From positions 1,054,001 through 1,118,000 of the forward strand of contig JAHREC010000018.1 in NCBI GenBank assembly GCA_020081605.1: 64,000 bases of DNA, read 5' to 3'. The notes below the pieces were generated by a model. The model saw nothing but the letters and a program-made list of their open reading frames with translations, did not search any database and was not told the DNA's origin. Of the stretch, positions 1 through 64,000 are shown one piece after another. Each line of letters begins with the position of its first letter. Position 1 is the first letter of the stretch. Source of the DNA: Albifimbria verrucaria. Its lineage: Eukaryota; Ascomycota; Sordariomycetes; Hypocreales; Stachybotryaceae. A program made the translations under genes and the position numbers.

Positions 1-1869
1 CCCGTCGCGCGACGACGACAACGACGACGACATGGCGTCAGCAGAACCTCCCCAAGGGGCCGCCCACGATCCGCGTCTGCCACCGCCGCACCCGTCGACC
101 CCGTCCTGCGCAACACCCTGCGCTACACTATCTCCGCTCGCGAGTATGCCGTCCTGCACAAGTACATCCTGTCGCGGTCTCGCGTCCTGCGCCGCGCCTC
201 GCCGATCCCCAGCAGCGTTGAGCGAGCCCTGGTGCCGGCCAAGGGCGGCGACGACTTCAACGCCCGCGCCGTCCGTCATGCCCTGAGGGTCTTTGCCGTC
301 ACCTGGTTCGGCACCAAGGGCTTCGAGACGGTGGCTAGGAGGATGGGCATGTCTGACAAGGAGTGAGTGATGTCCGTTGGATGGTGTACCTGCGAACCGT
401 TGATGCTGATTGACATGTCTAGCCCCAATGCAAACATGAAGAAGAAACCCTTCTACAAATCGCCAAACTTCAGACTCTCCTTGTCTCTGTCGACGATCCT
501 GCTCCTATACCGCCTGCTTTTCCGCTTCCTCACTCGCCTGCGCGTCCACCTCCTCAACCCGCAGGTCGAGCCTTTCCGACGACGCAACCCGCGGACCGCT
601 GCCACGCTGACGTCGCCCTACGCACCCGCCATCGGTGCCTCGCTCGCCGGTCTCGCCATGGGCATCTACCCGTCCCAGCAGCTGCGCGTAACCCTGGCCA
701 TCTACGCCATGTTCCGCGCCCTCGAGTTCGGCTGGAACGTCTGCGAGATGGAGGGCATGATCTGGGGCACCGGACCCGGCGGACGGAAGCGTGAGCGACC
801 TTGGTGGTTCGGCAGCTGGATGCTGCAGCCCTGGCGTTTGGACAGCTTCTGCATGCAGCAGTGTTTGACCGGGATTGTTTCCCAACGGTGAGTTTGCCTC
901 CCGGAACTCAATATACTCGTCATTCTAATTCTGGAAATAGTCCTTTGGCGATATGGTCTTCAGAAACTCGCCTGTGTACTTACAGCAACGCCCCGACTCG
1001 TGGCCAAAGGGCCTCAAGTGGCCTAGCACCTACCAAATCATTGACAGCCTCGGTGAGATGGCTCGTCTGAACTGGCCGTACGTTCCGTTCCGCTGAATCA
1101 AACAAGACCATAACTGACCTCCAATAGTGCTTACATCTCACCTACTCTATTCCCCAACAAGGAAGAGGTGCTCCCTCCTACTCTCACAGCGCTCTCGCCC
1201 ATCACCTCGCAAGCGCACCCGCTCATCACATCGCTCTCATGCGCCACTCTTCATCCATCCGACCCGTTGTGCTCCCGTACATATCTTACCTTTTGGCTCA
1301 ACTCCTTCCCGCCTACGACCCGCTTCTTCCTCATTCTATACTCCGCTATCACTGTTCTCCCACGTTTCAAGACGCTGTACCACGCACCTCTCTCAACGCT
1401 GCAGGCGATCCTAGCCCGAGCCCTGCGCACTTCGACCTTTGTCACGGGTGCAATCTCTACTATTTGGTCGACCATCTGCTTCTTCCAGACTTACCTGCCG
1501 CGACACCTGCTTGCCACGCAGCGCTTCTACCTTAGTGGTTTCCTGGCGGGTCTGTGGGCGTGGGTCGAGCGACGACACGGTCGTGGCGTATTCCTGTACA
1601 CCGCGCGCGCCAGCGTCGACAGCTTGTGGAAGGTGGGCGTCAAGCGCCGCTGGTGGAGGGCCATGAAGGGCGGCGACGTGTGGTTGTTTGTCGCGGCGCT
1701 GATGGTAACGGGTGTCGTCTACGAGCGCGACGCCAGGGCCATCCGCGAAGGCCAGTGGAGGAAGGGCATGAGCTGGGTCAGGGGCCAGGGCTGGCGGGAC
1801 TGGGCACTAGAGGAGGAAGAGACCGAGGAGGCAGAGGGTAACGAGGCCCAGGACAGGAAGGACCTATAA
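1..1869 (+). CDS. TMEM135-like peroxisomal/mitochondrial membrane protein, 5' end cut by window
   Basis: The reading frame is open from base 1, so the start codon is probably upstream. Proposed exons are <1-362, 423-887, 941-1077 and 1128-1869, joined at GTGAGT, GTGAGT and GTACGT donors with phase kept at each junction. The motif DPVLRNTLRYTISAREY near the start, the PWWFGSWMLQP segment and the later VFDRDCFP segment suggest the fungal relatives of TMEM135, integral membrane proteins linked in animals to peroxisome and mitochondrial dynamics. Hydrophobic helices are visible in exon 2 (after SPNFRLS) and exon 4. The C-terminus is acidic. One base is missing in the CCC run at about 829-831: before it the frame reads LQP, after it the next frame reads LAFGQLLHAAVFDRDC. 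Adding one C restores both the protein and the phase of the next intron. The family call comes from recalled motif similarity and is moderately sure; the gene itself is clear. Confidence 0.75.
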
Positions 1870-2256
1870 AAGACGGCATGGGAGGGGTTGGTTGGGCGTG
1901 TTTGTACTTAGGATACCTTTTGCTGTTTCGCAATGCGCGATGCGGAGTACGTTTTACGACTTCACGATACATTCAGTTAATAATTCACGGCTTCGCAAGC
2001 CTGTTCATACTACAAGCCAGCAGTACATGCTCAAAAACGGCCCCCGCTGAGTGATTGATTTCCTTATTTACACATGCCTATGTATATGGAAAAGACTGGC
2101 TTCTATGCGCGCAAGGCGAAAAGACATAATTTCGTAAAGACGTCGCAGCCACCCTCCCGCTTTTTGTCTCACATCGTAACAGTTGAACCTTCATATACAT
2201 TGCCACACACACACACACACACACAGACGACAATCTGAGTCCAGTCCTCCCCTCCA
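1870..2256. other. Convergent intergenic spacer
   Basis: This 387-base spacer lies between the stop of the TMEM135-like gene and the stop of hmgA, so it should hold both 3' UTRs. Apart from the CA microsatellite listed separately, I see no gene in it. Confidence 0.6.
2204..2225. repeat. (CA)11 microsatellite
   Basis: An uninterrupted CA dinucleotide run of 22 bases, in the 3' flank of hmgA about 30 bases past its stop codon. Confidence 0.95.
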
Positions 2257-3758
2257 TCACACACCGTTGGTCTTCTCCGACAGCCGGTGCGAGTGGATGC
2301 GCTTCCCCTCGGGCAGCGCCCAGTGCGTCTTGACGCCGCCCCAGCTCTCCTCGCTGTAGCCCTCCTGGACCTTCTTGCAGGTGCGCAGCCCCATTCCGTG
2401 ACGCCGACCATGAGGCAGCTCTCGAACATGAAGGCGCAGCTGCCGGCGCCGACCTTGGCCGGCTGCAGCGCCGCCTCGCGCGCGCCCTCGTGGCTCTCCG
2501 CGTCCGGCCCGTGGCCGCTCATCACGTTGTGCAGGCTCGCGCCGCCGGGCACGAAGCCGCCCGACCCGCCGCGCTTGGCGTCGTAGCCCCCGCGGATCAG
2601 GCCCATGAACTCGCTCATCGTGTTGCGGTGGTACCAGGGGGTCGGAAGGTGTCCTCGCCCACGAGCCAGCGCGGCGGGAAGATGACGAAGTCGGCGACCG
2701 CGGTGCCGGGCACCGGCGACGGCGCGCTGAGCACCGTGAAGATGGACGGGTCCGGGTGGTCGTACGAGATGGTGCCGATGGTGTTGAAGCGGCCCAGGTC
2801 GTACTTGTATGGGTAGTAGTTGCCGTGCCACGCCACGACGTCGAAGGGCGTGTGCGCCTGCGTCGTGCAGAACAGCGCATTGTTGAACTTGACCGTCACG
2901 GTGTACTGCCCTTCGCCCTCAGACGCCGTCGCGCCGTAGTCCTCGCTGAAGCTGGCCACGGGGCCTGGAAGTCGCGCGCGTTGGCCAGGCCGTTGGAGCC
3001 AATCGGCCCCAGCTCGGGGAGGCTGAAGTGGCCCTGATAGAGCTCAAGAGCGTAGCCGCGGGCCGGGCCCGACGTCAGGCGCACCTGGTACTTGACGCCG
3101 CGGGGATAACGGCGATCTCCATGGGCCGCACGAGGAGCCAGCCGAACTCGGTGCGGATGTCAAGGTCACCCTCCTGCGGGACGATGAGCAGGTCACCATC
3201 GGCCGAGTAGAAAGCGGAGTGGTCATCCATGCTGGTGCCGGCCGCGTACACAAACATGCCCAGGCCCTGCTTGAGCGTGGGGTCGCCGGCGCCGGCGACG
3301 AGCTTCAGCCCGGACACGAAGTCGAGGTGCTTGGACTTGTCGTGGTCGAAGGGGTCCCACCGGAGCTGGTTGGGGATGTAGTGCAGCTTGTCGCCCGTGC
3401 TGAAGGCGGGCTCGCTATCACCGGCATGTCCGTTGGCGGCCTCGGCCTCGGCCGGAGCGGCGGGCTTGTAGGGCGGGTGGGCGCACGACGGCAGGACGCG
3501 ATAGAGCCATGTCTGCTTGTTTTCGTGTCGCGGGGCCGTGAAGGCGGTGCCGGAGAGCTTCTCGGCGTATAAGCCATATGGCGGCTTCTGGGGAGTTTTG
3601 ACCGACGGGCAGAGCACCCTCTACGGCCTCGGATCTGCATCGCCGTTAGCCTGATGATATCTCTCAATCCACGGATAGAAAACGCCGTACTCTAAATGGT
3701 TGTCGAAGCCATTCTGGTATCTGTACCTCTCCTTGGTATCAAACTGGGTGACAGGCAT
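2257..3758 (-). CDS. hmgA: Homogentisate 1,2-dioxygenase
   Basis: This iron dioxygenase opens the ring of homogentisate to maleylacetoacetate in phenylalanine/tyrosine breakdown. The start is at 3758 ([18 protein letters not shown]). One intron (3635-3690, GTACGG donor, GCTAACG branch, CAG acceptor) follows the 22nd codon. The conserved [20 protein letters not shown] block, the [10 protein letters not shown] motif (His and Glu iron ligands six residues apart) and the HGPDAE motif (second His ligand) are all present, and the total length is close to the family's roughly 450 residues. The coding frame shifts at five runs, each one base short: 3590-3593 (gggg), 3102-3105 (gggg), 2960-2963 (gggg), 2637-2641 (ggggg) and 2389-2392 (cccc). 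Since every break is of the same kind, I read this as an intact gene with sequence errors. In aspergilli hmgA is adjacent to fahA and maiA; here the neighbours are unrelated and fahA lies about 51 kb away. Confidence 0.93.
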
Positions 3759-4702
3759 GATGGGCGTGTTAGACGGCCAGCGCAATCACAGTTCAGAAGC
3801 TACCTTGTTAGAAGAACCATTGGCCAAGGTGAGGGAAGGCGCAGGAAGAGGAGCTTTCTGCTTATATAGCAGACTCCGTCTCGTACCGACCATGGTCCTC
3901 TCGCCCAAGATGACGCGCGCCTTTTGCTGGCTCTTGGGTGTGAGATTCCGCCTCATGGGATGGGGGCACTGGTTGCTTGCCGAAGAGACCGACGATACCC
4001 GCGGACGGCTTGCGGCGCTTGTTCCGCCCTCTCGTGGGTGACCCCACGGACCTGCGGGATACATGCTTATTGGGGTACCCGCGGTTTTACGTGGGAAACT
4101 GTTAGTGTGCCAACAGTTGCGGGGCGGGGCTACTTGGTATTAGTATGGAAACACAAAGGATACACAGAAGGTGTAGATCGTTCAAGTCTGACGCCGCCGT
4201 CTCGTTTGGGGACGAGTCTCGTCACACGCTGTGATTGTGACTGCGACTCACCGGGGCCACATTCCACAGAACGGGAGCTCGCATCTAGAACCACATCGTA
4301 GCCCCGGGAATGAGTGGGGTGATGCGGACCTGCCTCCACCGTGAACCGACCAAACAGGGTCCTGTATGGGTCGGCGAGCTTTTATAGGATGCAGCAGCTA
4401 ATACAGACGACGTCTGGAGTGGTTTCATTTCACAAGAGATGCAGAGGCGGAGCAGCGAGGTGAGAGAGGAATGTAAAGCTTCAGTGCACCCCAGACCATG
4501 GGGGCTACTGAGCTTTCGTCTCTTGAATTGTCCACAAAGAGTACATAGGCGCTGCCTCCAGCAAACGCAGAACCACGACCCGGCCCAGAATATCTAAGTC
4601 GCAATATAACCAGGCGCCGACTCGCAACGAACCCAGCGAGGCCAAACAAGAAAAGTTGAAGGAGCTATTGTAACATGATATTAGGGGTTTGGAGAGGGAG
4701 AT
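3759..4702. other. Upstream region of hmgA; no gene seen
   Basis: This 944-base stretch holds the hmgA promoter and the 3' flank of the next minus-strand gene. Short open frames on both strands show no family resemblance and no plausible splice structure. Confidence 0.5.
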
Positions 4703-5446
4703 TTACTCTTCCTCCTTGTTCTTGTTCTTCTTCTTCTTGCCACCGGTGCTGAAGCCTCCTGTTGATGTGGGCTGCTTCTGAAGGTGCACTACTAGGCGAG
4801 TCCACGACTCCTCCTTGTCCCACTCGAATCCTGCTAGGTATGGGTTGTCAAGTTCATCATCGGTCTGAGAGAGCTGAGTCAGTACGTGGTAGGTAGGCGA
4901 TGGTAGGTTGAGACGCGAAAGCTTACCCTCTTCTTGTATGCCTTGTAGATGGCTTCTAGCGCATCCTTGATTGTTACTCCCCGCATGTTCCGTGCCGTCA
5001 CTTCCTTACCTAACGGGAAGTGCAAGTCAATCTTCTTGACGGGAGGTGTCGTCAAATGCAGCTTCAATATGCTGGGGTCCTCAACACTGTTGGGGCTCTT
5101 GTTGATTTTCCTAGACAAGTGACATGTTAGAGCTAAGGGTGGTCTAGAGCGGGGAGCCACCGAGCAGTGTGCGGGTGACGCAACAGTAACTCACCATCCT
5201 GTTTTTGTGTCTCAATCGGCAGTTCAATTTCTGTGCCCTCCTTCTCTGTAAGGGTGTTAGTTAGATGCGCGAGGACCAAAGCAAGCCATCGGGTGAGCCT
5301 GCGTGGTGAGACGGAAACATACCGAGTTCAGCGATGTTGTACACTCCGGGAATGCTGGAGCTCTTTCTCATGTGACCCTTCTCCTGAGGAGGTGAGGATG
5401 ACAAGCCTTGTACGGCGGAGTCGACTTTGGTGAGCGGTTCAGACAT
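4703..5446 (-). CDS. Small conserved fungal protein, possible DUF6699-type
   Basis: Four exons are proposed: 5323-5446, 5195-5245, 4927-5110 and 4703-4864, with GTATGT, GTGAGT and GTAAGC donors. The product is about 170 residues: a polar N-terminus (MSEPLTKVDSAVQG), a central domain with KIDLHFPLGKEVTARNMRG followed by the helix VTIKDALEAIYKAYKKR, an FEWDKEESWTRLVVHL strand-like segment, and a Lys/Glu-rich tail ending KKKKNKNKEEE. The 'development of a small-domain helix after a hydrophobic strand' layout resembles fungal DUF6699 proteins, but that is only a family impression. The exon 2/3 junction is one base out of phase; a third G at the GG of the donor (5194-5195) would give QDGKINKSP. 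No function is known to me. Confidence 0.7.
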
Positions 5447-8400
5447 GATTGCTGGCTGTGATGAGCAGAACTGGCTGCTGGGTAGGGATACTGTGAGGGA
5501 AGGGCCCGGGTTAGCCGTGGCTGAGAGGGAGCAAACGAGCCAGGAACGGCGGTTTTGAAAGAGCAAGAAGCTGGCACGGACGAACCTTGAGATGATGGAG
5601 GGAGCTGGCAGAGATGAGATTGAAGGGTGAAGATGCTATGTTTGTTGAGCGTGGAAGTAAGAGAAGAGGAAGAAGAGGAGAGAGGGGAGGAGGAGGGGAT
5701 CGTCCATTATCAAGTGTCGAGAGGAGCAAGCATTGCCTAGAGTACCTCCTCCTCGTGACAGGTACCGTGCAGCTTCCAGCCTGAGGTTGGCGGTACCTGA
5801 TGCGACGGTGATGGCCTCGCCGGCTGTACAGGCGAGTACTGACGTGGTGGACGCAGGGCGGCAGAGTACAGGGACGGTACGGCAGCCGTCGCGTAGACAG
5901 CCTCAGGTTTACTTTACGGATTCGTCAGACCGGGCGGGGTAAAAACAGTACGAGGATGCGCTCAGCCGTTTGGTAGAGCAATCAGGTACCTTGCCCTGCC
6001 TTACCTCAGGTTTCGAGCGCAGTACAGAGTAGGTCTAGCAAACAGGCAATTCCAGCGCTTCCGGGAGCGTGAGCCAGTCAGTCCACAGCCAGCGATCGCG
6101 TGACTTGGGCCGTCGATTGAATGACAAAATCGCATGTACCTTTACTTAGCTGGGCAACAAGCGGGTCGACCTGCTACCCCTTGAGGCTTAGCTCTGTCGT
6201 CTGCTGCACCCTTATGTCTGGGGTACGAGCAGAAATCCGGGAAGCTGGTCAATCGCCCCACAGGTACAGGTACACAGGGGCATGTATCTCTGGGAGGGCA
6301 TCTAGCTCCAGGTCGAGTGGCCGCTTTTGCAGCATCGAATTTGGCACCAGAAAAAGAAGCCAGCATGGGAAAGGAAAAAAAACCAAAGCAAAACCCGACA
6401 AAGGCGTTGTGGTGCCTGTCTGCTGCTAATTGGCATGCGGGAGGGATGCCACCACCCCTGGAAAGGAGGAGGAGACGTGCCCAAGGAGGAGGGGGAAGCT
6501 CATTCACTCGACTGTGACGCAAGATCGCCAGACGCCCCTCATCGCTGGCCATACAGACGCAATGGTACAGTAGGCGGAATCCCCGGCCAGACAAACACGG
6601 CGCCGGCTGAAACCTTGCTGCAGAATCAGCGCCAGTCCAAGCATCAGCACCAGCACCAGTACCAGCAACGGCAACGGCAACGGGGAGGATGGGTGAGGGG
6701 AGAGAGAACAAGCGTCAGTCGATTCCGGCCGTGGTCATGTCATGCCATTGGTGCAGGCTCCCTTTCGTAACGCCGGTTCTGGACCTGTCACGAGATCGAA
6801 TGGGCACCTCGGATGCAATTGGATTCAATTGCTTTAGCTGCTAGCTCTGCCGTCCACTGCCATGTGCTCCGAGCTCGCAATCTTCTCGCCCTTCTTAACA
6901 GTTAAGCTTTCTATTGTCACTTCTCCAACCCTTCGATCGACATGCAATGCCTCTGCTTATCTCATGATAGACGCTCCTACATAGCAATGAGGTCACCCGT
7001 CAAGGTTCCCTCTTTATCGTTCAATCCGTCCCCACCTCTGTGGGTCCCGTGATGCATGACCGGCAAGGTGGCCCGCCCATTCCAGTGGTTCGAGCGTCCT
7101 GGGTCAATCTGCCCACTAAGCATGCCATACCGGCGGATTGCACCATCAACATCAACAATAGGTTGATTGACTGAGCTGTGTTGCTCAGGAGACGCGGTCA
7201 AGAGACGACAACCAGGGCCTTTTGGTCTCGTATATTTGGATGAGAGATTTAATTATTTCAGGGCTGCTCCAAGGCGGCAATACTGTTTCTTGTTGCTGGG
7301 CGCATCACTGAATAAATGGATATTTCCGAGCCTTCTTTGGTAGTTCTAAACGGTTGAACAACGAATTGTCGGTGTAATACAGTACAATCCTCACATTTTC
7401 CCAGAACAACTCATCATGGACCGAGACTGCTATACCATTAGCATAGTGTTAAATAGTCGTGCACGGTAAAATGCTGACAAAATCATTAGGAAGCTAGTCT
7501 TTTCCTGCCCCCATCCGTCTATTGCTTGTCATTCCGAAAACGGCCGTCATATCCACTACAACTGCAGATGGGGTCACGATAACCCTCAACAACACCTTTA
7601 ATTCCACCTAATCTTCCGTGCACCCAGGACCAACCGACAACGCGCTACCGCTGTACTGTATGCATGCAGCAAGGATTCCTTGAAGGGCCCTTTTCAATGT
7701 GTAGCAGCTGGCCACACGTCCTTGGCTGTTACTAAAAACCAGGGCTTGGCAATGGATGCTACAGTCTATGTTGCTGCCTGCTTCCTCCAAACACTTATAT
7801 CTCGACCTCTGCCAACCCTATTTCTACATTTCAAAACTCCAACTGGCCTCCACCGCATAGCCTACCCTTTTCAGACATGTCAAGATTGGCACAACTTCAC
7901 TTATTTCGCGATGTGGCCAATGGGGCTGTCATACGCGGCCACAGTGCCCTAAAGAACACGCGTCCACCTCGGGTGCTCATTTCGCACTGTGCCACGGGCG
8001 AGATTTGATATTGCTCTACGGATTATCCGCCATCGATCCAAGTGAGGGCTGACCAAGATGCTACTATAGGCACAAGATTTTACAGGGAGAGATTCTAGAA
8101 TGAATAAAAATTCAGATACCTTACCCTCCGAAGCCTGTCGCAAGCGCGGCGGCTACGTGACCCGGCTGCGTACAGTGCGTTATGGGTGTCTTCGACCTTC
8201 TGCAGCCTTGACTTCACGCCCGGCGGGAAAGCTTAGATGTTTAATGACCCGCTGCAGGAAAACTGCAAGACAGGATTTTGATAAAAGGCTCTCATCAGAG
8301 CTTCTCAGTGGTGGATTGGCGCGACGTTGGACAAATTCGCCGCTGGTGCATGTGCGTGGTCGATAGACTTACTCATTAAGTCGGTGGGACGCGCAATACT

Positions 8401-8619
8401 CGCAACGTCAGCCCTTTCGTTGCCTCTTTGGGCCGCACACGACGCTCGAGATGGATCCCAAAATCTCCCTAATGACTTGCTTGCAGCTCCTCGTCATTGG
8501 TCTTCGTGTCCCTCTTCGTGCAGGAGCCAGGAAAGTTGTCTGCTGTCGTGATATAGTCCGACCCTTGGGAACATCGTCGTGTAAGAGCCTTGTTCGTTGT
8601 GCTCTCATGATGACCAGTT
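5447..8619. other. Long gene-poor stretch
   Basis: About 3.2 kb without a convincing gene. The longest open frame (minus strand, 6142-6711) is low-complexity, has no homologous-looking motif and no coherent splice partners. The left 0.8 kb is the promoter region of the small minus-strand gene and holds a cluster of GTAC sites, listed separately. The right end is the upstream region of the orphan gene at 8620. A missed single-exon gene with frame errors cannot be excluded. Confidence 0.5.
5738..6275. promoter_or_regulatory. Cluster of GTAC / GGTACC motifs
   Basis: About 13 GTAC tetranucleotides fall within some 540 bases, where about two would be expected by chance. Several sit in longer forms such as ggtaccgt, ggtacctg, caggtacctt and caggtacaggtaca. 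The region is upstream of the minus-strand gene starting at 5446. A similar cluster lies upstream of the type III PKS. Regulatory meaning is inferred only from the clustering and position. Confidence 0.3.
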
Positions 8620-9973
8620 ATGCCACCACCACTCGGCTGCCCTGACGATGCGGTCAGGAGAACAGGGGTGAGAGAGTCCATCTACAAGCCTCCGCTGCCG
8701 ACTCTCTCGAACCGCTTCGCCCAGCCCTCCCACAAAATAGAAATACAGCTGCCGCCCCTTGTTGCTGGCGCCCTGGTAGCATCCTTCGCTCAAGCCATCG
8801 CAGACGGTCTTGGTAACGACCTGCTCACTCATTACTACCTGTCAGGCCAGAAGATACGAATAAACCTCGACAGGGTCCTCGACCGCCTCTTGTCTGAATT
8901 CGCCAAGGACCTCTGGGACGAGCTGTTCGGCCACTATCACGATTCACCCTCCCATCCTTCTCGGCAGGTCACCTTACTGTTCGACGGACCCATCCGTCAG
9001 ATAGTCCTCGTCCTTAACGGGCCCGAAAGCGCCAGCTGTCTGCTCGAAAAATTAGGACCGGGATTATCACGGAGGAAATCATCTTGGTCCACATCTGCAA
9101 AAGGTATTGACCTTCCGTTGGCATTGCAGCTGACCTGTGGCTACTGGCATCGAGAGTACCCAACGCTCTCCCCAGGTGGCACGCCCAACGAAATCGCTCG
9201 CTCGCTTCACTCCTATATCGTGAATGGAGATGCTGCCAGAAAACTGGTTTCCAAAATTCGGTGCAAGTTGTTCACCCCCATATGGTGCAGATGCACATCA
9301 TAGAGTCAGCGGTATGGGATATCATACTCAAGAGACCTTTCCGTCCGCCCCGGACGGCTTCAATCTTGTGCAGTTCCAGTTTGAGTCTCGAATCTCCAGC
9401 CTAGCGCACAGTTCCTGCAAGACCTCACCTACTAAACTGGGAACACTACCCGCTATCACGGGAACCGCCACGGAGTGTGTGGCCACTACAGTATCCGAAT
9501 ATACCCTAAAGCGATGGCCAAAATGTGGGCACCTCCTGCTCGGATGCCTCGAAGAAGCGGCAGCTGGTGCCATAGAAGCATCTCGTCAAGGAGAATCCTT
9601 CTCAGGCATGTCCCTTTGGGATGGAAGCGATAGCAAGCAGCCTTTCTGCCCCGGCTTGAGGCTCCTCCATGTGGAGATTGAGCCAACGTCCATCCGACTA
9701 AGTGTCTCAGCGTGGACTCACACCCTCATCGACATCTTCCAGCAAATGGCATGGTCCTGCGCCATCCTAACTGCGTCGCCTTTTCCAGAAACGCCTTGCG
9801 AGTCTGCCATCGAAATTTCCGATTGGCAATACGCTGATGGCTCAGTTTACATCAACTGCAGCCTAGCCCATCAGCCAGTTCCATTCAACGAGGGCTTGCC
9901 GTGGCTGCATCAGATGCAGGGCGCGGTAATTGCTCGAGGTTTCCCTATGGATGATCTACGAACAAATCCTTGA
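8620..9973 (+). CDS. Orphan fungal protein of unknown function
   Basis: A single-exon gene of about 450 residues whose frame changes twice, at ccccc 9275-9279 and cccc 9348-9351. Adding one C to each joins SKIRCKLFTP to HMVQMHIIESAVWDIILKRP and then to PDGFNLVQFQFES in one continuous protein. The N-terminal half has an Ala-rich helix (LVAGALVASFAQAIADGLG). The C-terminus has the WLHQMQGAVIARGFPM segment, which recalls a short CW-x-G-F-P motif seen inside longer fungal proteins, often followed by more sequence; here it stops eight residues later, so the gene may be a shortened member. The start is uncertain: the first ATG at 8620 gives a Pro-rich leader, and the conserved-looking part begins near KIEIQLPPL. 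I do not recognise a function. Confidence 0.6.
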
Positions 9974-10381
9974 CGAACAGCCGAGATCTCTCTGTAGATA
10001 GCACTCGTCTGATACGTCTACGCTTCGATGACTTATAGATTCACAATATACGATACCCCTTTAGGTCCGCATATGTGCGACTTTACTTCTTTTCTATATT
10101 ATTATATGAGCATTTTTAGCAAAGCATTCTGACACTACGCAAAAAGCATTTGGACCATGATTTGGCATGGCATGGATTATCTGAAGAATTTAGGATGAGG
10201 GTTATGTATGGCTAGAATGTGGCCTACAAAAATTTTCTTCTGGCCCATAGCCACCATAGTTTAAAGCCCACACGCAGGTGGCATAAACAACCACACATAT
10301 ATATTCATCAGATATTGACGAACCACGAAAAATGTAATTTGTTTGTGAAGAATAGCACAAAAGACTAAAAGAAAGGCGGAT
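9974..10381. other. AT-rich spacer before tRNA-Asp
   Basis: AT-rich DNA between the orphan gene and the tRNA, with no gene seen. It probably holds the 3' UTR of the orphan gene. Confidence 0.5.
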
Positions 10382-10452
10382 CTCTCCTGCCGGGAATTGA
10401 ACCCGGTCTCAAGCGTGACAAGCTTGCATACTGACCACTATACTACGGAAGA
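10382..10452 (-). tRNA. tRNA-Asp (anticodon GTC)
   Basis: Read on the minus strand, the sequence has an A-box-like GTAGTATAGTGGTCAGTAT D-arm, an anticodon arm CAAGC-TTGTCAC-GCTTG with anticodon GTC, and a T-arm CCGGG-TTCAATT-CCCGG. The seven-base acceptor stem has one C-A mismatch and one G-U pair. No intron is present. It lies just past the stop of the Pth11-like receptor gene on the same strand. Confidence 0.93.
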
Positions 10453-10558
10453 TGTTTAGCTGTTATCAGCTAGCGTAGGCGAGGCCGTGGTTGATGGAGA
10501 CGAGACGAACATAATTTGTATTGTATCTCCAACGCTAAGTCTATTCACAGCGGTATCT

Positions 10559-11995
10559 CTATTTGTAGGCCAATGTGCCTCTCGGATAAGCTGGACCAGC
10601 GTCCTGCACTGGTTCAGTGATTTGGTTACAGACGGAAGCTCTGCATGTCGAAACCGAAAACTCGACATCTTTCTGTATGCCACCTAGATGAGCTGGCATG
10701 ATTGCATCTGTGCTTGTCTCTCCCGAATGGATGAAGATATTATTAGGTATATCGGGTTGGGACTCATGTGTCACGACAGTCTTGACGGACCCCATTGACA
10801 ATTCCCCAGGCACCATGGAGGTTCTGTTGACTGATACTGATAAGAGGGATAGTTCCTGGCTGTGGATCTGATCGAGATCTTTTGTCCAAGCGGAACAGGG
10901 GGCCAAGTACGGGCCCGAATATTGGCCCAAGTTGCTTTTGTATCCACCCCCAAGTCATGGGGAGACTGGCAACAACTATTGCGACAAAGGTTTCGCGGAT
11001 AGCCCAAGCAGCGGCTTGTGCAGCACCAGTTTGGGGTTCTGCAGTCTTGTAAGATATGACACTTTGTCAAGATGCATGAATCTGTGAATATCACTTACAA
11101 CATGTATGAGAATCATCCTGAGAAGCCCAGCAACCGTGACGAAGAGTCCTCCCGAAAACAGGAGAATAAGACTTATCTTTTTCGGTCTCGACATTGACGT
11201 GCCCCAAAACAGCGGTATAGGTATGAGTAGCACATATACGTCGGTTACAAAATTGAGTGTGGTTATTAGCCAGGCGATGAGAGGGGACCTTGCTGCGTGA
11301 CAAAAGACTACACACAACGTTAGCTTCTGCAGTGTTCCTTCTGAAGTAGTACAGCCTCACCGCCAGGGTTTGGGTTGATTTGCCAAAGGCGGTGGATCGG
11401 ATGACAGCCAGCAAGAATCGTGATGAAGATGGTTATGTAGGTTGTGGCAATTATACCAAGCCCTATATATACTCGCTTCTGATATGATGGAAGCCCGTAC
11501 TAAACACGTGGTTAGAAGTTGGGTTAAATCATGGATCCAGAACATACAGTAATGCGGAGGTAGAAAACGCATACTGCCGCTTTGATCATCCACAGGACAG
11601 TCACGTATATTGTCCAGCCTGCTATCTCCAGTTTTGAGCCGCCCACTCTGCAACCTATGTCAGTAAGAGAACGTGGCTCCAATGATCCGTAAGTTCCGGT
11701 TACACCGGACGTGCCTTAGTTTGTATTCCTCGCTCTCCAACGACAAAGCCTCTCGTTGTGCGTCGGTCATGCTGCCGTTCGTGAGGCCATGAAACTTTGC
11801 CCCGGTCAGGTATGCAAGAGTGGTTTCGACGGAGAATATGACAATGGCAATCATCATCAAATAATCGTCCGCCTGCAGATATCGCAACCCAACGAGACGA
11901 ATCCGCACATACGTTCGTAGACAAACGACAAGCAGCGCTATCCCTACCAGCGTGAAGCCCTCAACGAGGAACGACTTCACTGACGGTGGTGCCAT
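10559..11995 (-). CDS. Pth11-like seven-transmembrane receptor (fungal rhodopsin-like integral membrane protein)
   Basis: Five exons: 11715-11995, 11548-11647, 11361-11499, 11099-11307 and 10559-11045. Seven hydrophobic helices can be read in order, from FTLVGIALLVVCLRTYV through ADDYLMMIAIVIFSVE, WTIYVTVLWMIKAA, GLGIIATTYITIFITILAGC, AWLITTLNFVTDVYVLLIP and LILLFSGGLFVTVAGLLRM to the last one near TFVAIVASLP. This layout, the DDY motif after helix 1 and the NPNPG motif before helix 5 match the large Pth11-related receptor family of filamentous fungi, thought to sense surface or chemical cues at the plasma membrane. No CFEM domain precedes it. The first intron uses an apparent GC donor. In exon 5 the frame changes between about 10890 and 10945; the downstream frame carries the usual cytoplasmic tail (THESQPDIPNN, GGIQKDVEFSVS), so an indel or an unseen intron is present there. 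Confidence 0.85.
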
Positions 11996-13460
11996 ACTGT
12001 TATCCCCTGAACATGGCGATGAAAGGACGAAGAAGAAGTAGCCTCATCGTCATGTTGAATGCTGCCCGAGACGTACTGCCTTTAACCATAGAGCCGGCGT
12101 TGGTGCGATTTGCACAACCCTGTACAAGGAGTAAGCGCTGCTTTAGACTTTCGGCGTGGATGAACCGTTGTAGGAACTGCTCCAAATACTCACCTTGCCC
12201 AGGAATATCTCAGCTAGTGAGCGCCATACTATTTAGCTAGTAAGTTAATGATTGAACATGTACCCACCGCTGTGGCCACCCTGACATGCCTACAGGTGGT
12301 GATTGGGCATGGAGCCAGCACGTTTGTGTCTCGCCGTTGCGAAACATACCGAGGCAATAACAGATCTGAAGCCTAGCTGTGGCTACCTGACGCTACATTA
12401 ACTGTAATCCAGCTGCTCCAACTGCTCCTCGTCAGATGTACAGTAGCTCGAACTAGCCCCGATCGTATCCAAACTCTGACAAATCGGTCTCCAATCAGGT
12501 CTGGATTCTCAAGCCATTTGTATAATACAGTGGACAAATTCTGGCCAAGATCGACCACGTATTTACGAAGAAGCGTGGCGTGACAAGTTTGGAGATGATC
12601 CCTGAGGAGAAAATAGTGGCATTCACATGAACTCGTGCATGAGGTGCGAGTCAGTCACCTCAACGGGATATAAGACGGACACGATACCTACGTCATTGCT
12701 AGACAGCCGGTTTTGTGTCCTGGCAATGTGTTGAACCATGCAAAAATCCAATGAGAAGAGAAAGGCAATACCAAGGAAGTCTGGATTGAGTTTACTCTAC
12801 TTGAAGTATTGTAGTTTTAGGAGCAGTTCACCATGTTGTAGAAGGAATCTTGAGGCTTTTGGGGTCCTCGGTCCGAGTTGAAGCTTCAGATACACGTGTG
12901 TTTGGATCGCTGGTGCACGGACGATGCCCACATTTGATAGCCCCGGTTCCAGGGACTTACTTGATGGCTATGTGGAGACTCGGCTTAATAACTGTTGGTG
13001 AGGTCTTGAGCCTTTGACTTACACGAGAGTCGAGTGTATGAGAGTATGTTCCTTGACAGTTTAAACTGAAGTTATGACTGTTGAATTGTTATAGTTGGCA
13101 AAGGAACATGCATACTGCGGCACAGCTGATACGCAGTCTCATGTGGTTCCATTAACATGTTTATTCCTTGTGCTTGAAGGGGCATATGATATCTGGATAA
13201 GTTAGACTACTGGATGAAGATATAATCTGTGTATGTACCAGCACTAGAATGAAGAATCGTGGGAATCCAGGAGGTGCTCATGCAGCTGGCGTTGCCAGCT
13301 GTCGAACCCAGCCTGCCTCTCACTTCAACATCACAAATTACTATTTCATCTCCAGTATTCTCACTCCTCCACAATCCCAAATTCCAAAAGGCTCTTCTTT
13401 CTCTGCCTTGATCATCTACACAAGGCTTTTGCACGAATGAGCTAGTACTTGAAAAGAGCA
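11996..13460. other. Divergent intergenic region; no gene seen
   Basis: About 1.5 kb between the start of the receptor gene (minus) and the coiled-coil gene (plus), so it should hold both promoters. Open frames in it are short and unlike proteins. Confidence 0.5.
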
Positions 13461-14907
13461 ATGGCATCCACCAGTCAGTATATTCTAGTGAGAACTGATG
13501 ATACCAAGTTGTTGCTAATCCGATGTCATAGAGGCTTTGCACGTTCAGGTCCAAGACCTCGAAGAAGATAGGGACCGGCTCAGAGCTTTGCAGAAGGAAC
13601 AGGATGCGAAGCTTAAGCTGCTTTTTCAAGATAAAGCCAAGCTACAAGGAGAGCTGGAGCAAGAGAAAGAAGAGTCCGAGCGGCTTCGTAGCCGCCTCTC
13701 CAACCAGGTTTTCCTCCGTCGCCAAGCCGAGGAGAATTATTCCAGCCTCTCTGTTGAGATGAGAGAAATAAAGAAGAAGAAGGATGGCTTAGAGAAGGAG
13801 TTGATAGACCTCAGAAATGAGATGGCTCAAAAAATGGCTGCGATGACAAAGAAACATGCACAGCTTGAAAAGGAGCTCACGGCGTCAAACAACAAGAACG
13901 AAGAGATCAAACAAGAAGCAGCTCAAAATGCTGCCATCATGCAAAAGGCTCACAAAGAGCTCGAGAAGAGGCTCGATAAAGTTAAGGATAAGAACGGACG
14001 ACTGGAGGAAGAAGCAGGTTGCCACGACGCAGAAATGAAGCTGCTCAGGGACGAGCTCAACGTTCTGTGGGATGCCTGCTATGGCTATCGTACCGCGGTT
14101 CGAGCATATTTCCTGTACCAGCCGGAACAAAATAAAGTAGACTACCGCGAGCTACTGTTACTTGGATTCAACAAGATCAAGGAAAAGTATGAAAAGGGAG
14201 GCGCATCCGCTGCAAACGCCGCCTTGTCTCTATTCGAACGGAACAACGCCATTCGCTTCAGAGAGTTGGGCTCTAGTCATGAACGATCCAACGTTGAAAA
14301 CACCAGCCGCACAAGCGATGGGTTTGCCAGCCTCGGCAAGGCTTTGGATAACGTGGTTAATGAGCTGGGCGGGCTAAACGCTGCTTCTATCAGACCACGC
14401 AATGAGAACTCCAGTAATGACGACGAGCCTCTAGCTGAGAAGCTACGACGGAAGCGAGCCAAAACAACCCACGACGCCCGACAAAGTCAGGCAGAGGAGC
14501 TTAAAGCCTCCATAGACCGTTCCAGACGTCTGGTCAAACTACCACCTCTTGTAAATGCCACGCCTCGCCCCCGCATACGGTCTACAGGGAGAATCAAGGG
14601 TGAAGACGAGGAATCTGCTAACATATCGGAGCATCCATCGACAAATCTTGAAAGCGAATCAAACAAACCCATGGAATCTACTTCTGCCACAGATGTCTCT
14701 ACAGGTCCAACCACACCACAGACTCCCAAGTCTCAGAATCATCGCAGAAGCGCCCTGGCTTTACGAAGAGGCCGATCTCTTCGAGTTCAGACGGCAGACC
14801 CAGGCACTCCCGATGCATCGTCCTATCTATCACCGCCTCCAACAGCTCGCAAGCCCACGCGCCGTGCAATTACCAATCCTGAACCATCTTCCCCAAGCTT
14901 TTTTTGA
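13461..14907 (+). CDS. Coiled-coil protein of unknown function
   Basis: The first exon is only 13 nt (13461-13473, M-A-S-T and one base), followed by an intron with GTCAGT donor and CATAG acceptor, then exon 13532-14907. The join gives MASTKALHVQVQDLEED. Residues 5 to about 175 are a continuous coiled coil rich in Lys, Glu, Leu and Gln. Then comes a short globular-looking segment (LWDACYGYRTAVRAYFLYQ) and a long disordered basic/Ser-Thr-Pro tail with TPRPRIRSTGRIK and several TPxx motifs. No frame break is seen. A structural, scaffold or chromatin role would fit, but the sequence does not show which. The tiny first exon is inferred; translation could also start at a later in-frame ATG such as the one in SVEMREIK. 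Confidence 0.75.
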
Positions 14908-15617
14908 TGGTTGAGTATCTTGAGCATTCACAACAGAAGCTTGGTTTGCAAACCTGATACAGTCCTGGTCTGAAAGCTTCGATTTGTTGGCATTGATGGA
15001 GGAAGTGTAGGTGCATTTCATGGTTCATCATGGAGTAATGAACATTGTTGGAGACAAGATTCGAGCTGGGAATCAGCTGTGCCAAACAGGCAGTAGGAGC
15101 AACGAGCATGGGTTGGGAATGAATGGTCGAAGCAACGCATTCGATGTACTCAAGTCAGAGATGAAGAGAGCAAGTTGGAGAAATTAGTTCAGATGGAGCA
15201 AATAAATTCGAGATTTCACACAGATCAACCAAGTTTCAATGGACCCGAAATAGTCTTCATATTGATGGTCTAAACAAGTGTAGCCATGGCTTCGCTAACC
15301 TGCCTGTAGAAATACCAAACACCCTGCTTTGTGCGTTCACCAAGTCCAGATACATCTATCTGGCCTTTCGCACATCCGAGTTATTGCTTGTTGCCGGAAC
15401 GCCGCGAGACAAAGGAAGCCCTACTCGTTACATCATGAACCTCCTGCGTGTATACATACCACTGTTCACAACAACTTCTTGACATCGATGGTCATGGAAA
15501 ACACGTTATTGCGTCTTGCCGCCCAGACCTGCGCTGGCGGCGCTCTCCCGACCTTGAGCTCCTCGTCCGGTACGCCTACACCTACGCTTCCAGCCACGCT
15601 TGTAGTGCTCCGGTGTG
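14908..15617. other. Convergent intergenic region
   Basis: About 710 bases between two converging stop codons. I see only short, unconvincing open frames; 3' UTRs are expected here. Confidence 0.5.
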
Positions 15618-16728
15618 TCATGACACGCCTCTCTCCGGGCGAGTCTGAGTTCCCGCACCCTCACGCGGCCCGGCGATACCAGTACCGGATGCAGCAACGA
15701 TACTGGCGTTCGCACTGGCGGTCGTGCTGACGCTCTCGCTCCTAGTACGACTAGCATCGCTTGCGCGCCTGTCCCGTACGAGGCGTTCGAGCTCGCGGAT
15801 ACGTCGCTTCAGAGCCTCATTTTCCTTTTGGCGGCTTCGAGCTCACCCCTGTAAAATGCAGTTTCCTCATACCGCAGCGTGGCGGGCATCAATCCTGGGC
15901 TCAATTGATCGGCACCGACACTACCAGGAGTGGCGCCCACGGAGCTCGCAGGGATGGAGGAGGAGGGCGGAATGCGCTGTGACTGGAAGTAGCTTGAGGG
16001 GTCGAAAGAGCTAGGCGGAGCCGGCGATCCGGTCCGGCTGTGGCGCGACGCAGCGCTGTCCTGGCGCGAGAGGGGCACAGGCTGTGGCCGGGATCCCTGG
16101 GCCCGGGCTTCATAGGACGAGCCCAGCTGGTGCGCGGGGTTCTGCGAGGCGGAGGACGAGGTGCGGTGGTGACGGCGCGTTGTAGGGATGGTGAAGCCGG
16201 CACCGGTGAGCAGGGAGGACTCGGCAATGGGTTCGTGTGTGGAGGCCGTGGCCGAAGTGGACGAGGCATTGGACACGACGGAGGCGTTGTGGGCGGCTCG
16301 GAGGAGGGAGAGCTCGCGTGTCAATCGGTTAACCTGTTGCAGTCTGTCAGCGAACCAAGGAGTGATATAGAAGCGAGAATTGAAACCACATACCACTGCC
16401 TCCTGCTCCTTCTCCAGCTGCATGTGCAACTCAGTAGCCGTGAGTGGTCGAGGGTGCCGTAACGGACCAGGCCCGGGCCCGACACCAGCATCCCCGGGGT
16501 TAGAGGCTGCGGTTGGACCGGCTGCGCGGCAACAGCCTGAGGCGACGGCATGGCAGGGTTCGACGAGGAAGAGCCCTGCGTGACGGCGCTCTGGTTGGAA
16601 GGGAGGATGTTCAGCGAGGGTGAGGTCGGGGCGGGCGGAGGTGGCATCTGGTGGGAAGACCGGCGACGCGGTGTGGCCAGCGCATGGGGCGACGCAGGCA
16701 CGGAGTTGAGATCGGGCATGGCGACCAT
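15618..16728 (-). CDS. Ser/Pro-rich protein with C-terminal coiled coil, unknown function
   Basis: The start at 16728 gives MVAMPDLNSVPASPHALATP; an ATG three codons later is also possible. The N-terminal 100 residues are disordered and rich in Ser, Pro and Gln. Then HMQLEKEQEAV-VNRLTRELSLLRAA forms a coiled coil interrupted at the DNA level by an intron (GTATGT donor, CAACAG acceptor, about 16333-16392) whose length is a multiple of three. A long Ser-rich linker follows, and the C-terminus has a second coiled coil (ENEALKRRIRELERLVRDRR). Two frame changes occur: one in the G/C runs around 16470-16490, and one at tttt 15836-15839 (AAAA on the coding strand; a fifth A gives KKENEALKRR). The stop TGA is at 15618-15620. 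No known domain is recognised. Confidence 0.7.
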
Positions 16729-17529
16729 CTGGCGTCGTCTCTAAGGTACAGCGGGCGGTGCGAGCGTGAGCAACGCCAGCAACCCGTTGCATTTGCTGGT
16801 TGGGGAGGTTGCGGGAGAAGGTTGGAGGTGGATGAAGGTGTCGAAAGCCTCGTACGTTTTGTACCGAGTACACGTACTCTCGGCCCAAGTACCGGGAACA
16901 AAGCGACTGGCGGTTGGCTGGCGGTGGGTTCAAGTACCAGTGCGGGGTGCGCTGCGACGGGCGCTAGACATGGTTCCCTTACTGTAGATAGTGTCCTGAA
17001 ACCCGCTGGAGGTTGCGTGCATGGAGCTGGCTGTTGATCGTGTAAGAGACGAGGCGAGCCTCCTGAGCAAGATTGCCTAAGGTGTGTTTTGAGGAGGTAA
17101 CTTTCAAACCCAGGAGTCTTGAAGGATTTCGTAATGACTGTTTGGTAACTTTGAGGAAGGATAGCACAAGTATTTGGTTGTGCATATTGGAGGTCTGCAA
17201 CTTATCAGTAAAACCCACATCTACACCAATCAAGTAAAGTGACGAGACCTCATAAAATGCAATGCCATACTCTGATCTGTATGTACCCTTACTTATCGTG
17301 GTCCCTTGGTCCCTTCAGTTAATCCCATACTCTTTCACATCAGTCTTGCCAAAAAAATCATATGCAAAGCAGCCTCGACGGCTTACCTCATTAGAACAAG
17401 TATATATATATGCTCCCAAAAGCCAGGACAAGCAACTATGGTAAACATCATCGCCGTGACCCAAATAAGACACCTGTACGCCGTAACATCTAGCATGAGC
17501 CGTGCTCCCCGGCTTCCCTCATACACGCT
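16729..17529. other. Spacer upstream of the Ser-rich gene
   Basis: About 800 bases, promoter of the minus-strand gene to the left and 3' flank of the minus-strand gene to the right. Nothing recognisable is seen in it. Confidence 0.45.
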
Positions 17530-17966
17530 TTATTCAAACAAACTCAAAGTCAAGTCACCGTGGATCCTGGCCTTGAGCTGGATCTCAATCTCCAGGTTCA
17601 GGTCGAGGCGCAGGCCGAAAGACTTGCTGCCGCCGTCGTCGCCCTTTTGCTCCTGCTGCTGCATCTGCTGCTGCTGTGGCTGCTGTTGTTGCTGCATGCC
17701 TTGGTTGCCGAACTGCTTCATCTGCCGACCGCCGCGGCGGCTCGGCTGCATGGCTCGGGTGTTGTCCTCCTCCTCTTCAGAGCTGTAGTCATCCTCGTCC
17801 TGCTCCTCGGAGCTGGCGCCGCGCTGAGGGGTGTTGTCAATGGCAGGGGCCTTGTTCTTTCGCGACCGGCCCTTGGTGGACTTGGTTGCCTTTTCCCGAG
17901 TAGCCTGTGTGGTTGTTAGCTTCAACGGTTCGTGTATGATGTTGCGGTCAGTTGACGGCTTACCAT
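17530..17966 (-). CDS. Small acidic/poly-Gln protein with LRLDLNLEIEIQLKARIHGD tail
   Basis: The first coding exon appears to be only the ATG (17964-17966), followed directly by GTAAGC. The second exon begins at 17904 after CACAG and gives M-ATREKATKSTKGRSRKNK. The protein is about 125 residues: a basic N-terminus, an acidic stretch (SSEEQDEDDYSSEEEED), a Gln-rich run encoded by CAG/CAA codons (QQQQQPQQQQMQQQEQ) and an amphipathic C-terminus, GLRLDLNLEIEIQLKARIHG. I recall this last motif at the C-terminus of many uncharacterised filamentous-ascomycete proteins, where it often marks small cell-surface or conidiation-related proteins; that association is loose. An alternative start within the intron (17925) would add MKLTTTQ. 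No frame break is seen. Confidence 0.72.
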
Positions 17967-19009
17967 TGTTGCGGGCGTTGTAGTCTGGGGTGTGCCGAAA
18001 AATTTCAGGGTATGGATGGCAGGACGATTAAGGGTCCAAGCGAATACAGGCCCAACACAAACGGTGTCTCAGAGGGAAAATGGCAGTATCACAGCAAGGT
18101 CCAAGAGGAACTAAAGATCAAGCGGGGACGGCGAGGGCAGCACGACGAGAGGCATGGTTTTGTTTTGCAAGCCGTGGTGGTTCGCATGGGAAATCAGGTT
18201 ACGCTGCAAGCATGACGTAGAACCAAGCCGTTGGAGAGGGATGCGGCATACATCTGTCATTGACCAGGATTGCGTGCAGGGGTTCTGGGTCCTGCGAGGG
18301 GAGCTGGACCAATGCCGGGATATGCAAATGTGGGCAATGGATGGGCCGTTGGCATTGGTTGACTGCCTACCAGCTGTCAGTCCCCTTCATTCACGTGTTG
18401 GTCTTTTATAGGGAAGCATGGAGATCTGGACTTCGCTTTTTCGACAGTGAGGTAAATTTGGAACGCCAGACCCTCGAGACCAGGCCAAGGCTATTGCAGC
18501 TAGGCCCAGACTTACACGCGGCTCTGATGTGGACCCTCCAGCCGGTGTTAAAAAAAAAAAGAAGAAAAAAAACAGCAGAGGCACGCACTTACATCACACA
18601 GCTGACACAACACTATCAAGATGTGAAGCCGTTGTCTCTATACCAGGAACCAAACGGTTTCCCTCATGAACAACTAACCACTTCATAATCAGCACGTTCA
18701 AATTGCGTGCAATGGCATGCCAGCCACGCGTCTTTTTTAACTACGAATAACACTGCACTCTCCCTAAGGGCTCCTCTCAACAGCTACAGTGTCGCCTACT
18801 GTACAGTGCCATATGATGTAATGGTGGGATTATGACGGCATTGACTGTAAACACTCTCCTCCTGCACCGCTTTTCTCGCCGCGACGCCGAAACACTTGTA
18901 ATATTTAAGAAGCTCATCTCGGCCCTTTCGCTATCCATGCTCCTCCAAGCTCAAGCCATCAAACCAACTACTCTCTAATCACCACCACAACAACACACAA
19001 TCCACAACC
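17967..19009. other. Divergent promoter region; poly-A tract
   Basis: About 1 kb between two divergent start codons. It contains an A-rich tract near 18549-18571 and CT-rich DNA just before the start at 19010, as in strongly expressed fungal genes. No gene is seen. Confidence 0.5.
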
Positions 19010-19320
19010 ATGCCTGAAGGTCGCCAGTCTCCTCCTCCCGAGCGCCAGAGCGGTGCTCAGCAGCAGTCCCCTCCCGGCTCCGGCCAGGAACCGACAACGC
19101 CAGCAACAAGGACCAGGTCAACAAGGACCAGCTCGAGGTACGCCAATCCCCTGGCCTCGTCGCACCTCTATCGCTAACGTCTGCATCTAGAACCTGAGCT
19201 CCAACCCCAAGGCTCCTATTGATGTCGATGCCAAGTTCGCCAAGAACACCAAGCAATGTATGCCGTATACCCAGTCTTTGCTTAAATCCATGTCCACTTG
19301 CTGACTCTCTGTCGATAGAA
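19010..19320 (+). CDS. Small hydrophilic protein of 65 residues
   Basis: Three exons: 19010-19137, 19191-19257 and 19319-19320. The last coding exon is two bases: the stop TAA is split as T|AA by the second intron. Spliced length is 197 nt, and one missing base at the GGAA of 19088-19091 makes it 198 and restores the frame (SGQ, then TDNASNKDQVNKDQLENLSS). The protein begins MPEGRQSPPPERQSGAQQQ and ends DAKFAKNTKQ. It is highly polar, disordered, without cysteines, signal peptide or membrane segment. Such small disordered proteins in fungi are often stress- or stationary-phase induced, but I have no direct evidence for that here. Confidence 0.68.
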
Positions 19321-19769
19321 ATCTAATGCCAATTAATGACCTGGCCATGAAACCAAATGTATGATAGATTATGAACATCAATAAATTTCTTTGAAGGAAA
19401 AAACAAAGAAAAAAACCACTTTATCATAATGTTTGCCATCTGTTCTTGTGCTACTAAAGTGATTATCCAATTCATCATACTGTTGCATCTGTTCATGTGC
19501 TAGTAAAGCGTTTCTTCAGTTAATCGTAATGTTTTGCATATGCCCTTGTGCTAGAAAAGTGACTATTCAGTTCATCACAATGTTTTGCATATGCTCTTGT
19601 ACTAGTAAACTGATTATTCAATTCATCATACTGTTTTGCAATTGTTCCTGTGCTAGTAAAGTGACGAATCCATCAAGCCACACTGAATTGCATACACAAG
19701 CCATATCCGATTTCATTGCCATTAATTCCTAAGTCATTACAAGTCTAACCCATCCTTTGCTAAACCAAA
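19321..19769. other. Intergenic region with minisatellite
   Basis: AT-rich DNA between two converging genes, largely occupied by the 51-bp tandem repeat listed separately. Confidence 0.6.
19429..19670. repeat. 51-bp tandem repeat, about 4.8 copies
   Basis: Copies begin near 19429, 19480, 19529, 19580 and 19631. The unit reads roughly atgttttgcatatgctcttg, then tgctagtaaagtgattattc, then aattcatcat. Copies 3 and 4 are both exactly 51 bases and differ at a few positions; copies 1 and 2 are slightly shorter and more diverged, and the fifth is partial. It lies in the 3' flank of the Vip1-type gene and has no coding potential. Confidence 0.9.
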
Positions 19770-20688
19770 TTAACCGCTCTTCTCGTTCGTCGACTGAACT
19801 CCCGGTACGGGGTCCGTGGGCACGATGGGGGTCGAGCCCAGAGTCGACGGCGCAGCACCATCTTTCTGGGATTCGGCCGCGGCGCCGGCGGTGTTGGGCT
19901 GCTCCTTCTCCTTACCAAAGACCTTCTCCAGACCAGCGGCCTTGTAAGCGCTGCCGCCGTGCTCTTCCTTCTTGAGCTCGGCAAGACGGCGGGCCTCGGC
20001 GTGCACCTCCTGGACCTGCTTCGAGCCGTCGGTGTAGAACTGGGCAATCTTCTTGCCAGTGGGGGTGTTTGTGGCCTTCTCGAAGTAGGAGCCCAGGCTG
20101 TTCAGGAAGCCTGTGGCGCGTTGGGTGATGCCGTAGCTCTGGTCGGTGGCCTTCGCGCGGTCCGTGGCGTGGTACTTCTGGTCAAGCTGCTGCAGGGTGC
20201 CAAAGAAACGGCTGGAGACGCCGTGCTTGGAGTCGAGGTCGATGGCGCTCTTGATGGCGGCGTCGCCGATCACGTAGCCCTGGGACAGGTACTCGGCAAG
20301 AATGCGAGCGCGGGGCTTGTCATCCTGGGTGATCTCGTCTGAGTCGCGGTCGGCGTTCTTGGTGTAGTGGGCAGCATCGTCGTCTGTGGAGTCCTCGCTG
20401 GCGCTGGTGACGGAGATGTGGTTGGAGCCGAGCTGAGTGTTGTTCAGCAGCAGAGCCGTCTTGGCGGCTGTGGGCTTCTCGAAGGTGACCTCTGCGCTCT
20501 TGGTCTCTCCCTCAGTAGTGACGTTGATGTTGGTGATGTTTCCGCTGAGAGGGTTGTTAGCGTTGTCCCGGCCAGACATACAAAGGTAGGGGCGGATGAA
20601 GCTTACCAGAAGCTGAAGAACTCCTGATGGACTCATCAGTGGTCTGCGGAGCAATGTTCTTGACGTTGACGGTAGATTTGGAAGCCAT
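19770..20688 (-). CDS. vip1: Vip1-type RRM protein
   Basis: Two exons (20607-20688 and 19770-20544) with GTAAGC donor and CTCTCAG acceptor. The N-terminus (MASKSTVNVKNIAP) starts an RNA-recognition motif: the RNP2-like VNVKNI strand, then CGNITNINV, then the RNP1 region (SAEVTFEKPTAAKTAL). Downstream are the conserved GYVIGDAAIKSAIDLDSKHG helix, then a long helical/disordered region with HAEARRLAELKKEE, and a Pro/Ala-rich tail. This matches fission-yeast Vip1 and its fungal relatives, cytoplasmic proteins of unclear role. One base is missing at cc 20623-20624: adding a G on the coding strand gives SIREFFSFCGNI. The other exon junction is in phase. Confidence 0.88.
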
Positions 20689-21409
20689 GGTGTGTGAGTG
20701 TAGGTGGTTGTTTGCGAGCGGGGTATCTATCGTGATGTTTTAGGGAATGGTATTCAGGAAAAGTAGGATGTGAAAGGATGGAATCTCTTTTTTCAGGCTG
20801 TGGGAAATGCGACTTGGTGATTTTATAGTCAGGTAGAGGCAGGCAGGCAGGCAAGTAGGTCTCAGGTCAAACAGCTGACGACAGTCTAGTCGTAAATTAT
20901 TCCATGTCCAAGCCGGTCGATTGAGGGAGCTCAAGCGGGGCAAAGGCGACGTCATCACCAAAATGGTGGGGCTGAAAAAGGGCGCTAATGAGCTTCTTCT
21001 TCCCTCTGAGGCATGTACTGTGCCATACTCGCTATGCCCAGTGGATACTTAGCACTGTATTGTGCAACAATGATGCGTGGAAGCTGCAAGGCCCGTGTGG
21101 CTGTGCAGCGCATGAGCCCCAGAAGCTTCTGGTCACGCACGCGTCTCTTCCCTCCCTCCATCCATCATCCATTTACGTATCCCTTTGACATGTGAAATTG
21201 CGACTCAACGGTCAACACCCTTCATCTACAGCACCACGCTCATCGTCTTCGAATTGAGAATTCATTATGATTAGTCGTAAGCTACCTCAGCCACGCCTTC
21301 TCTGAGAGTGCCCCTGCCTCCACACGTCTATGTCCTTTTTCTCTTACACAAAATGTACAATCCTCTTCAAGGAACCAAGATCGAAAGAGCACGTGGCCCT
21401 TTCCACCAC
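20689..21409. other. Upstream region of vip1-type gene
   Basis: About 720 bases with a GGCA repeat near 20837-20852 and pyrimidine-rich DNA. It holds the promoter of the RRM gene and the 3' flank of the protease gene; no gene is seen. Confidence 0.45.
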
Positions 21410-22708
21410 TCAAGCATGAGTGCTGCACTGCTTCTTCGGCTTCAAGTTGCCAAACGAAAGCTTGGGCTGAATGTACGTGTCCTCGCTTGGGAACGAGCCA
21501 TAGTCCCAGACGGTGTAAAAGTTCTTGAGCAGCCTCTTGCCAATCAGGGTGAAGCCATAGGCACCACTGTCGTCGAACGGCGGCCAGCATGCATCGTCTC
21601 TGTTGGCGAAGCCGGGCAGAGCCAGCTTATCGCCCGTGACGGTAATGGTCTTGGTGCTGCCGTAAAAACCGAGCTCGAACGTGATGGACCAAGAATCGTT
21701 GAACTCTGAGCATAGCGGGATGTGCTTGCCGTTGATGATGGCTGTCCAGTTCATTCCGATCGACTCGTAGACAGCCTCGATGGCGTCGGGGGCAGTGAGA
21801 TGGACGAAGCACCCGTATCGAAAACGACCGAGGAGCCAAACAGGTCGGTCTCTGTCTCGATCTCGGTGCCATTGGCTGTGGTCCTCTTTCCCTTGGTAGT
21901 GTGCAGGACACTCCTCCACACATCATATCCTGTTGAGCCCTGGGTAAGGTCGATAGTCGCCAACTCTCCTTCAACATACTTCTCCTCCCTAGATGCACCC
22001 AGGGTCACCACTCCTTGCTATGCTCCTCCACAGGCCCCAAGGAGTCTTTCTGATCGTAGTAGATTCCGAAACAGGGCTGATCCATGAGACCGCTGGCCAT
22101 CAGCATCTCAAAGACCGGGTGGCACCGCCATCAGCGATGCTTCCGAATGCCAGTCCCATGAAGCCGTGGTTGGGTTGGTTCGACCAGTTGGTCTCGTTGG
22201 CAGCGATAAAGAGTTGCTCCCATGTCACGTTTCCAGCACTGAACTTGTCGGAAACGGTGACGCCGGCCACGCGTCCTCCGAGGTAATCAATCGACGCATC
22301 CTGGCCTGTGAGGTTTCCGGTGGATGAGCTGTTGATGTCGTAGCCGGGGTTGCGGTTGAATCTATCATCAATGTTAGTCGGCCATGGTTATTGACTGCAG
22401 GAGAAACTCTACGGACCCGCTGCTGTTGGGGCACCCTGAGTCGGCGCACTCCTTGTCGACAATCCATGTAGAAGCACTGCCCGTGTCAAACATCAACCGA
22501 TAAGTCGAGCCAGGCGTTCCAGCCTCCAACTCAACCATGTGCTAGAAATATCTGTGTTAGTTGCGTCGTTTTGTCAAAGCTGGCAGAAGCAGTAACTTAC
22601 ATATCCATTGTACATAACCATCGGCAGGTCAATAGATGCGCCAGCAACTACGCTAGCGAGCGACGCCGTTACGGCGGCTACGCTGAGAGGACCAATAGAC
22701 AACACCAT
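21410..22708 (-). CDS. Secreted pepsin-like aspartic protease
   Basis: The start at 22708 gives MVLSIGPLSVAAVTASLASV, a clear signal peptide, so the enzyme is probably secreted. Introns follow NGY (GTAAGTTA donor, TTCTAG acceptor) and NSSG (GTCCGT donor, GATAG acceptor). The first active-site motif is LMFDTGSASTW, the second VVFDTGASSISLP, the Asp pair that cleaves peptide bonds in pepsin-fold proteases (A1 family). The short distance from signal peptide to the first motif suggests little or no propeptide, which is unusual for A1 enzymes. Several N-glycosylation sequons (NLT, NVT, NET, NWS) are visible. Frame changes at cc 22013-22014 and ggggg 21788-21792 each close with one added base; the second lies right after the second active-site motif. 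Likely roles are nutrition or host interaction. Confidence 0.88.
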
Positions 22709-25471
22709 ATTGACTGCACGAGAAGACAAAGATGTCAAGATGTCGATAGAAAATCTTCATTCTAACGCGGCGATTGCAGACTCTTATTTACGAGAGAATA
22801 GATTAATACGGGATATCACAGCCCTAGCCGGCATAGTCAATGTGGGCTCGGGGCTCGTGCATACGAGGATCAACTGTGCTAGTTCGAGCTGTCCCTGGCT
22901 GAGCACGTCAAGGCATTGAGTAGCTCATATAAACCGGCAGAGAACAGACGACTAGTCGGGCATTGACGTATGCCTGTTCTATTTTAGAAGCAAATTAGTT
23001 GTTTCGCAAGGGCTTCCACAGCCTCGGTATTGCTTTCCTGGCTCCTTTTCAACTACGATAGCGTGGAGAACCGGGCGCGAAGAACACCATCTACCGTGCT
23101 TGGCAGGTGTAAATGTGGAGATGGGCGGGTTCTGTCAGTAGGAAATGCCGGATATCCATTCGCTTCATTCCTGATGAGGAAACTGCCTAGAAATCTAGAC
23201 TTGCGATCAACAGGAACGCTCGTGTTCTGGTGCTGATTGACAAATGATTTGGTTGCCAGGAATAACTTAGTGGGAAGGATTCAATTGAGAACTCGATGTC
23301 CTATACTAAGTCACCTCTCACACACAATATCCTCCATTGAGTCTCGCTGTCGAACCACCCCATAATTGCCCCCAGTTATGATTTGATACTCATCCACTCT
23401 TGAATTCAGTGTTGAAAATGCCTCTCATCCCTTAATAAGTTGATTGCATCACATTTTGAATGCCAGCTTACGTTAGGAGCATGCCATTTTCCATGGCCAA
23501 CAGTAGTGCCGTGTTGGCCCTTAGGTGAGTGCTCCAGTACTTATTGCATTTAGTATGAGATCAATCAAGTCTATGCCCTCTACTGGCTGCCGACTATGAA
23601 TCGCTGGTGTAGATGACCTCGCTAATAATAAGTGATTGTTGGTGTTGGCCTTGCCGCGTTATTGAATTCCATCCACACCATTCACACACACCCTCAACTT
23701 CGCGATGGCCAACATGGATAGAACTTACCCGTCCATGTCAGTGTCAACTCAACTCCTTTCCAAAGAATAGAAAAAAGAAAGAAAAAACCCCTGTACTTCT
23801 GTTGCCGAATTACAAAACAGCAATTCGATCCGTTCAGTTACGATGAAAAAATTTTGTCATCCTCTTAGCATGATCTGGGGCTTTGTGTGCAACAGCGCTG
23901 GTCAATGTGCGTGTCGTCCCTTGAACAACCACGAAGCTGTTGAGAGCGATTAAGACGACATCGAGGCGCCCGTATTCGCCATGCCTTGTGGCACCTATTG
24001 CTCAATGGTTATCAGCCACGCTCGAGGCTGAATCTGGACCGCTCTGCCATTTTACAAGGGTGCCGCGACAGGCATACTCCTTTTCGAGCTGGTTCCCCTA
24101 TAAAGCGACCGGCCCTCTGTTAAGTGAAGCACTAAACTTGTAGTGGGAATCTCGTGAACACGTTAGGGCGTGGAGAGATTCGGCTGATAAGGTGTTGGTA
24201 TCATGGTCTCTCGTCTTTTCGATCTTGATTGCCTATCGAAATGTCTGGATTTTTTTGCTTCCCGCAAAAGCCCCTTTCACCAACCCGCTGAAACAGGATC
24301 CCAGTCCAAGCTTTGGTTTTTTTATTTTCTTCCACTCCATCTGGAGTATGTTCCCACACCGATCAGATTGCCAATCTCTATGCATGGCCCTAAGTGCTTA
24401 GCTCAAGACGCAGACAACCAGAAATGGGCTCTTGTGGGTTGATAAGTGATGCGACCCCGGCCAGAAATCAGGCTCACATACAGAGAAAAGCTCACTAGGA
24501 GATTTTTTGTTGGTTGGTCGGGTGTAAGTCCCCAACCCATGGGGCGCTTACAAGGGTCTGTTCATGTCTTGGAATTCAACATGGCAGGGAGGGCTGATGG
24601 TCGTGTCGCGCGCAGCAAGCACAAGTGCGAAGACTTCTAGTCAACTAATTAACCTACAACTGCGACCTCTCAATATCAATGCGCCGCATTGTGTCTCACC
24701 CGCCGCAGGTACAGACGGACGGGATCTACGCGCTGGGAGTTTGGTCGATCACATTTGCAACATGTAATGTAGACGTAAGCGGTCTGGTCTGGCACTGACC
24801 GCGAGTTCAAGAGCCGAACCAACGCATACAACTAATGCAACCGCTGCAGCAATCCTGGTAACGATCCACAAGATCTGTGGCAATCTTTGGCCATTCAAGC
24901 CGCGAGACTCGCCCGAGACATTATTCGTCCCGTTGACGACGAAACAAAAGGGTTCAGGGAAAAGAGGGCCAACGTCGAGTTGGCTATTGCACTGCCATGA
25001 ACGCGTTAACCGAAGGCACCAGCCCCAATTTTACCAGGCAATTCCGTAAAAAATCAAGCACCCAGGCCATCTCTCAATACTTCCATCAGCTGCCGCGCTG
25101 CGCTGCGCTGACGAAATGAAATGAAATGAAACGGGCCGCTGCCCCGGATGTGGCCACGTTGATACTAGAGCGTCCCCGCAAGACACAAAATGAATCCCCG
25201 CAGACGCGATGAAACATGAAATGTTGCCGTCACCACACACTTCCTCCCTCGTCTCCCTCTGATTGACATATTCATGCGACCTGTTCCGTTTGGAGGAAAT
25301 TCCTAGAGAAAACACACCCAGTCAGCTCGGCGCCCCGCAAGCTCCATCCCTGGCCTCTGTCACACAACCGGGGTAGTCCGTGCAGGTTTGGTACTATCCA
25401 CTTAGACGACACCGCCTGGTTGCAAGGAATTCGCATATATACACCTCCGTTCAGCCCCGGGTCAGCCCATC
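22709..25471. other. Long gene-poor stretch
   Basis: About 2.8 kb with no gene that I can support. Open frames are short (up to about 100 codons), and none shows a family motif, coiled coil or consistent splice sites. I see no transposase, reverse transcriptase or terminal repeats. The left end should hold the protease promoter. Confidence 0.5.
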
Positions 25472-26028
25472 ATGGACGTTTCGCTCGATGCTCTCCTTTC
25501 TGTCAACCTGACATTGTTCCAACGGTTGATGGTTCTTTACGTCTTCATCGGCTTCGGAATCGTCATCGCTGTGCAGCTGTCCCAGACTCAGACCGATACA
25601 CCTCTTCCCTGGACGAGATTGACCAAGGATACCAAGTAAGTTTCCTCTGCTGACTCTCATGCTGTCTCACTCTTCAATGCTGCTGTCTCAGGGCGGCACC
25701 GCGCTCCATCCCCTCCATTCCTGACACGTTCATGCACACATATATATCCATCATCAAGGCCTCGCCTCACGTCTTTCTTCGTCCACTCACTAACTCCAAC
25801 AGACCTTACTGGTACTCCCTCTACATTTTGGAAGTCCTGCTTCTGATCGTCAGCGCCTGGCCAGTTCTGCTCCAGAAGATGGCTGGCTACGTGAACGGCT
25901 ACGAAGAACGCATTCTCAACACTGTCTGGATCGGTCTCCTCAGCCTCGAAACGTTGATGGTTCTTGGCGTCGTGGTGCAGGGAATTGTCAAGCGATTTGG
26001 TCCCAAGATCAAGCAGAAGACCAACTGA
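25472..26028 (+). CDS. Small membrane protein, unknown function
   Basis: Two exons, 25472-25635 and 25803-26028, joined by GTAAGT and CTCCAACAG with phase 2 kept. The product is about 129 residues: MDVSLDALLSVNLTLFQRL, then a first membrane helix (VLYVFIGFGIVIAVQL), a polar loop ending LTKDTK, a second helix (SLYILEVLLLIVSAWPVLL), a polar loop with YVNGYEERI, and a third helix (IGLLSLETLMVLGVVV) before a basic tail (KRFGPKIKQKTN). No known domain is recognised. The frame is intact. Confidence 0.75.
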
Positions 26029-26303
26029 GCACGGAAAGCAGGCCAGACTCGGCCTTTGAAGTGGTTCTCGGCTGGCGCACTGGCTGTACATAGCTTCACC
26101 ATGTGGACAAATTCTGAATATACGAACAAATCAAACGCATTGATTGTGGTTGCTCACCATGCCCATCCTAACGACTCGTGTCTCCAGTAGCATCTCAAGT
26201 TTCCGCCCCCAAACTCCCCAATGATTGTTACCAACACGTTACATTCTGTGATGCTAAATTTAACCCTGTCCGTCACCCAATGTCAGCTCTCACCCACCAC
26301 TAC

Positions 26304-27704
26304 CTAGTACAACGGGAGCGATCCCACTGTCTCGGCGAATGCCTGGTCGAGAACTGCCAACCCTTCTTCCAGCTCCGCCTCCGTCACGGTAATGGGCGGT
26401 GCAATTCTGAACGTGCCGCCAAAACTAGGGTGACTGCTGAGGTTAGCCCAGACGCCCAGCTCGTACGCTCTGTCCCCAATAGCCTTGGCCAGGTCGATTG
26501 CGGGAGCCTTGGTATCTCGGTCGCAGACAATCTCTACGCCCGCCATCAGCCCTCGCCCACGGACGTCCCCAATGCAGCCGTATCGTGATTGAAGCCTGCG
26601 GAGACCAGCGTGGAGAATCTTTCCTGAACGCCGTGCTTGCTCCACGAGTCCGTCTCGGAAGACGATTTCTAGGACCTTGTCGCCGACAGCAGCCGGCAAA
26701 GGATCATTGATGTGAGTAGTGTAAAACATGTAATCACGTTCCATACACACGCAGTCAATCTCCTCGCTAGTCACTACTGCGCTCAGAGGTAGTCCGTTGC
26801 CAAGTGTCTTTGAGAGAGTAACGATATCAGGGACCACTCCCTCATGGTCAATCGCCATAAAGTCACCACACCGCCCGACACCTGTTTGGGCCTCATCGAC
26901 AATTAGAAGCATTCCCTCCTTTCACAATGTCTTTTCAAGGCTTTGAGATAGCCAGGTGGGAGGACGTGCATTCCTGCAGAGCTCTGGATGCATTCGACTA
27001 TACACGCCGCCAGCGAGCCGCATGATTGCAGATCAATCATCTTCCACCCATAGTCCAGCTCGGTCTCCCAGTCATAAGAACCGTCTGCCTTTCGGAACAC
27101 CGAACGGTACGCATTTGGTGCTGGCAGCATGTGCATACCCGGCATCAGTGGGCCATGGCCTCTTCGGCCAAAGTGATACTGCGCGCCAAGAGCCTGCGCC
27201 GTCATGCCATGCCACGAGGCTCCAAGCGCAACAACCTCAAACTTGCCCGTGTAAACTTTGGCCATCTTGATGGCGGCTTCGTTGCTTTCACCACCAGTTG
27301 AGAGAAAAACGCCTTGTCTAACCCAGCGGGTAGAGCATTACAGAGACGCTCGCTCAGAGATATGACTGGTGGTGAGACCATACCAGAGAAGAGATGGTCC
27401 AAAGACGTGGCATGTTCAACAACAACCTTGACAATCTCGGGGTGGCCATGTCCTAGAAGGCACGACATTTGCCCAGACGTCCAATCTAAAACTTTGTGGC
27501 CTGAAGCTGTGTAGATATAGAGGCCATGTGTGCCTACGATGATATCTCGGTGAAACGTTGAGCCGTAATGAAGGAGATGGTTTGCAGCTTTTTGTGCAAA
27601 ATGGCTTCGTTAAGCCCTTGATATAGAATCGGCGCGTCATCATCTTTCCTATGAAGGGCAACTGATGACTCGCCGTTCTCGTCAAAGACTGTCCCTGGAG
27701 CCAT
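26304..27704 (-). CDS. Class III PLP-dependent aminotransferase (2,2-dialkylglycine decarboxylase-like)
   Basis: The start at 27704 (MAPGTVFDENGESS) is preferred; an upstream ATG at 27746 would add 14 residues. Motifs of fold-type I class III aminotransferases appear in order: GHGHPEI near the N-terminus, FLSTGGESNEAAIKMAK, SWHGMT, LLIVDEAQTGVGR (Asp for the pyridine nitrogen), then VTLSKTLGNGLPLSAVV with the Schiff-base Lys, and GLMAGVEI. The substrate is not fixed by sequence; 2,2-dialkylglycine decarboxylase or an omega-amino acid transaminase are the nearest types. Frame changes at gg 27549-27550, aaaaa 27304-27308 and ccc 26914-26916 each need one added base. It lies 236 bases downstream of a Zn2Cys6 regulator gene in the same orientation, which may control it. 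Confidence 0.9.
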
Positions 27705-27940
27705 CGTGAAGACAGGCTTGCAACTAAGGAGAATTGGGGGTGGCAAAGAGACGCATACCTGTCAGGTTAATATCGTATCACAAAGTAGGAATATGATTAA
27801 CATATTTTATATTTCTCTGCGCATATGCACCTCCGATATCGTATCGAATTCTAGTGAAGGTTTGATACCCACAAGGATAACCGCCTCCTCGAGTTTGCCG
27901 CGGAAAGCCTCACTTATCGCTCCCTGGTCACCTCCCTCCC

Positions 27941-30024
27941 TTACCAGGCGTTTTGAAACGGGTCCCAGATGCTAGGGAAGAACTGGTCTAGTATAGACGC
28001 ATCTGGCATCACGTATTCCTGCATGTCCATGGTGCTGCTGCCCCTTGTTCATCCTGTGACACACCCGCAAGTATTCGCTCTATAATGTCTGCATGCTGCG
28101 CAAGGCAAATGTCTCCCAAGTCCCACTCATATCTCTCCTTGTGCGTACGAAGAGTGGTAACCATTTCACGGGCTATACGGAAGGAGGCACTTCGGCTCAA
28201 TCCTTGTGCAGAATTCTCGGTCTCCAAAGCGCAGCGCAACAGAAAATTGACCGTTGCGGAGAATGTGAACGCAGTTATAGACAGCCAGAAATCCCCAGTT
28301 GCGCGGGTTGAAGCTCTTGGATCATTATCAATATCGCCTCGGATGTGTGCCGAGCCTGGATATGGCAATTAAGCACTTCGTTATCGTTCTGTGCATGTAA
28401 TTCTTTCTCTGCCTCAAAGTCAATTCTCTGCTGCAGCAAACGGACTGTCAGGTATGCGAGACGCAGGTTTGCAGCGCCTGGTATGTCAAGACGGTTCTCG
28501 CGAATGATAATTGGACGCACGCCATCGTCGAGGGAATCCACCCATTGATTGAGGCTGAGCTCTAGGTTCTTGTCCAATGCAGTCGCATCACGTTGGCTGT
28601 GGTAAATATGTTGTAGATGCTGGTCCAGCACGTCAGTGAGGCTGACCAACGCAGCATAAACTGACGCTATCTGTAGTTGAATTGCGAACGCACCACCTCT
28701 ACAGAGATATGCAACGGTTGGAGGTGGTACATCATTGTGTAGCCTCGATATGTGGGGAGGTGTTCCATGTGCCAGGCTTGTCCTGCGATGCTATTAGTAG
28801 GAGCAATCGTAGCATACGTGATCACTTACCATCTATCATGTACAATGAGCGCCCACCATATCTTCATACGCAAATATTTCTCAGAAGCTGGAATTTCCCA
28901 ATTTAGGGGTTGTGGTTCAGGCCTAAAGAATAAGCCATGGAAATTGCTGATCCCAGGAGAATCCCATTCCCTATAAGGGATGTGTTGGGTCGCCCATTGA
29001 TGTTAATGAGAATAGCCTTGATAATGGAGATACCAGGGGCCAGGTGAAGTTCCGAGTATAGTGCCTCGTTGGCCAGGTTCCAAATGTAGCGAATATCCGG
29101 GCAGTCGCGGGACGCAAGCGCCTGGGAATAACGCCAGTAGACAAGCGACTGTGCGTATATGTTAGCCAGCAAAGCTGGTGAGATCCTGGCTTTATCCTCA
29201 TGGTATTGCGCCCGAAAAGAGGCCTCGTCTAGCAAGGGGAAGCAGCTGTTGGTTTTGCTAAAATATCTAAGAATTGTCAATTGTAGCCATGAGAGTTAAC
29301 AAGTCTTGTAGACGTACGTATCAATTACGTCTCCAATATGAGGCCCCAGAAGCTTCTCAATGATCTCCAGCTTGTCTGCTGAGTAACTCTTCCGCTCTCC
29401 TACACCAACCGGTCTCTTCTGAACAACCGTGAACAGCACGGGTCTCGACCGCGTAGCAGGGATTGGGACAATCATCCGGCCATTTCCTGTGCCTCCGGAA
29501 ATGCTGGCCAGGTAGTCTGACAGGACCCGGCTATCGTTCCTGATGGCCGGGCCTACTATGTGCAGATTTGTGTGCTGATCGTCCCTTGAACTGAGTGCTA
29601 ACTGCGACCCATGCTGTGATGTGATGGCATCCGCGCCCGGCTTCGGCTCGTTTACCTGCGGTAATGGACCCACTTGTGAAGGGATATGCTGCGTAGCGTG
29701 ATGCGATGGTTCTTGGAGGATTGGAGGCGCTGGGAGTGGCAACTGAACCACGGAACCGCGGGCACTCCTGGACTTGGTAGGTAGCGCCGTCCTTAGCGAT
29801 GAAGAAGAGCTCTTTTCGGCACTTTGACGACGGCGCGATCTCGCTTTCTCACTTTCCTGCTCCAGAAACACACAATCTGTCTTGTGGATTCGACACATGG
29901 CACAGATCTCGCAACCCGCTTCCCGATGACATCGTCCTTTGCGCAGGCGGCATGCGGTACAAGCTGGTCGCAAGTGAGACCTGTACGGTCGTTCGCCCTG
30001 GTCTTGCTCCATGTTTGTATACAT
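27941..30024 (-). CDS. Zn2Cys6 transcription factor
   Basis: The N-terminal DNA-binding cluster is CTACRLRKGRC, a short spacer, then CAMCRIHKTDC, with an extra Cys in the spacer, which is unusual. A Ser/Arg-rich linker (ARSRRRQSAEKSSSSS) and a Pro-rich region follow. An intron (29267-29317, GTACGT donor, CTTAG acceptor) precedes YFSKTNSCFPLLD, the start of the fungal-type regulatory middle domain. A second intron lies around 28792-28843 after IVHDRW. The C-terminus ends LDQFFPSIWDPFQNAW at the stop 27941-27943. Frame changes at gggg 28906-28909, near 28730-28736, cccc 28293-28296 and cccc 28041-28044 each close with one added base. The start could be 30024 or the ATG at 30012. The nearest downstream gene is a class III aminotransferase, a possible target. 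Confidence 0.85.
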
Positions 30025-31385
30025 CCAGGGTCAAGTGGTCGGCAACGGTTTGAAAGATGGTTTAGTGCAGGGAAGCTGTTGGGCATGTGAGGTGAGCTGG
30101 GAAAGTGATTATTCCAGCTTGCAAGTAGCGAGGTCGCTGGACTGTGCACAGTGCCCGTGGACACTGTCAAGGTTCTCAAAAGCAAGATACCATACTATAT
30201 ATAAGCATGGGGTGGAAGCACCTTGCATTCCCTCACCAATAAGACGTTGGTTACTTATCACAAGCGGTATAATACGTCTAACATTGCTCTATACGTACCA
30301 ATCGTTCCGGCTCAATGCCGACTTTCGACACCGCTTCCTAGTTTCTGTGTCGGGCATGCCCTATCCAAGAGATAAGTTAACCTTTGTCTAGTAATCCCAC
30401 GCCGCATCGTTGCCAGATTCAGTTTACAGGCACAGTAACCAAAGGCAAAATGATTCGGCATTCATTGGTTGTTGGGCAGCCGGGTGGCATTAGAGTGTCC
30501 CTAAAATGAAATTCTGTTCCTGTCCACATCCTTCTCGTCTGGGGCGCACATGGACCCTGTTGAATAAGCTTGCAGGTGCATGAATCTTCAATAACGAACC
30601 TAGTCTCTCACTTCCTGTCTCTAGCCAGGTATTAGTCTATTAATCATAATGACGCTTTCAGAAACGTGATCAGTGCAGATTACCTTTGGTGAGACAACAG
30701 AGCATCAAGCTGGGACGTGAATGGCCAATTCTGCTGAGAATTTCCATTTTGGGTAATCATTCGACCAAAAGCACATTCCATCCACGGTTATTGTGCAGTC
30801 AACAGTAATTCAAATAATTAACATCTATCAAGGCCAAGAGCAACGCTCATACATCAACTCAACCAGTTTATTTGATGATTAATGGTCTTCCTCCACCCCT
30901 TTCAATGATTACTGCACAAGTCAGGGGGCTGTTTTGCGGTATTCACAATCATAGGTCACAAAAGAGGTATTCCTAATCCCAACACCAGAAATGAAGACAG
31001 AATTTAAAGCCTTGGCATTCAGTTAGAATTGTGTCTTTGGCGTGTTCTGACTAATATCCCCTATCACTTTTGCACCAGCTCAATCCACAGCAAGGCATTG
31101 TCACCCAAGTTGTAGGGACTTGCCGTGTAATCGACCTAGGCGTAAAACCCTACAGGAGGGCAAGTGCCAACTCGAACCTGATTCCCGTAGTTGAGATTTT
31201 TATGTTTTCCAACCTCAACGCGAAGCATCCTCCCTTATTTATTGCATCCTTGTTTTCCTCCTCCCTGATTTCACCGCCATCCTAGTCAACATCTTACTCC
31301 TACAGTGCGCTCAACTACAATCTGGCTGTCCGTCGCGATACTTCTGGGGCGAGACCTCGACAAGCAGGGGCAGTTGAGCTCGAAC
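30025..31385. other. Divergent intergenic region; no gene seen
   Basis: About 1.4 kb between the regulator (minus) and the Ser-rich gene (plus). AT-rich in places. Open frames are short and unconvincing. Confidence 0.5.
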
Positions 31386-33755
31386 ATGGAGTGTCGCAAG
31401 CCAGAGAAGAAACAGTGTCTCAATCAATTGGAAGACCTACCTACTCACCCTAGTCAACTCGAGAACCCCATGCATAATTGTCCTGTAAACTCAACCGCTC
31501 TACCTAAGGACAAAGGTGGAGTCTCAACATTCATTGATGACCTCCAATTAGACCAGTATGTTCAGCTACGGTGCTGCCTTTGCCTTGCTAATGTATTCAG
31601 TAATTTTAGAGCTGCACACCCAACGCCCAAACTTACTAGCAATCAGCAAGAGCTATCTTCCAACAAGGCACGATACCCAGAGACACAGCCGAGGGAAAGC
31701 TCCAGCATCTATGAGCCGGCAAATCTCATAGAGCGTTATCTACAAAGCCAGATATTAGAAGCGGAGCTGCCCGTAGACAGTGGCTTCCTCACGAAGCCTG
31801 TGGCCCTCCTCCTCCGTGTGTTCCACAGTTGACGGCCGACGTGGACAGTTCGGGTGTAACAGTGCATCAGAATGCGGTGTCCACTCTACCCGACTCGACT
31901 TTGCGCCCACGCCTTATTCACAATCAATTTTCACATTATCTAGACAATGCCTCTAAAGCTGCAACTGCTGGTAGTACGTCATCCTATACGTGCGACATCG
32001 GCCCAACTCTTTCTGCTAGGTCTACGCGGGATCATTCTGCAGACAACGAGGCTAGCGCCACCCGTCACGAGTTAAACGATACTGATGCGAGCGTCTCAAC
32101 ATTCAAGGGTGGGAACAGAGGGAATGAGGATTCAATTCACAATATGCAGTCGTACAACTTTCAACGTACCCCAGAATCAAGCTCCTACAAGGACCTACTG
32201 GTAGATAATTGCCCTAAGTCAGGCATTCCGACTCCAATTCCAACTCGAAACGGAATCGAGGCGCTTGATCAGAGACGTTATTCAGCCAGCTCTGGTACTC
32301 ATACACCGTGCTCTCTGTTCGAACAGAAACGAAGAATTAAGCAGAGGATTCAATATCATTTCAAGACGAGTCGATTGTCCAAAAATTCCACGATCACAGG
32401 CTCCAACTCGAAAGTATTGCATCAGCCTAATATGGACATGTATCTACTCACCGATTGCGATGTCAAGGACATTGTGGATATGGTGATGTGCGAAACTTAT
32501 GTACCAAGGAGGAGCGCGTCGATCAGTGCCCAGCTGGTCGCGGAGGCTGAAGAATCTGAAGCTATGATTCTCCCAACATTCGACGGCCTCAGCAATTCCA
32601 TTATTCCTCGTTCCGTAACTGTAGCTGAGCCAGCGACGACCATCAGCACACCCAGGACCTCGTTCGCCAGCATGAACCCGGCTGACATGCAGGTTCATAC
32701 AAAGATCACTGGAAGGGATGACTCAACAACTACTACAGTGGTGTCACGACGAAGCGTTGCAGAGATCACCTAGGCAGTGGACACTCCTACACATGGGTCT
32801 TCAACTCTGCCCTCGTTCAGCGCCACAGGCTTTTCAGAGGCGCCTTTCCCAAGCGATCCATCCCGCTCTCAATGTTCGAGCTCATCGGATACGTTTCGCA
32901 ATGGCTCGCGAGAAGGTTGGAATATTGCACTCACGGGGTTTTCGGTACACCATTTTACAACTCCAGGCAATTTGAACTCGCTAGTGGAGAACATCAATCG
33001 GGCAAGGACCATAGACTATGCACCGAGTACCGAGTCACACATAACATCGTTCCCAGCTCTGCTTTCACGACACTGCACAGAGGAGTGGCTCACCCTACAC
33101 CTAATCTCGACTTGCTCGCCCAGCCAGAATTAAACCTATACTTCGAAGGGGTGGATACACACCGTGAAACACAAGACCATCTGTCTGCATCGGCGTCAGA
33201 AGAGCCACTCAAAGCTCGCCAACATAATACTACGCTTTTCACGGAGGTAGTCCTTTCCAAAAGGGCAACGAGCTACTCAAGAGGCGTGCCTCAGAGAAAC
33301 ACAGGGTTCTGGCGTCGTCACAGCGTATGGGTACCTCGATCGGTTCATCTTCTCACCGTCGACGGAGTTCTCACATTGTCGACGCGACACCCCTGCCAAC
33401 GAGCAACGTGGCAGTGTATACCCAAGCATTGTGGACAGGCTGCGCAGGAGCGGCCATCTATTACTCCACTCCCAGCGTTGCCCATCAGAATCAGATTCAT
33501 CAGGGGTTACACCTCATAACTCTCCTGCTGGAGAACATCGGCCTGCCACAACACCGCGCTCTAGAGATGAGTCTGAGGCGTGAGCGAACCCCAGAGTTGC
33601 TCACGGTAGATAATGCAGGAATTTACGAGGCAATGACGGGAAGTAGGTTGCTGGTTCCAAGCAAGGAGCATGAGAAGTGTTCAGAGGATGGGAGGCCACA
33701 CATGTGTGCAGACGACATGAGCAGCTTTGGCGGAAGCACATCCTCATGGCTATGA
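31386..33755 (+). CDS. Large Ser/Thr-rich protein, interrupted; unknown function
   Basis: The start is uncertain: the first in-frame ATG after an upstream stop-free stretch is at 31386 (MECRKPEKKQCLNQLED), and an upstream exon is possible. An intron is proposed at 31556-31609 (GTATGT donor, TTTTAG acceptor). The protein, about 770 residues, is mostly disordered and Ser/Thr-rich. Ordered-looking islands include NLIERYLQSQILEAELP, TDCDVKDIVDMVMCETYVP, KGNELLKRRASEKHRVLASS and AVYTQALWTGCAGAAIYY. Frame changes at ccc 31804-31806, ccc near 33092-33094 and tttt near 33236-33239 all close with one added base. In addition an in-frame TAG at 32771-32773 interrupts SVAEIT-x-AVDTPTHG with the same frame open on both sides; TGG (Trp) would fit, so a G-to-A change or error is likely. 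I do not recognise the family. Confidence 0.55.
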
Positions 33756-34407
33756 GGAGGACCGGGAATGACGGCCAGCTGTGTAGAAAATGATACCTAG
33801 AAACATGCCTAGAAACACTCCACAATATCATCATGAGCATTTTGTAGCCTGCATTCCATGGTTATAATGCCATGGCCTATTTTCATAATTCACATATCTC
33901 TTCCACACCCATATGTCACCCACCCTCACACTCCCGTACCTTGACAGCACACGGGCAAAATGCAAAAGCACAAAACAAAAAGACCCATATAGCAAAAAGT
34001 TCACATGCCAACTGAGATGGACGAACAGAGAATCGAACTCTGGACCTTCAGCAGTCGCGGATAGCAGGTTCCACTTGTGCCAGAGACACACGATAGAATC
34101 GCCGTAATGCGAAGCCGACGTCATACCCCTAGACCACACGCCCAGTTGGATCGATTGGTGCTAACCGATCTTGGAAGGGAGCGAATTAATGTTCCCTATA
34201 CGGGGTGGCAGAGCGTGAGGGTGCAGATGGATAGATATTTGGAGGTTCGGTTCAGAAGCTCAGACGGGTTCTAAGTGGGTATTGTGGGCGGATTTGAAGT
34301 CGGCGTAGTACTCGTGATAGCATAAACGGCAAGGGGAAAAGAAAGAGTCAAGCAATGTTGGATTATGTATTCGAAAAGGTATCCTATTCACATAACAACT
34401 ACACCGT
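33756..34407. other. Intergenic region with tRNA-like sequence
   Basis: About 650 bases between two converging genes. It holds the tRNA-like sequence listed separately and no protein gene. Confidence 0.5.
34018..34143 (-). tRNA. tRNA-like sequence, possibly intron-containing or degenerate; anticodon unclear
   Basis: On the minus strand the 5' half begins GGGCGTGTGGTCTAGGGGTA, which carries an A-box-like D-arm, and the 3' half has a perfect T-arm CAGAG-TTCGATT-CTCTG followed by a partial acceptor strand TTCGTCC. The total of about 126 nt is roughly 50 nt too long, as an anticodon-loop intron would make it. The 5' anticodon stem GTCGG and loop CTTCGCA suggest TCG (Arg) or CGC (Ala), but the 3' stem (GCGAC) pairs imperfectly and the variable loop would be long. 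The acceptor stem has one mismatch and two G-U pairs. It could be a real spliced tRNA with sequence errors or a pseudo-tRNA. Confidence 0.45.
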
Positions 34408-36093
34408 TTAGATAGCCTTGGACGCCCGTGCCTTGTTCTCCCTATGACGCTTCTCCTTGGCCGCCGTCTTGCGGCGTGTCATCCACGACCTATTCAGGTC
34501 CCTTCTGTTCTCCCAGAACCAATCCTGGAAATCACTCGTGCCGGGCTGCGCTTGCGGCGCCGGCTCGTCGTCCTGGTCGTCCTCCTCTGCAACTTCGTCG
34601 TCAAACTGCTCCTGAGCGTGGTCCCTGCTGGCCGGTTCGGGCGCATCGTCCATGTCCTCGTCGGCGCCGTCGGGAGCCCAGAAGTTGCGCATGCGCGATG
34701 GGTGCGCTGTATCAGGCGTAGGCGCGGCACTGCGCACGTTGCGCCACTCAAAGTCTTGCCGGCTGTACGGCGTCATGGGTATCAGCTCAGAAGGCTGCTG
34801 CTCCGAGTTCTCTTCGTCTTCTGCGCCACCAAAGAAGCTGAAGGGCGCATCTTGGGCAGGCGTTTGAGCGGCGGCAGCATCATCGGCCTTGGGGCGCTTG
34901 TACAGAGCCTCGAGGGGATGGACCTTAGTAGCTGAGGGAGTGAGAGGGGTGGTATCTTGATCGTCAGACTCCGTGAGGAGCTTGAGGATATGGGTCTGAG
35001 AGGGTCGGCCTTGGTTGCAGATGTGGGTGTCACGTTTTGCACCACTATAGACACATCGGTGTTGATGCGGTCCTTCTTCTTCTGGGGCGTCTTTTCTTCA
35101 GGCTCTGCTGCGGCTTCAACCTCTTCACTTTCGCTTTCACCTTCGCTTTCGCTGTCATCCTCCTCTTCCTCATCCGACTCCGACTCTGAAGACGTTCCAC
35201 TGCTGCTCGTGCTATCATCGTCAGATTCAACAACGGGTTTCTTTGCGACAGCCTTCTTCTTCGGCGGTTGGGTGGCCTTGCGGGTGTCCTCCTTCACGGC
35301 CTCGACGACGTTGCCCTCTGCGTCAACCCATCCCTTGCCCTCCACAAATTCGACTGCTTGCTTGCTATCCGTCGCTTGCGCCGTGTGCTTCAGGAACGAA
35401 GGGAACTTTGTGGTTCTCTCAAACTCGTGAACTGTCACTTCTCTACCCTTGCCCTTCTTCTTTTTCTTCTTTGGCTCCTCGCTGTCGGGAAGGTTTACGG
35501 TAGAATTTGGAGGCACCCTTGTCTTCAAGAGGCATTCTTCCTGGTCCGTGTATTTCGATCTTGTTCGTTTGTGTTTCTCTTGCGTCTTGCCATCCTCGTC
35601 CTTCTTGCTCTTCTTCTTTCGCTTGTGCTCGACAGGCTCGGTCCATCCGCGCTTGACCTTGCGACCGTTCAGAGTGACTCCTCAATCAGATCGGGATCTC
35701 GCTTTCGCTTCTTGGATCCCTCTGGGTCATCCTTGGACCTCTTCTTGCGTTTCTTCTCTGGGACGTCTGCGTCTCCGGTCGGCTCCTTCAGCTCTTGTGG
35801 TCGGGCCTTGTCGACCTTGACCTTGGAGCCTTTCAGGACGGAGCCATTGAGCTTCTTCTTGATCTTCTCAGCCTCCATGGGGGCAGCTCGACGAAGCCGT
35901 AGCGCTTCTCGGGAAATGTCTCGATGGTGTGGAAAGAGATATTGCGGGCAGTCGGCAGAATGGAGGCAGGGATCACAATCTTTAAGAGATCCTGGTCGAA
36001 GGGAGAAATGTGCAGGCGTACGTAATCGTCTTGGCCGGCAGAGGTCGGTTGCGAGGAGGCGACAGGTTGCGACGAACCAGATCCCGCGGGCAT
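34408..36093 (-). CDS. Nucleolar RRM protein, Nol8-like
   Basis: A single-exon gene starting at 36093 (MPAGSGSSQPVASSQ). The N-terminal RRM-like domain runs from YVRLHISPFDQDLLKIVIP through KRYGFVELPP and MEAEKIKKKLNGSVLKGSKV. A long basic, nuclear-signal-rich stretch (KKRKKRSKDD, HKRKKKSKKDEDG) follows, then an acidic Ser tract (SSSGTSSESESDEEEED), and the conserved C-terminal part FSFFGG, MTPYSRQDFEWRNVRS, DFQDWFWENRRDLNRSWM and a basic end. This order matches fungal Nol8-type proteins of the nucleolus, inferred to act in pre-60S ribosome assembly. Frame changes at ggggg 35879-35883, cc 35680-35681 and ggg 35002-35004 each close with one added base. The family name is moderately sure, nuclear/nucleolar location more so. 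Confidence 0.8.
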
Positions 36094-36846
36094 TTTCGAG
36101 ATGCAGCTGAAAGATTGGGCGCGTGCCTGTGCAAGGCTATAAGCGCCGTGCTGCGATTAGAAAATAGAAATTCGGCAACGCGAAAAAGTCATGGCTGGCT
36201 CTGAAAAGGTAGGTGCTGCTGGAGGTGCATCTGATTGGCCACTAGTTGCATGCGCTTGCGGCCCAATTGGGCTACCCTGAACCGTTCGAGGCCCCGAGTT
36301 TTCAAGGTCCTACGCCTTGCAATTGTTACTGTTGGTTTCTGTGTCGCTGGTTAATTTAAGAGATGATTGCAATGGATATGTGTGTTTTTGTTTTTTTAGA
36401 AGTTTGCATAAAGACTTGCCTGTGTCTGTTCATCTGCGCTGCCTACCAACCTATGCGATGCCTAGCGAGCCACTTAGGCCTACTTACAATCAGGCCATTC
36501 TAGCACACGAAGAGTGAGTAAAGAATGGACGTGCAAAGACGAGTCTACCAATATTCAAACCTTGCTCTACATATATATACATACACCTGCACCTCATGAT
36601 CACATTGTATCAACGTCTCTCTAACATGCACAACAAAGCAATCAACTATACACCAACTCTCTCAACTCTCAGTTCATATACATCTAGTCCTAATAGACAA
36701 CATCAAGCCTCGTACAAGAATATTAATGCCTAATAGTCTAATCCTACACCCATATTGCAACATTCATTCATGACAATAATATACAAAACCCCCACCTGGG
36801 CAGAGTTGAGATGAAACATCCCATCCGGACGTCACAGCGCAAACAT
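36094..36846. other. Intergenic region
   Basis: About 750 bases holding the promoter of the Nol8-like gene and the 3' flank of the heme lyase gene. The right part is AT-rich; no gene is seen. Confidence 0.5.
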
Positions 36847-38008
36847 TTAGCCCCAAGGCTTGGTCGCGTTGTGGCGGAAGAACGGCTGGGGATCCTGCTC
36901 ACGCTTGTCGCCGCCAATCGCCTTCCACCACACGTCCGTACCCCAGCGAATCACTCGCTCTGCAGATCCGAGAGGAGTGGCAGCGGGTCGCACATCGAGG
37001 TAGAAAACAGGCTCGCCACTAGGCTCGGGTTCACCAGAGTAGTAATCGATAACGTAGCGGACCTCCTTCTCCTCTCCATTGACCTTTCGTGAGACGTACC
37101 AGTCATGTCGATCGAACGGCGGCTCAGTACTGCGTAAATGTCAGCAAATAGCTCGGTGAGCGTCAACGAAGGAAAGACTCACGCAAACTTGGACGGGTAG
37201 ATCCACCCCAGAACCTGCAGCATGGTGGCTCTGGGAGTCATGTCCTTTGGTCGACCCTGGAAGCGGATAAGAGTAGGAGTGGTGTCGTTTCCATCCCAGT
37301 TTCGATCCAGCTCTTCCTCCGCGTGTGCTTCGCCTCTCTTGCAGACTTGCCAGCCCCTGTAAAGACCACGGCCAAAGCGTTGCTCCCAGCCAAGAATCTC
37401 CTCCCAGGCGCCTTCGTTCAGGAAGTTGTGGACTGAGACCATGGACTCCACTGCAGTAACATCGGTATCAGTGTAACCCTTTCGCAGCAGAGCGTTGTAC
37501 ATCTGCTGGGGCGAGGGGTACTCCCAGTTGCCGTCGCCGGTGCTCTTGGGGATGGTGGATGCTTCTCGCGAAGTAGGCAGCGCAATCTTCTGGTCGGGCG
37601 CAGGCTTCTGCGACAAGTCAGGGAACATGTAGTTGAGAGGGTTCAGCTGAGAAAGAAGCGACTGAGGCTTCTCTTCGGATGGCGAGCCATGAGGAACAGG
37701 ACAGCCCGAGGCAGCCGGAGCTCGCGACTCGTGAGGGACTGGGCAGCCCGAGGCAGCAGGGGCGGCAGGAGTGGCAGGGCAGCGGGTGCCTGTGGTTGCT
37801 GAGGCTTCTGGCCGGGACTCAAGGCGTCGATGGTCTTGTTGTGCATTGGGCAACCGGGCTACTGTGTGTCAGTGAATGTCCTTGACCATGGGCAGCAGGG
37901 CCAACATACAGGAGGGTCGCGAGCAGCACGGGCAGCAGCTGCTACGGGCGGGTGCCCAGCAGGAACCTGCGCGACAGGAGTAGGAGGCTCAGCCCAGAAC
38001 CAACCCAT
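36847..38008 (-). CDS. Cytochrome c heme lyase (holocytochrome c synthase)
   Basis: Three exons: 37910-38008, 37183-37858 and 36847-37129, with GTATGT and GTGAGT donors. The enzyme attaches heme covalently to apocytochrome c in the mitochondrial intermembrane space. The N-terminus ([14 protein letters not shown]) is followed by three Cys-Pro motifs ([26 protein letters not shown]), the heme-binding signature of these enzymes. The catalytic domain contains [36 protein letters not shown], then [20 protein letters not shown] and [10 protein letters not shown], ending [13 protein letters not shown] and a short tail. A single frame change at ggg 37784-37786 (a C4 run on the coding strand) lies in the Pro/Gln-rich linker. 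Whether it serves cytochrome c, c1 or both is not visible. Confidence 0.92.
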
Positions 38009-38520
38009 CTTGAATGGATAATTAGGAAACGATGCAAGATGCAAGTGTTCCTAAAGAAAAAAAAGAAAGAAAAGTAGGGGTGGGCAAACGGGAGGATGAC
38101 GGGTGGTCCCCAGAACCTGGGTCTGGCGCAAATAAATTTGCTGGGCTTATCGATCAAACCCGATTATCGAATTGCAGATCGGAGAAAGTCGCGACTCGAA
38201 CTAAACAAGGCGCAACCACATGTTTATCCGACCAAGATCCGGCGAATCAGCACTGTCTCATTGGATAAAACGTATCCGCAGGTACTCTGTACAGTTGCGA
38301 AAATAAACGACGTCACCAAGTCTACCGGTGCAGTGTACACTACAACGTTAGTACCTGACTCTGCTCTGTGCATGTGCATGTGCCTCTACTACACTATAGT
38401 CTATACCACATCATCATCATCACCAACTGTTGGGTGCACCGGCGGGCACCTCGGCCGATCTGAACATGAAATAGACAATCGAATACTCGTCCCCATCCAT
38501 ATTCAAATCTTGCCGCTGCG
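38009..38520. other. Divergent promoter region
   Basis: About 510 bases between the heme lyase and the ADCK-type gene, two mitochondrial genes that share this spacer head to head. No gene is seen. Confidence 0.5.
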
Positions 38521-40642
38521 ATGAGGACCGTCTTCGTTTTCGGGAGGTTCGGCCTTCGTTCTGCTCTTCGGCAACACGTGCAACACACCCAGCCTGCGTC
38601 GCTTTTCCGTCGATTCCAATCGCAAGCTCGCCATGCGAAGCAGATACCCCGGAGGGCCGGGCGCACCGACCGAGTCTTTCTCCATGCTTCCATGGGCACT
38701 GCCACGGCGCTAGGAACTGCGGCCTTTGTCGAGCTTTCGCAAAAGGACAATGGCGGGACCGAGGAGACGGGTGAGATGCGCATGCTGGAGGCGTCACGAG
38801 AGGAAATACAAAAAAGGTCCAGGACAACGAAACAGGACTTCAACGGGCGGTGCATACGGTCGTTCTACTCATTGACCAGTACATATGGGAGCCACTTTGC
38901 ACAGGTGTTCGCTTCTTGCAGCTCGTGGGCATCTTTGTGCCCGTCATCTTCACAGTACCTGCCATCTGGTTCGGAGGCAGGCTGCCCGAATACAATAACC
39001 AAAGGAGCGGAACCATATGGTGGTATGGCTTTCTTGTGCAAGCCATGGAATGGGCAGGCCCTGCTTTCATCAAACTGGGCCAATGGGCAGCGTCCCGCTC
39101 CGACATCTTCCCTACCGAGATGTGCGACATCATGTCGAAGCTGCACTCCCATGCCCCTGCGCACTCGATGAGGGTCACCCGAAAGACGGTCGAGGCTGCC
39201 TTTGGTGGCCGCAAGTTCGAGGACATCTTTGAGGAATTCGACGAGACGCCGTTGGGTGTCGGTGCTATCGCCCAGGTTTACAAGGCCAAGCTGAAGCCTG
39301 ACCTCGTGGCGCCTCATGATGCCGATGTCACGGATAGAACGCACCTATTGTCGCATAGTGTCCGACGGAACGTCGAGACTGTACTCAAGAGCTCACCGAG
39401 AAGGGTTCCTTCAACATACGTCGCCGTCAAAGTCCTACACCCCACGTGGAACGAACTGTACGCCGTGACCTGAGAATCATGGGCTTCTTCGCCTCTGCGC
39501 TTAATATGATCCCAACTATAGAGTGGCTGTCGCTGCCAGACGAAGTTACTCAGTTTGGCGAAATGATGAGACTTCAATTAGATTTGCGCATAGAGGCAGC
39601 CAACTGGCAACTTTCCGTCAAAACTTCAAGGATCGCTCTACAGCCTGGTTTCCATACCCCTATACTGATTTTACCACACGTAACGTCTTGATAGAAGAGT
39701 TTGCACAAGGTATACCCCTTGCAGACTTTATGGAGAATGGAGGTGGTGTCTTCCAACATGACATCGCAGATGAGGGTCTTGACGCGTTCCTGAGGATGCT
39801 GCTCCTCGACAACTTTGTTCATGCCGACCTTCATCCTGGAAACATCATGGTCAGATTCTATAAATCAGCCCAACCAGATATCAGACTTCCCAAACTGCAC
39901 GAGAAGGGCAAGGTTCCCGAGTCAGCCGATGTTACCGAAGAAGTACTTGAAAGATTACGTCCCTACCGCCACCGAAAAGATGTTGCCGCATGGGAGGCCG
40001 AGCTAGCCAAGATTGATGCCGAGGGTTTCCGTCCGCAACTCGTCTTCATTGACACTGGCCTCGTCACAGAACTCAACGCGACGAACCGTCGAAACTTCTT
40101 GGATCTTTTCCGCGCCGTCGCCGAGTTCGACGGCTACAAGGCTGGCCACTTGATGTGCGAGCGTTGCCGTCAACCCGAAGCCGTGCTTGAGAAGGAAGTC
40201 TTTGCTCTAAAGATGCAGCACCTTGTGCTTAGCGTCAAGAGCCGGACTCTCGCTCTTGGCAATGTCAAAATTGGCGATATCCTGCAGCGCGTTCTCGGCA
40301 TGGTCCGCGAACATCATGTCCGGCTCGAGGGTGACTTCGTCAACGTCGTCATCAGCATTCTGCTGTTAGAGGGCATTGGCCGAAGCCTCAACCCAGATGT
40401 TGACCTGCTCAGCAGCTCCCTTCCCATTCTCAGGCAGTTGAGCGCCCAGAGCGGCGCCGAGATGGCCAAGCACGGCGACTTTTCCATGATTTGGCTCTGG
40501 ATGGGTCTGGAAACCAGACGTTTCCTACAGGGCAGTATTGAAGATGTAAGCAGATCCTTTCTTTCCAGCAAACACAGTCAGCTAACCCGGTTTACAGGTC
40601 GAGAGATGTGTGAAGTATGATCTCCTTGCGCCCAATGTATAG
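38521..40642 (+). CDS. ABC1/ADCK-family mitochondrial kinase-like protein (ADCK2/Cqd1-like)
   Basis: The N-terminus (MRTVFVFGRFGLRSALRQ) is Arg-rich and lacks acidic residues, as in a mitochondrial presequence, and a hydrophobic segment (FLQLVGIFVPVIFTVPAIWF) follows. The UbiB signature is present: AFIKLGQWAASRSDIFP with the KxGQ motif, LGVGAIAQVYKAK in place of a Gly-rich loop, VAVKVLHP, DNFVHADLHPGNIMV and FIDTGLV. The QWAASRxDIFP wording points to the ADCK2/Cqd1 branch; yeast Cqd1 affects coenzyme Q distribution. A short last exon starts at 40598 after an intron 40546-40597 and ends VKYDLLAPNV at 40640-40642. Frame changes at aaaaaa 38810-38815, cccc 39440-39443 and c 39604 each close with one added base. 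Confidence 0.88.
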
Positions 40643-41273
40643 ATATGTAAAGGTTCTAGAAGTACAAATGTTAAGAGGGAAGCATATATGGCGCACCGGG
40701 TGTTTGGGATAGAGCAATACACAACTCCCTAGAGTTGCAGGGAGGAAGGCGTGAGATAGATAGCATGCCGCTCAGTTTTCTATGTTACTCATTGAGCACA
40801 TCACATAGTATTTCATCTACGTACGCAAGCTAAGTTACATTAACTGCATCAAGTTTGTGGTGATACTGAAGTCAATTGTATTGCCAAACCAGATATGTAG
40901 AGACGCTTGCTACGCCCCGACAAAATCATATTATACTGACCGTCGCTTCCTGCTCTAAGGTACATACGCAACAAGTAATCATTTTCAACGCCTTTGCCAT
41001 CAATGACTTGTTCTACCACCCGCCTTGTTTAACTGACCCGATGCGGGTGTTGTTCAGGCACCCGTGCGTGCTTAGAATATTTATCTTCTTGCATTTGATA
41101 GGCCGCTAGTTTGGAGTTTTTATGAATGCTCTCGCTCTCAACTTTGATAAGTTATTTGGGGTTGGAAGATATTTCGGATCGCCCCGTTTCTGCTGCGCCC
41201 ATAGAGTTGATCATAGGCGTAGGCTATGCCCTGCATTGCCGGTTGTTCTCGGCTTTTAACTCGTAATGATTGC
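40643..41273. other. Convergent intergenic region
   Basis: About 630 bases between two converging stop codons; 3' UTRs expected, nothing else seen. Confidence 0.5.
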
Positions 41274-43092
41274 TCAATCAGCACTTGCGCTGAGCTCTGG
41301 GGCCTTTTCCCATAAACCTCTTAAGAGGGCCGCTGTGCCGTCTTCCTCGCCTCCAACCAAGCTCGAACCACTCAGTCGCTCATTCAATCGATTTACCTCT
41401 TCCTCATAGCTAGACCCGGCTCCATTCGTCCTGATAGAGTCTGGCCGCTTGGGTGTGACAGGTCGTCGTGCCTCAGGAAGGCTCACGTTACGAACATGAC
41501 GGGTTGCTAATTCCAGAGATCGTTTACTGTTGGTCGAACCAGTATTGATGCGCGGTATTCTCTTTGACTTATCCATGCCAGGAAGGTGGGTGAGTCGATT
41601 AAGAGACCGGGCAACTGGGTTCTGGTATCGCCGAACCACCAAATATTCCATGCCCGTTCGTTCCAGAAGCTTTCCCACACGAGGATCGCGGCTGCTGCCT
41701 CCATCGTAACCCGGACCGCCTACACCGATGAGTGGGCTCGCACCAATCACACCACCCACTCCGGCTACGGACTGGCCGGGCTCAATGACAGAGCTTGCGC
41801 GTTGTAAATTTAGCTTCTGCTGCGTGCGAGAAGTTTCTGCCGGAGGAGCCGCAACTTTTCTGGCGGGCTTAGGCATCAGAGTGCTATTGTCGCTGTCTCC
41901 CACAGGGGTGATATCGCCTGATTCTTGCGCTTGTGAAAAGCTAATCATCGAGCGTGGCCGGCGAGGTATGTCTTCTGACCGTACAGAGCCTCCTGCTGCA
42001 TGCCGGTAGAAGGACCCTCGCTAGTCACACCCGATCCCGGGGCCTCAACGAATCGAGACGTGAGCTCATCCTGACCACTAGCCGCCAACATGGGGAGTCG
42101 CGATCTGCTAAATCCGGGGACATCTTGGGAGGAGGGGCCAATGCAATGTCAGCTGACATTTGGGGAGGTGCTCCGTGAGATGGTGTGCGCTGTAGGAGGC
42201 GGGAGGTGAGATATTCCTTGTGCTGCAGGCGCGCACGCTCCGGAGACAGGATATCTTGCCGCGGCGATGCGCTAGGGGTTTCGGGCTGGGAGTCGGTTAC
42301 GTTGGCGACTGGCCGAAGCGAGGATTGGGCGCTGTTAATGGACCCTTTACGGGAGAGATATGGTGAATTCGAGCCACTAGCATCAACCCACTCGTCTTCT
42401 TGATCGTCGTCGTTGCCAAGATCGAAATGGACCTGACCTTTGTTGTGATGAGCTTGGGTGGTACTGCCGTTGGAGAGGCGCTTCAGTTTGTCCGAGGAGC
42501 GTGTGTGCTTGCCAACTTCGGCATGGGAACGATTGCGCTTGAGGCTGGAATGGGAGGCGCTCTTGGAGATGTTGCCGGAGGAGGTCTGGCGCGGCAGCTT
42601 CACTTCGCTGGTGGCGCGGCGGTGGGAGTGAATGGCAGAGGCGCGCTGCTGTTGTTGGTGGTGTGCGCCGGACTCGAGCTCGGTCGGAGGAGAAGTGATA
42701 CGTCGAGTCAGCTTCGCGCCAGGTGGCCCATGATGCTTGTGCAAGGCCTTGGTGGAGGGACGCGGGCATGAAAGCGACCGACGTGATGCTGCTTGTGATG
42801 GTGGTGATGCTGCTGTTGCTTTGGCCGGGAGGGCTGGTGGGAGGTGGTTGCGTCGCTGAGGGAATCGCTCTCGAGCTGTGTGAGGAAGTTCGTTTTGATT
42901 GGCCGCCAGATGATGCGGTGTCGATGTCCCGGTCTCGAGCCATGGTTGTTGCGTTGCGTCGATTCGGGCCTTAACTAGCAGCGATAATTCCTTCTTCCTC
43001 TGGTCCTGCAGCCTGAACTGAACCAGGCTGGGCTGGGCTGCAGGCGGGCGTGCCAATCCAAAGCTGTCAATGACCTGCGCCGTTTGAGCCAC
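41274..43092 (-). CDS. Ser/Arg-rich disordered protein, unknown function
   Basis: A single-exon gene starting at 43092 (MAQTAQVIDSFGLARPPAAQ) and ending at 41274, about 600 residues. The first 40 residues contain SLVQFRLQDQRKKELSLLVK, a likely short helix. The rest is disordered and rich in Ser, Arg, His and Pro. A short acidic motif (DLGNDDDQEDEWVDASGSNS) followed by SPYLSRKGS looks conserved. Near the C-terminus are KLLERTGMEYLVVRRYQNPV, then SLNRLTHLPGMDKSKR and EEEVNRLNERLSGSSLVGG. Frame changes at gggg 42092-42095 and near cc 41989-41990 both close with one added base. Many RxxS sites suggest control by phosphorylation (inferred). I do not recognise the family. Confidence 0.7.
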
Positions 43093-43903
43093 GGTTGAGC
43101 GCGGGTGAGACAGGCGTGAAGCCCGGTGAGGTCAGAGCCAGACAGATGGATGGACAGGGGTCTGTCTGGTCCGGAGCTCGTTGGGGTCAATGGGCGCTGG
43201 AAGGCAGGGCAGGGCAGGGCAGAGCTGCGGGTGCACCGGCTGCGGGGGCGGAGGGTAGAGAGAGCAAGTTTGTCGAGGTAGGGATGTCGGGCAGCCTGTT
43301 CACGGTGTTGAGCGACGAGGGAAAAACAGAGCAGAATTTAGGATGGAGGAATGAAGTTCCAGGAAGATAAGGCCGGGCAAAGGGTACAGGACGTAATGTA
43401 CCCAGCAATGTTCCAGAGAGCCAGCCGGGAGCGGTTTACGGCAACCACGAGAACGGCAGCGCCTGCCTAAAAGTTAGCCGAACGCCGGACCAAACCAGAC
43501 CAGACCAGAAGAGAAGAGACGTCTTCCTTTCTTCTTTTCTCCCTTACACAAACACGATGCCCTTGTTCATTCACTCAATTGTAACCAAACACTAACATTC
43601 AGTCGACAGCAATTGAATCCGAATGCATTCTGTGACCACAACCTCGTTGACGGGTACTTGATCATGGCCAAGAATACCCTGTCGTCATCAACCATCACTG
43701 GTCGTCTCGCGCTAACACAATACGTTACTCATGGCAAAATGGCAGCATATCAAGGGGTTGTGGGACAAAGATTCGTTTCTTTGGATGCTCATTATTTCCA
43801 TTCAGATCGTCAATGGCTGCCCTCCGAAGGCGCCTTCTCTCAAATATCACATAAAAGCTACCTGCACACACAAGAGCCCATGTTACCCATCCTCCCTACC
43901 TCT
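43093..43903. other. Intergenic region with short GGGCA repeat
   Basis: About 810 bases. A GGGCA pentamer repeats four times near 43202-43222. The left half is the promoter of the disordered-protein gene; no gene is seen. Confidence 0.5.
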
Positions 43904-44727
43904 TTATACCTGGGAGAAATTGCTAAACTCATGCCACTTCTTGTCTGAGGCCAACAATCCTTCCGTTGCCATCACGCCAACCTTCGCAGCGTCACGTCCG
44001 ATCAAAAGACGAGCCGGTGGCTCATCATGTTTGGAGAGTCGAATGATGGCATCCGCAACCTCACTGGGCTCCGACCACATCTCTTTGCCATCGACGATCC
44101 TCTTGAAGTAGCCGGCGACCAACGGTCTGTAGTCCTCGTGGAACCCTTCCGGATGCGAGAAGCCGTCCGCCATCTCGGTTTTCATGCCACCAGGCTCCAG
44201 GGTCGTGACTTTGATGTTGAACGGCGCAAGCTCGACAGCGAGCACGCCCGAGAAGCCTCCGATGGCCCATTTCGAACTCTGGTAGGCACCAAGGCCTGGC
44301 ACGGAGTTTCTCAACCCAATGGTGTTTACTTGAATGATGCGCCCGGACTGCTGCTTGCGCATGATTGGAATGGCAGCCTTGCTCGTGTGGACGACACCGT
44401 AGAAGTTGGTGTCCAACTGCTCCTTCAGGTCCTTGATGTCCATGTGCTCAATGGCCTCACCCCACTGGTACCGGCATTGTTTACAAGCACATCGATGCGC
44501 CCGAACTTTGAGATGGCTGAATCGAAAACACGAAGCACTTGATCATTATCCGCAACGTTGAGGTCGGCGGTGAGCACTCTATCAGAGCCATACTGCTCCA
44601 CAAGGTTGCTGAGCTGCTCCGACTTTCGAGCTGTTGCCACAACAGAGTCTCCAGACTTGAGGACAGCCTCTGCTAGAGAGCGACCGAGGCCGCGGGAGCA
44701 GCCGGTGATGAACCAGACTCGAGCCAT
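43904..44727 (-). CDS. Short-chain dehydrogenase/reductase, classical type
   Basis: Single exon, about 275 residues, normal for classical SDRs. The start at 44727 (MARVWFITGCSRGLGRSLAE) puts the TGxxxGxG NAD(P)-binding motif at the N-terminus; an upstream ATG at 44739 would add MISN. The DVLVNNAGT motif, the catalytic YQSSKWA (YxxxK) with the preceding Ser in the VNTIGLRNSVPG region, and EPGGMKTEM follow in order. The layout resembles the 17-beta-hydroxysteroid dehydrogenase-like subgroup; the substrate is unknown. The loop between the NNAG motif and HMDIKDLKEQLDTNFYG holds a frame change at cccc 44460-44463, one base short. Confidence 0.9.
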
Positions 44728-46189
44728 GTTACTAATCAAGTAAACTGGATCTAGAATTTATATAGAAGTTGAGATTTGAACTGAGGCGTACTGATGTCCT
44801 TCCAGCTGTTTAAGCTTCCATGACGTCCCCTTTATATACCTTGATGGATTCATCCGACCGGCATAACATCCAGTAGAAACCCCATCCGGACCACCCTAGC
44901 TCGAAACCTTTACTCTAGACTCGCCACGGACATGCGGTAAACCCATTCCTATCGTTTAGGTGACCTATAAGGATTGGAAATGAACATGGGTTAGACATCT
45001 GACCCCACAGTCTGGGACTAGCCAGTGTTGGTTACTGCTCACTGTTTACATTAAGTCCGGGCCCTTTGATCCACTAGGTTATCCAGAAGCCAACTCTTCC
45101 CATACACATGCCGGAAGAGAAGCTGAAAACCATTAGGTATTCGCCATTAGTATCTTGTTCGTTTTTAGAAGTGCCTGAGCCTGATTGCGTATACAGCGGT
45201 GAAGAAGAGGGAGGACCGGTCTATTGCAAGACAGGGTTTAAAGAGACTTGTGTAGTCAGTTACTCGTCGACAAAGCTCCTTCTTGACTATAGATGATCCT
45301 AAGAATTCCCCTTCCTATTCAATGATACTGTGTGTTGGTTCCCTAAAGCCATGAGTTCCGCCTATTCCTTGTTATGTTTGTGCAGGGCTACCATGGATGA
45401 TGTGACCGGAGAAGCATCCAGATGGGTATGTCAAATGGGATTTATCATCTCACAACCCAAAGAGCATCCGCAACAAGCGACCGACCAGGGTCCCCTCAAC
45501 AGGGAACCCTTAGAAAGAGCTGACATGGGCACTAGAGTTACATAGAGCATGGAGGCCGCATATGTGAACAACTCAAGGAGTTAAGACGTGGACATATCTG
45601 GGCAACGCCGAAGGCACGCGTCACCGCCGCTATAGCTTTACGTGGAAAAGGCCGTAGGGGCCCTTGTTTCATAGCCATGCAGATAGTTTCTGTGTAGTGG
45701 TGCCTTTGTCACCCTGCACGTACTAACCACATTATATGCTTTTTGCGGAATAGTGTGGCGGGGATATCGGAGGAGAAACAAAACAAATGCCAGAAATAAC
45801 GAGGAAACATTGCGCAATTAAATGAAAGTTCTAGAACAGACCAAAAGTTATGAGACTGTCTGAAATAACAAACAACACAAGGGATGCTGAGGCAGGAGTT
45901 CGGCAGGAGGTGCTGGTAGATGGGTCGGTCGCCTTAGCTTTGGAGTTGGGGAGTTAGAGTTGAACATGTCACATGACCTTCAATTTGAGCTGTTGGCTGC
46001 GATAAGCTATCTGACGCTATGCGATGTCCACGACGGTTGCATCATTAGAGCCGTCTGCAGCTATCCTCGGCATTGCACAGAACCCCGTCGCACCGAGAAC
46101 CGCGCTTTCACAACAGCCTGATACGTTGCAGGTCACTGATTAATCCCTGACGATCCAAGACTTACCAATCCTGCGCATCTACCGCCACC
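44728..46189. other. Divergent intergenic region; no gene seen
   Basis: About 1.5 kb between the SDR (minus) and SPF30 (plus). The largest open frame (45108-45296, 62 codons) has no recognisable motif or signal peptide. Promoters of both flanking genes are expected here. Confidence 0.5.
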
Positions 46190-47182
46190 ATGTCCGCGCT
46201 CGCCGGCCTCGAAGACGAGAAAAAGCTCTACCAAGAACAGGCATGCCCACCTGCCCGCACTGCCGACTCGTAATCGATGGCCACCTTTCTGACTGCTTCT
46301 ACAGCTCGATATCGTTGGGGCCAACTCCGCGATGACCCTGGAAATGCTGAACTCCAAGCGCTGCAGGCCGAGTTGAACAACCTAATAGACCTCCTCAATG
46401 AAAACATTGCTGAGCTGAAGCCTCAGCAGACGCAGAAGCCTAAAGAGAGTCCCAAGCCGGCCACTGAGCAAGCAGCACCGGCCGAGCCTGAGAAATGGTC
46501 GCGCGAAAACCACCCAGCCTTCAAGAAGGCCACGGCTCCCGTTGAGGAGAAGGAGGAAGCTCCTGCCAACTATCAGGTGAACGATACTGTGCTCGCAAAA
46601 TGGGTATCTGGCGATAAGGCATTCTACCCCGCAAGAATTACCTCGATAACTGGCTCTTCTACAGCCCCAATCTACACGGTCAAGTTCAAGAGTTACGATA
46701 CCACGGAAACCCTGCGATCAAAAGATATTCGTCCAGTATCGAACAAGAGGAAAGCCGATGCTGTTTCCTCCGCACCAGCCACGCCTCCTGTGGCCACGCC
46801 CCAGCTCCTGGCGTTGTGACCTCCGCAGGCGCCACCGTTTATCCAGATGCCAAGAAGGATGCTGAGAAGTCAGACGATCCCTCCAAACCGCCCAAGCCGA
46901 AGAAGATCAAGGCCAAGAAGGAGCTCGAAGCTGGGAAAAACAAGTGGCAGGAATTCAACGCTAAATCCAAGTTTGGCAAGACTCAAAAGAAGGACAGCAT
47001 GTTTCGAACTCCCGATGGCATTCACGGAAGAGGTATGGCTTACTTGGACTCTTACAACCGCAACCCAGCTTCCTTGCTGTTGCTAACGCACTTTAGTTGG
47101 TTTCACTGGCTCTGGCCAGGCCATGCGAAAAGATCCCACGCGAAGCCGCCACGTGTACCAGGTCAACGACGAAGCCGAATAG
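46190..47182 (+). CDS. spf30: Splicing factor SPF30 (Tudor domain)
   Basis: Three exons: 46190-46240, 46305-47032 and 47097-47182. The protein starts MSALAGLEDEKKLYQEQLDI in good Kozak context (accgccaccATG) and carries an N-terminal helix (DDPGNAELQALQAELNNLID), a linker, then the Tudor domain (NDTVLAKWVSGDKAFYPARI, YTVKFKSYDTTETLRSKDI), a Lys-rich segment and the conserved end NKWQEFNAKSKFGKTQKKDS, FRTPDGIHGRVGFTGSG. This is the SMN-related factor that helps tri-snRNP join the spliceosome; the Tudor domain binds dimethyl-arginine tails of Sm proteins. The first intron seems to use a GC donor (CAG|GCATGC). Frame changes at c 46325 and cccc 46799-46802 each need one base; with both added all intron phases agree. 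Confidence 0.9.
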
Positions 47183-47536
47183 TGAACATGCGGCTTTCTT
47201 TTGTCCAAATATGAATAACGTGTCTTTGGCGTTATGGGTGGACGGCGTTTTGGGGTCCCCAGAGCAATTGCTTAATCGAGACAGCGGTAACATGTCCTGC
47301 ATCGCACCGTGCCAGAAGCTAACTGTCATTGGGCATTTCAGCTGCGGCTTAAAGCTCCGTCTTGAGAGTGTTTGAGTTCGATAGGCGCATTAGGAATTGT
47401 GCTCGGGCACCTCGATTAATGTCCTGGATAGGATTATGGTCCATCGTAGTTTTCTTGTAAAAGATATTTACTTGACAGAGCTGATATTTATTTATACAAT
47501 ACTTATACAGAAACCATACAAATACCGGGCCGGCTA
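47183..47536. other. Convergent 3' flanks
   Basis: About 350 bases between the stops of SPF30 and Ind1; nothing else seen. Confidence 0.5.
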
Positions 47537-48638
47537 TTATCCTCCCAAATTTACCTTGGCCTTGATAGCTTCAGCTATTTTCATGAATGCAGCAGCTCTC
47601 TCGCTGGAGGGCTCAGCGACGACGGTTGGCCTACCCTTCTCGCCGTCTTCTCCAATATTTGGATGTAGTGGAATGTCTCCTAAGAAATCAATGCTGTGTT
47701 CTTCACACATGCGAGTAACCCGGTCGTGTGACCCAAAAACGTGCGTCTCGCCGTTACAGTGAGGGCACTTGAAGAGGGACATGTTCTGGACCAAACCGAG
47801 AATGTTGACATCGACTGTTTTGAACATGTTGATGCCCTTGACTGCGTCTTTGGTGGCTAGCGTGTGTGGTGTAGTGACGATGACAGAGCCTACCGGACAG
47901 AGTGTATCAGCAAGGTGAATTGCAGGAAACCGAGGGCGACTAATCTTACCATCTAGTATCACTTGTTGTGTAATAGTCAGCTGTGTGTCTCCTGTTCCAG
48001 GGGGCAAGTCTAGGACGAGAACATCTAGGCCTCCCCAGTGGACTTCATGGAGAAGTTGCTGTATGGCTTTCATGACCATGGGCCCTCGCCAGACGACTGG
48101 CGCATTCTCGCCGACGAGGTAGCCCATGGACATTGTTTTAACACCATAGTTTGTTAGAGGAATCAATTGGTTCTCTGGATTCAGTTAGCAATTTATTATA
48201 GTCTGTGGCCCGCCGGAGATGGCTCACGGCTTGATAATCTGGGTTCCCTGATAGGTCAAAGAGCGTAGGAACTGATGGCCCGAAGATGTCGGTGTCAAGA
48301 ATGCCTGCGCGAAGTCCTAATCTTGCAAATGCGAGAGACAAATTGGCTAGAAGCTGTGAGAACGTGGGACCACAGACAGGAGACTTGATGCAACCAACCA
48401 GCTACGGTACTCTTGCCGACGCCGCCCTTGGCTGACGACACAGCAATGACCTTGTCAACGCCAGTGATCTTACGCCTCTGAGGACGTCTTGGCCAGTTGG
48501 GCGGAGTGCCTGACCGAGGAAGACCCTGAAGATCGTCAGTTGAAGTGAGGATAGATCAATATCTGAAGTACCAACAAGTGGATTCTCATGTAGAGCAGCT
48601 CGCGAAGCTTGGAAGAGCCGGAGTGCGGTGGAACGCAT
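47537..48638 (-). CDS. ind1: Iron-sulfur protein Ind1/NUBPL, complex I assembly factor
   Basis: Start at 48638 (MRSTALRLFQASRAALHENP), a likely mitochondrial presequence. Introns follow codon 21 (GTTGGT donor), the P-loop (GTTGGT donor, TTCTAG acceptor), the NPDYQA segment and VILDG. The deviant Walker A motif SSAKGGVGKSTVA, DTDIFGPSVPTLF, LDVLVLDLPPGTGDTQLTIT and the CxxC of NMSLFKCPHCNGETHVFG (cluster binding) identify the Mrp/Nbp35 family, and the presequence points to Ind1, which inserts Fe-S clusters into complex I. The third intron's donor region (GCC|GTGAGC near 48228) is one base out of phase; a second G would fix it. The C-terminus (AFMKIAEAIKAKVNLGG) is complete. Confidence 0.92.
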
Positions 48639-48903
48639 GGCTTTGGACTATGGGCACGTAACCCAGCGCTCTAGAATGAGGAAGAATTGAGAACATGTGC
48701 TAGCCTACAAAATGCTGACACCGGAGGTCTCCTCAGCTGTTTTATGAAAGGCTAAGAGGACGATATGCTGCTCGTCATTCTGATGAGTATTGAATTAGAT
48801 CCACAGTTGTAGTCTGCAAGGTAACCAGACTAACTTGGTCCACGTTACTGGCACCAACGACCATGCAGTAGCAGAACCCACCTTGGTAGTGCCAGCGCCA
48901 GTG

Positions 48904-48936
<33 letters not shown>

Positions 48937-49066
48937 AGCGAAAATTCTGCCACTGGCCACCGCCAAAATTTTCAAGACCAAAACTGCTGCTTGAACTAGA
49001 AGACTAGAAAAATTCCGACGTGGGGTGTCTTGTCTACCAGTGCAACTTCGGCAACAGCACGTCAAA
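48639..49066. other. Divergent promoter region of ind1 and BFR2
   Basis: About 430 bases shared head to head by two housekeeping genes; it holds the GCCAGA repeat listed separately. Confidence 0.5.
48891..48934. repeat. GCCAGA hexanucleotide repeat, about 7 units
   Basis: Tandem units read gccagc, gccagt, then gccaga five times, in the promoter between ind1 and BFR2. Confidence 0.9.
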
Positions 49067-50816
49067 ATGGCCAAAGCAAAGGGTCGCGCGCATTTGTTCA
49101 AGGACGACGAGGAAATCGTCAAGGGTGCGTTACCATTCACTTCTTGTATGTTTTTGACCGACGCTGACTTTTCAATTAGACTATGATCCTGAGTTCAATG
49201 GCCCAGAGAAAGACCAAAGCGGAAGCGAAGTAAGCGACAATGAAGGCGCGGCAACAGAGCACTATGTCTCCGTTGGCGAAAGCAAGATGAGGCGGAAGGA
49301 GAGCCAGTCTCTCGGTCCCAAGTACCGCGGTGCGCGTGTTTCGCGAAAGGCCCTGGAGCAAGACAGCGACAACGAGGAAGATGACGACGAAGCCTCCGAC
49401 GATGAGAAGGGAGACTACGCTGATCCCGAACTCGTCAATCTCGAAGCGGACGAAGCTGAGGCCAGCGATTCCGAGATTGCTAGCGACGACGCTCTTGGAG
49501 AGTCTGACACCGAGCGCTTTAAGGACTTTGCTTTCCGAGGAAGTTCCAAGCCTGCCAAGAAGCTGAACAAGCGAGCTACCGCCGCCGACTTTATGTCTTC
49601 GTCTGATGATGATGCTGCCGGAGAAGGCGCTGAGTTGAACGACGATGAGGATTCCGAGGAGGATGATGACGACTTGGATGGCGCAGCGCTGGACGATTCG
49701 GAAGACGACGAGGACATGGACGATGGCCTTGACGATCTGCTCAACGGAGGTGCTGACTCCGAAGAGGGCTCTGCGGAAGACTCTGACGCCGATGATGATG
49801 ACGAAGAGCCTTCGGATGATGATGAAAATTCCGACGATGAAGAATCCGAAGATGATGAGAAATCTTCCAAGTCCAAGAATGCAACTGCCAAGCCAATGCT
49901 CGCGGCGCTGTCCAACCGCGCAGATATCGACAAGGGCATGGCTATCCGACAGCAGAGGCAGGTTTACGACGGACTTCTCAACTTGCGAATTCGACTGCAG
50001 AAGGCGCTCGTTGCGGCCAACACATTTACAGCCCTCGATGACAGCCCCGAGGCGGAGTCTGAGCCCTACGAAGCTGCTGAAGAGGCCGCTATCAAGCTGC
50101 TCAACACCATCAGCAGCCTTCGCGACGGCTTCGGACCGGCAGCTCGGGCCGGAGACAAGAGGAAGCGTACTCTTGAAGTCTCTATGCCAAGCGAGGAGAT
50201 TTGGCAGCAGCTGCAGGATGAGGACAGCAACCTTGTCAAGTTCCGGGAGGATAGATTGGAGAAGTGGTCAAAGAAGGTGCAATCAGTAACTGTCACGGCA
50301 GCCAAGGGACTGGGCGCAAAGAACAAGACCCTCATCAACGCTCTCCAGGATCAACTGGCAGACCCCGATAACCGTCTGGTGAAGCGCTCCCGAATCCCTC
50401 GATCATGCGCCCCAGCCCAAGCAGCCAAGAAGGTCACGGAAGACGAGAACATCTACGACGACGCCGACTTCTATCAACTCCTCCTGAAGGAGCTCGTGGA
50501 TCAGCGCACCGTGGAAACGTCTGGTGAGCAGAACAGCGCTCTGCCATCTATCATGGTCACTGCGGCGAAGGAGGCCAAGATGCGTAAGGTGGTGGATCGA
50601 AAGGCCAGCAAGGGCCGCAAGATGCGTTTCACCGTACACGAGAAGCTGCAGAACTTCATGGCGCCCGAGGACAGGCGTTCTTGGGAACAGGAGCAGATCA
50701 GCCGTTTCTTCGGAACGCTGCTTGGCCAGAAGATGGAGCTCAACGAGGAGAGCGAGGACGAGGACATGGACGAGGCTAATGCGGAAGAGGAGGGTCTTCG
50801 ACTATTTAGAAACTAA
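49067..50816 (+). CDS. BFR2: Ribosome-biogenesis factor Bfr2 (AATF/Traube family)
   Basis: Two exons, 49067-49124 and 49180-50816, with GTGCGT donor and AATTAG acceptor. Start MAKAKGRAHLFKDDEEIVKD. The first 230 residues include PKYRGARVSRKALEQDSDNE and long Asp/Glu/Ser tracts typical of nucleolar proteins. The conserved core follows: KGMAIRQQRQVYDGLLNLRI in the AATF leucine-zipper-like region, EKWSKKVQSVT, then NIYDDADFYQLLLKELVDQR, KGRKMRFTVHEKLQNFMAP and the end FFGTLLGQ. Bfr2/AATF acts in the small-subunit processome on 18S rRNA precursors. No frame break over 1.7 kb, which is the exception in this window. The stop is only 23 bases from the stop of the next gene on the other strand. Confidence 0.93.
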
Positions 50817-50839
50817 GGTAGAGAATACAAGTAACCTTG

Positions 50840-51343
50840 TCAACTGCTGGAGAAGCCAGCAACAAGAAATAATAGCAAAAGTCCCAAATGCACACCCAAG
50901 TGAACGACAGGACCTCCTAGTGGACGGGGCTCCTCAGTGTCCGCCATATATTGCAACCTCACGGCAGCGCGATAGCAAGGCCATAGGTGCCAAAAGGCGA
51001 AGGCCAAGGCCACAGACCGGGTAGTCTCATCGACAGGGCGGCTCAGGAATATGACGCATATCAAATTGGTGAAGAGCAGCAGACCGCCTTTGGACTGAAG
51101 TAGGAGCCCAGCAGCAGGTGAAAGGGGCGTAAGATGAGAGGCGGGCTTGAGGATGAAGGTAAGGGCGGCGGCCGTTTCGATAGCGGCATGAATGACAAAC
51201 GGCAGCCGACTGGGGAGAGCATGGTTGGAGTCGTCTGCGGCTGATAGGCTCGGCAAAGGTGGCAGGGGCGGGAAGCGAGGGCGAGTTGGAGTAGCAAAGC
51301 TCGCCAAGGGGAAAAAGAGGTAGTTGGTTGGGTGTATCTTCAA
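50840..51343 (-). CDS. Small multi-pass membrane protein, unknown function
   Basis: Single exon, 167 residues, start at 51343 (MKIHPTNYLFFPLASFATP). After a Pro-rich N-terminus come four hydrophobic segments: PFVIHAAIETAAALTFIL, AAGLLLQSKGGLLLFTNLIC, then TTRSVALAFAFWHLWPCYRA and VHLGVHLGLLLLFLVAGF. Similar small four-helix proteins of unknown role occur widely in filamentous ascomycetes. The frame is intact. The gene converges on BFR2, leaving almost no room between the two stops, so their 3' UTRs must overlap. Confidence 0.7.
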   Translation of the reverse strand: MKIHPTNYLFFPLASFATPTRPRFPPLPPLPSLSAADDSNHALPSRLPFVIHAAIETAAALTFILKPASHLTPLSPAAGLLLQSKGGLLLFTNLICVIFLSRPVDETTRSVALAFAFWHLWPCYRAAVRLQYMADTEEPRPLGGPVVHLGVHLGLLLLFLVAGFSSS

Positions 51344-52827
51344 TTTTTTGCGTGAAACGGCACAGCCACTAAGGTAAAAAGCCGGCCGAGGAGCGGATCC
51401 GCCGGAGCGGCGTCCGGGTTGGGAACGAACACGACGGGAAGGGCTGGCTGGTCGAGACGTGCACTGCGCAGTGTGGTGTCTGTGGGTGATTATGATATGT
51501 GTTTTGTTTCTGAATTCTCACGGGCCAGTTGAGGGTTGAATTGTTATGGGGTGCTGCGACAGGTTTGGAGATGGGTAACTACCTACCTAAGACAAGCATG
51601 CCACTTACATCGAGGCATTGGGCGTACTGAAGATTCAACGCAGAGTCTCTTAGGTTGCTTGATAAATTATTCTTTAACTTGATCAAATGTAATTGTATTT
51701 ATTCTTACTTGAGTTGTCTTATTAGACAGACACCGAAAAAGAAAACGAAAGAAAACAACCGATCCGAACCAAAGAACTCGTCGCTTACCTGCCACGCTGC
51801 CTTCACAGATGAAACCAGCCCACCACAAGGCACTTCCCGTCTGCGTGTCTGACCTCTGCCACCAACCTCTCATCACCCCGCCCCTCCCACACGGTGGCCT
51901 AGACGTCGTTTAGGAGCCTAATGCGCGCCCTGAACCAGACGATGCTAGTCCGATTAGGCACAACAGCTCGTGGTTAAATGTTTTGGTGCGTCGTCAGCGA
52001 TGCCGGAACCGCGCGCTGTTGTTCGCCCTCCGGGGAAGAGGCGAGCTTTGGCCAGGGACCGGTCGGGACAATTGTTTGAAAGCTCTGACACTGAGGCTAT
52101 GCTGCTGCGTTTTCCTTGGTGGGCGATGCTGGGTAGGTACAGGTAGGTAAGATATTTACATCATCTCGAGCTCGAGATAAGAACAAGGTACCCCGATTGT
52201 TGAGCCAGGTCCTATGACGGATTGGGTCGTGGCCAGGTACCTTGGCCTGGACGCGGAGGACCCCGCATCTCAGTATCCGCATCGGGCTAACAGACAGCCC
52301 GCAGAGGGCCAGACGCCCCAAGCCGGTACCTGCCCGTTCCGTCGCCGTCGTCCACCAACAGGTACACGCACCGTCTGCCTCAACCATCTAGACTATCCGG
52401 TACTTTGGCCTGACCCCAAGGTCCTTTCTTTGGTTTCATCTTTCGCTTCAACTTCGCACCAGCGTGACGCCCACGTCCACCTCGTTTTGTTTCCCTGCCA
52501 TCTACAAATACCCAATTGCCCCGTCCCCTGCTTCTAGATCGCCAAGTTGCCGGGTGTGCAACGTTTCTATTGTCACGGCGTCATCGATCCATCACCGCGT
52601 CTTGTCTGTCTTTGCCTCCCCGCTAGCCTGCATAAGAATTGTTGCAATTCCCAGTATTGCCCCAATCGACGAAAATACAAATTGCATCCTTTGTTTCCTC
52701 CCTCCTTCGCGAGTTCGTGACCTCGACATTCGCAACTTGAACCTGTCGCAGTCATCCCAGACCGCTTTCTTCCTCAACGTGTCGCTGCCCTCACTCAATT
52801 GCTCGTCTTCGCTGCCGCACCGATCTC
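51344..52827. other. Divergent region upstream of the type III PKS, with GTAC motif cluster
   Basis: About 1.5 kb with no gene seen. Between 52130 and 52410 there are about six GGTAC sites (ggtacagg, ggtacccc, ggtacctt, ggtacctg, ggtacacg, ggtacttt), a density well above chance, and several TAGGTA units. The last 300 bases before the ATG at 52828 are pyrimidine-rich, a common fungal promoter/5' UTR feature. Confidence 0.45.
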
Positions 52828-54235
52828 ATGGCGGCGCCCAACAGCTTTGGGGAGCTCGACCTCTCCATCATCGGGTTGGCGTCGCAATACCCCCGTACTC
52901 CCTCGAGCCCAATGCCGTCGACACCTTGGCCGAGAGGTTCTACCCTGATTCGCCTTCGTGAGTGTGTTTGTTCCCCTGACTCGAGGCCCGCCAAGCTCGG
53001 CGTTGCTAACCGCGGAGGCGCAGTATGAAGAAGGTTCTCTCCATTAACCGATACACCGGCATCGACAAGCGCTCGTCCATTGGCACCCCAGACCACCCTT
53101 CCGTGAACCAGGAAAAGCCCCTCAATAACGGAGCTGCACAAGGTCTTCATGAGCGATGGTGTGCCGCTTGCCGTGAGCGCCGCCCGCAAGGCCATTGCTG
53201 AGGCCGGCCTTGACCTGTCTCAGATCACACACATCGTCTCCACAACCTGCACCAACAGCGCCAACCCCGGTTTCGACCACTTCGTCGCAAAGGGCCTTGG
53301 CATCACTCATCAGGTGGAAAAGGTGCTGCTGCACGGTGTCGGCTGCAGTGGTGGCCTGGCCGCTCTGCGGACAGGCGCGAACCTAGCGCTTGGTCACAAA
53401 TTCCGAGGAAAGCCTGCGAGGGTATTGTGTGTTGCGCTCGAAGTCAGCACGACCATGGTCAGGAGCGAGTTGGACAGCATCAACGAGCTACAGGAGACGA
53501 GGATAGGCGCGTGCTTGTTTTCCGATTGCGCAAGCGCTGCGGTGCTGAGCAACGGCATCGGGGAGCCTGCCGAACCGATCTACGAGCTGCTGGGCTGGGA
53601 CCACAGAATAATTCCCGATACCGAAGATGATCTTGGTTTCGACGTAGATCCTGTTGGTAAGGATAAAGCGTTCTCGTGTTGGATTTTCGCTAATTGTTTG
53701 GCTCAGGCTGGAAAGTTGTTCTCACACCGCGGGTCCCTAAGCTTGCCGGGGATCGATATTACCAACCTTCCAAGACCTGATGGCATCTCTGTCGTTACCA
53801 TCCGAATACCAGAAGCCCAGCGATTTCGATTGGTGTATGCACCCAGGAGGCGCAACCATCTTGACCGGGGCGGAGCGCGCTCTCAACATTAGCCCCGAGC
53901 ACATGCGCGCAAGCTACGACACATACATCAACCACGGCAACTCAAGTTCCGCAACTATCTTCAGTGTCATGGATCGCATGCGCTCCAAGGAAATGGATGC
54001 CATGGCGCCCGAGGGTCGTGTCCGCGAGTACATTGTAGGTTGCGCGTTCGGCCCCGGCATCTCCGTCGAGATGAACATGCTACGGCGGAACCTCGAGTAC
54101 GGCAGCCGCATCAACGGATTGCAGACGCCGCCCGAGACGGAGAGCGAAGCTAGCGACGACGTACCGGAGAGGAGTTCGGGGAACAGCGACGAGGGCTTCA
54201 TTGCAGAAGCGTTGGAGAATCTAGATGTGGATTAG
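52828..54235 (+). CDS. Type III polyketide synthase (chalcone synthase-like)
   Basis: Three exons: 52828-52957, 53024-53656 and 53707-54235 (GTGAGT and GTAAGG donors). Start MAAPNSFGELDLSIIGLASQ. The catalytic triad is visible: Cys in VLLHGVGCSGGLAALRTG, His in DWCMHPGGATI, Asn in YINHGNSSSATIFSV. The GPGISVEMNML motif near the C-terminus is the family's GFGPG-like loop. Length, about 430 residues, suits fungal type III enzymes, which condense fatty-acyl starters with malonyl-CoA to alkylresorcinols or alkylpyrones. The tail after 395 residues is acidic and disordered. Frame changes: ccccc 52890-52894, about 53112-53127 (two bases needed, one each in the A4 and C4 runs) and gggg 53748-53751. 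It heads a row of four same-strand genes with FAH, a Zn2Cys6 regulator and a P450. Confidence 0.9.
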
Positions 54236-54689
54236 ACAAACCATTCTCGATTACAGCATATCTGGTGTTGGCCATTGTTATTAGACCACAGACTTAGTAT
54301 TGGCGCCATGAGATTCCAGTCGTAAAACATCAATATAATTAAGCGACGAACATAACATACCGTCATAACGGTTCTAGATGCGAGAATGCAAATGCTTGTT
54401 CACGTGAGGAATCACCGTTGTTGGTGTTAGCGTCTCAAATGATGCAATGCGATTTCTCAATCGGGTATGGCATTCGGCCTGGTTGATTGATTCTCCCATC
54501 GGCTTGCATCGGCCGGTGTGCGGGGCAGGCGGATCATATTCCGTCAACCGGCCTCGGGCGGGATTAGAGCTCGGTACCACCTCCACAGTGGAAGCTGCTA
54601 CAGTTAAAGAGATACAGGGCATGGCTCCAATTTCTTTGCAAATTACGCTTACATAGCTTTCCCCGGCCATCAAGGCACACGCAGCAAGC
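54236..54689. other. Spacer between PKS and fahA
   Basis: About 450 bases: 3' UTR of the PKS gene and promoter of fahA. No gene is seen. Confidence 0.5.
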
Positions 54690-56080
54690 ATGGAGTTGAG
54701 CGCGTCTGCAAAGTCATGGGTGCCGGCCGATGAGCGCGGCGACTTCTCGATTCACAACCTGCCCTTGGGCGTCTTCTCAATCACGTCCAGCGATGGCGCA
54801 GGACACGGTCCCCGCGTGGGCGTGCGCATTGGGGACTTGGTCCTTGACATGAAGGCTTTTACCGAACACCTGGCTGCTGGGACTTTGCCAGACACTGAGG
54901 CTTGTGCAGAGTGCTTTGGGCACCCAACTCTCAATGCGTTTGCCGCTAAGGGTCGCGGCGTACATAGGGCTGTGAGACGTGACCTGCAGCGCGTCTTGGT
55001 GGAGGGGACGGAGCTACCTGACGTCCTCCAGAAGAACAATGCCCTGAGGGAAAAGGTGCTGCTGCCGTTGAGCGCCGTCAAGATGCACCTCCCCATGCAT
55101 ATCGGTGACTACACGGACTTCTACGTGGGCTATCACCACGCGTACAAGGTCGGGGAGCTCTTTCGCGGACCTGAGAACGCCTTGCAACCGAACTACACTC
55201 ATCTGCCAGTTGGCTACCATGGCCGCGCCTCGAGCATTGTCGTGTCCGGAACCCTGATCCGACGACCGTGGGGACAGTTCCTGGAAAACCCTACGGCCAC
55301 GCCAAAGCAGCCAATTACGGCCCCCAGTCGCAGGCTGGATTACGAGCTCGAGCTGGGATGCTTCATCTGCAAGCCCAACGAGATGGGATCCCCATCGACG
55401 TCAACAGCGCCGATGAGCACATTTTCGGTTACGTACTTCTGAACGATTGGAGCGCCTGAGACATCCAGGCATGGGAGTACGTCCCGCTTGGCCCGTTCAA
55501 TGGCAAGAACTTCGGGTCAACCATCAGCGCGTGGGTGGTGATGGCGGATGCGCTGGAGCCGTTCCGGACAGAGCCCTTGGCGAACAAGACGACGGTGCAG
55601 GACTACATGAAGGAAAACGAGAAAAGGAGCGTCTTCGACATCAAATGCGAAGTCAGCCTGACAGGTAAGTGAAACCCCCACCAGCGGAGTCGCAAGAGAC
55701 GCAGAGCCGTTGCGCTAACACGGATTTGTCTCATCGGCTGAAGACAACGGCCACACCTCCACGTTGGGCAAAACCTCGTCGCAGAATCTGCTTTGGTCGT
55801 TCCCGCAGATGATCGCCCATCACACACTTGGTGGCTGCCCTCTTCAGACAGGGGACCTGCTTGGCTCCGGCACTATCAGCGGGGCGGCGTCGAGTGAGCG
55901 CGGCAGTTTGCTCGAGATGACGGAGGGAGGCAAGCAGGACGTCCAGCTGGAGAACGGACAGGTGAGGCGTTTCCTGCAGGATGGCGACATACTCGCGCTG
56001 GGGGATACTGCGAGAGGGAGGGACGCAGGATAGGATTTGGGGTTTGCGAAGGCAAGGTTGTGAGCGCGATCTCGCGATGA
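54690..56080 (+). CDS. fahA: Fumarylacetoacetase
   Basis: Two exons, 54690-55664 and 55744-56080 (GTAAGT donor, TGAAG acceptor). The enzyme hydrolyses fumarylacetoacetate to fumarate and acetoacetate, the last step of tyrosine breakdown. Conserved blocks: HIGDYTDFYVGYHHAYKVG (metal Asp and catalytic His), LDYELELGCFI (the two metal Glu), VLLNDWSA-x-DIQAWEYVPL with the metal Asp, GPFNGKNFGSTIS with the catalytic Lys, QNLLWSFPQMIAHHTLGGCP and the end GFGVCEGKVVSAISR. Two frame changes need one base each (ggg 55385-55387, ggggg 56000-56004). Separately, the codon for the invariant Arg after NDWSA is TGA (55457-55459) instead of CGA, an in-frame stop. If real it would cut the protein before its active-site Lys. 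Position next to a type III PKS and a regulator is discussed in the findings. Confidence 0.92.
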
Positions 56081-56951
56081 CTTTAGCTCGTGGCGTTCAG
56101 CGCTGGTTCCTAGATAAGGCAGACTATGACATCTTGCAGGCAGGGCACGTCAAGCATTGTCCCGTAATAGAAATTCGGTTATGCAGCAAAGCATTTTGCC
56201 CACGTTCAGCCCACGTTTCCTCATGGAGATTCGTCGCTTATCACCGGAATGCAGGATCCACGCGCAGGGCTTGGCTACGGTAGAGGAGCTGTACTGTAGA
56301 GGAGCTGTAGAAGAGGCGCCCTCCTGCCGGGCGAGGAGCTGTAGGTCCTGCGCCCGACTGCGACAAGCAACGTCCGAGCGCAGGGATTCGCGTGGTGATG
56401 TTGCAGCAGAGCTTCAGCTGCGACGGCCAACGGCCGATTGTGACGCGGGCCGCCTGTCGCATGTAGTAAGCATCTGGCCGGACCCCGGCGACATCGCGCC
56501 AATCCGGTTCAGCCAGGGCATCATGAATCTAGGTGGCCTGCAGTTTCAGGGCACGGCGGCGCACCAGTGGCGATGGCCATGTGGCTCGGGAGGGAGCGGT
56601 GCGGCGGCGGGAAATCGAGTTCAGATGAACCCCAGGGTTGCATTCCCGAGTGCAAGAGGAAAGACGTGAGGCGGACGAGGCACGGTAGATGTAGGGACGG
56701 GCCACGTTAACCCCGGCCGTGCGTGCGTCAATCAGGATAACGTCTTTGATGGACGGGCCTGAAGGGAGAGGGAGAGGAGACGAGGCACTACCGGGGAGGG
56801 AAACGACTAAGGCGTGCTGGGCAGTCACGTGGGCGATCTCCTCCGCGAAACTGGAAGCCAACTTGTCTGTCAGTCGAGCTGAATCAGAACATCTGTTTCG
56901 ACAATTGCTTTCCTTCACGTCCGTCGCAAAGTCCTCGATGGACGTCGCGCC
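56081..56951. other. Upstream region of the Zn2Cys6 regulator
   Basis: About 870 bases. A 170-codon open frame at 56157-56669 has no recognisable motif and I do not call it a gene. Promoter of the regulator is expected on the right. Confidence 0.45.
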
Positions 56952-59568
56952 ATGGAGCAGATCAACACACAGGTGAGCGACCTGCGCTATCTCGCCCAGG
57001 CTCCCGTCGCCCTGAGTGAGACTGCCAGCGCCTATGGAACACCTCGACCCCAGCCTCACGGGAGCCCGGGTTCCGCGTCTGTCGGAGACAATTCCGCGCT
57101 GCCCATGAGCGACGACGCCAGCAACAGCAACAACAAGAGAAAGTCGACCGACGATGGCACGGTTTCTGGAAAGCAGACGAGGAGCAAAAGGAATCGCGTG
57201 AGTCTGTCATTCGGCGACGTTGTCGCTGCGTAACTGCTGCCCTTTGCCCGAGGGCGCCGCTAAGCTAAACACCGAGGCTAACCACCTGAGACAGTACATC
57301 TCCATTGCATGGTAAGCCACGAATCACCGACCGAGTGTGCCTCGCGCCTACGCACTCGTTTGGTTTTTTCCCCGGAGATCTTAACCTGAGCTGACCTGTC
57401 TGATCCTAGCAATGAGTGCAAGCGACGCAAAATCAAGTGCAATGGCGAGACCCCTTGCCAACGATGTGGCAACCTCAACTTGGCATGCCTATATGCCCCC
57501 AACTGCTGTTCCAGCAACTTTAAAGATTCTGACGACTTTAAAAGGGTGACGGCTCAGCTCAACCGCCTGCAGGACGAAGTCAGCTGGCTTAACCAGACCG
57601 TCAAGAGCATGCAGACGGACCCTAACCGCCCTGCCCCTATGAGTGATCGTGCTATGACTACATCCTCATCTGTTGTCACTGCCTCCCCATCCCAAAGCAC
57701 CGCAACCATGCAGAAGCCCGAGGGTTCGCATTACAGGCACGGCTCCTTCCGGGGCCCACCAGCATGGCCTTTAGCCTCGACGTCGCAAACTCCACCATCG
57801 CCAACATGGGCTACCGCATAGTCCAAGAACCTGAGGAGCCACCGCAGCCCACAGAAGACCCTGAGAACCTGCTGCCTCCGGGCCAGTGCGATCCTCTGCT
57901 CGAGTTCGACAAGGACGAGCTTGTGCGCCTGTGTCGACTGCACGAAGACGAGGTTGGCATCATGTATCCCGTGCTGGATATACAAACAGTCATTGCCCAC
58001 GCCAAGAATCTGGTAACATACTTGGAGTCACTTGGGAATCAACGACCGAGGGAACCTATCAACGATGAGAAAACCCTGCAACTCAAGATGGTCATGTGTT
58101 GCGCACTTGTCGTCGAAGAGCATGGCCACAGCTTAAAGGCAGAGAAGATATATAGAAGTATGGAGACTGTCATCAACCGCAAGCTCATGTCGGACCCCAG
58201 CGACTTTGCCAGTCTACCACTTCTTGCCCTCTTGGCAGGCTACCGCTTCTTGTCCAACGACGAGGTTCTCTCATGGAGAGTCATTGGGCAAGTAGCGCGG
58301 CTCTGCCTTGAGCTGGGCATCAACCAGCGTACAGGCCTGATGGCGATAACAGATGACGTGGAACGGAAGAATGCTCTGAGCAGTTTCTGGACGGCGTATG
58401 TGTTGGATCGCCGGTGGGCGTTCGGTACTGGGCTGCCATATGTGGTTCAAGACTCGGATATTGATCCTCAGTTGCCATTGCCAGTGAGTAAATCTATACT
58501 AGGCCTAACCATTAATATGCAGTATACTAACACCTTATATAGGAGGAGTACCCATGGCTCGTTGCCATGGTCACATACTCTCGGTTGTGTGCCAAGGTGT
58601 GGCGACAGGTGTCCCATTTTGGCCCTGTCCTTGCTCAAGAACTCCGCCAAGAGGAAATCGAACGCCTGGACCAAGAAATTCTCCAGTGGTACGAGTCTGT
58701 TCCTGAAGAGGTCAAAGTCCGCAATTGGGACAAGGACAAGCAGATCACATCAACACCATCATATAATCTTCAGCGCCTGAGGATTTTCACGTACTTGCGA
58801 CTGAACCAAGTCAGTACCCTTGCCATACAGATTTAGTATTTCATGCACTGACCGCGATAGATACGTATATGGCTATATACACCATTTTTGCATAGTGCGA
58901 CCAGTATCATGTCAAATCCCATGCAAGCCCAGCGTGTGGTGGATCTTGCCAAAGATACGATCCAGTATCTCAGCAACCTCAACAACACAACGAATCTGTA
59001 CCGCCGACTGCAGATATTCTACCATCAATTCCTCACATCAGCTATATCTGCCGTCTTCCTTGCCTCTGTACATGCTCCGGTTCGGTTCAGCGCCGTGTGC
59101 CGCGAGGAATTTTATTTGGCTCTCGATCTAGTCAAAGATCTCTCGGCCAAAAGCTGGGTGTCGAAGCGCTTGTGGCGCACCATCAAATCGTTGAAAGACG
59201 TTGCACCACGTTTCGGCCTCGATCCGGATGATGATGCCCATTCGACGGCTGCACTTGGCATGATTGGCCTTGCTAGGGGTCATGTCAATACGGCGGCGCC
59301 AAGCCAGCCCACCTTTCCCCGGCCTCCGCTTATCCCCACCGACAGTTTTCAACTTCCCGACGGACCAGTTGACAAGAACGGTGTCAAGATCCAGAGCGAA
59401 ATGTCCAAAATTTTCGAAGGCTACGTGGGGTTGAATGGCTTCAACAACTATACAGGACCGGAAACGCCGGTTGCACATCCCGGTGCCGAGATGACGTCGC
59501 CTACCTCGACCGATGTCTACGGCAACCCCAATGGGACCGTATTTTCACATCTTCGGGAGATGTTTTGA
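56952..59568 (+). CDS. Zn2Cys6 transcription factor with fungal regulatory domain
   Basis: Five exons: 56952-57197, 57295-57311 (17 nt), 57410-58483, 58543-58809 and 58861-59568. An intron splits the first Cys codon of the zinc cluster; the joined motif reads ACNECKRRKIKCNGETPCQR, then CGNLNLAC, the canonical Cx2Cx6C...Cx2Cx6C type. A linker coiled coil follows (FKRVTAQLNRLQDEVSWLNQ). The middle homology region is complete: LHEDEVGIMYPVLDIQTVIA, SLPLLALLAGYRFLSNDEVL, GQVARLCLELGINQRTGLM, then SSFWTAYVLDRRWAFGTGLP. A single frame change at gggg 57751-57754 joins SFRG to PTSMAFSLD. The gene sits between fahA and the P450 in the same orientation. It may control the PKS/P450 genes or tyrosine breakdown, as HmgR does in Aspergillus; the sequence does not decide. 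Confidence 0.92.
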
Positions 59569-60285
59569 GGTTAGTGATGGTAGGGAGAAAATGTTCATAT
59601 GTATATTTGAAAGACGATATTGATATGGCCTACTATGGCCCAGACGCACATGGTGTGCGACGCTTTGACGAAGTTGAGTATGGGGTTACGTTCAGTCTAT
59701 TTTAATATCCTGTATCATGACGGCAATGAGGCATATTGCATTTGCGAATGATTTTAAGGCAGCTCATACATAGCCGAAATGATATAGCGAACGACTACAG
59801 ATTTTGAGCATAAGGATATGGGTATGGAAGATGTGACGTTGGATTACATTGCAGATAGTCATAATAGACGGTACAAATCGATATAAGAAATGCTACTGTG
59901 CTTTGGTATATTCTAGCTAAGAAACGTCTGATGTCAAAGCAGCATGGTATTAAACTATTGTTTGATGAAGGTTTGCCGTGTGTTTTATAATCTGGATCAA
60001 GCGAGGCTGGGTAGTTTGGACCCCACTCTGCACAGGCGTCACAGGCGTTGAATCATGATTCGGTTTCCGTGTTTCCACTTACGATCGTGCCTTCACACAA
60101 GACAAACGTCAACGAGTGCGGTTGATTGATTGGGTTTCTTGTGCGTGCTATTGAGGTTCAATTGTTTTGGTGCAGTTCAGTGAATTCACCGATTGGCTCT
60201 GAGCAAGACGGCACGGCATAAGGCGTGAACGGACAGATTGGCGACAATTACACCGCCGCCTTATTTATGTCTTGGACTGATCAAA
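59569..60285. other. Spacer between regulator and P450
   Basis: About 720 AT-rich bases: 3' UTR of the regulator and promoter of the P450. No gene is seen. Confidence 0.5.
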
Positions 60286-61872
60286 ATGGGGGCTTTTGAA
60301 CTTGACCTCAAGACTGTCATTTGGGCGACTGTTACTTTGGCTGTTGTCTTATATGCCCTGTCTCCGGGCTCAAAGATTACTCGAGGCGGACAACCTCTGA
60401 GGTGAGTGTTACCTTCCTGGACATGAGCGATTGAATCAAATTAAGACTCGTCATAGGAAACCACCAAACACTCTGCCACTTGTTGGTAATGGCATATTGT
60501 TCCTGCAAGCCCGTCAGAAGCTCTTCTCATGGTTCGCTCAGTGTGAGCGCCGGTTCGGTTACGAGACGCTGCACATCTCCGTGCCGTCTCTGCCTCCGGG
60601 CGTCATCATCAGCGACCCGCGCAACCTCGACTTTGTCTTTAAGAACGAGGAGTCTTTGGGAAAGGCGAATTCTTCAAGCGTCGGTCGTGGGACCTCTTCG
60701 GCCATGGTATCATCAACGTCGACGGCCCGCCGTGGCGCGCCCAACGGAAGGCTGGACTGCACTTCCTCAACACGCCGAACCTTCGCGTTCTTACGGAGAC
60801 GGCGCTGCCGAAGTTCTTGGGCGAAGCGGTGGCCTTTTGGAGGATCTTGCAGATGGAAGGACGGTGGTGGATCTGCAGGCTGTGGTGCATGAGGTTACGA
60901 CGCAGTTAATGGGGAAGATGGCATATAACATGGAGATGCACGCAGACGATGACTTTACCGTTGCGTTCGAATACGCATCGGGGGCTACGGCGGAGCGCTT
61001 CCAGAATCCGCTCTGGTTCCTCACCGAGTTCGTGACGGGCGCTCGATTCCGCAAGTCTGTCTCCATTGTCAAGTCTTATGGCCAGCGCATTGTCGCCAGC
61101 GCCGTCGCTGACCGCAACGGCAGCAAGAGTGATGCCCCGGACAAGCTTGACGATATATCTGGAAGTCTCATCCAGTCACTTCTCGACTCAATTGGTGATG
61201 AGCAACTCGTTGCCGATGCGGCACTGAACTATCTCTCCGCCGGGAGGGATACCGTTGCGCAGGCATTGACATGGACGTTCTATCTTTTGATTAAGCACCG
61301 CTTCGTTACAGGCAAACTACGCAAATCTTTACAAGATGATTCAGAAGAAGATAGCGGCCAAACTGACCTAACCCCGAACACCTCACTCCGTCAAAGCAAC
61401 ACTACGCCATGGCCGTCTTCTACGAGTCCCTCCGTCTCTACCCACCCATTCCCTTCGAGATCAAGCAAGCCCAGCAGGCCACCACCCTCCCTGACGGCAC
61501 CGCGCTCCCCAAAGACTCCATCGTCGTGTGGTGCCCTGGGCCATGAACCGCTCCACGACAACCTGGGGCGCCGATGCCGACCATTTCCGCCCGGAACGGT
61601 GGCTTGTGGATGGACAGCTTGTCGCCCGTGGGGCGGCTGAGTTCCCGGTCTTCAATGGTGGCCCACGGCTATGCCTAGGCAAGCGCATGGCCGAGCTGAT
61701 TGCGCTGCAGGTTGTGGCCACATTCGTAGCCACGTTTGATTTCATGCCGGCGTATGATGGGGAGAGTGAGCAAGAGCAGTTTGACACTGCCGATGGAGGG
61801 AGGGCTGCCGGTGTATGTGAGGAAGCGGTCCAGTGCATAATACGAACTTTTGAACAACTGCGATTAAGTTAA
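60286..61872 (+). CDS. Cytochrome P450 monooxygenase
   Basis: Two exons, 60286-60401 and 60457-61872 (GTGAGT donor, CATAG acceptor). The N-terminus (MGAFELDLKTVIWATVTLAV) holds a membrane anchor, so it should sit in the ER. P450 motifs in order: PLVGNGILFL, the helix C region PPWRAQRKAGLHFLN (WRxxR-like), the I-helix AGRDT, the K-helix YESLRLYPP (ExxR), FRPERW, and the heme loop FNGGPRLCLGKRMA with the axial Cys. These forms resemble the CYP52-like/CYP fatty-acid or alkane hydroxylase clan, which would suit an alkyl chain made by a type III PKS (inference). Frame changes at aaa 60661-60663, tttt 60835-60838, cccc 61372-61375 and ccc 61534-61536 each need one base. The stop is 18 bases from the stop of BUD22 on the other strand. 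Confidence 0.92.
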
Positions 61873-61890
61873 TTTATTTAGAAATATTCG

Positions 61891-63318
61891 CTAATCAAAC
61901 GTAATCTTTGAGCCGGCAAACGCCGCGGTCTGTATAGACTCCTTTGCCTTCTTCCTTGCCGCCCAGCTGGGATGCAGCGGGCCCTCGTCATCTCTCTTCG
62001 TCGGCTTGGGCTCTGGCCGGCGCTCGTTCGTGAGTGGGGTATCATTGCTGCCAGTCAACGGATTCCTGATGCCCTTCTTCCATGGGGTCCTGCGGCCTCC
62101 ATCATCACCATCCACGGCACCACGTCTCATATCCCAGCCTTGGTCTCGACCACCTTTGCCCTTCTGTTTCTCGTTTTGCAGGTGCTTCGCCTTGGTGCCG
62201 TATTTCTTTTCCCAGATGGCCTGTCGAGCGCGCTGTCCACGACGTTTCTTGGGTGGCGCAACATCGACATCAGACGCAGATTCGGAACCGGAAATGTAGC
62301 CACCCATCAGTGATGGGAGGAAGGTCGAGTCTCTGGCTGGGGCAGTCGCTTTTGCCTTCTTCTTTTTCTTGTCCTCGCCGCTGCTCTTTGCCTTCTTAGC
62401 CGGCGGTGAAGACTCGCCTGCAGATTCGGCAGAGCCCTCAGACTCCTCGTCTGACTCTGCGCCCGATTCCTCCTCCGACGCAGACCCGGAGACTGAAATA
62501 TCATCCAGGTTCACCGTCTCCTTTCCACGATACTTCTCGAGCAGTTCTTCGTCAAAGTCGTCTTCCTCATCAGAGGAAGCGCCCAGCAGATGATCGTACT
62601 TGGAGATTTCAGACTCCTCGTCAGCCTCTGCCTCGCTATCAGCCTCCCCAACAGCAGGCCCTGGTTCGTCAACGTCGGAGCTGAAGCCTTCGAACTCGGA
62701 CTCATCATCCCATTCCCCTTCGACCTCAGCAGGCTTATCCTCTGCAGGGGTGTTGGCTCCTTCTCAGCTTGAGCCTCCGCTACTTCCTTGGCCTCAATCT
62801 TGCTTTTCCGCACCCTTTTGCCTTTTTCGGGTACAGGAACGTTGAGGATCTCGCATACACCAGCGATGGCGCGCTCAATGGCTTGCTTCACATTGGGACG
62901 ATTGTATAGACCGCTTGTTACGTTGTGTAAAGCTACGCGTTCTTGCTCGGACAGCTCGGGCTTTGGGACTCCGGCGCGGATCTCATCTGGTAAGTCGGTG
63001 GATGCGGCGATGGATTTGACCTTTAAGAGAGACGAGTACAGATGCGCTTGGGCGGTTTGGTGCAGATCTAATGACTGAAAAAATGTTAGAGAGGCCCATG
63101 CAGGTAACAATTAGATTCAAAGCATTTTATACCTTTAGCACCGTGATTTCTCGCTCCAGTCTTTCCTTCTTGTCGGGCGTAATGTCGACCTCGTGGAGCC
63201 TCTTGCTGTAACGCTGTCGCTCGAAGCCCTTTGCGAGCTTCAGCGCTTTGGAAACATCTTCTCGAGACTTCTCGAGCTTTTCGTGGAGGCTGGCCTCGGA
63301 ACGCTTGCGCTTAGGCAT
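61891..63318 (-). CDS. BUD22: Ribosome-biogenesis protein Bud22 (SRFBP1 family)
   Basis: Two exons, 63133-63318 and 61891-63074 (GTATAA donor, TTTTCAG acceptor). Start MPKRKRSEASLHEKLEKSRE, a basic N-terminus with a coiled coil (EDVSKALKLAKGFERQRYSK). The middle is acidic and Ser-rich with a Lys tract (SSGEDKKKKKAKA). The Bud22 signature is near the end: KRRGQRARQAIWEKKYGTKA and LHPSWAARKKAKESIQTAAF, finishing GSKITFD. Bud22 acts in small-subunit rRNA processing. One frame change at gggg 62747-62750 (C4 on the coding strand) is needed to join EKEPTP to AEDKPAEVEGEWDD. Acidic/basic content and family motifs make this call firm. Confidence 0.92.
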
Positions 63319-63724
63319 TGTGATGGCTTTGTCGTGATGCTTCAACCTGTCGCAGACAAAAAGTTGGAAAAAGACGAGGCGCACGATTGGCGTGAGGTTT
63401 GACCGCACTGTATTTGGACTGTATGGCAGGCAGTTCCAGCGCGCTGTTTAGTAGCAGTGGCTAGCAATACAGAAAGATTTGGCACAGTGTGGACTTGGGA
63501 AAATCGAATAAGCAGATAAGATAAGGCTAAATAGCCTGCAGCAGCGTGTAAGTGCTTCTGGAAGCGCTGGGCCTTTAGCCTTGGTGGGGTGAAGCTCGCT
63601 GCGCGGGCACTTTGTCCGGAGTGATGATGCCGAGGAGTCATAGTATGTCGTAACCTATTCCTTTCACTACTCTTTTCTCATTTTTGGGTTTTCTGTCTTG
63701 GGATATCACAGTACAGTCTTTGAT
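63319..63724. other. Divergent promoter region
   Basis: About 400 bases between BUD22 and the SDR gene at the right edge; nothing else seen. Confidence 0.5.
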
Positions 63725-64000
63725 ATGTCTTCTCAAGAGCAAACAAGCGTCTTCGATGCAGCCTCCCTCTTCAGGGTCGATGGCCTTGTAGCTTTGGTCA
63801 CTGGTGGTGGCACAGGTAGGTCCTAGGAGCCTCCCACCAATACAGAAGAGATATTTACGAATGTACCCGTAGGAATTGGCCTTATGATGGCACTGGCACT
63901 CGCCAAGAATGGCGCTTCTAAGGTCTACATTGCTGGCCGCCGCCTCGAGGTTCTTCAAAAAGCGGCAGCATCGGCAGGGCCCAATGTCATCCCACTTCAG
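63725..64000 (+). CDS. Short-chain dehydrogenase/reductase, 3' end cut by window
   Basis: Two exons are visible: 63725-63815 and 63873 to the window edge (GTAGGT donor, CCCGTAG acceptor). Start MSSQEQTSVFDAASLFRVDG. The NAD(P) motif LVTGGGTGIGLMMALALAKN (TGxxxGxG) is split by the intron after TGGGTG, and the next strand is KVYIAGRRLEVLQKAA, whose Arg pair after the second strand suggests NADPH. Only about 73 residues are in the window, so the catalytic YxxxK is not visible. It could be a further member of the PKS/P450 neighbourhood, though BUD22 lies between. Confidence 0.85.

What the first reader, a model, noticed from the sequence alone, without database searches (positions are those of the whole stretch)
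52828..61872. Type III PKS, fumarylacetoacetase, Zn2Cys6 regulator and P450 in a row: candidate small biosynthetic cluster
Four genes on the same strand within 9 kb encode a type III polyketide synthase (Cys/His/Asn triad seen), an FAH-family C-C hydrolase, a Zn2Cys6 regulator and a P450 with CYP52-like heme-loop wording. A core enzyme, a tailoring oxidase and a pathway regulator are what a specialised-metabolism locus needs. The FAH enzyme is unexpected: it could be the ordinary tyrosine-catabolism enzyme trapped in the cluster, or it could act on a beta-diketone made by the PKS, since FAH-family enzymes cleave such bonds. The flanking BFR2 and BUD22 genes set clear housekeeping borders.
Basis: partly seen in the sequence, partly recalled or inferred. 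Interest (0 to 1): 0.75.

Follow-up and report, generated by a model that had tools for sequence, protein, structure and literature searches.

The report
Known-type resorcinol gene cluster, bystander hydrolase
A fungal chromosome carries a small, already described kind of gene group that probably makes a lipid-like phenol (a type III polyketide synthase with a P450 and a regulator), and the odd hydrolase lying among them is most likely an ordinary amino-acid-breakdown enzyme rather than part of the group.

Summary
The four genes exist in the stated order on one strand: an ORAS-type type III PKS (52828-54235), a fumarylacetoacetase (54690-~56077), a Zn2Cys6 regulator (~56952-59568) and a P450 (60286-61840), between BFR2 and BUD22. 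PKS and P450 are linked in relatives: neighbouring gene numbers in Fusarium lateritium, two steps apart in Cosmosporella, one 39.8-kb contig in a near-identical relative; the same contig in 8 of 12 comparable named strains. P450 and transcription factor beside clade-1 type III PKSs are published, as is PKS-III beside BFR2 in Verticillium. The FAH is a canonical fumarylacetoacetase in a clade with Trichoderma, Cordyceps, Beauveria and Stachybotrys copies. Locus numbers leave no room for it between PKS and P450 in F. lateritium. The only homogentisate dioxygenase found lies 52 kb away in the same window; a second FAH sits beside a maleylacetoacetate isomerase. I read the FAH as a bystander, though which FAH serves tyrosine breakdown is unsettled. 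As assembled, PKS, FAH, P450, BUD22 and (by eye) the regulator are frame-broken; near-identical open relatives and broken chaperone genes in the same assembly point to indel errors, not decay. New member of a known kind; low interest.

The parts
52828..54235 (+). Type III polyketide synthase (ORAS-type); introns about 52956-53024 and 53656-53708
   Evidence: Chal_sti_synt_N and _C; best solved relative Neurospora ORAS entries 3euo/3e1h, 292 bits (that these are ORAS is recalled); gene model against P0007; catalytic contexts
54690..56077 (+). Fumarylacetoacetase (FAH), canonical family; one intron about 55664-55745; read as a bystander
   Evidence: FAA_hydrolase_N and FAA_hydrolase; relative P0121 passes TIGR01266; tree; gene model
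56952..59568 (+). Zn2Cys6 transcription factor with Fungal_trans domain, several introns; boundaries read by eye
   Evidence: Zn_clus and Fungal_trans; sequence reading
60286..61840 (+). Cytochrome P450, likely tailoring oxidase; intron about 60400-60457
   Evidence: p450; relative P0241 open over 421 aa with 412 of 416 aligned residues identical; some orthologues named CYP94A1/86B1 by their sources
49158..50816 (+). BFR2/AATF, left border; also in the PKS-III locus of Verticillium
   Evidence: TRAUB and AATF-Che1; PMC9495618
61894..63447 (-). BUD22, right border; itself in three frame pieces as assembled
   Evidence: BUD22 domain in three pieces
47540..48184 (-). NUBPL-type Fe-S P-loop NTPase, probable counterpart of the 'iron-sulphur protein' at the Verticillium PKS-III locus
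   Evidence: ParA/NUBPL 219 bits
46274..46816 (+). Tudor-domain protein, probable spf30 counterpart (identification inferred)
   Evidence: Tudor_3
43907..44542 (-). Short-chain dehydrogenase (possible syntenic counterpart)
   Evidence: adh_short
2172..2918 (-). Homogentisate 1,2-dioxygenase, C-terminal part; the only match found in the genome
   Evidence: HgmA_C

Best explanation
This is a hypocrealean copy of a known Sordariomycete locus. An ORAS-like type III PKS loads a fatty acyl-CoA, extends it with malonyl-CoA and closes it to an alkylresorcinol or resorcylic acid. A neighbouring P450 oxidises the product, probably on the alkyl chain. The Zn2Cys6 factor probably controls the pair. The FAH between PKS and TF is an ordinary fumarylacetoacetase (last step of tyrosine breakdown) of the hypocrealean FAH lineage and is a bystander. 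Shown here: gene identities, PKS-P450 linkage in relatives, family-level agreement with a published PKS-III/BFR2 block, FAH family and clade. Inferred: substrate, product, the P450's target, the regulator's targets, and that the FAH plays no part.
For: Domains. ORAS entries are the closest solved relatives, 292 bits against 153 for CsyB. The PKS falls in a hypocrealean clade, 97/86. Published: P450 and TF frequent next to clade-1 PKS; PKS-III in one locus with BFR2, spf30, Fe-S protein and SDR in Verticillium. FAH: P0121 scores 394 bits on TIGR01266 (cut-off 375.3) over exon 1; hypocrealean clade 99/99; HGD in the same window.
Against: Four same-strand genes between housekeeping borders, FAH included, look like one unit. 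Relatives of the FAH at 98% and 84% are open through exon 1 (P0121, P0122), so it is kept. PKS and FAH share a contig in 4 of 8 comparable strains, 14 gene numbers apart in Parahypoxylon, so their nearness may be old. A second FAH beside a maleylacetoacetate isomerase could serve tyrosine breakdown and free the window copy. No Fusarium or other Nectriaceae FAH is among the named rows of the 120 listed, so the 'ordinary hypocrealean FAH' reading rests on three families. PKS and P450 were on different contigs in 4 of the 12 strains and 136 gene numbers apart in one of the 8 (Neoarthrinium); a shared multi-megabase contig is linkage, not adjacency. A 2025 survey says Sordariomycete type III PKS genes often lack nearby tailoring genes, and Hypoxylaceae copies are called unclustered. 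No shared promoter motif above chance. Of the 13 items in the Verticillium locus list, 7 were not identified here.
Confidence: 0.7

Rival explanations
1. The FAH is a recruited cluster enzyme that hydrolyses a C-C bond of a linear or ring-opened product of the PKS/P450 (for example an acyl beta-diketone).
For: Same strand and position inside the group; FAA_hydrolase_N at 4 places, so one copy could be spare; relatives at 98% and 84% open through exon 1.
Against: TIGR01266 match in the close relative; hypocrealean clade; no room for FAH between PKS and P450 in F. lateritium; characterised ORAS-type enzymes give resorcylic acids (PMC6985275).
Confidence: 0.08
2. A variant of the best explanation, compatible with it: the FAH belongs to an old neighbourhood of tyrosine-degradation genes on this contig (HGD 52 kb away, MaiA + another FAH about 0.40 Mb away) in which the PKS locus is embedded; its nearness to the PKS is ancestral synteny without shared function.
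For: HGD in the window; FAH + MaiA at C15:711-713 kb; PKS and FAH on one contig in 4 of 8 strains, 14 gene numbers apart in Parahypoxylon.
Against: 52 kb and many genes separate HGD from FAH; the 4HPPD matches lie on two other contigs; Greene et al. report tyrosine-degradation clusters in Dothideo- and Eurotiomycetes only (PMC3914699); FAH is not in the Verticillium locus list.
Confidence: 0.35
3. The locus is a decayed, non-functional cluster (pseudogenes).
For: 10 frame changes and one stop in PKS, FAH and P450 over ~4.1 kb of coding DNA, denser than the 0.46 per kb found in control genes (a lower bound).
Against: P450: 412 of 416 aligned residues identical to an open relative, yet 5 frame changes; FAH exon 1: 321 of 326 identical. 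HSP70, TCP1 and HGD matches of the same assembly show 12 intron-free frame changes in 26.2 kb, 10 of 12 with one base fewer than the profile needs. BUD22 is broken too.
Confidence: 0.06

Closest known systems
Clade-1 fungal type III PKS loci (ORAS, BPKS, CtPKS; Navarro-Munoz & Collemare 2020, PMC6985275)
   Same: ORAS-like PKS with P450 and transcription factor as close neighbours; the paper puts BPKS next to P450, enoyl reductase and TF genes
   Different: An FAH gene lies between PKS and TF here; clade membership was not tested on the authors' own tree; the paper finds no obvious cluster at ORAS itself
Verticillium/Colletotrichum PKS-III locus (PMC9495618)
   Same: PKS-III in one locus with BFR2, spf30, an iron-sulphur protein, a short-chain dehydrogenase and a fungal TF
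   Different: Neither FAH nor P450 is in the published gene list; 7 of its 13 items were not identified here; whether the TFs are orthologues was not tested
Soppiline cluster of Penicillium soppi (type III PKS + reducing PKS + P450; described in PMC6985275)
   Same: A P450 at the locus oxidises the type III PKS product there
   Different: No reducing PKS seen at this locus; a similar hybrid pair in this genome is elsewhere (L024)
Tyrosine degradation cluster of Aspergillus fumigatus (hppD-hmgX-hmgA-fahA-maiA-hmgR, PMC3914699)
   Same: Same FAH family; HGD in the same window
   Different: Genes are scattered here: HGD 52 kb away, MaiA with another FAH about 0.40 Mb away, 4HPPD matches on other contigs

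Membership tests
Fungal type III PKS, ORAS-type | Chalcone/stilbene synthase N and C domains | tested here: met
Fungal type III PKS, ORAS-type | Cys-His-Asn catalytic contexts | tested here: met
   (contexts in two frames because of a frame change in the assembly)
Fungal type III PKS, ORAS-type | ORAS as closest relative with a solved structure | tested here: met
   292 bits against 153 for CsyB
Fungal type III PKS, ORAS-type | Placement in clade 1 of the 2020 tree | not tested
   authors' sequences not at hand; own tree uses 28 hits only
Fungal type III PKS, ORAS-type | Long-chain resorcylic acid or resorcinol product | not testable with these tools
   needs enzyme assay
PKS-III + P450 + TF core cluster | P450 and TF close to the PKS | tested here: met
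   FAH intervenes between PKS and TF
PKS-III + P450 + TF core cluster | PKS-P450 linkage conserved in relatives | tested here: met
PKS-III + P450 + TF core cluster | Co-expression | not testable with these tools
   no expression data
Canonical fumarylacetoacetase | TIGR01266 equivalog score | tested here: met
   on P0121, the 98%-identical relative open through exon 1; the window's own pieces were tested on Pfam only
Canonical fumarylacetoacetase | Active-site residues of mouse FAH (residue list recalled) | tested here: inconclusive
   motifs present, but one codon that is arginine in the relative reads as a stop in this assembly
A. fumigatus-type tyrosine degradation cluster | hppD, hmgX, hmgA, fahA, maiA contiguous | tested here: not met
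   hmgX was not searched
Soppiline/scirpilin-type hybrid cluster | Reducing type I PKS beside the type III PKS | tested here: not met
   no ketosynthase in the 14 pieces of 49-63.5 kb scanned with Pfam; a ketosynthase lies beside the type III PKS of L024 instead

The most novel reading that the evidence does not exclude
A fumarylacetoacetase paralogue has been recruited into a type III PKS cluster as a C-C hydrolase acting on a polyketide or ring-cleaved resorcinol; no such step turned up in two full-text searches (listings seen, the papers not read).
Probability: 0.06. Interest if true: 0.6.

Novelty: new member of a known kind. Interest (0 to 1): 0.2.

Why it matters
Mostly as a calibration. 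It suggests that a published synteny (PKS-III with BFR2) reaches a further hypocrealean genome, with a P450 and a regulator attached, and it shows how an odd enzyme between cluster genes can be an ordinary catabolic gene. If the FAH did act on the polyketide, it would add a new tailoring step to fungal type III PKS chemistry.

Tried and rejected
Pseudogene reading: considered because PKS, FAH, P450 and (by eye) TF are frame-broken. Rejected after comparison with near-identical open relatives and a control on HSP70, TCP1-family and HGD matches of the same assembly. Against this: the break density in PKS + FAH + P450 (10 in ~4.1 kb) is higher than in the controls (12 in 26.2 kb, a lower bound), and the one in-frame stop in FAH is not an indel, so a true strain-level defect of FAH is not excluded.

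Shared regulator motif: CGG pairs at 13 spacings in three arrangements, and shared 8- to 11-mers, in the four upstream regions gave nothing beyond shuffles (mononucleotide shuffles only; TF start by eye).

Placing the maiA-linked FAH (L020): the tree did not resolve it, because the reference rows were hits of the window copy. Its best identity was 67% to Cercospora beticola. That tree used 43 of the 120 listed FAH hits plus four own-genome rows, N-terminal part only. The PKS tree used 28 of 120 listed hits plus three own rows. FAH rows L021 and L022 and PKS rows L023 and L024 are long branches and say nothing reliable.

Linkage counts rest on equal 'longest contig' lengths and locus numbers read by eye from the lists, not on fetched neighbourhoods. 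PKS/P450 same contig: Cosmosporella VM-42, Fusarium lateritium ACHAPT, Dactylonectria estremocensis, Mariannaea PMI_226, Ilyonectria MPI-CAGE-AT-0026, Colletotrichum truncatum, Neoarthrinium moseri, Xylariales PMI_506; different: Neonectria ditissima, Xylariales AK1849, C. cereale, Biscogniauxia mediterranea; set aside as ambiguous: F. flagelliforme, F. nematophilum, C. tropicale. PKS/FAH same: Stachybotrys elegans, Parahypoxylon, Durotheca, Xylariales AK1849; different: Hypoxylon FL1857 and NC1633, Jackrogersella minutella, Hypomontagnella monticulosa; set aside: Monosporascus (different strains). Unnamed rows were not compared, except the close relative's contig of 39818 bases.

Not done: homologue search for the TF (the 3 protein searches went to PKS, FAH and P450), structure prediction, CYP family naming, co-expression. 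Direct synteny could not be fetched: by the tool descriptions genome contigs is prokaryotic, and metagenome scans were capped at 0.

Paper searches. Seen: PMC6985275 abstract, section 15, first part of section 16, and passages; PMC9495618 passages; PMC12559476 abstract, section 11 and passages; PMC3914699 section 6 and passages; PMC8403587 passages. All other papers: search listing only. Kaneko et al. 2019 (soppiline) was seen only as described in PMC6985275.
Full report
What is there. The window is G000:C15:1054001-1118000 of a 48.4-Mb, 41-contig assembly. They lie between BFR2/AATF and BUD22. Gene models from relatives give the PKS two introns, the FAH one and the P450 one.

Frames. As assembled, the PKS shows 3 frame changes, the FAH 2 and one in-frame stop, and the P450 5; the TF shows one apparent change by eye. 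BUD22 lies in three pieces, and the homogentisate dioxygenase in two frames that overlap by 7 bases. The P450 of a close relative (P0241) is open over 421 aa and matches 412 of 416 aligned residues. The FAH exon 1 of another (P0121) matches 321 of 326. The PKS of the first relative (P0001) matches in two pieces at 100% (32 aa) and 99.5% (213 aa). In the same assembly, HSP70, TCP1-family and HGD matches totalling 26.2 kb hold 12 frame changes without room for an intron: 10 with one base fewer than the profile needs, one with two fewer, one with one more. This is the mark of indel errors. The density in the cluster (10 in ~4.1 kb) is higher than in the control, and the stop in FAH is not an indel, so a real FAH defect in this strain stays possible.

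The PKS. Its nearest solved relatives are the Neurospora ORAS entries (3euo, 3e1h; 292 and 291 bits), ahead of CsyB (153 bits) (that these entries are ORAS is recalled). It falls in a clade of 13 hypocrealean rows (97/86). PMC6985275 says that most clade-1 PKSs, the clade of ORAS and BPKS, probably make resorcinols from long starters, and that P450 and transcription factor domains are frequent next to them. The same paper finds no obvious cluster at ORAS itself. The genome has two other type III PKS places. One (L024) lies beside a type I ketosynthase, as in soppiline-type hybrids.

Conservation of the locus. They carry neighbouring locus numbers in Fusarium lateritium and are two steps apart in Cosmosporella, but 136 apart in Neoarthrinium. 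Several of the shared contigs are megabases long, so linkage there is not adjacency. PMC9495618 lists 13 items for the conserved PKS-III locus of Verticillium. At family level six have a match here: BFR2, the PKS and a fungal TF, a Tudor protein (probable spf30), a NUBPL Fe-S NTPase and a short-chain dehydrogenase, the last three within 9 kb left of the PKS. Seven were not identified; I did not search for each. The PKS thus seems embedded in an old block. Against a universal cluster: Sordariomycete type III PKSs often lack tailoring genes (PMC12559476), and the Hypoxylaceae copies are called unclustered (PMC8403587).

The P450. Sources name some of its orthologues CYP94A1 or 86B1; that those plant families are fatty-acid hydroxylases is recalled. 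Its best solved relatives are carotenoid hydroxylases (115 and 95 bits), with P450 BM3 near 65 bits. A 48%-identical paralogue lies on C33. The CYP52 label was not tested.

The FAH. Its close relative passes the TIGR01266 fumarylacetoacetase cut-off on exon 1 alone (394 against 375.3 bits) and aligns with solved fumarylacetoacetases (1hyo, 9sqs). In a tree of 47 rows the window copy lies inside a 21-row clade (99/99) whose named members are Trichoderma, Escovopsis, Cladobotryum, Torrubiella, Cordyceps, Beauveria and Stachybotrys, as expected of the ordinary enzyme. No Nectriaceae row is among the named rows of the list. Three more places with the FAH N-terminal domain exist. The one at C15:712 kb lies beside a maleylacetoacetate isomerase and falls outside that clade, unresolved. 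The only homogentisate dioxygenase match is in this very window, 52 kb from the FAH, while the 4HPPD matches are on two other contigs. PKS and FAH hits share a contig in 4 of 8 comparable strains, 14 gene numbers apart in Parahypoxylon, so their nearness may be old without being functional. Which of the two FAHs serves tyrosine breakdown here cannot be settled.

Regulation. No shared CGG-pair or k-mer motif above shuffles was found upstream of the four genes. The regulator's role is inferred from position only.

Verdict. A known kind of small type III PKS locus with P450 and regulator, in what looks like a published syntenic block, plus a fumarylacetoacetase that is most likely a bystander.

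Noticed in passing
window 2172-2918 (-): The genome's only homogentisate dioxygenase match lies at the far end of this window, 52 kb from the FAH, and is itself frame-broken as assembled.
   Followed up: partly
L020 (G000:C15:708000-717900), 2539-5239: A second two-domain FAH sits next to a maleylacetoacetate isomerase; its best identity among the rows used was 67% to Cercospora beticola, outside the hypocrealean FAH clade. Possible ancient paralogue or transfer.
   Followed up: partly
L024 (G000:C10:473000-482900): Another type III PKS lies beside a type I ketosynthase gene, resembling soppiline/scirpilin-type hybrid clusters; a P450-like ORF seen by eye was not confirmed by Pfam.
   Followed up: partly
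L022 (G000:C16:75000-84900): FAH-like gene near an FAD monooxygenase (Pfam) and, by eye, cupin-like and CocE-like ORFs; looks like an aromatic-degradation group.
   Followed up: no
L023 (G000:C33:2722500-2732400): Third type III PKS of the genome, with a ferric-reductase gene nearby.
   Followed up: no
whole assembly G000: Intron-free frame changes are common in conserved genes (12 in 26.2 kb of HSP70/TCP1/HGD matches), so single-gene pseudogene claims from this assembly are unsafe.
   Followed up: yes
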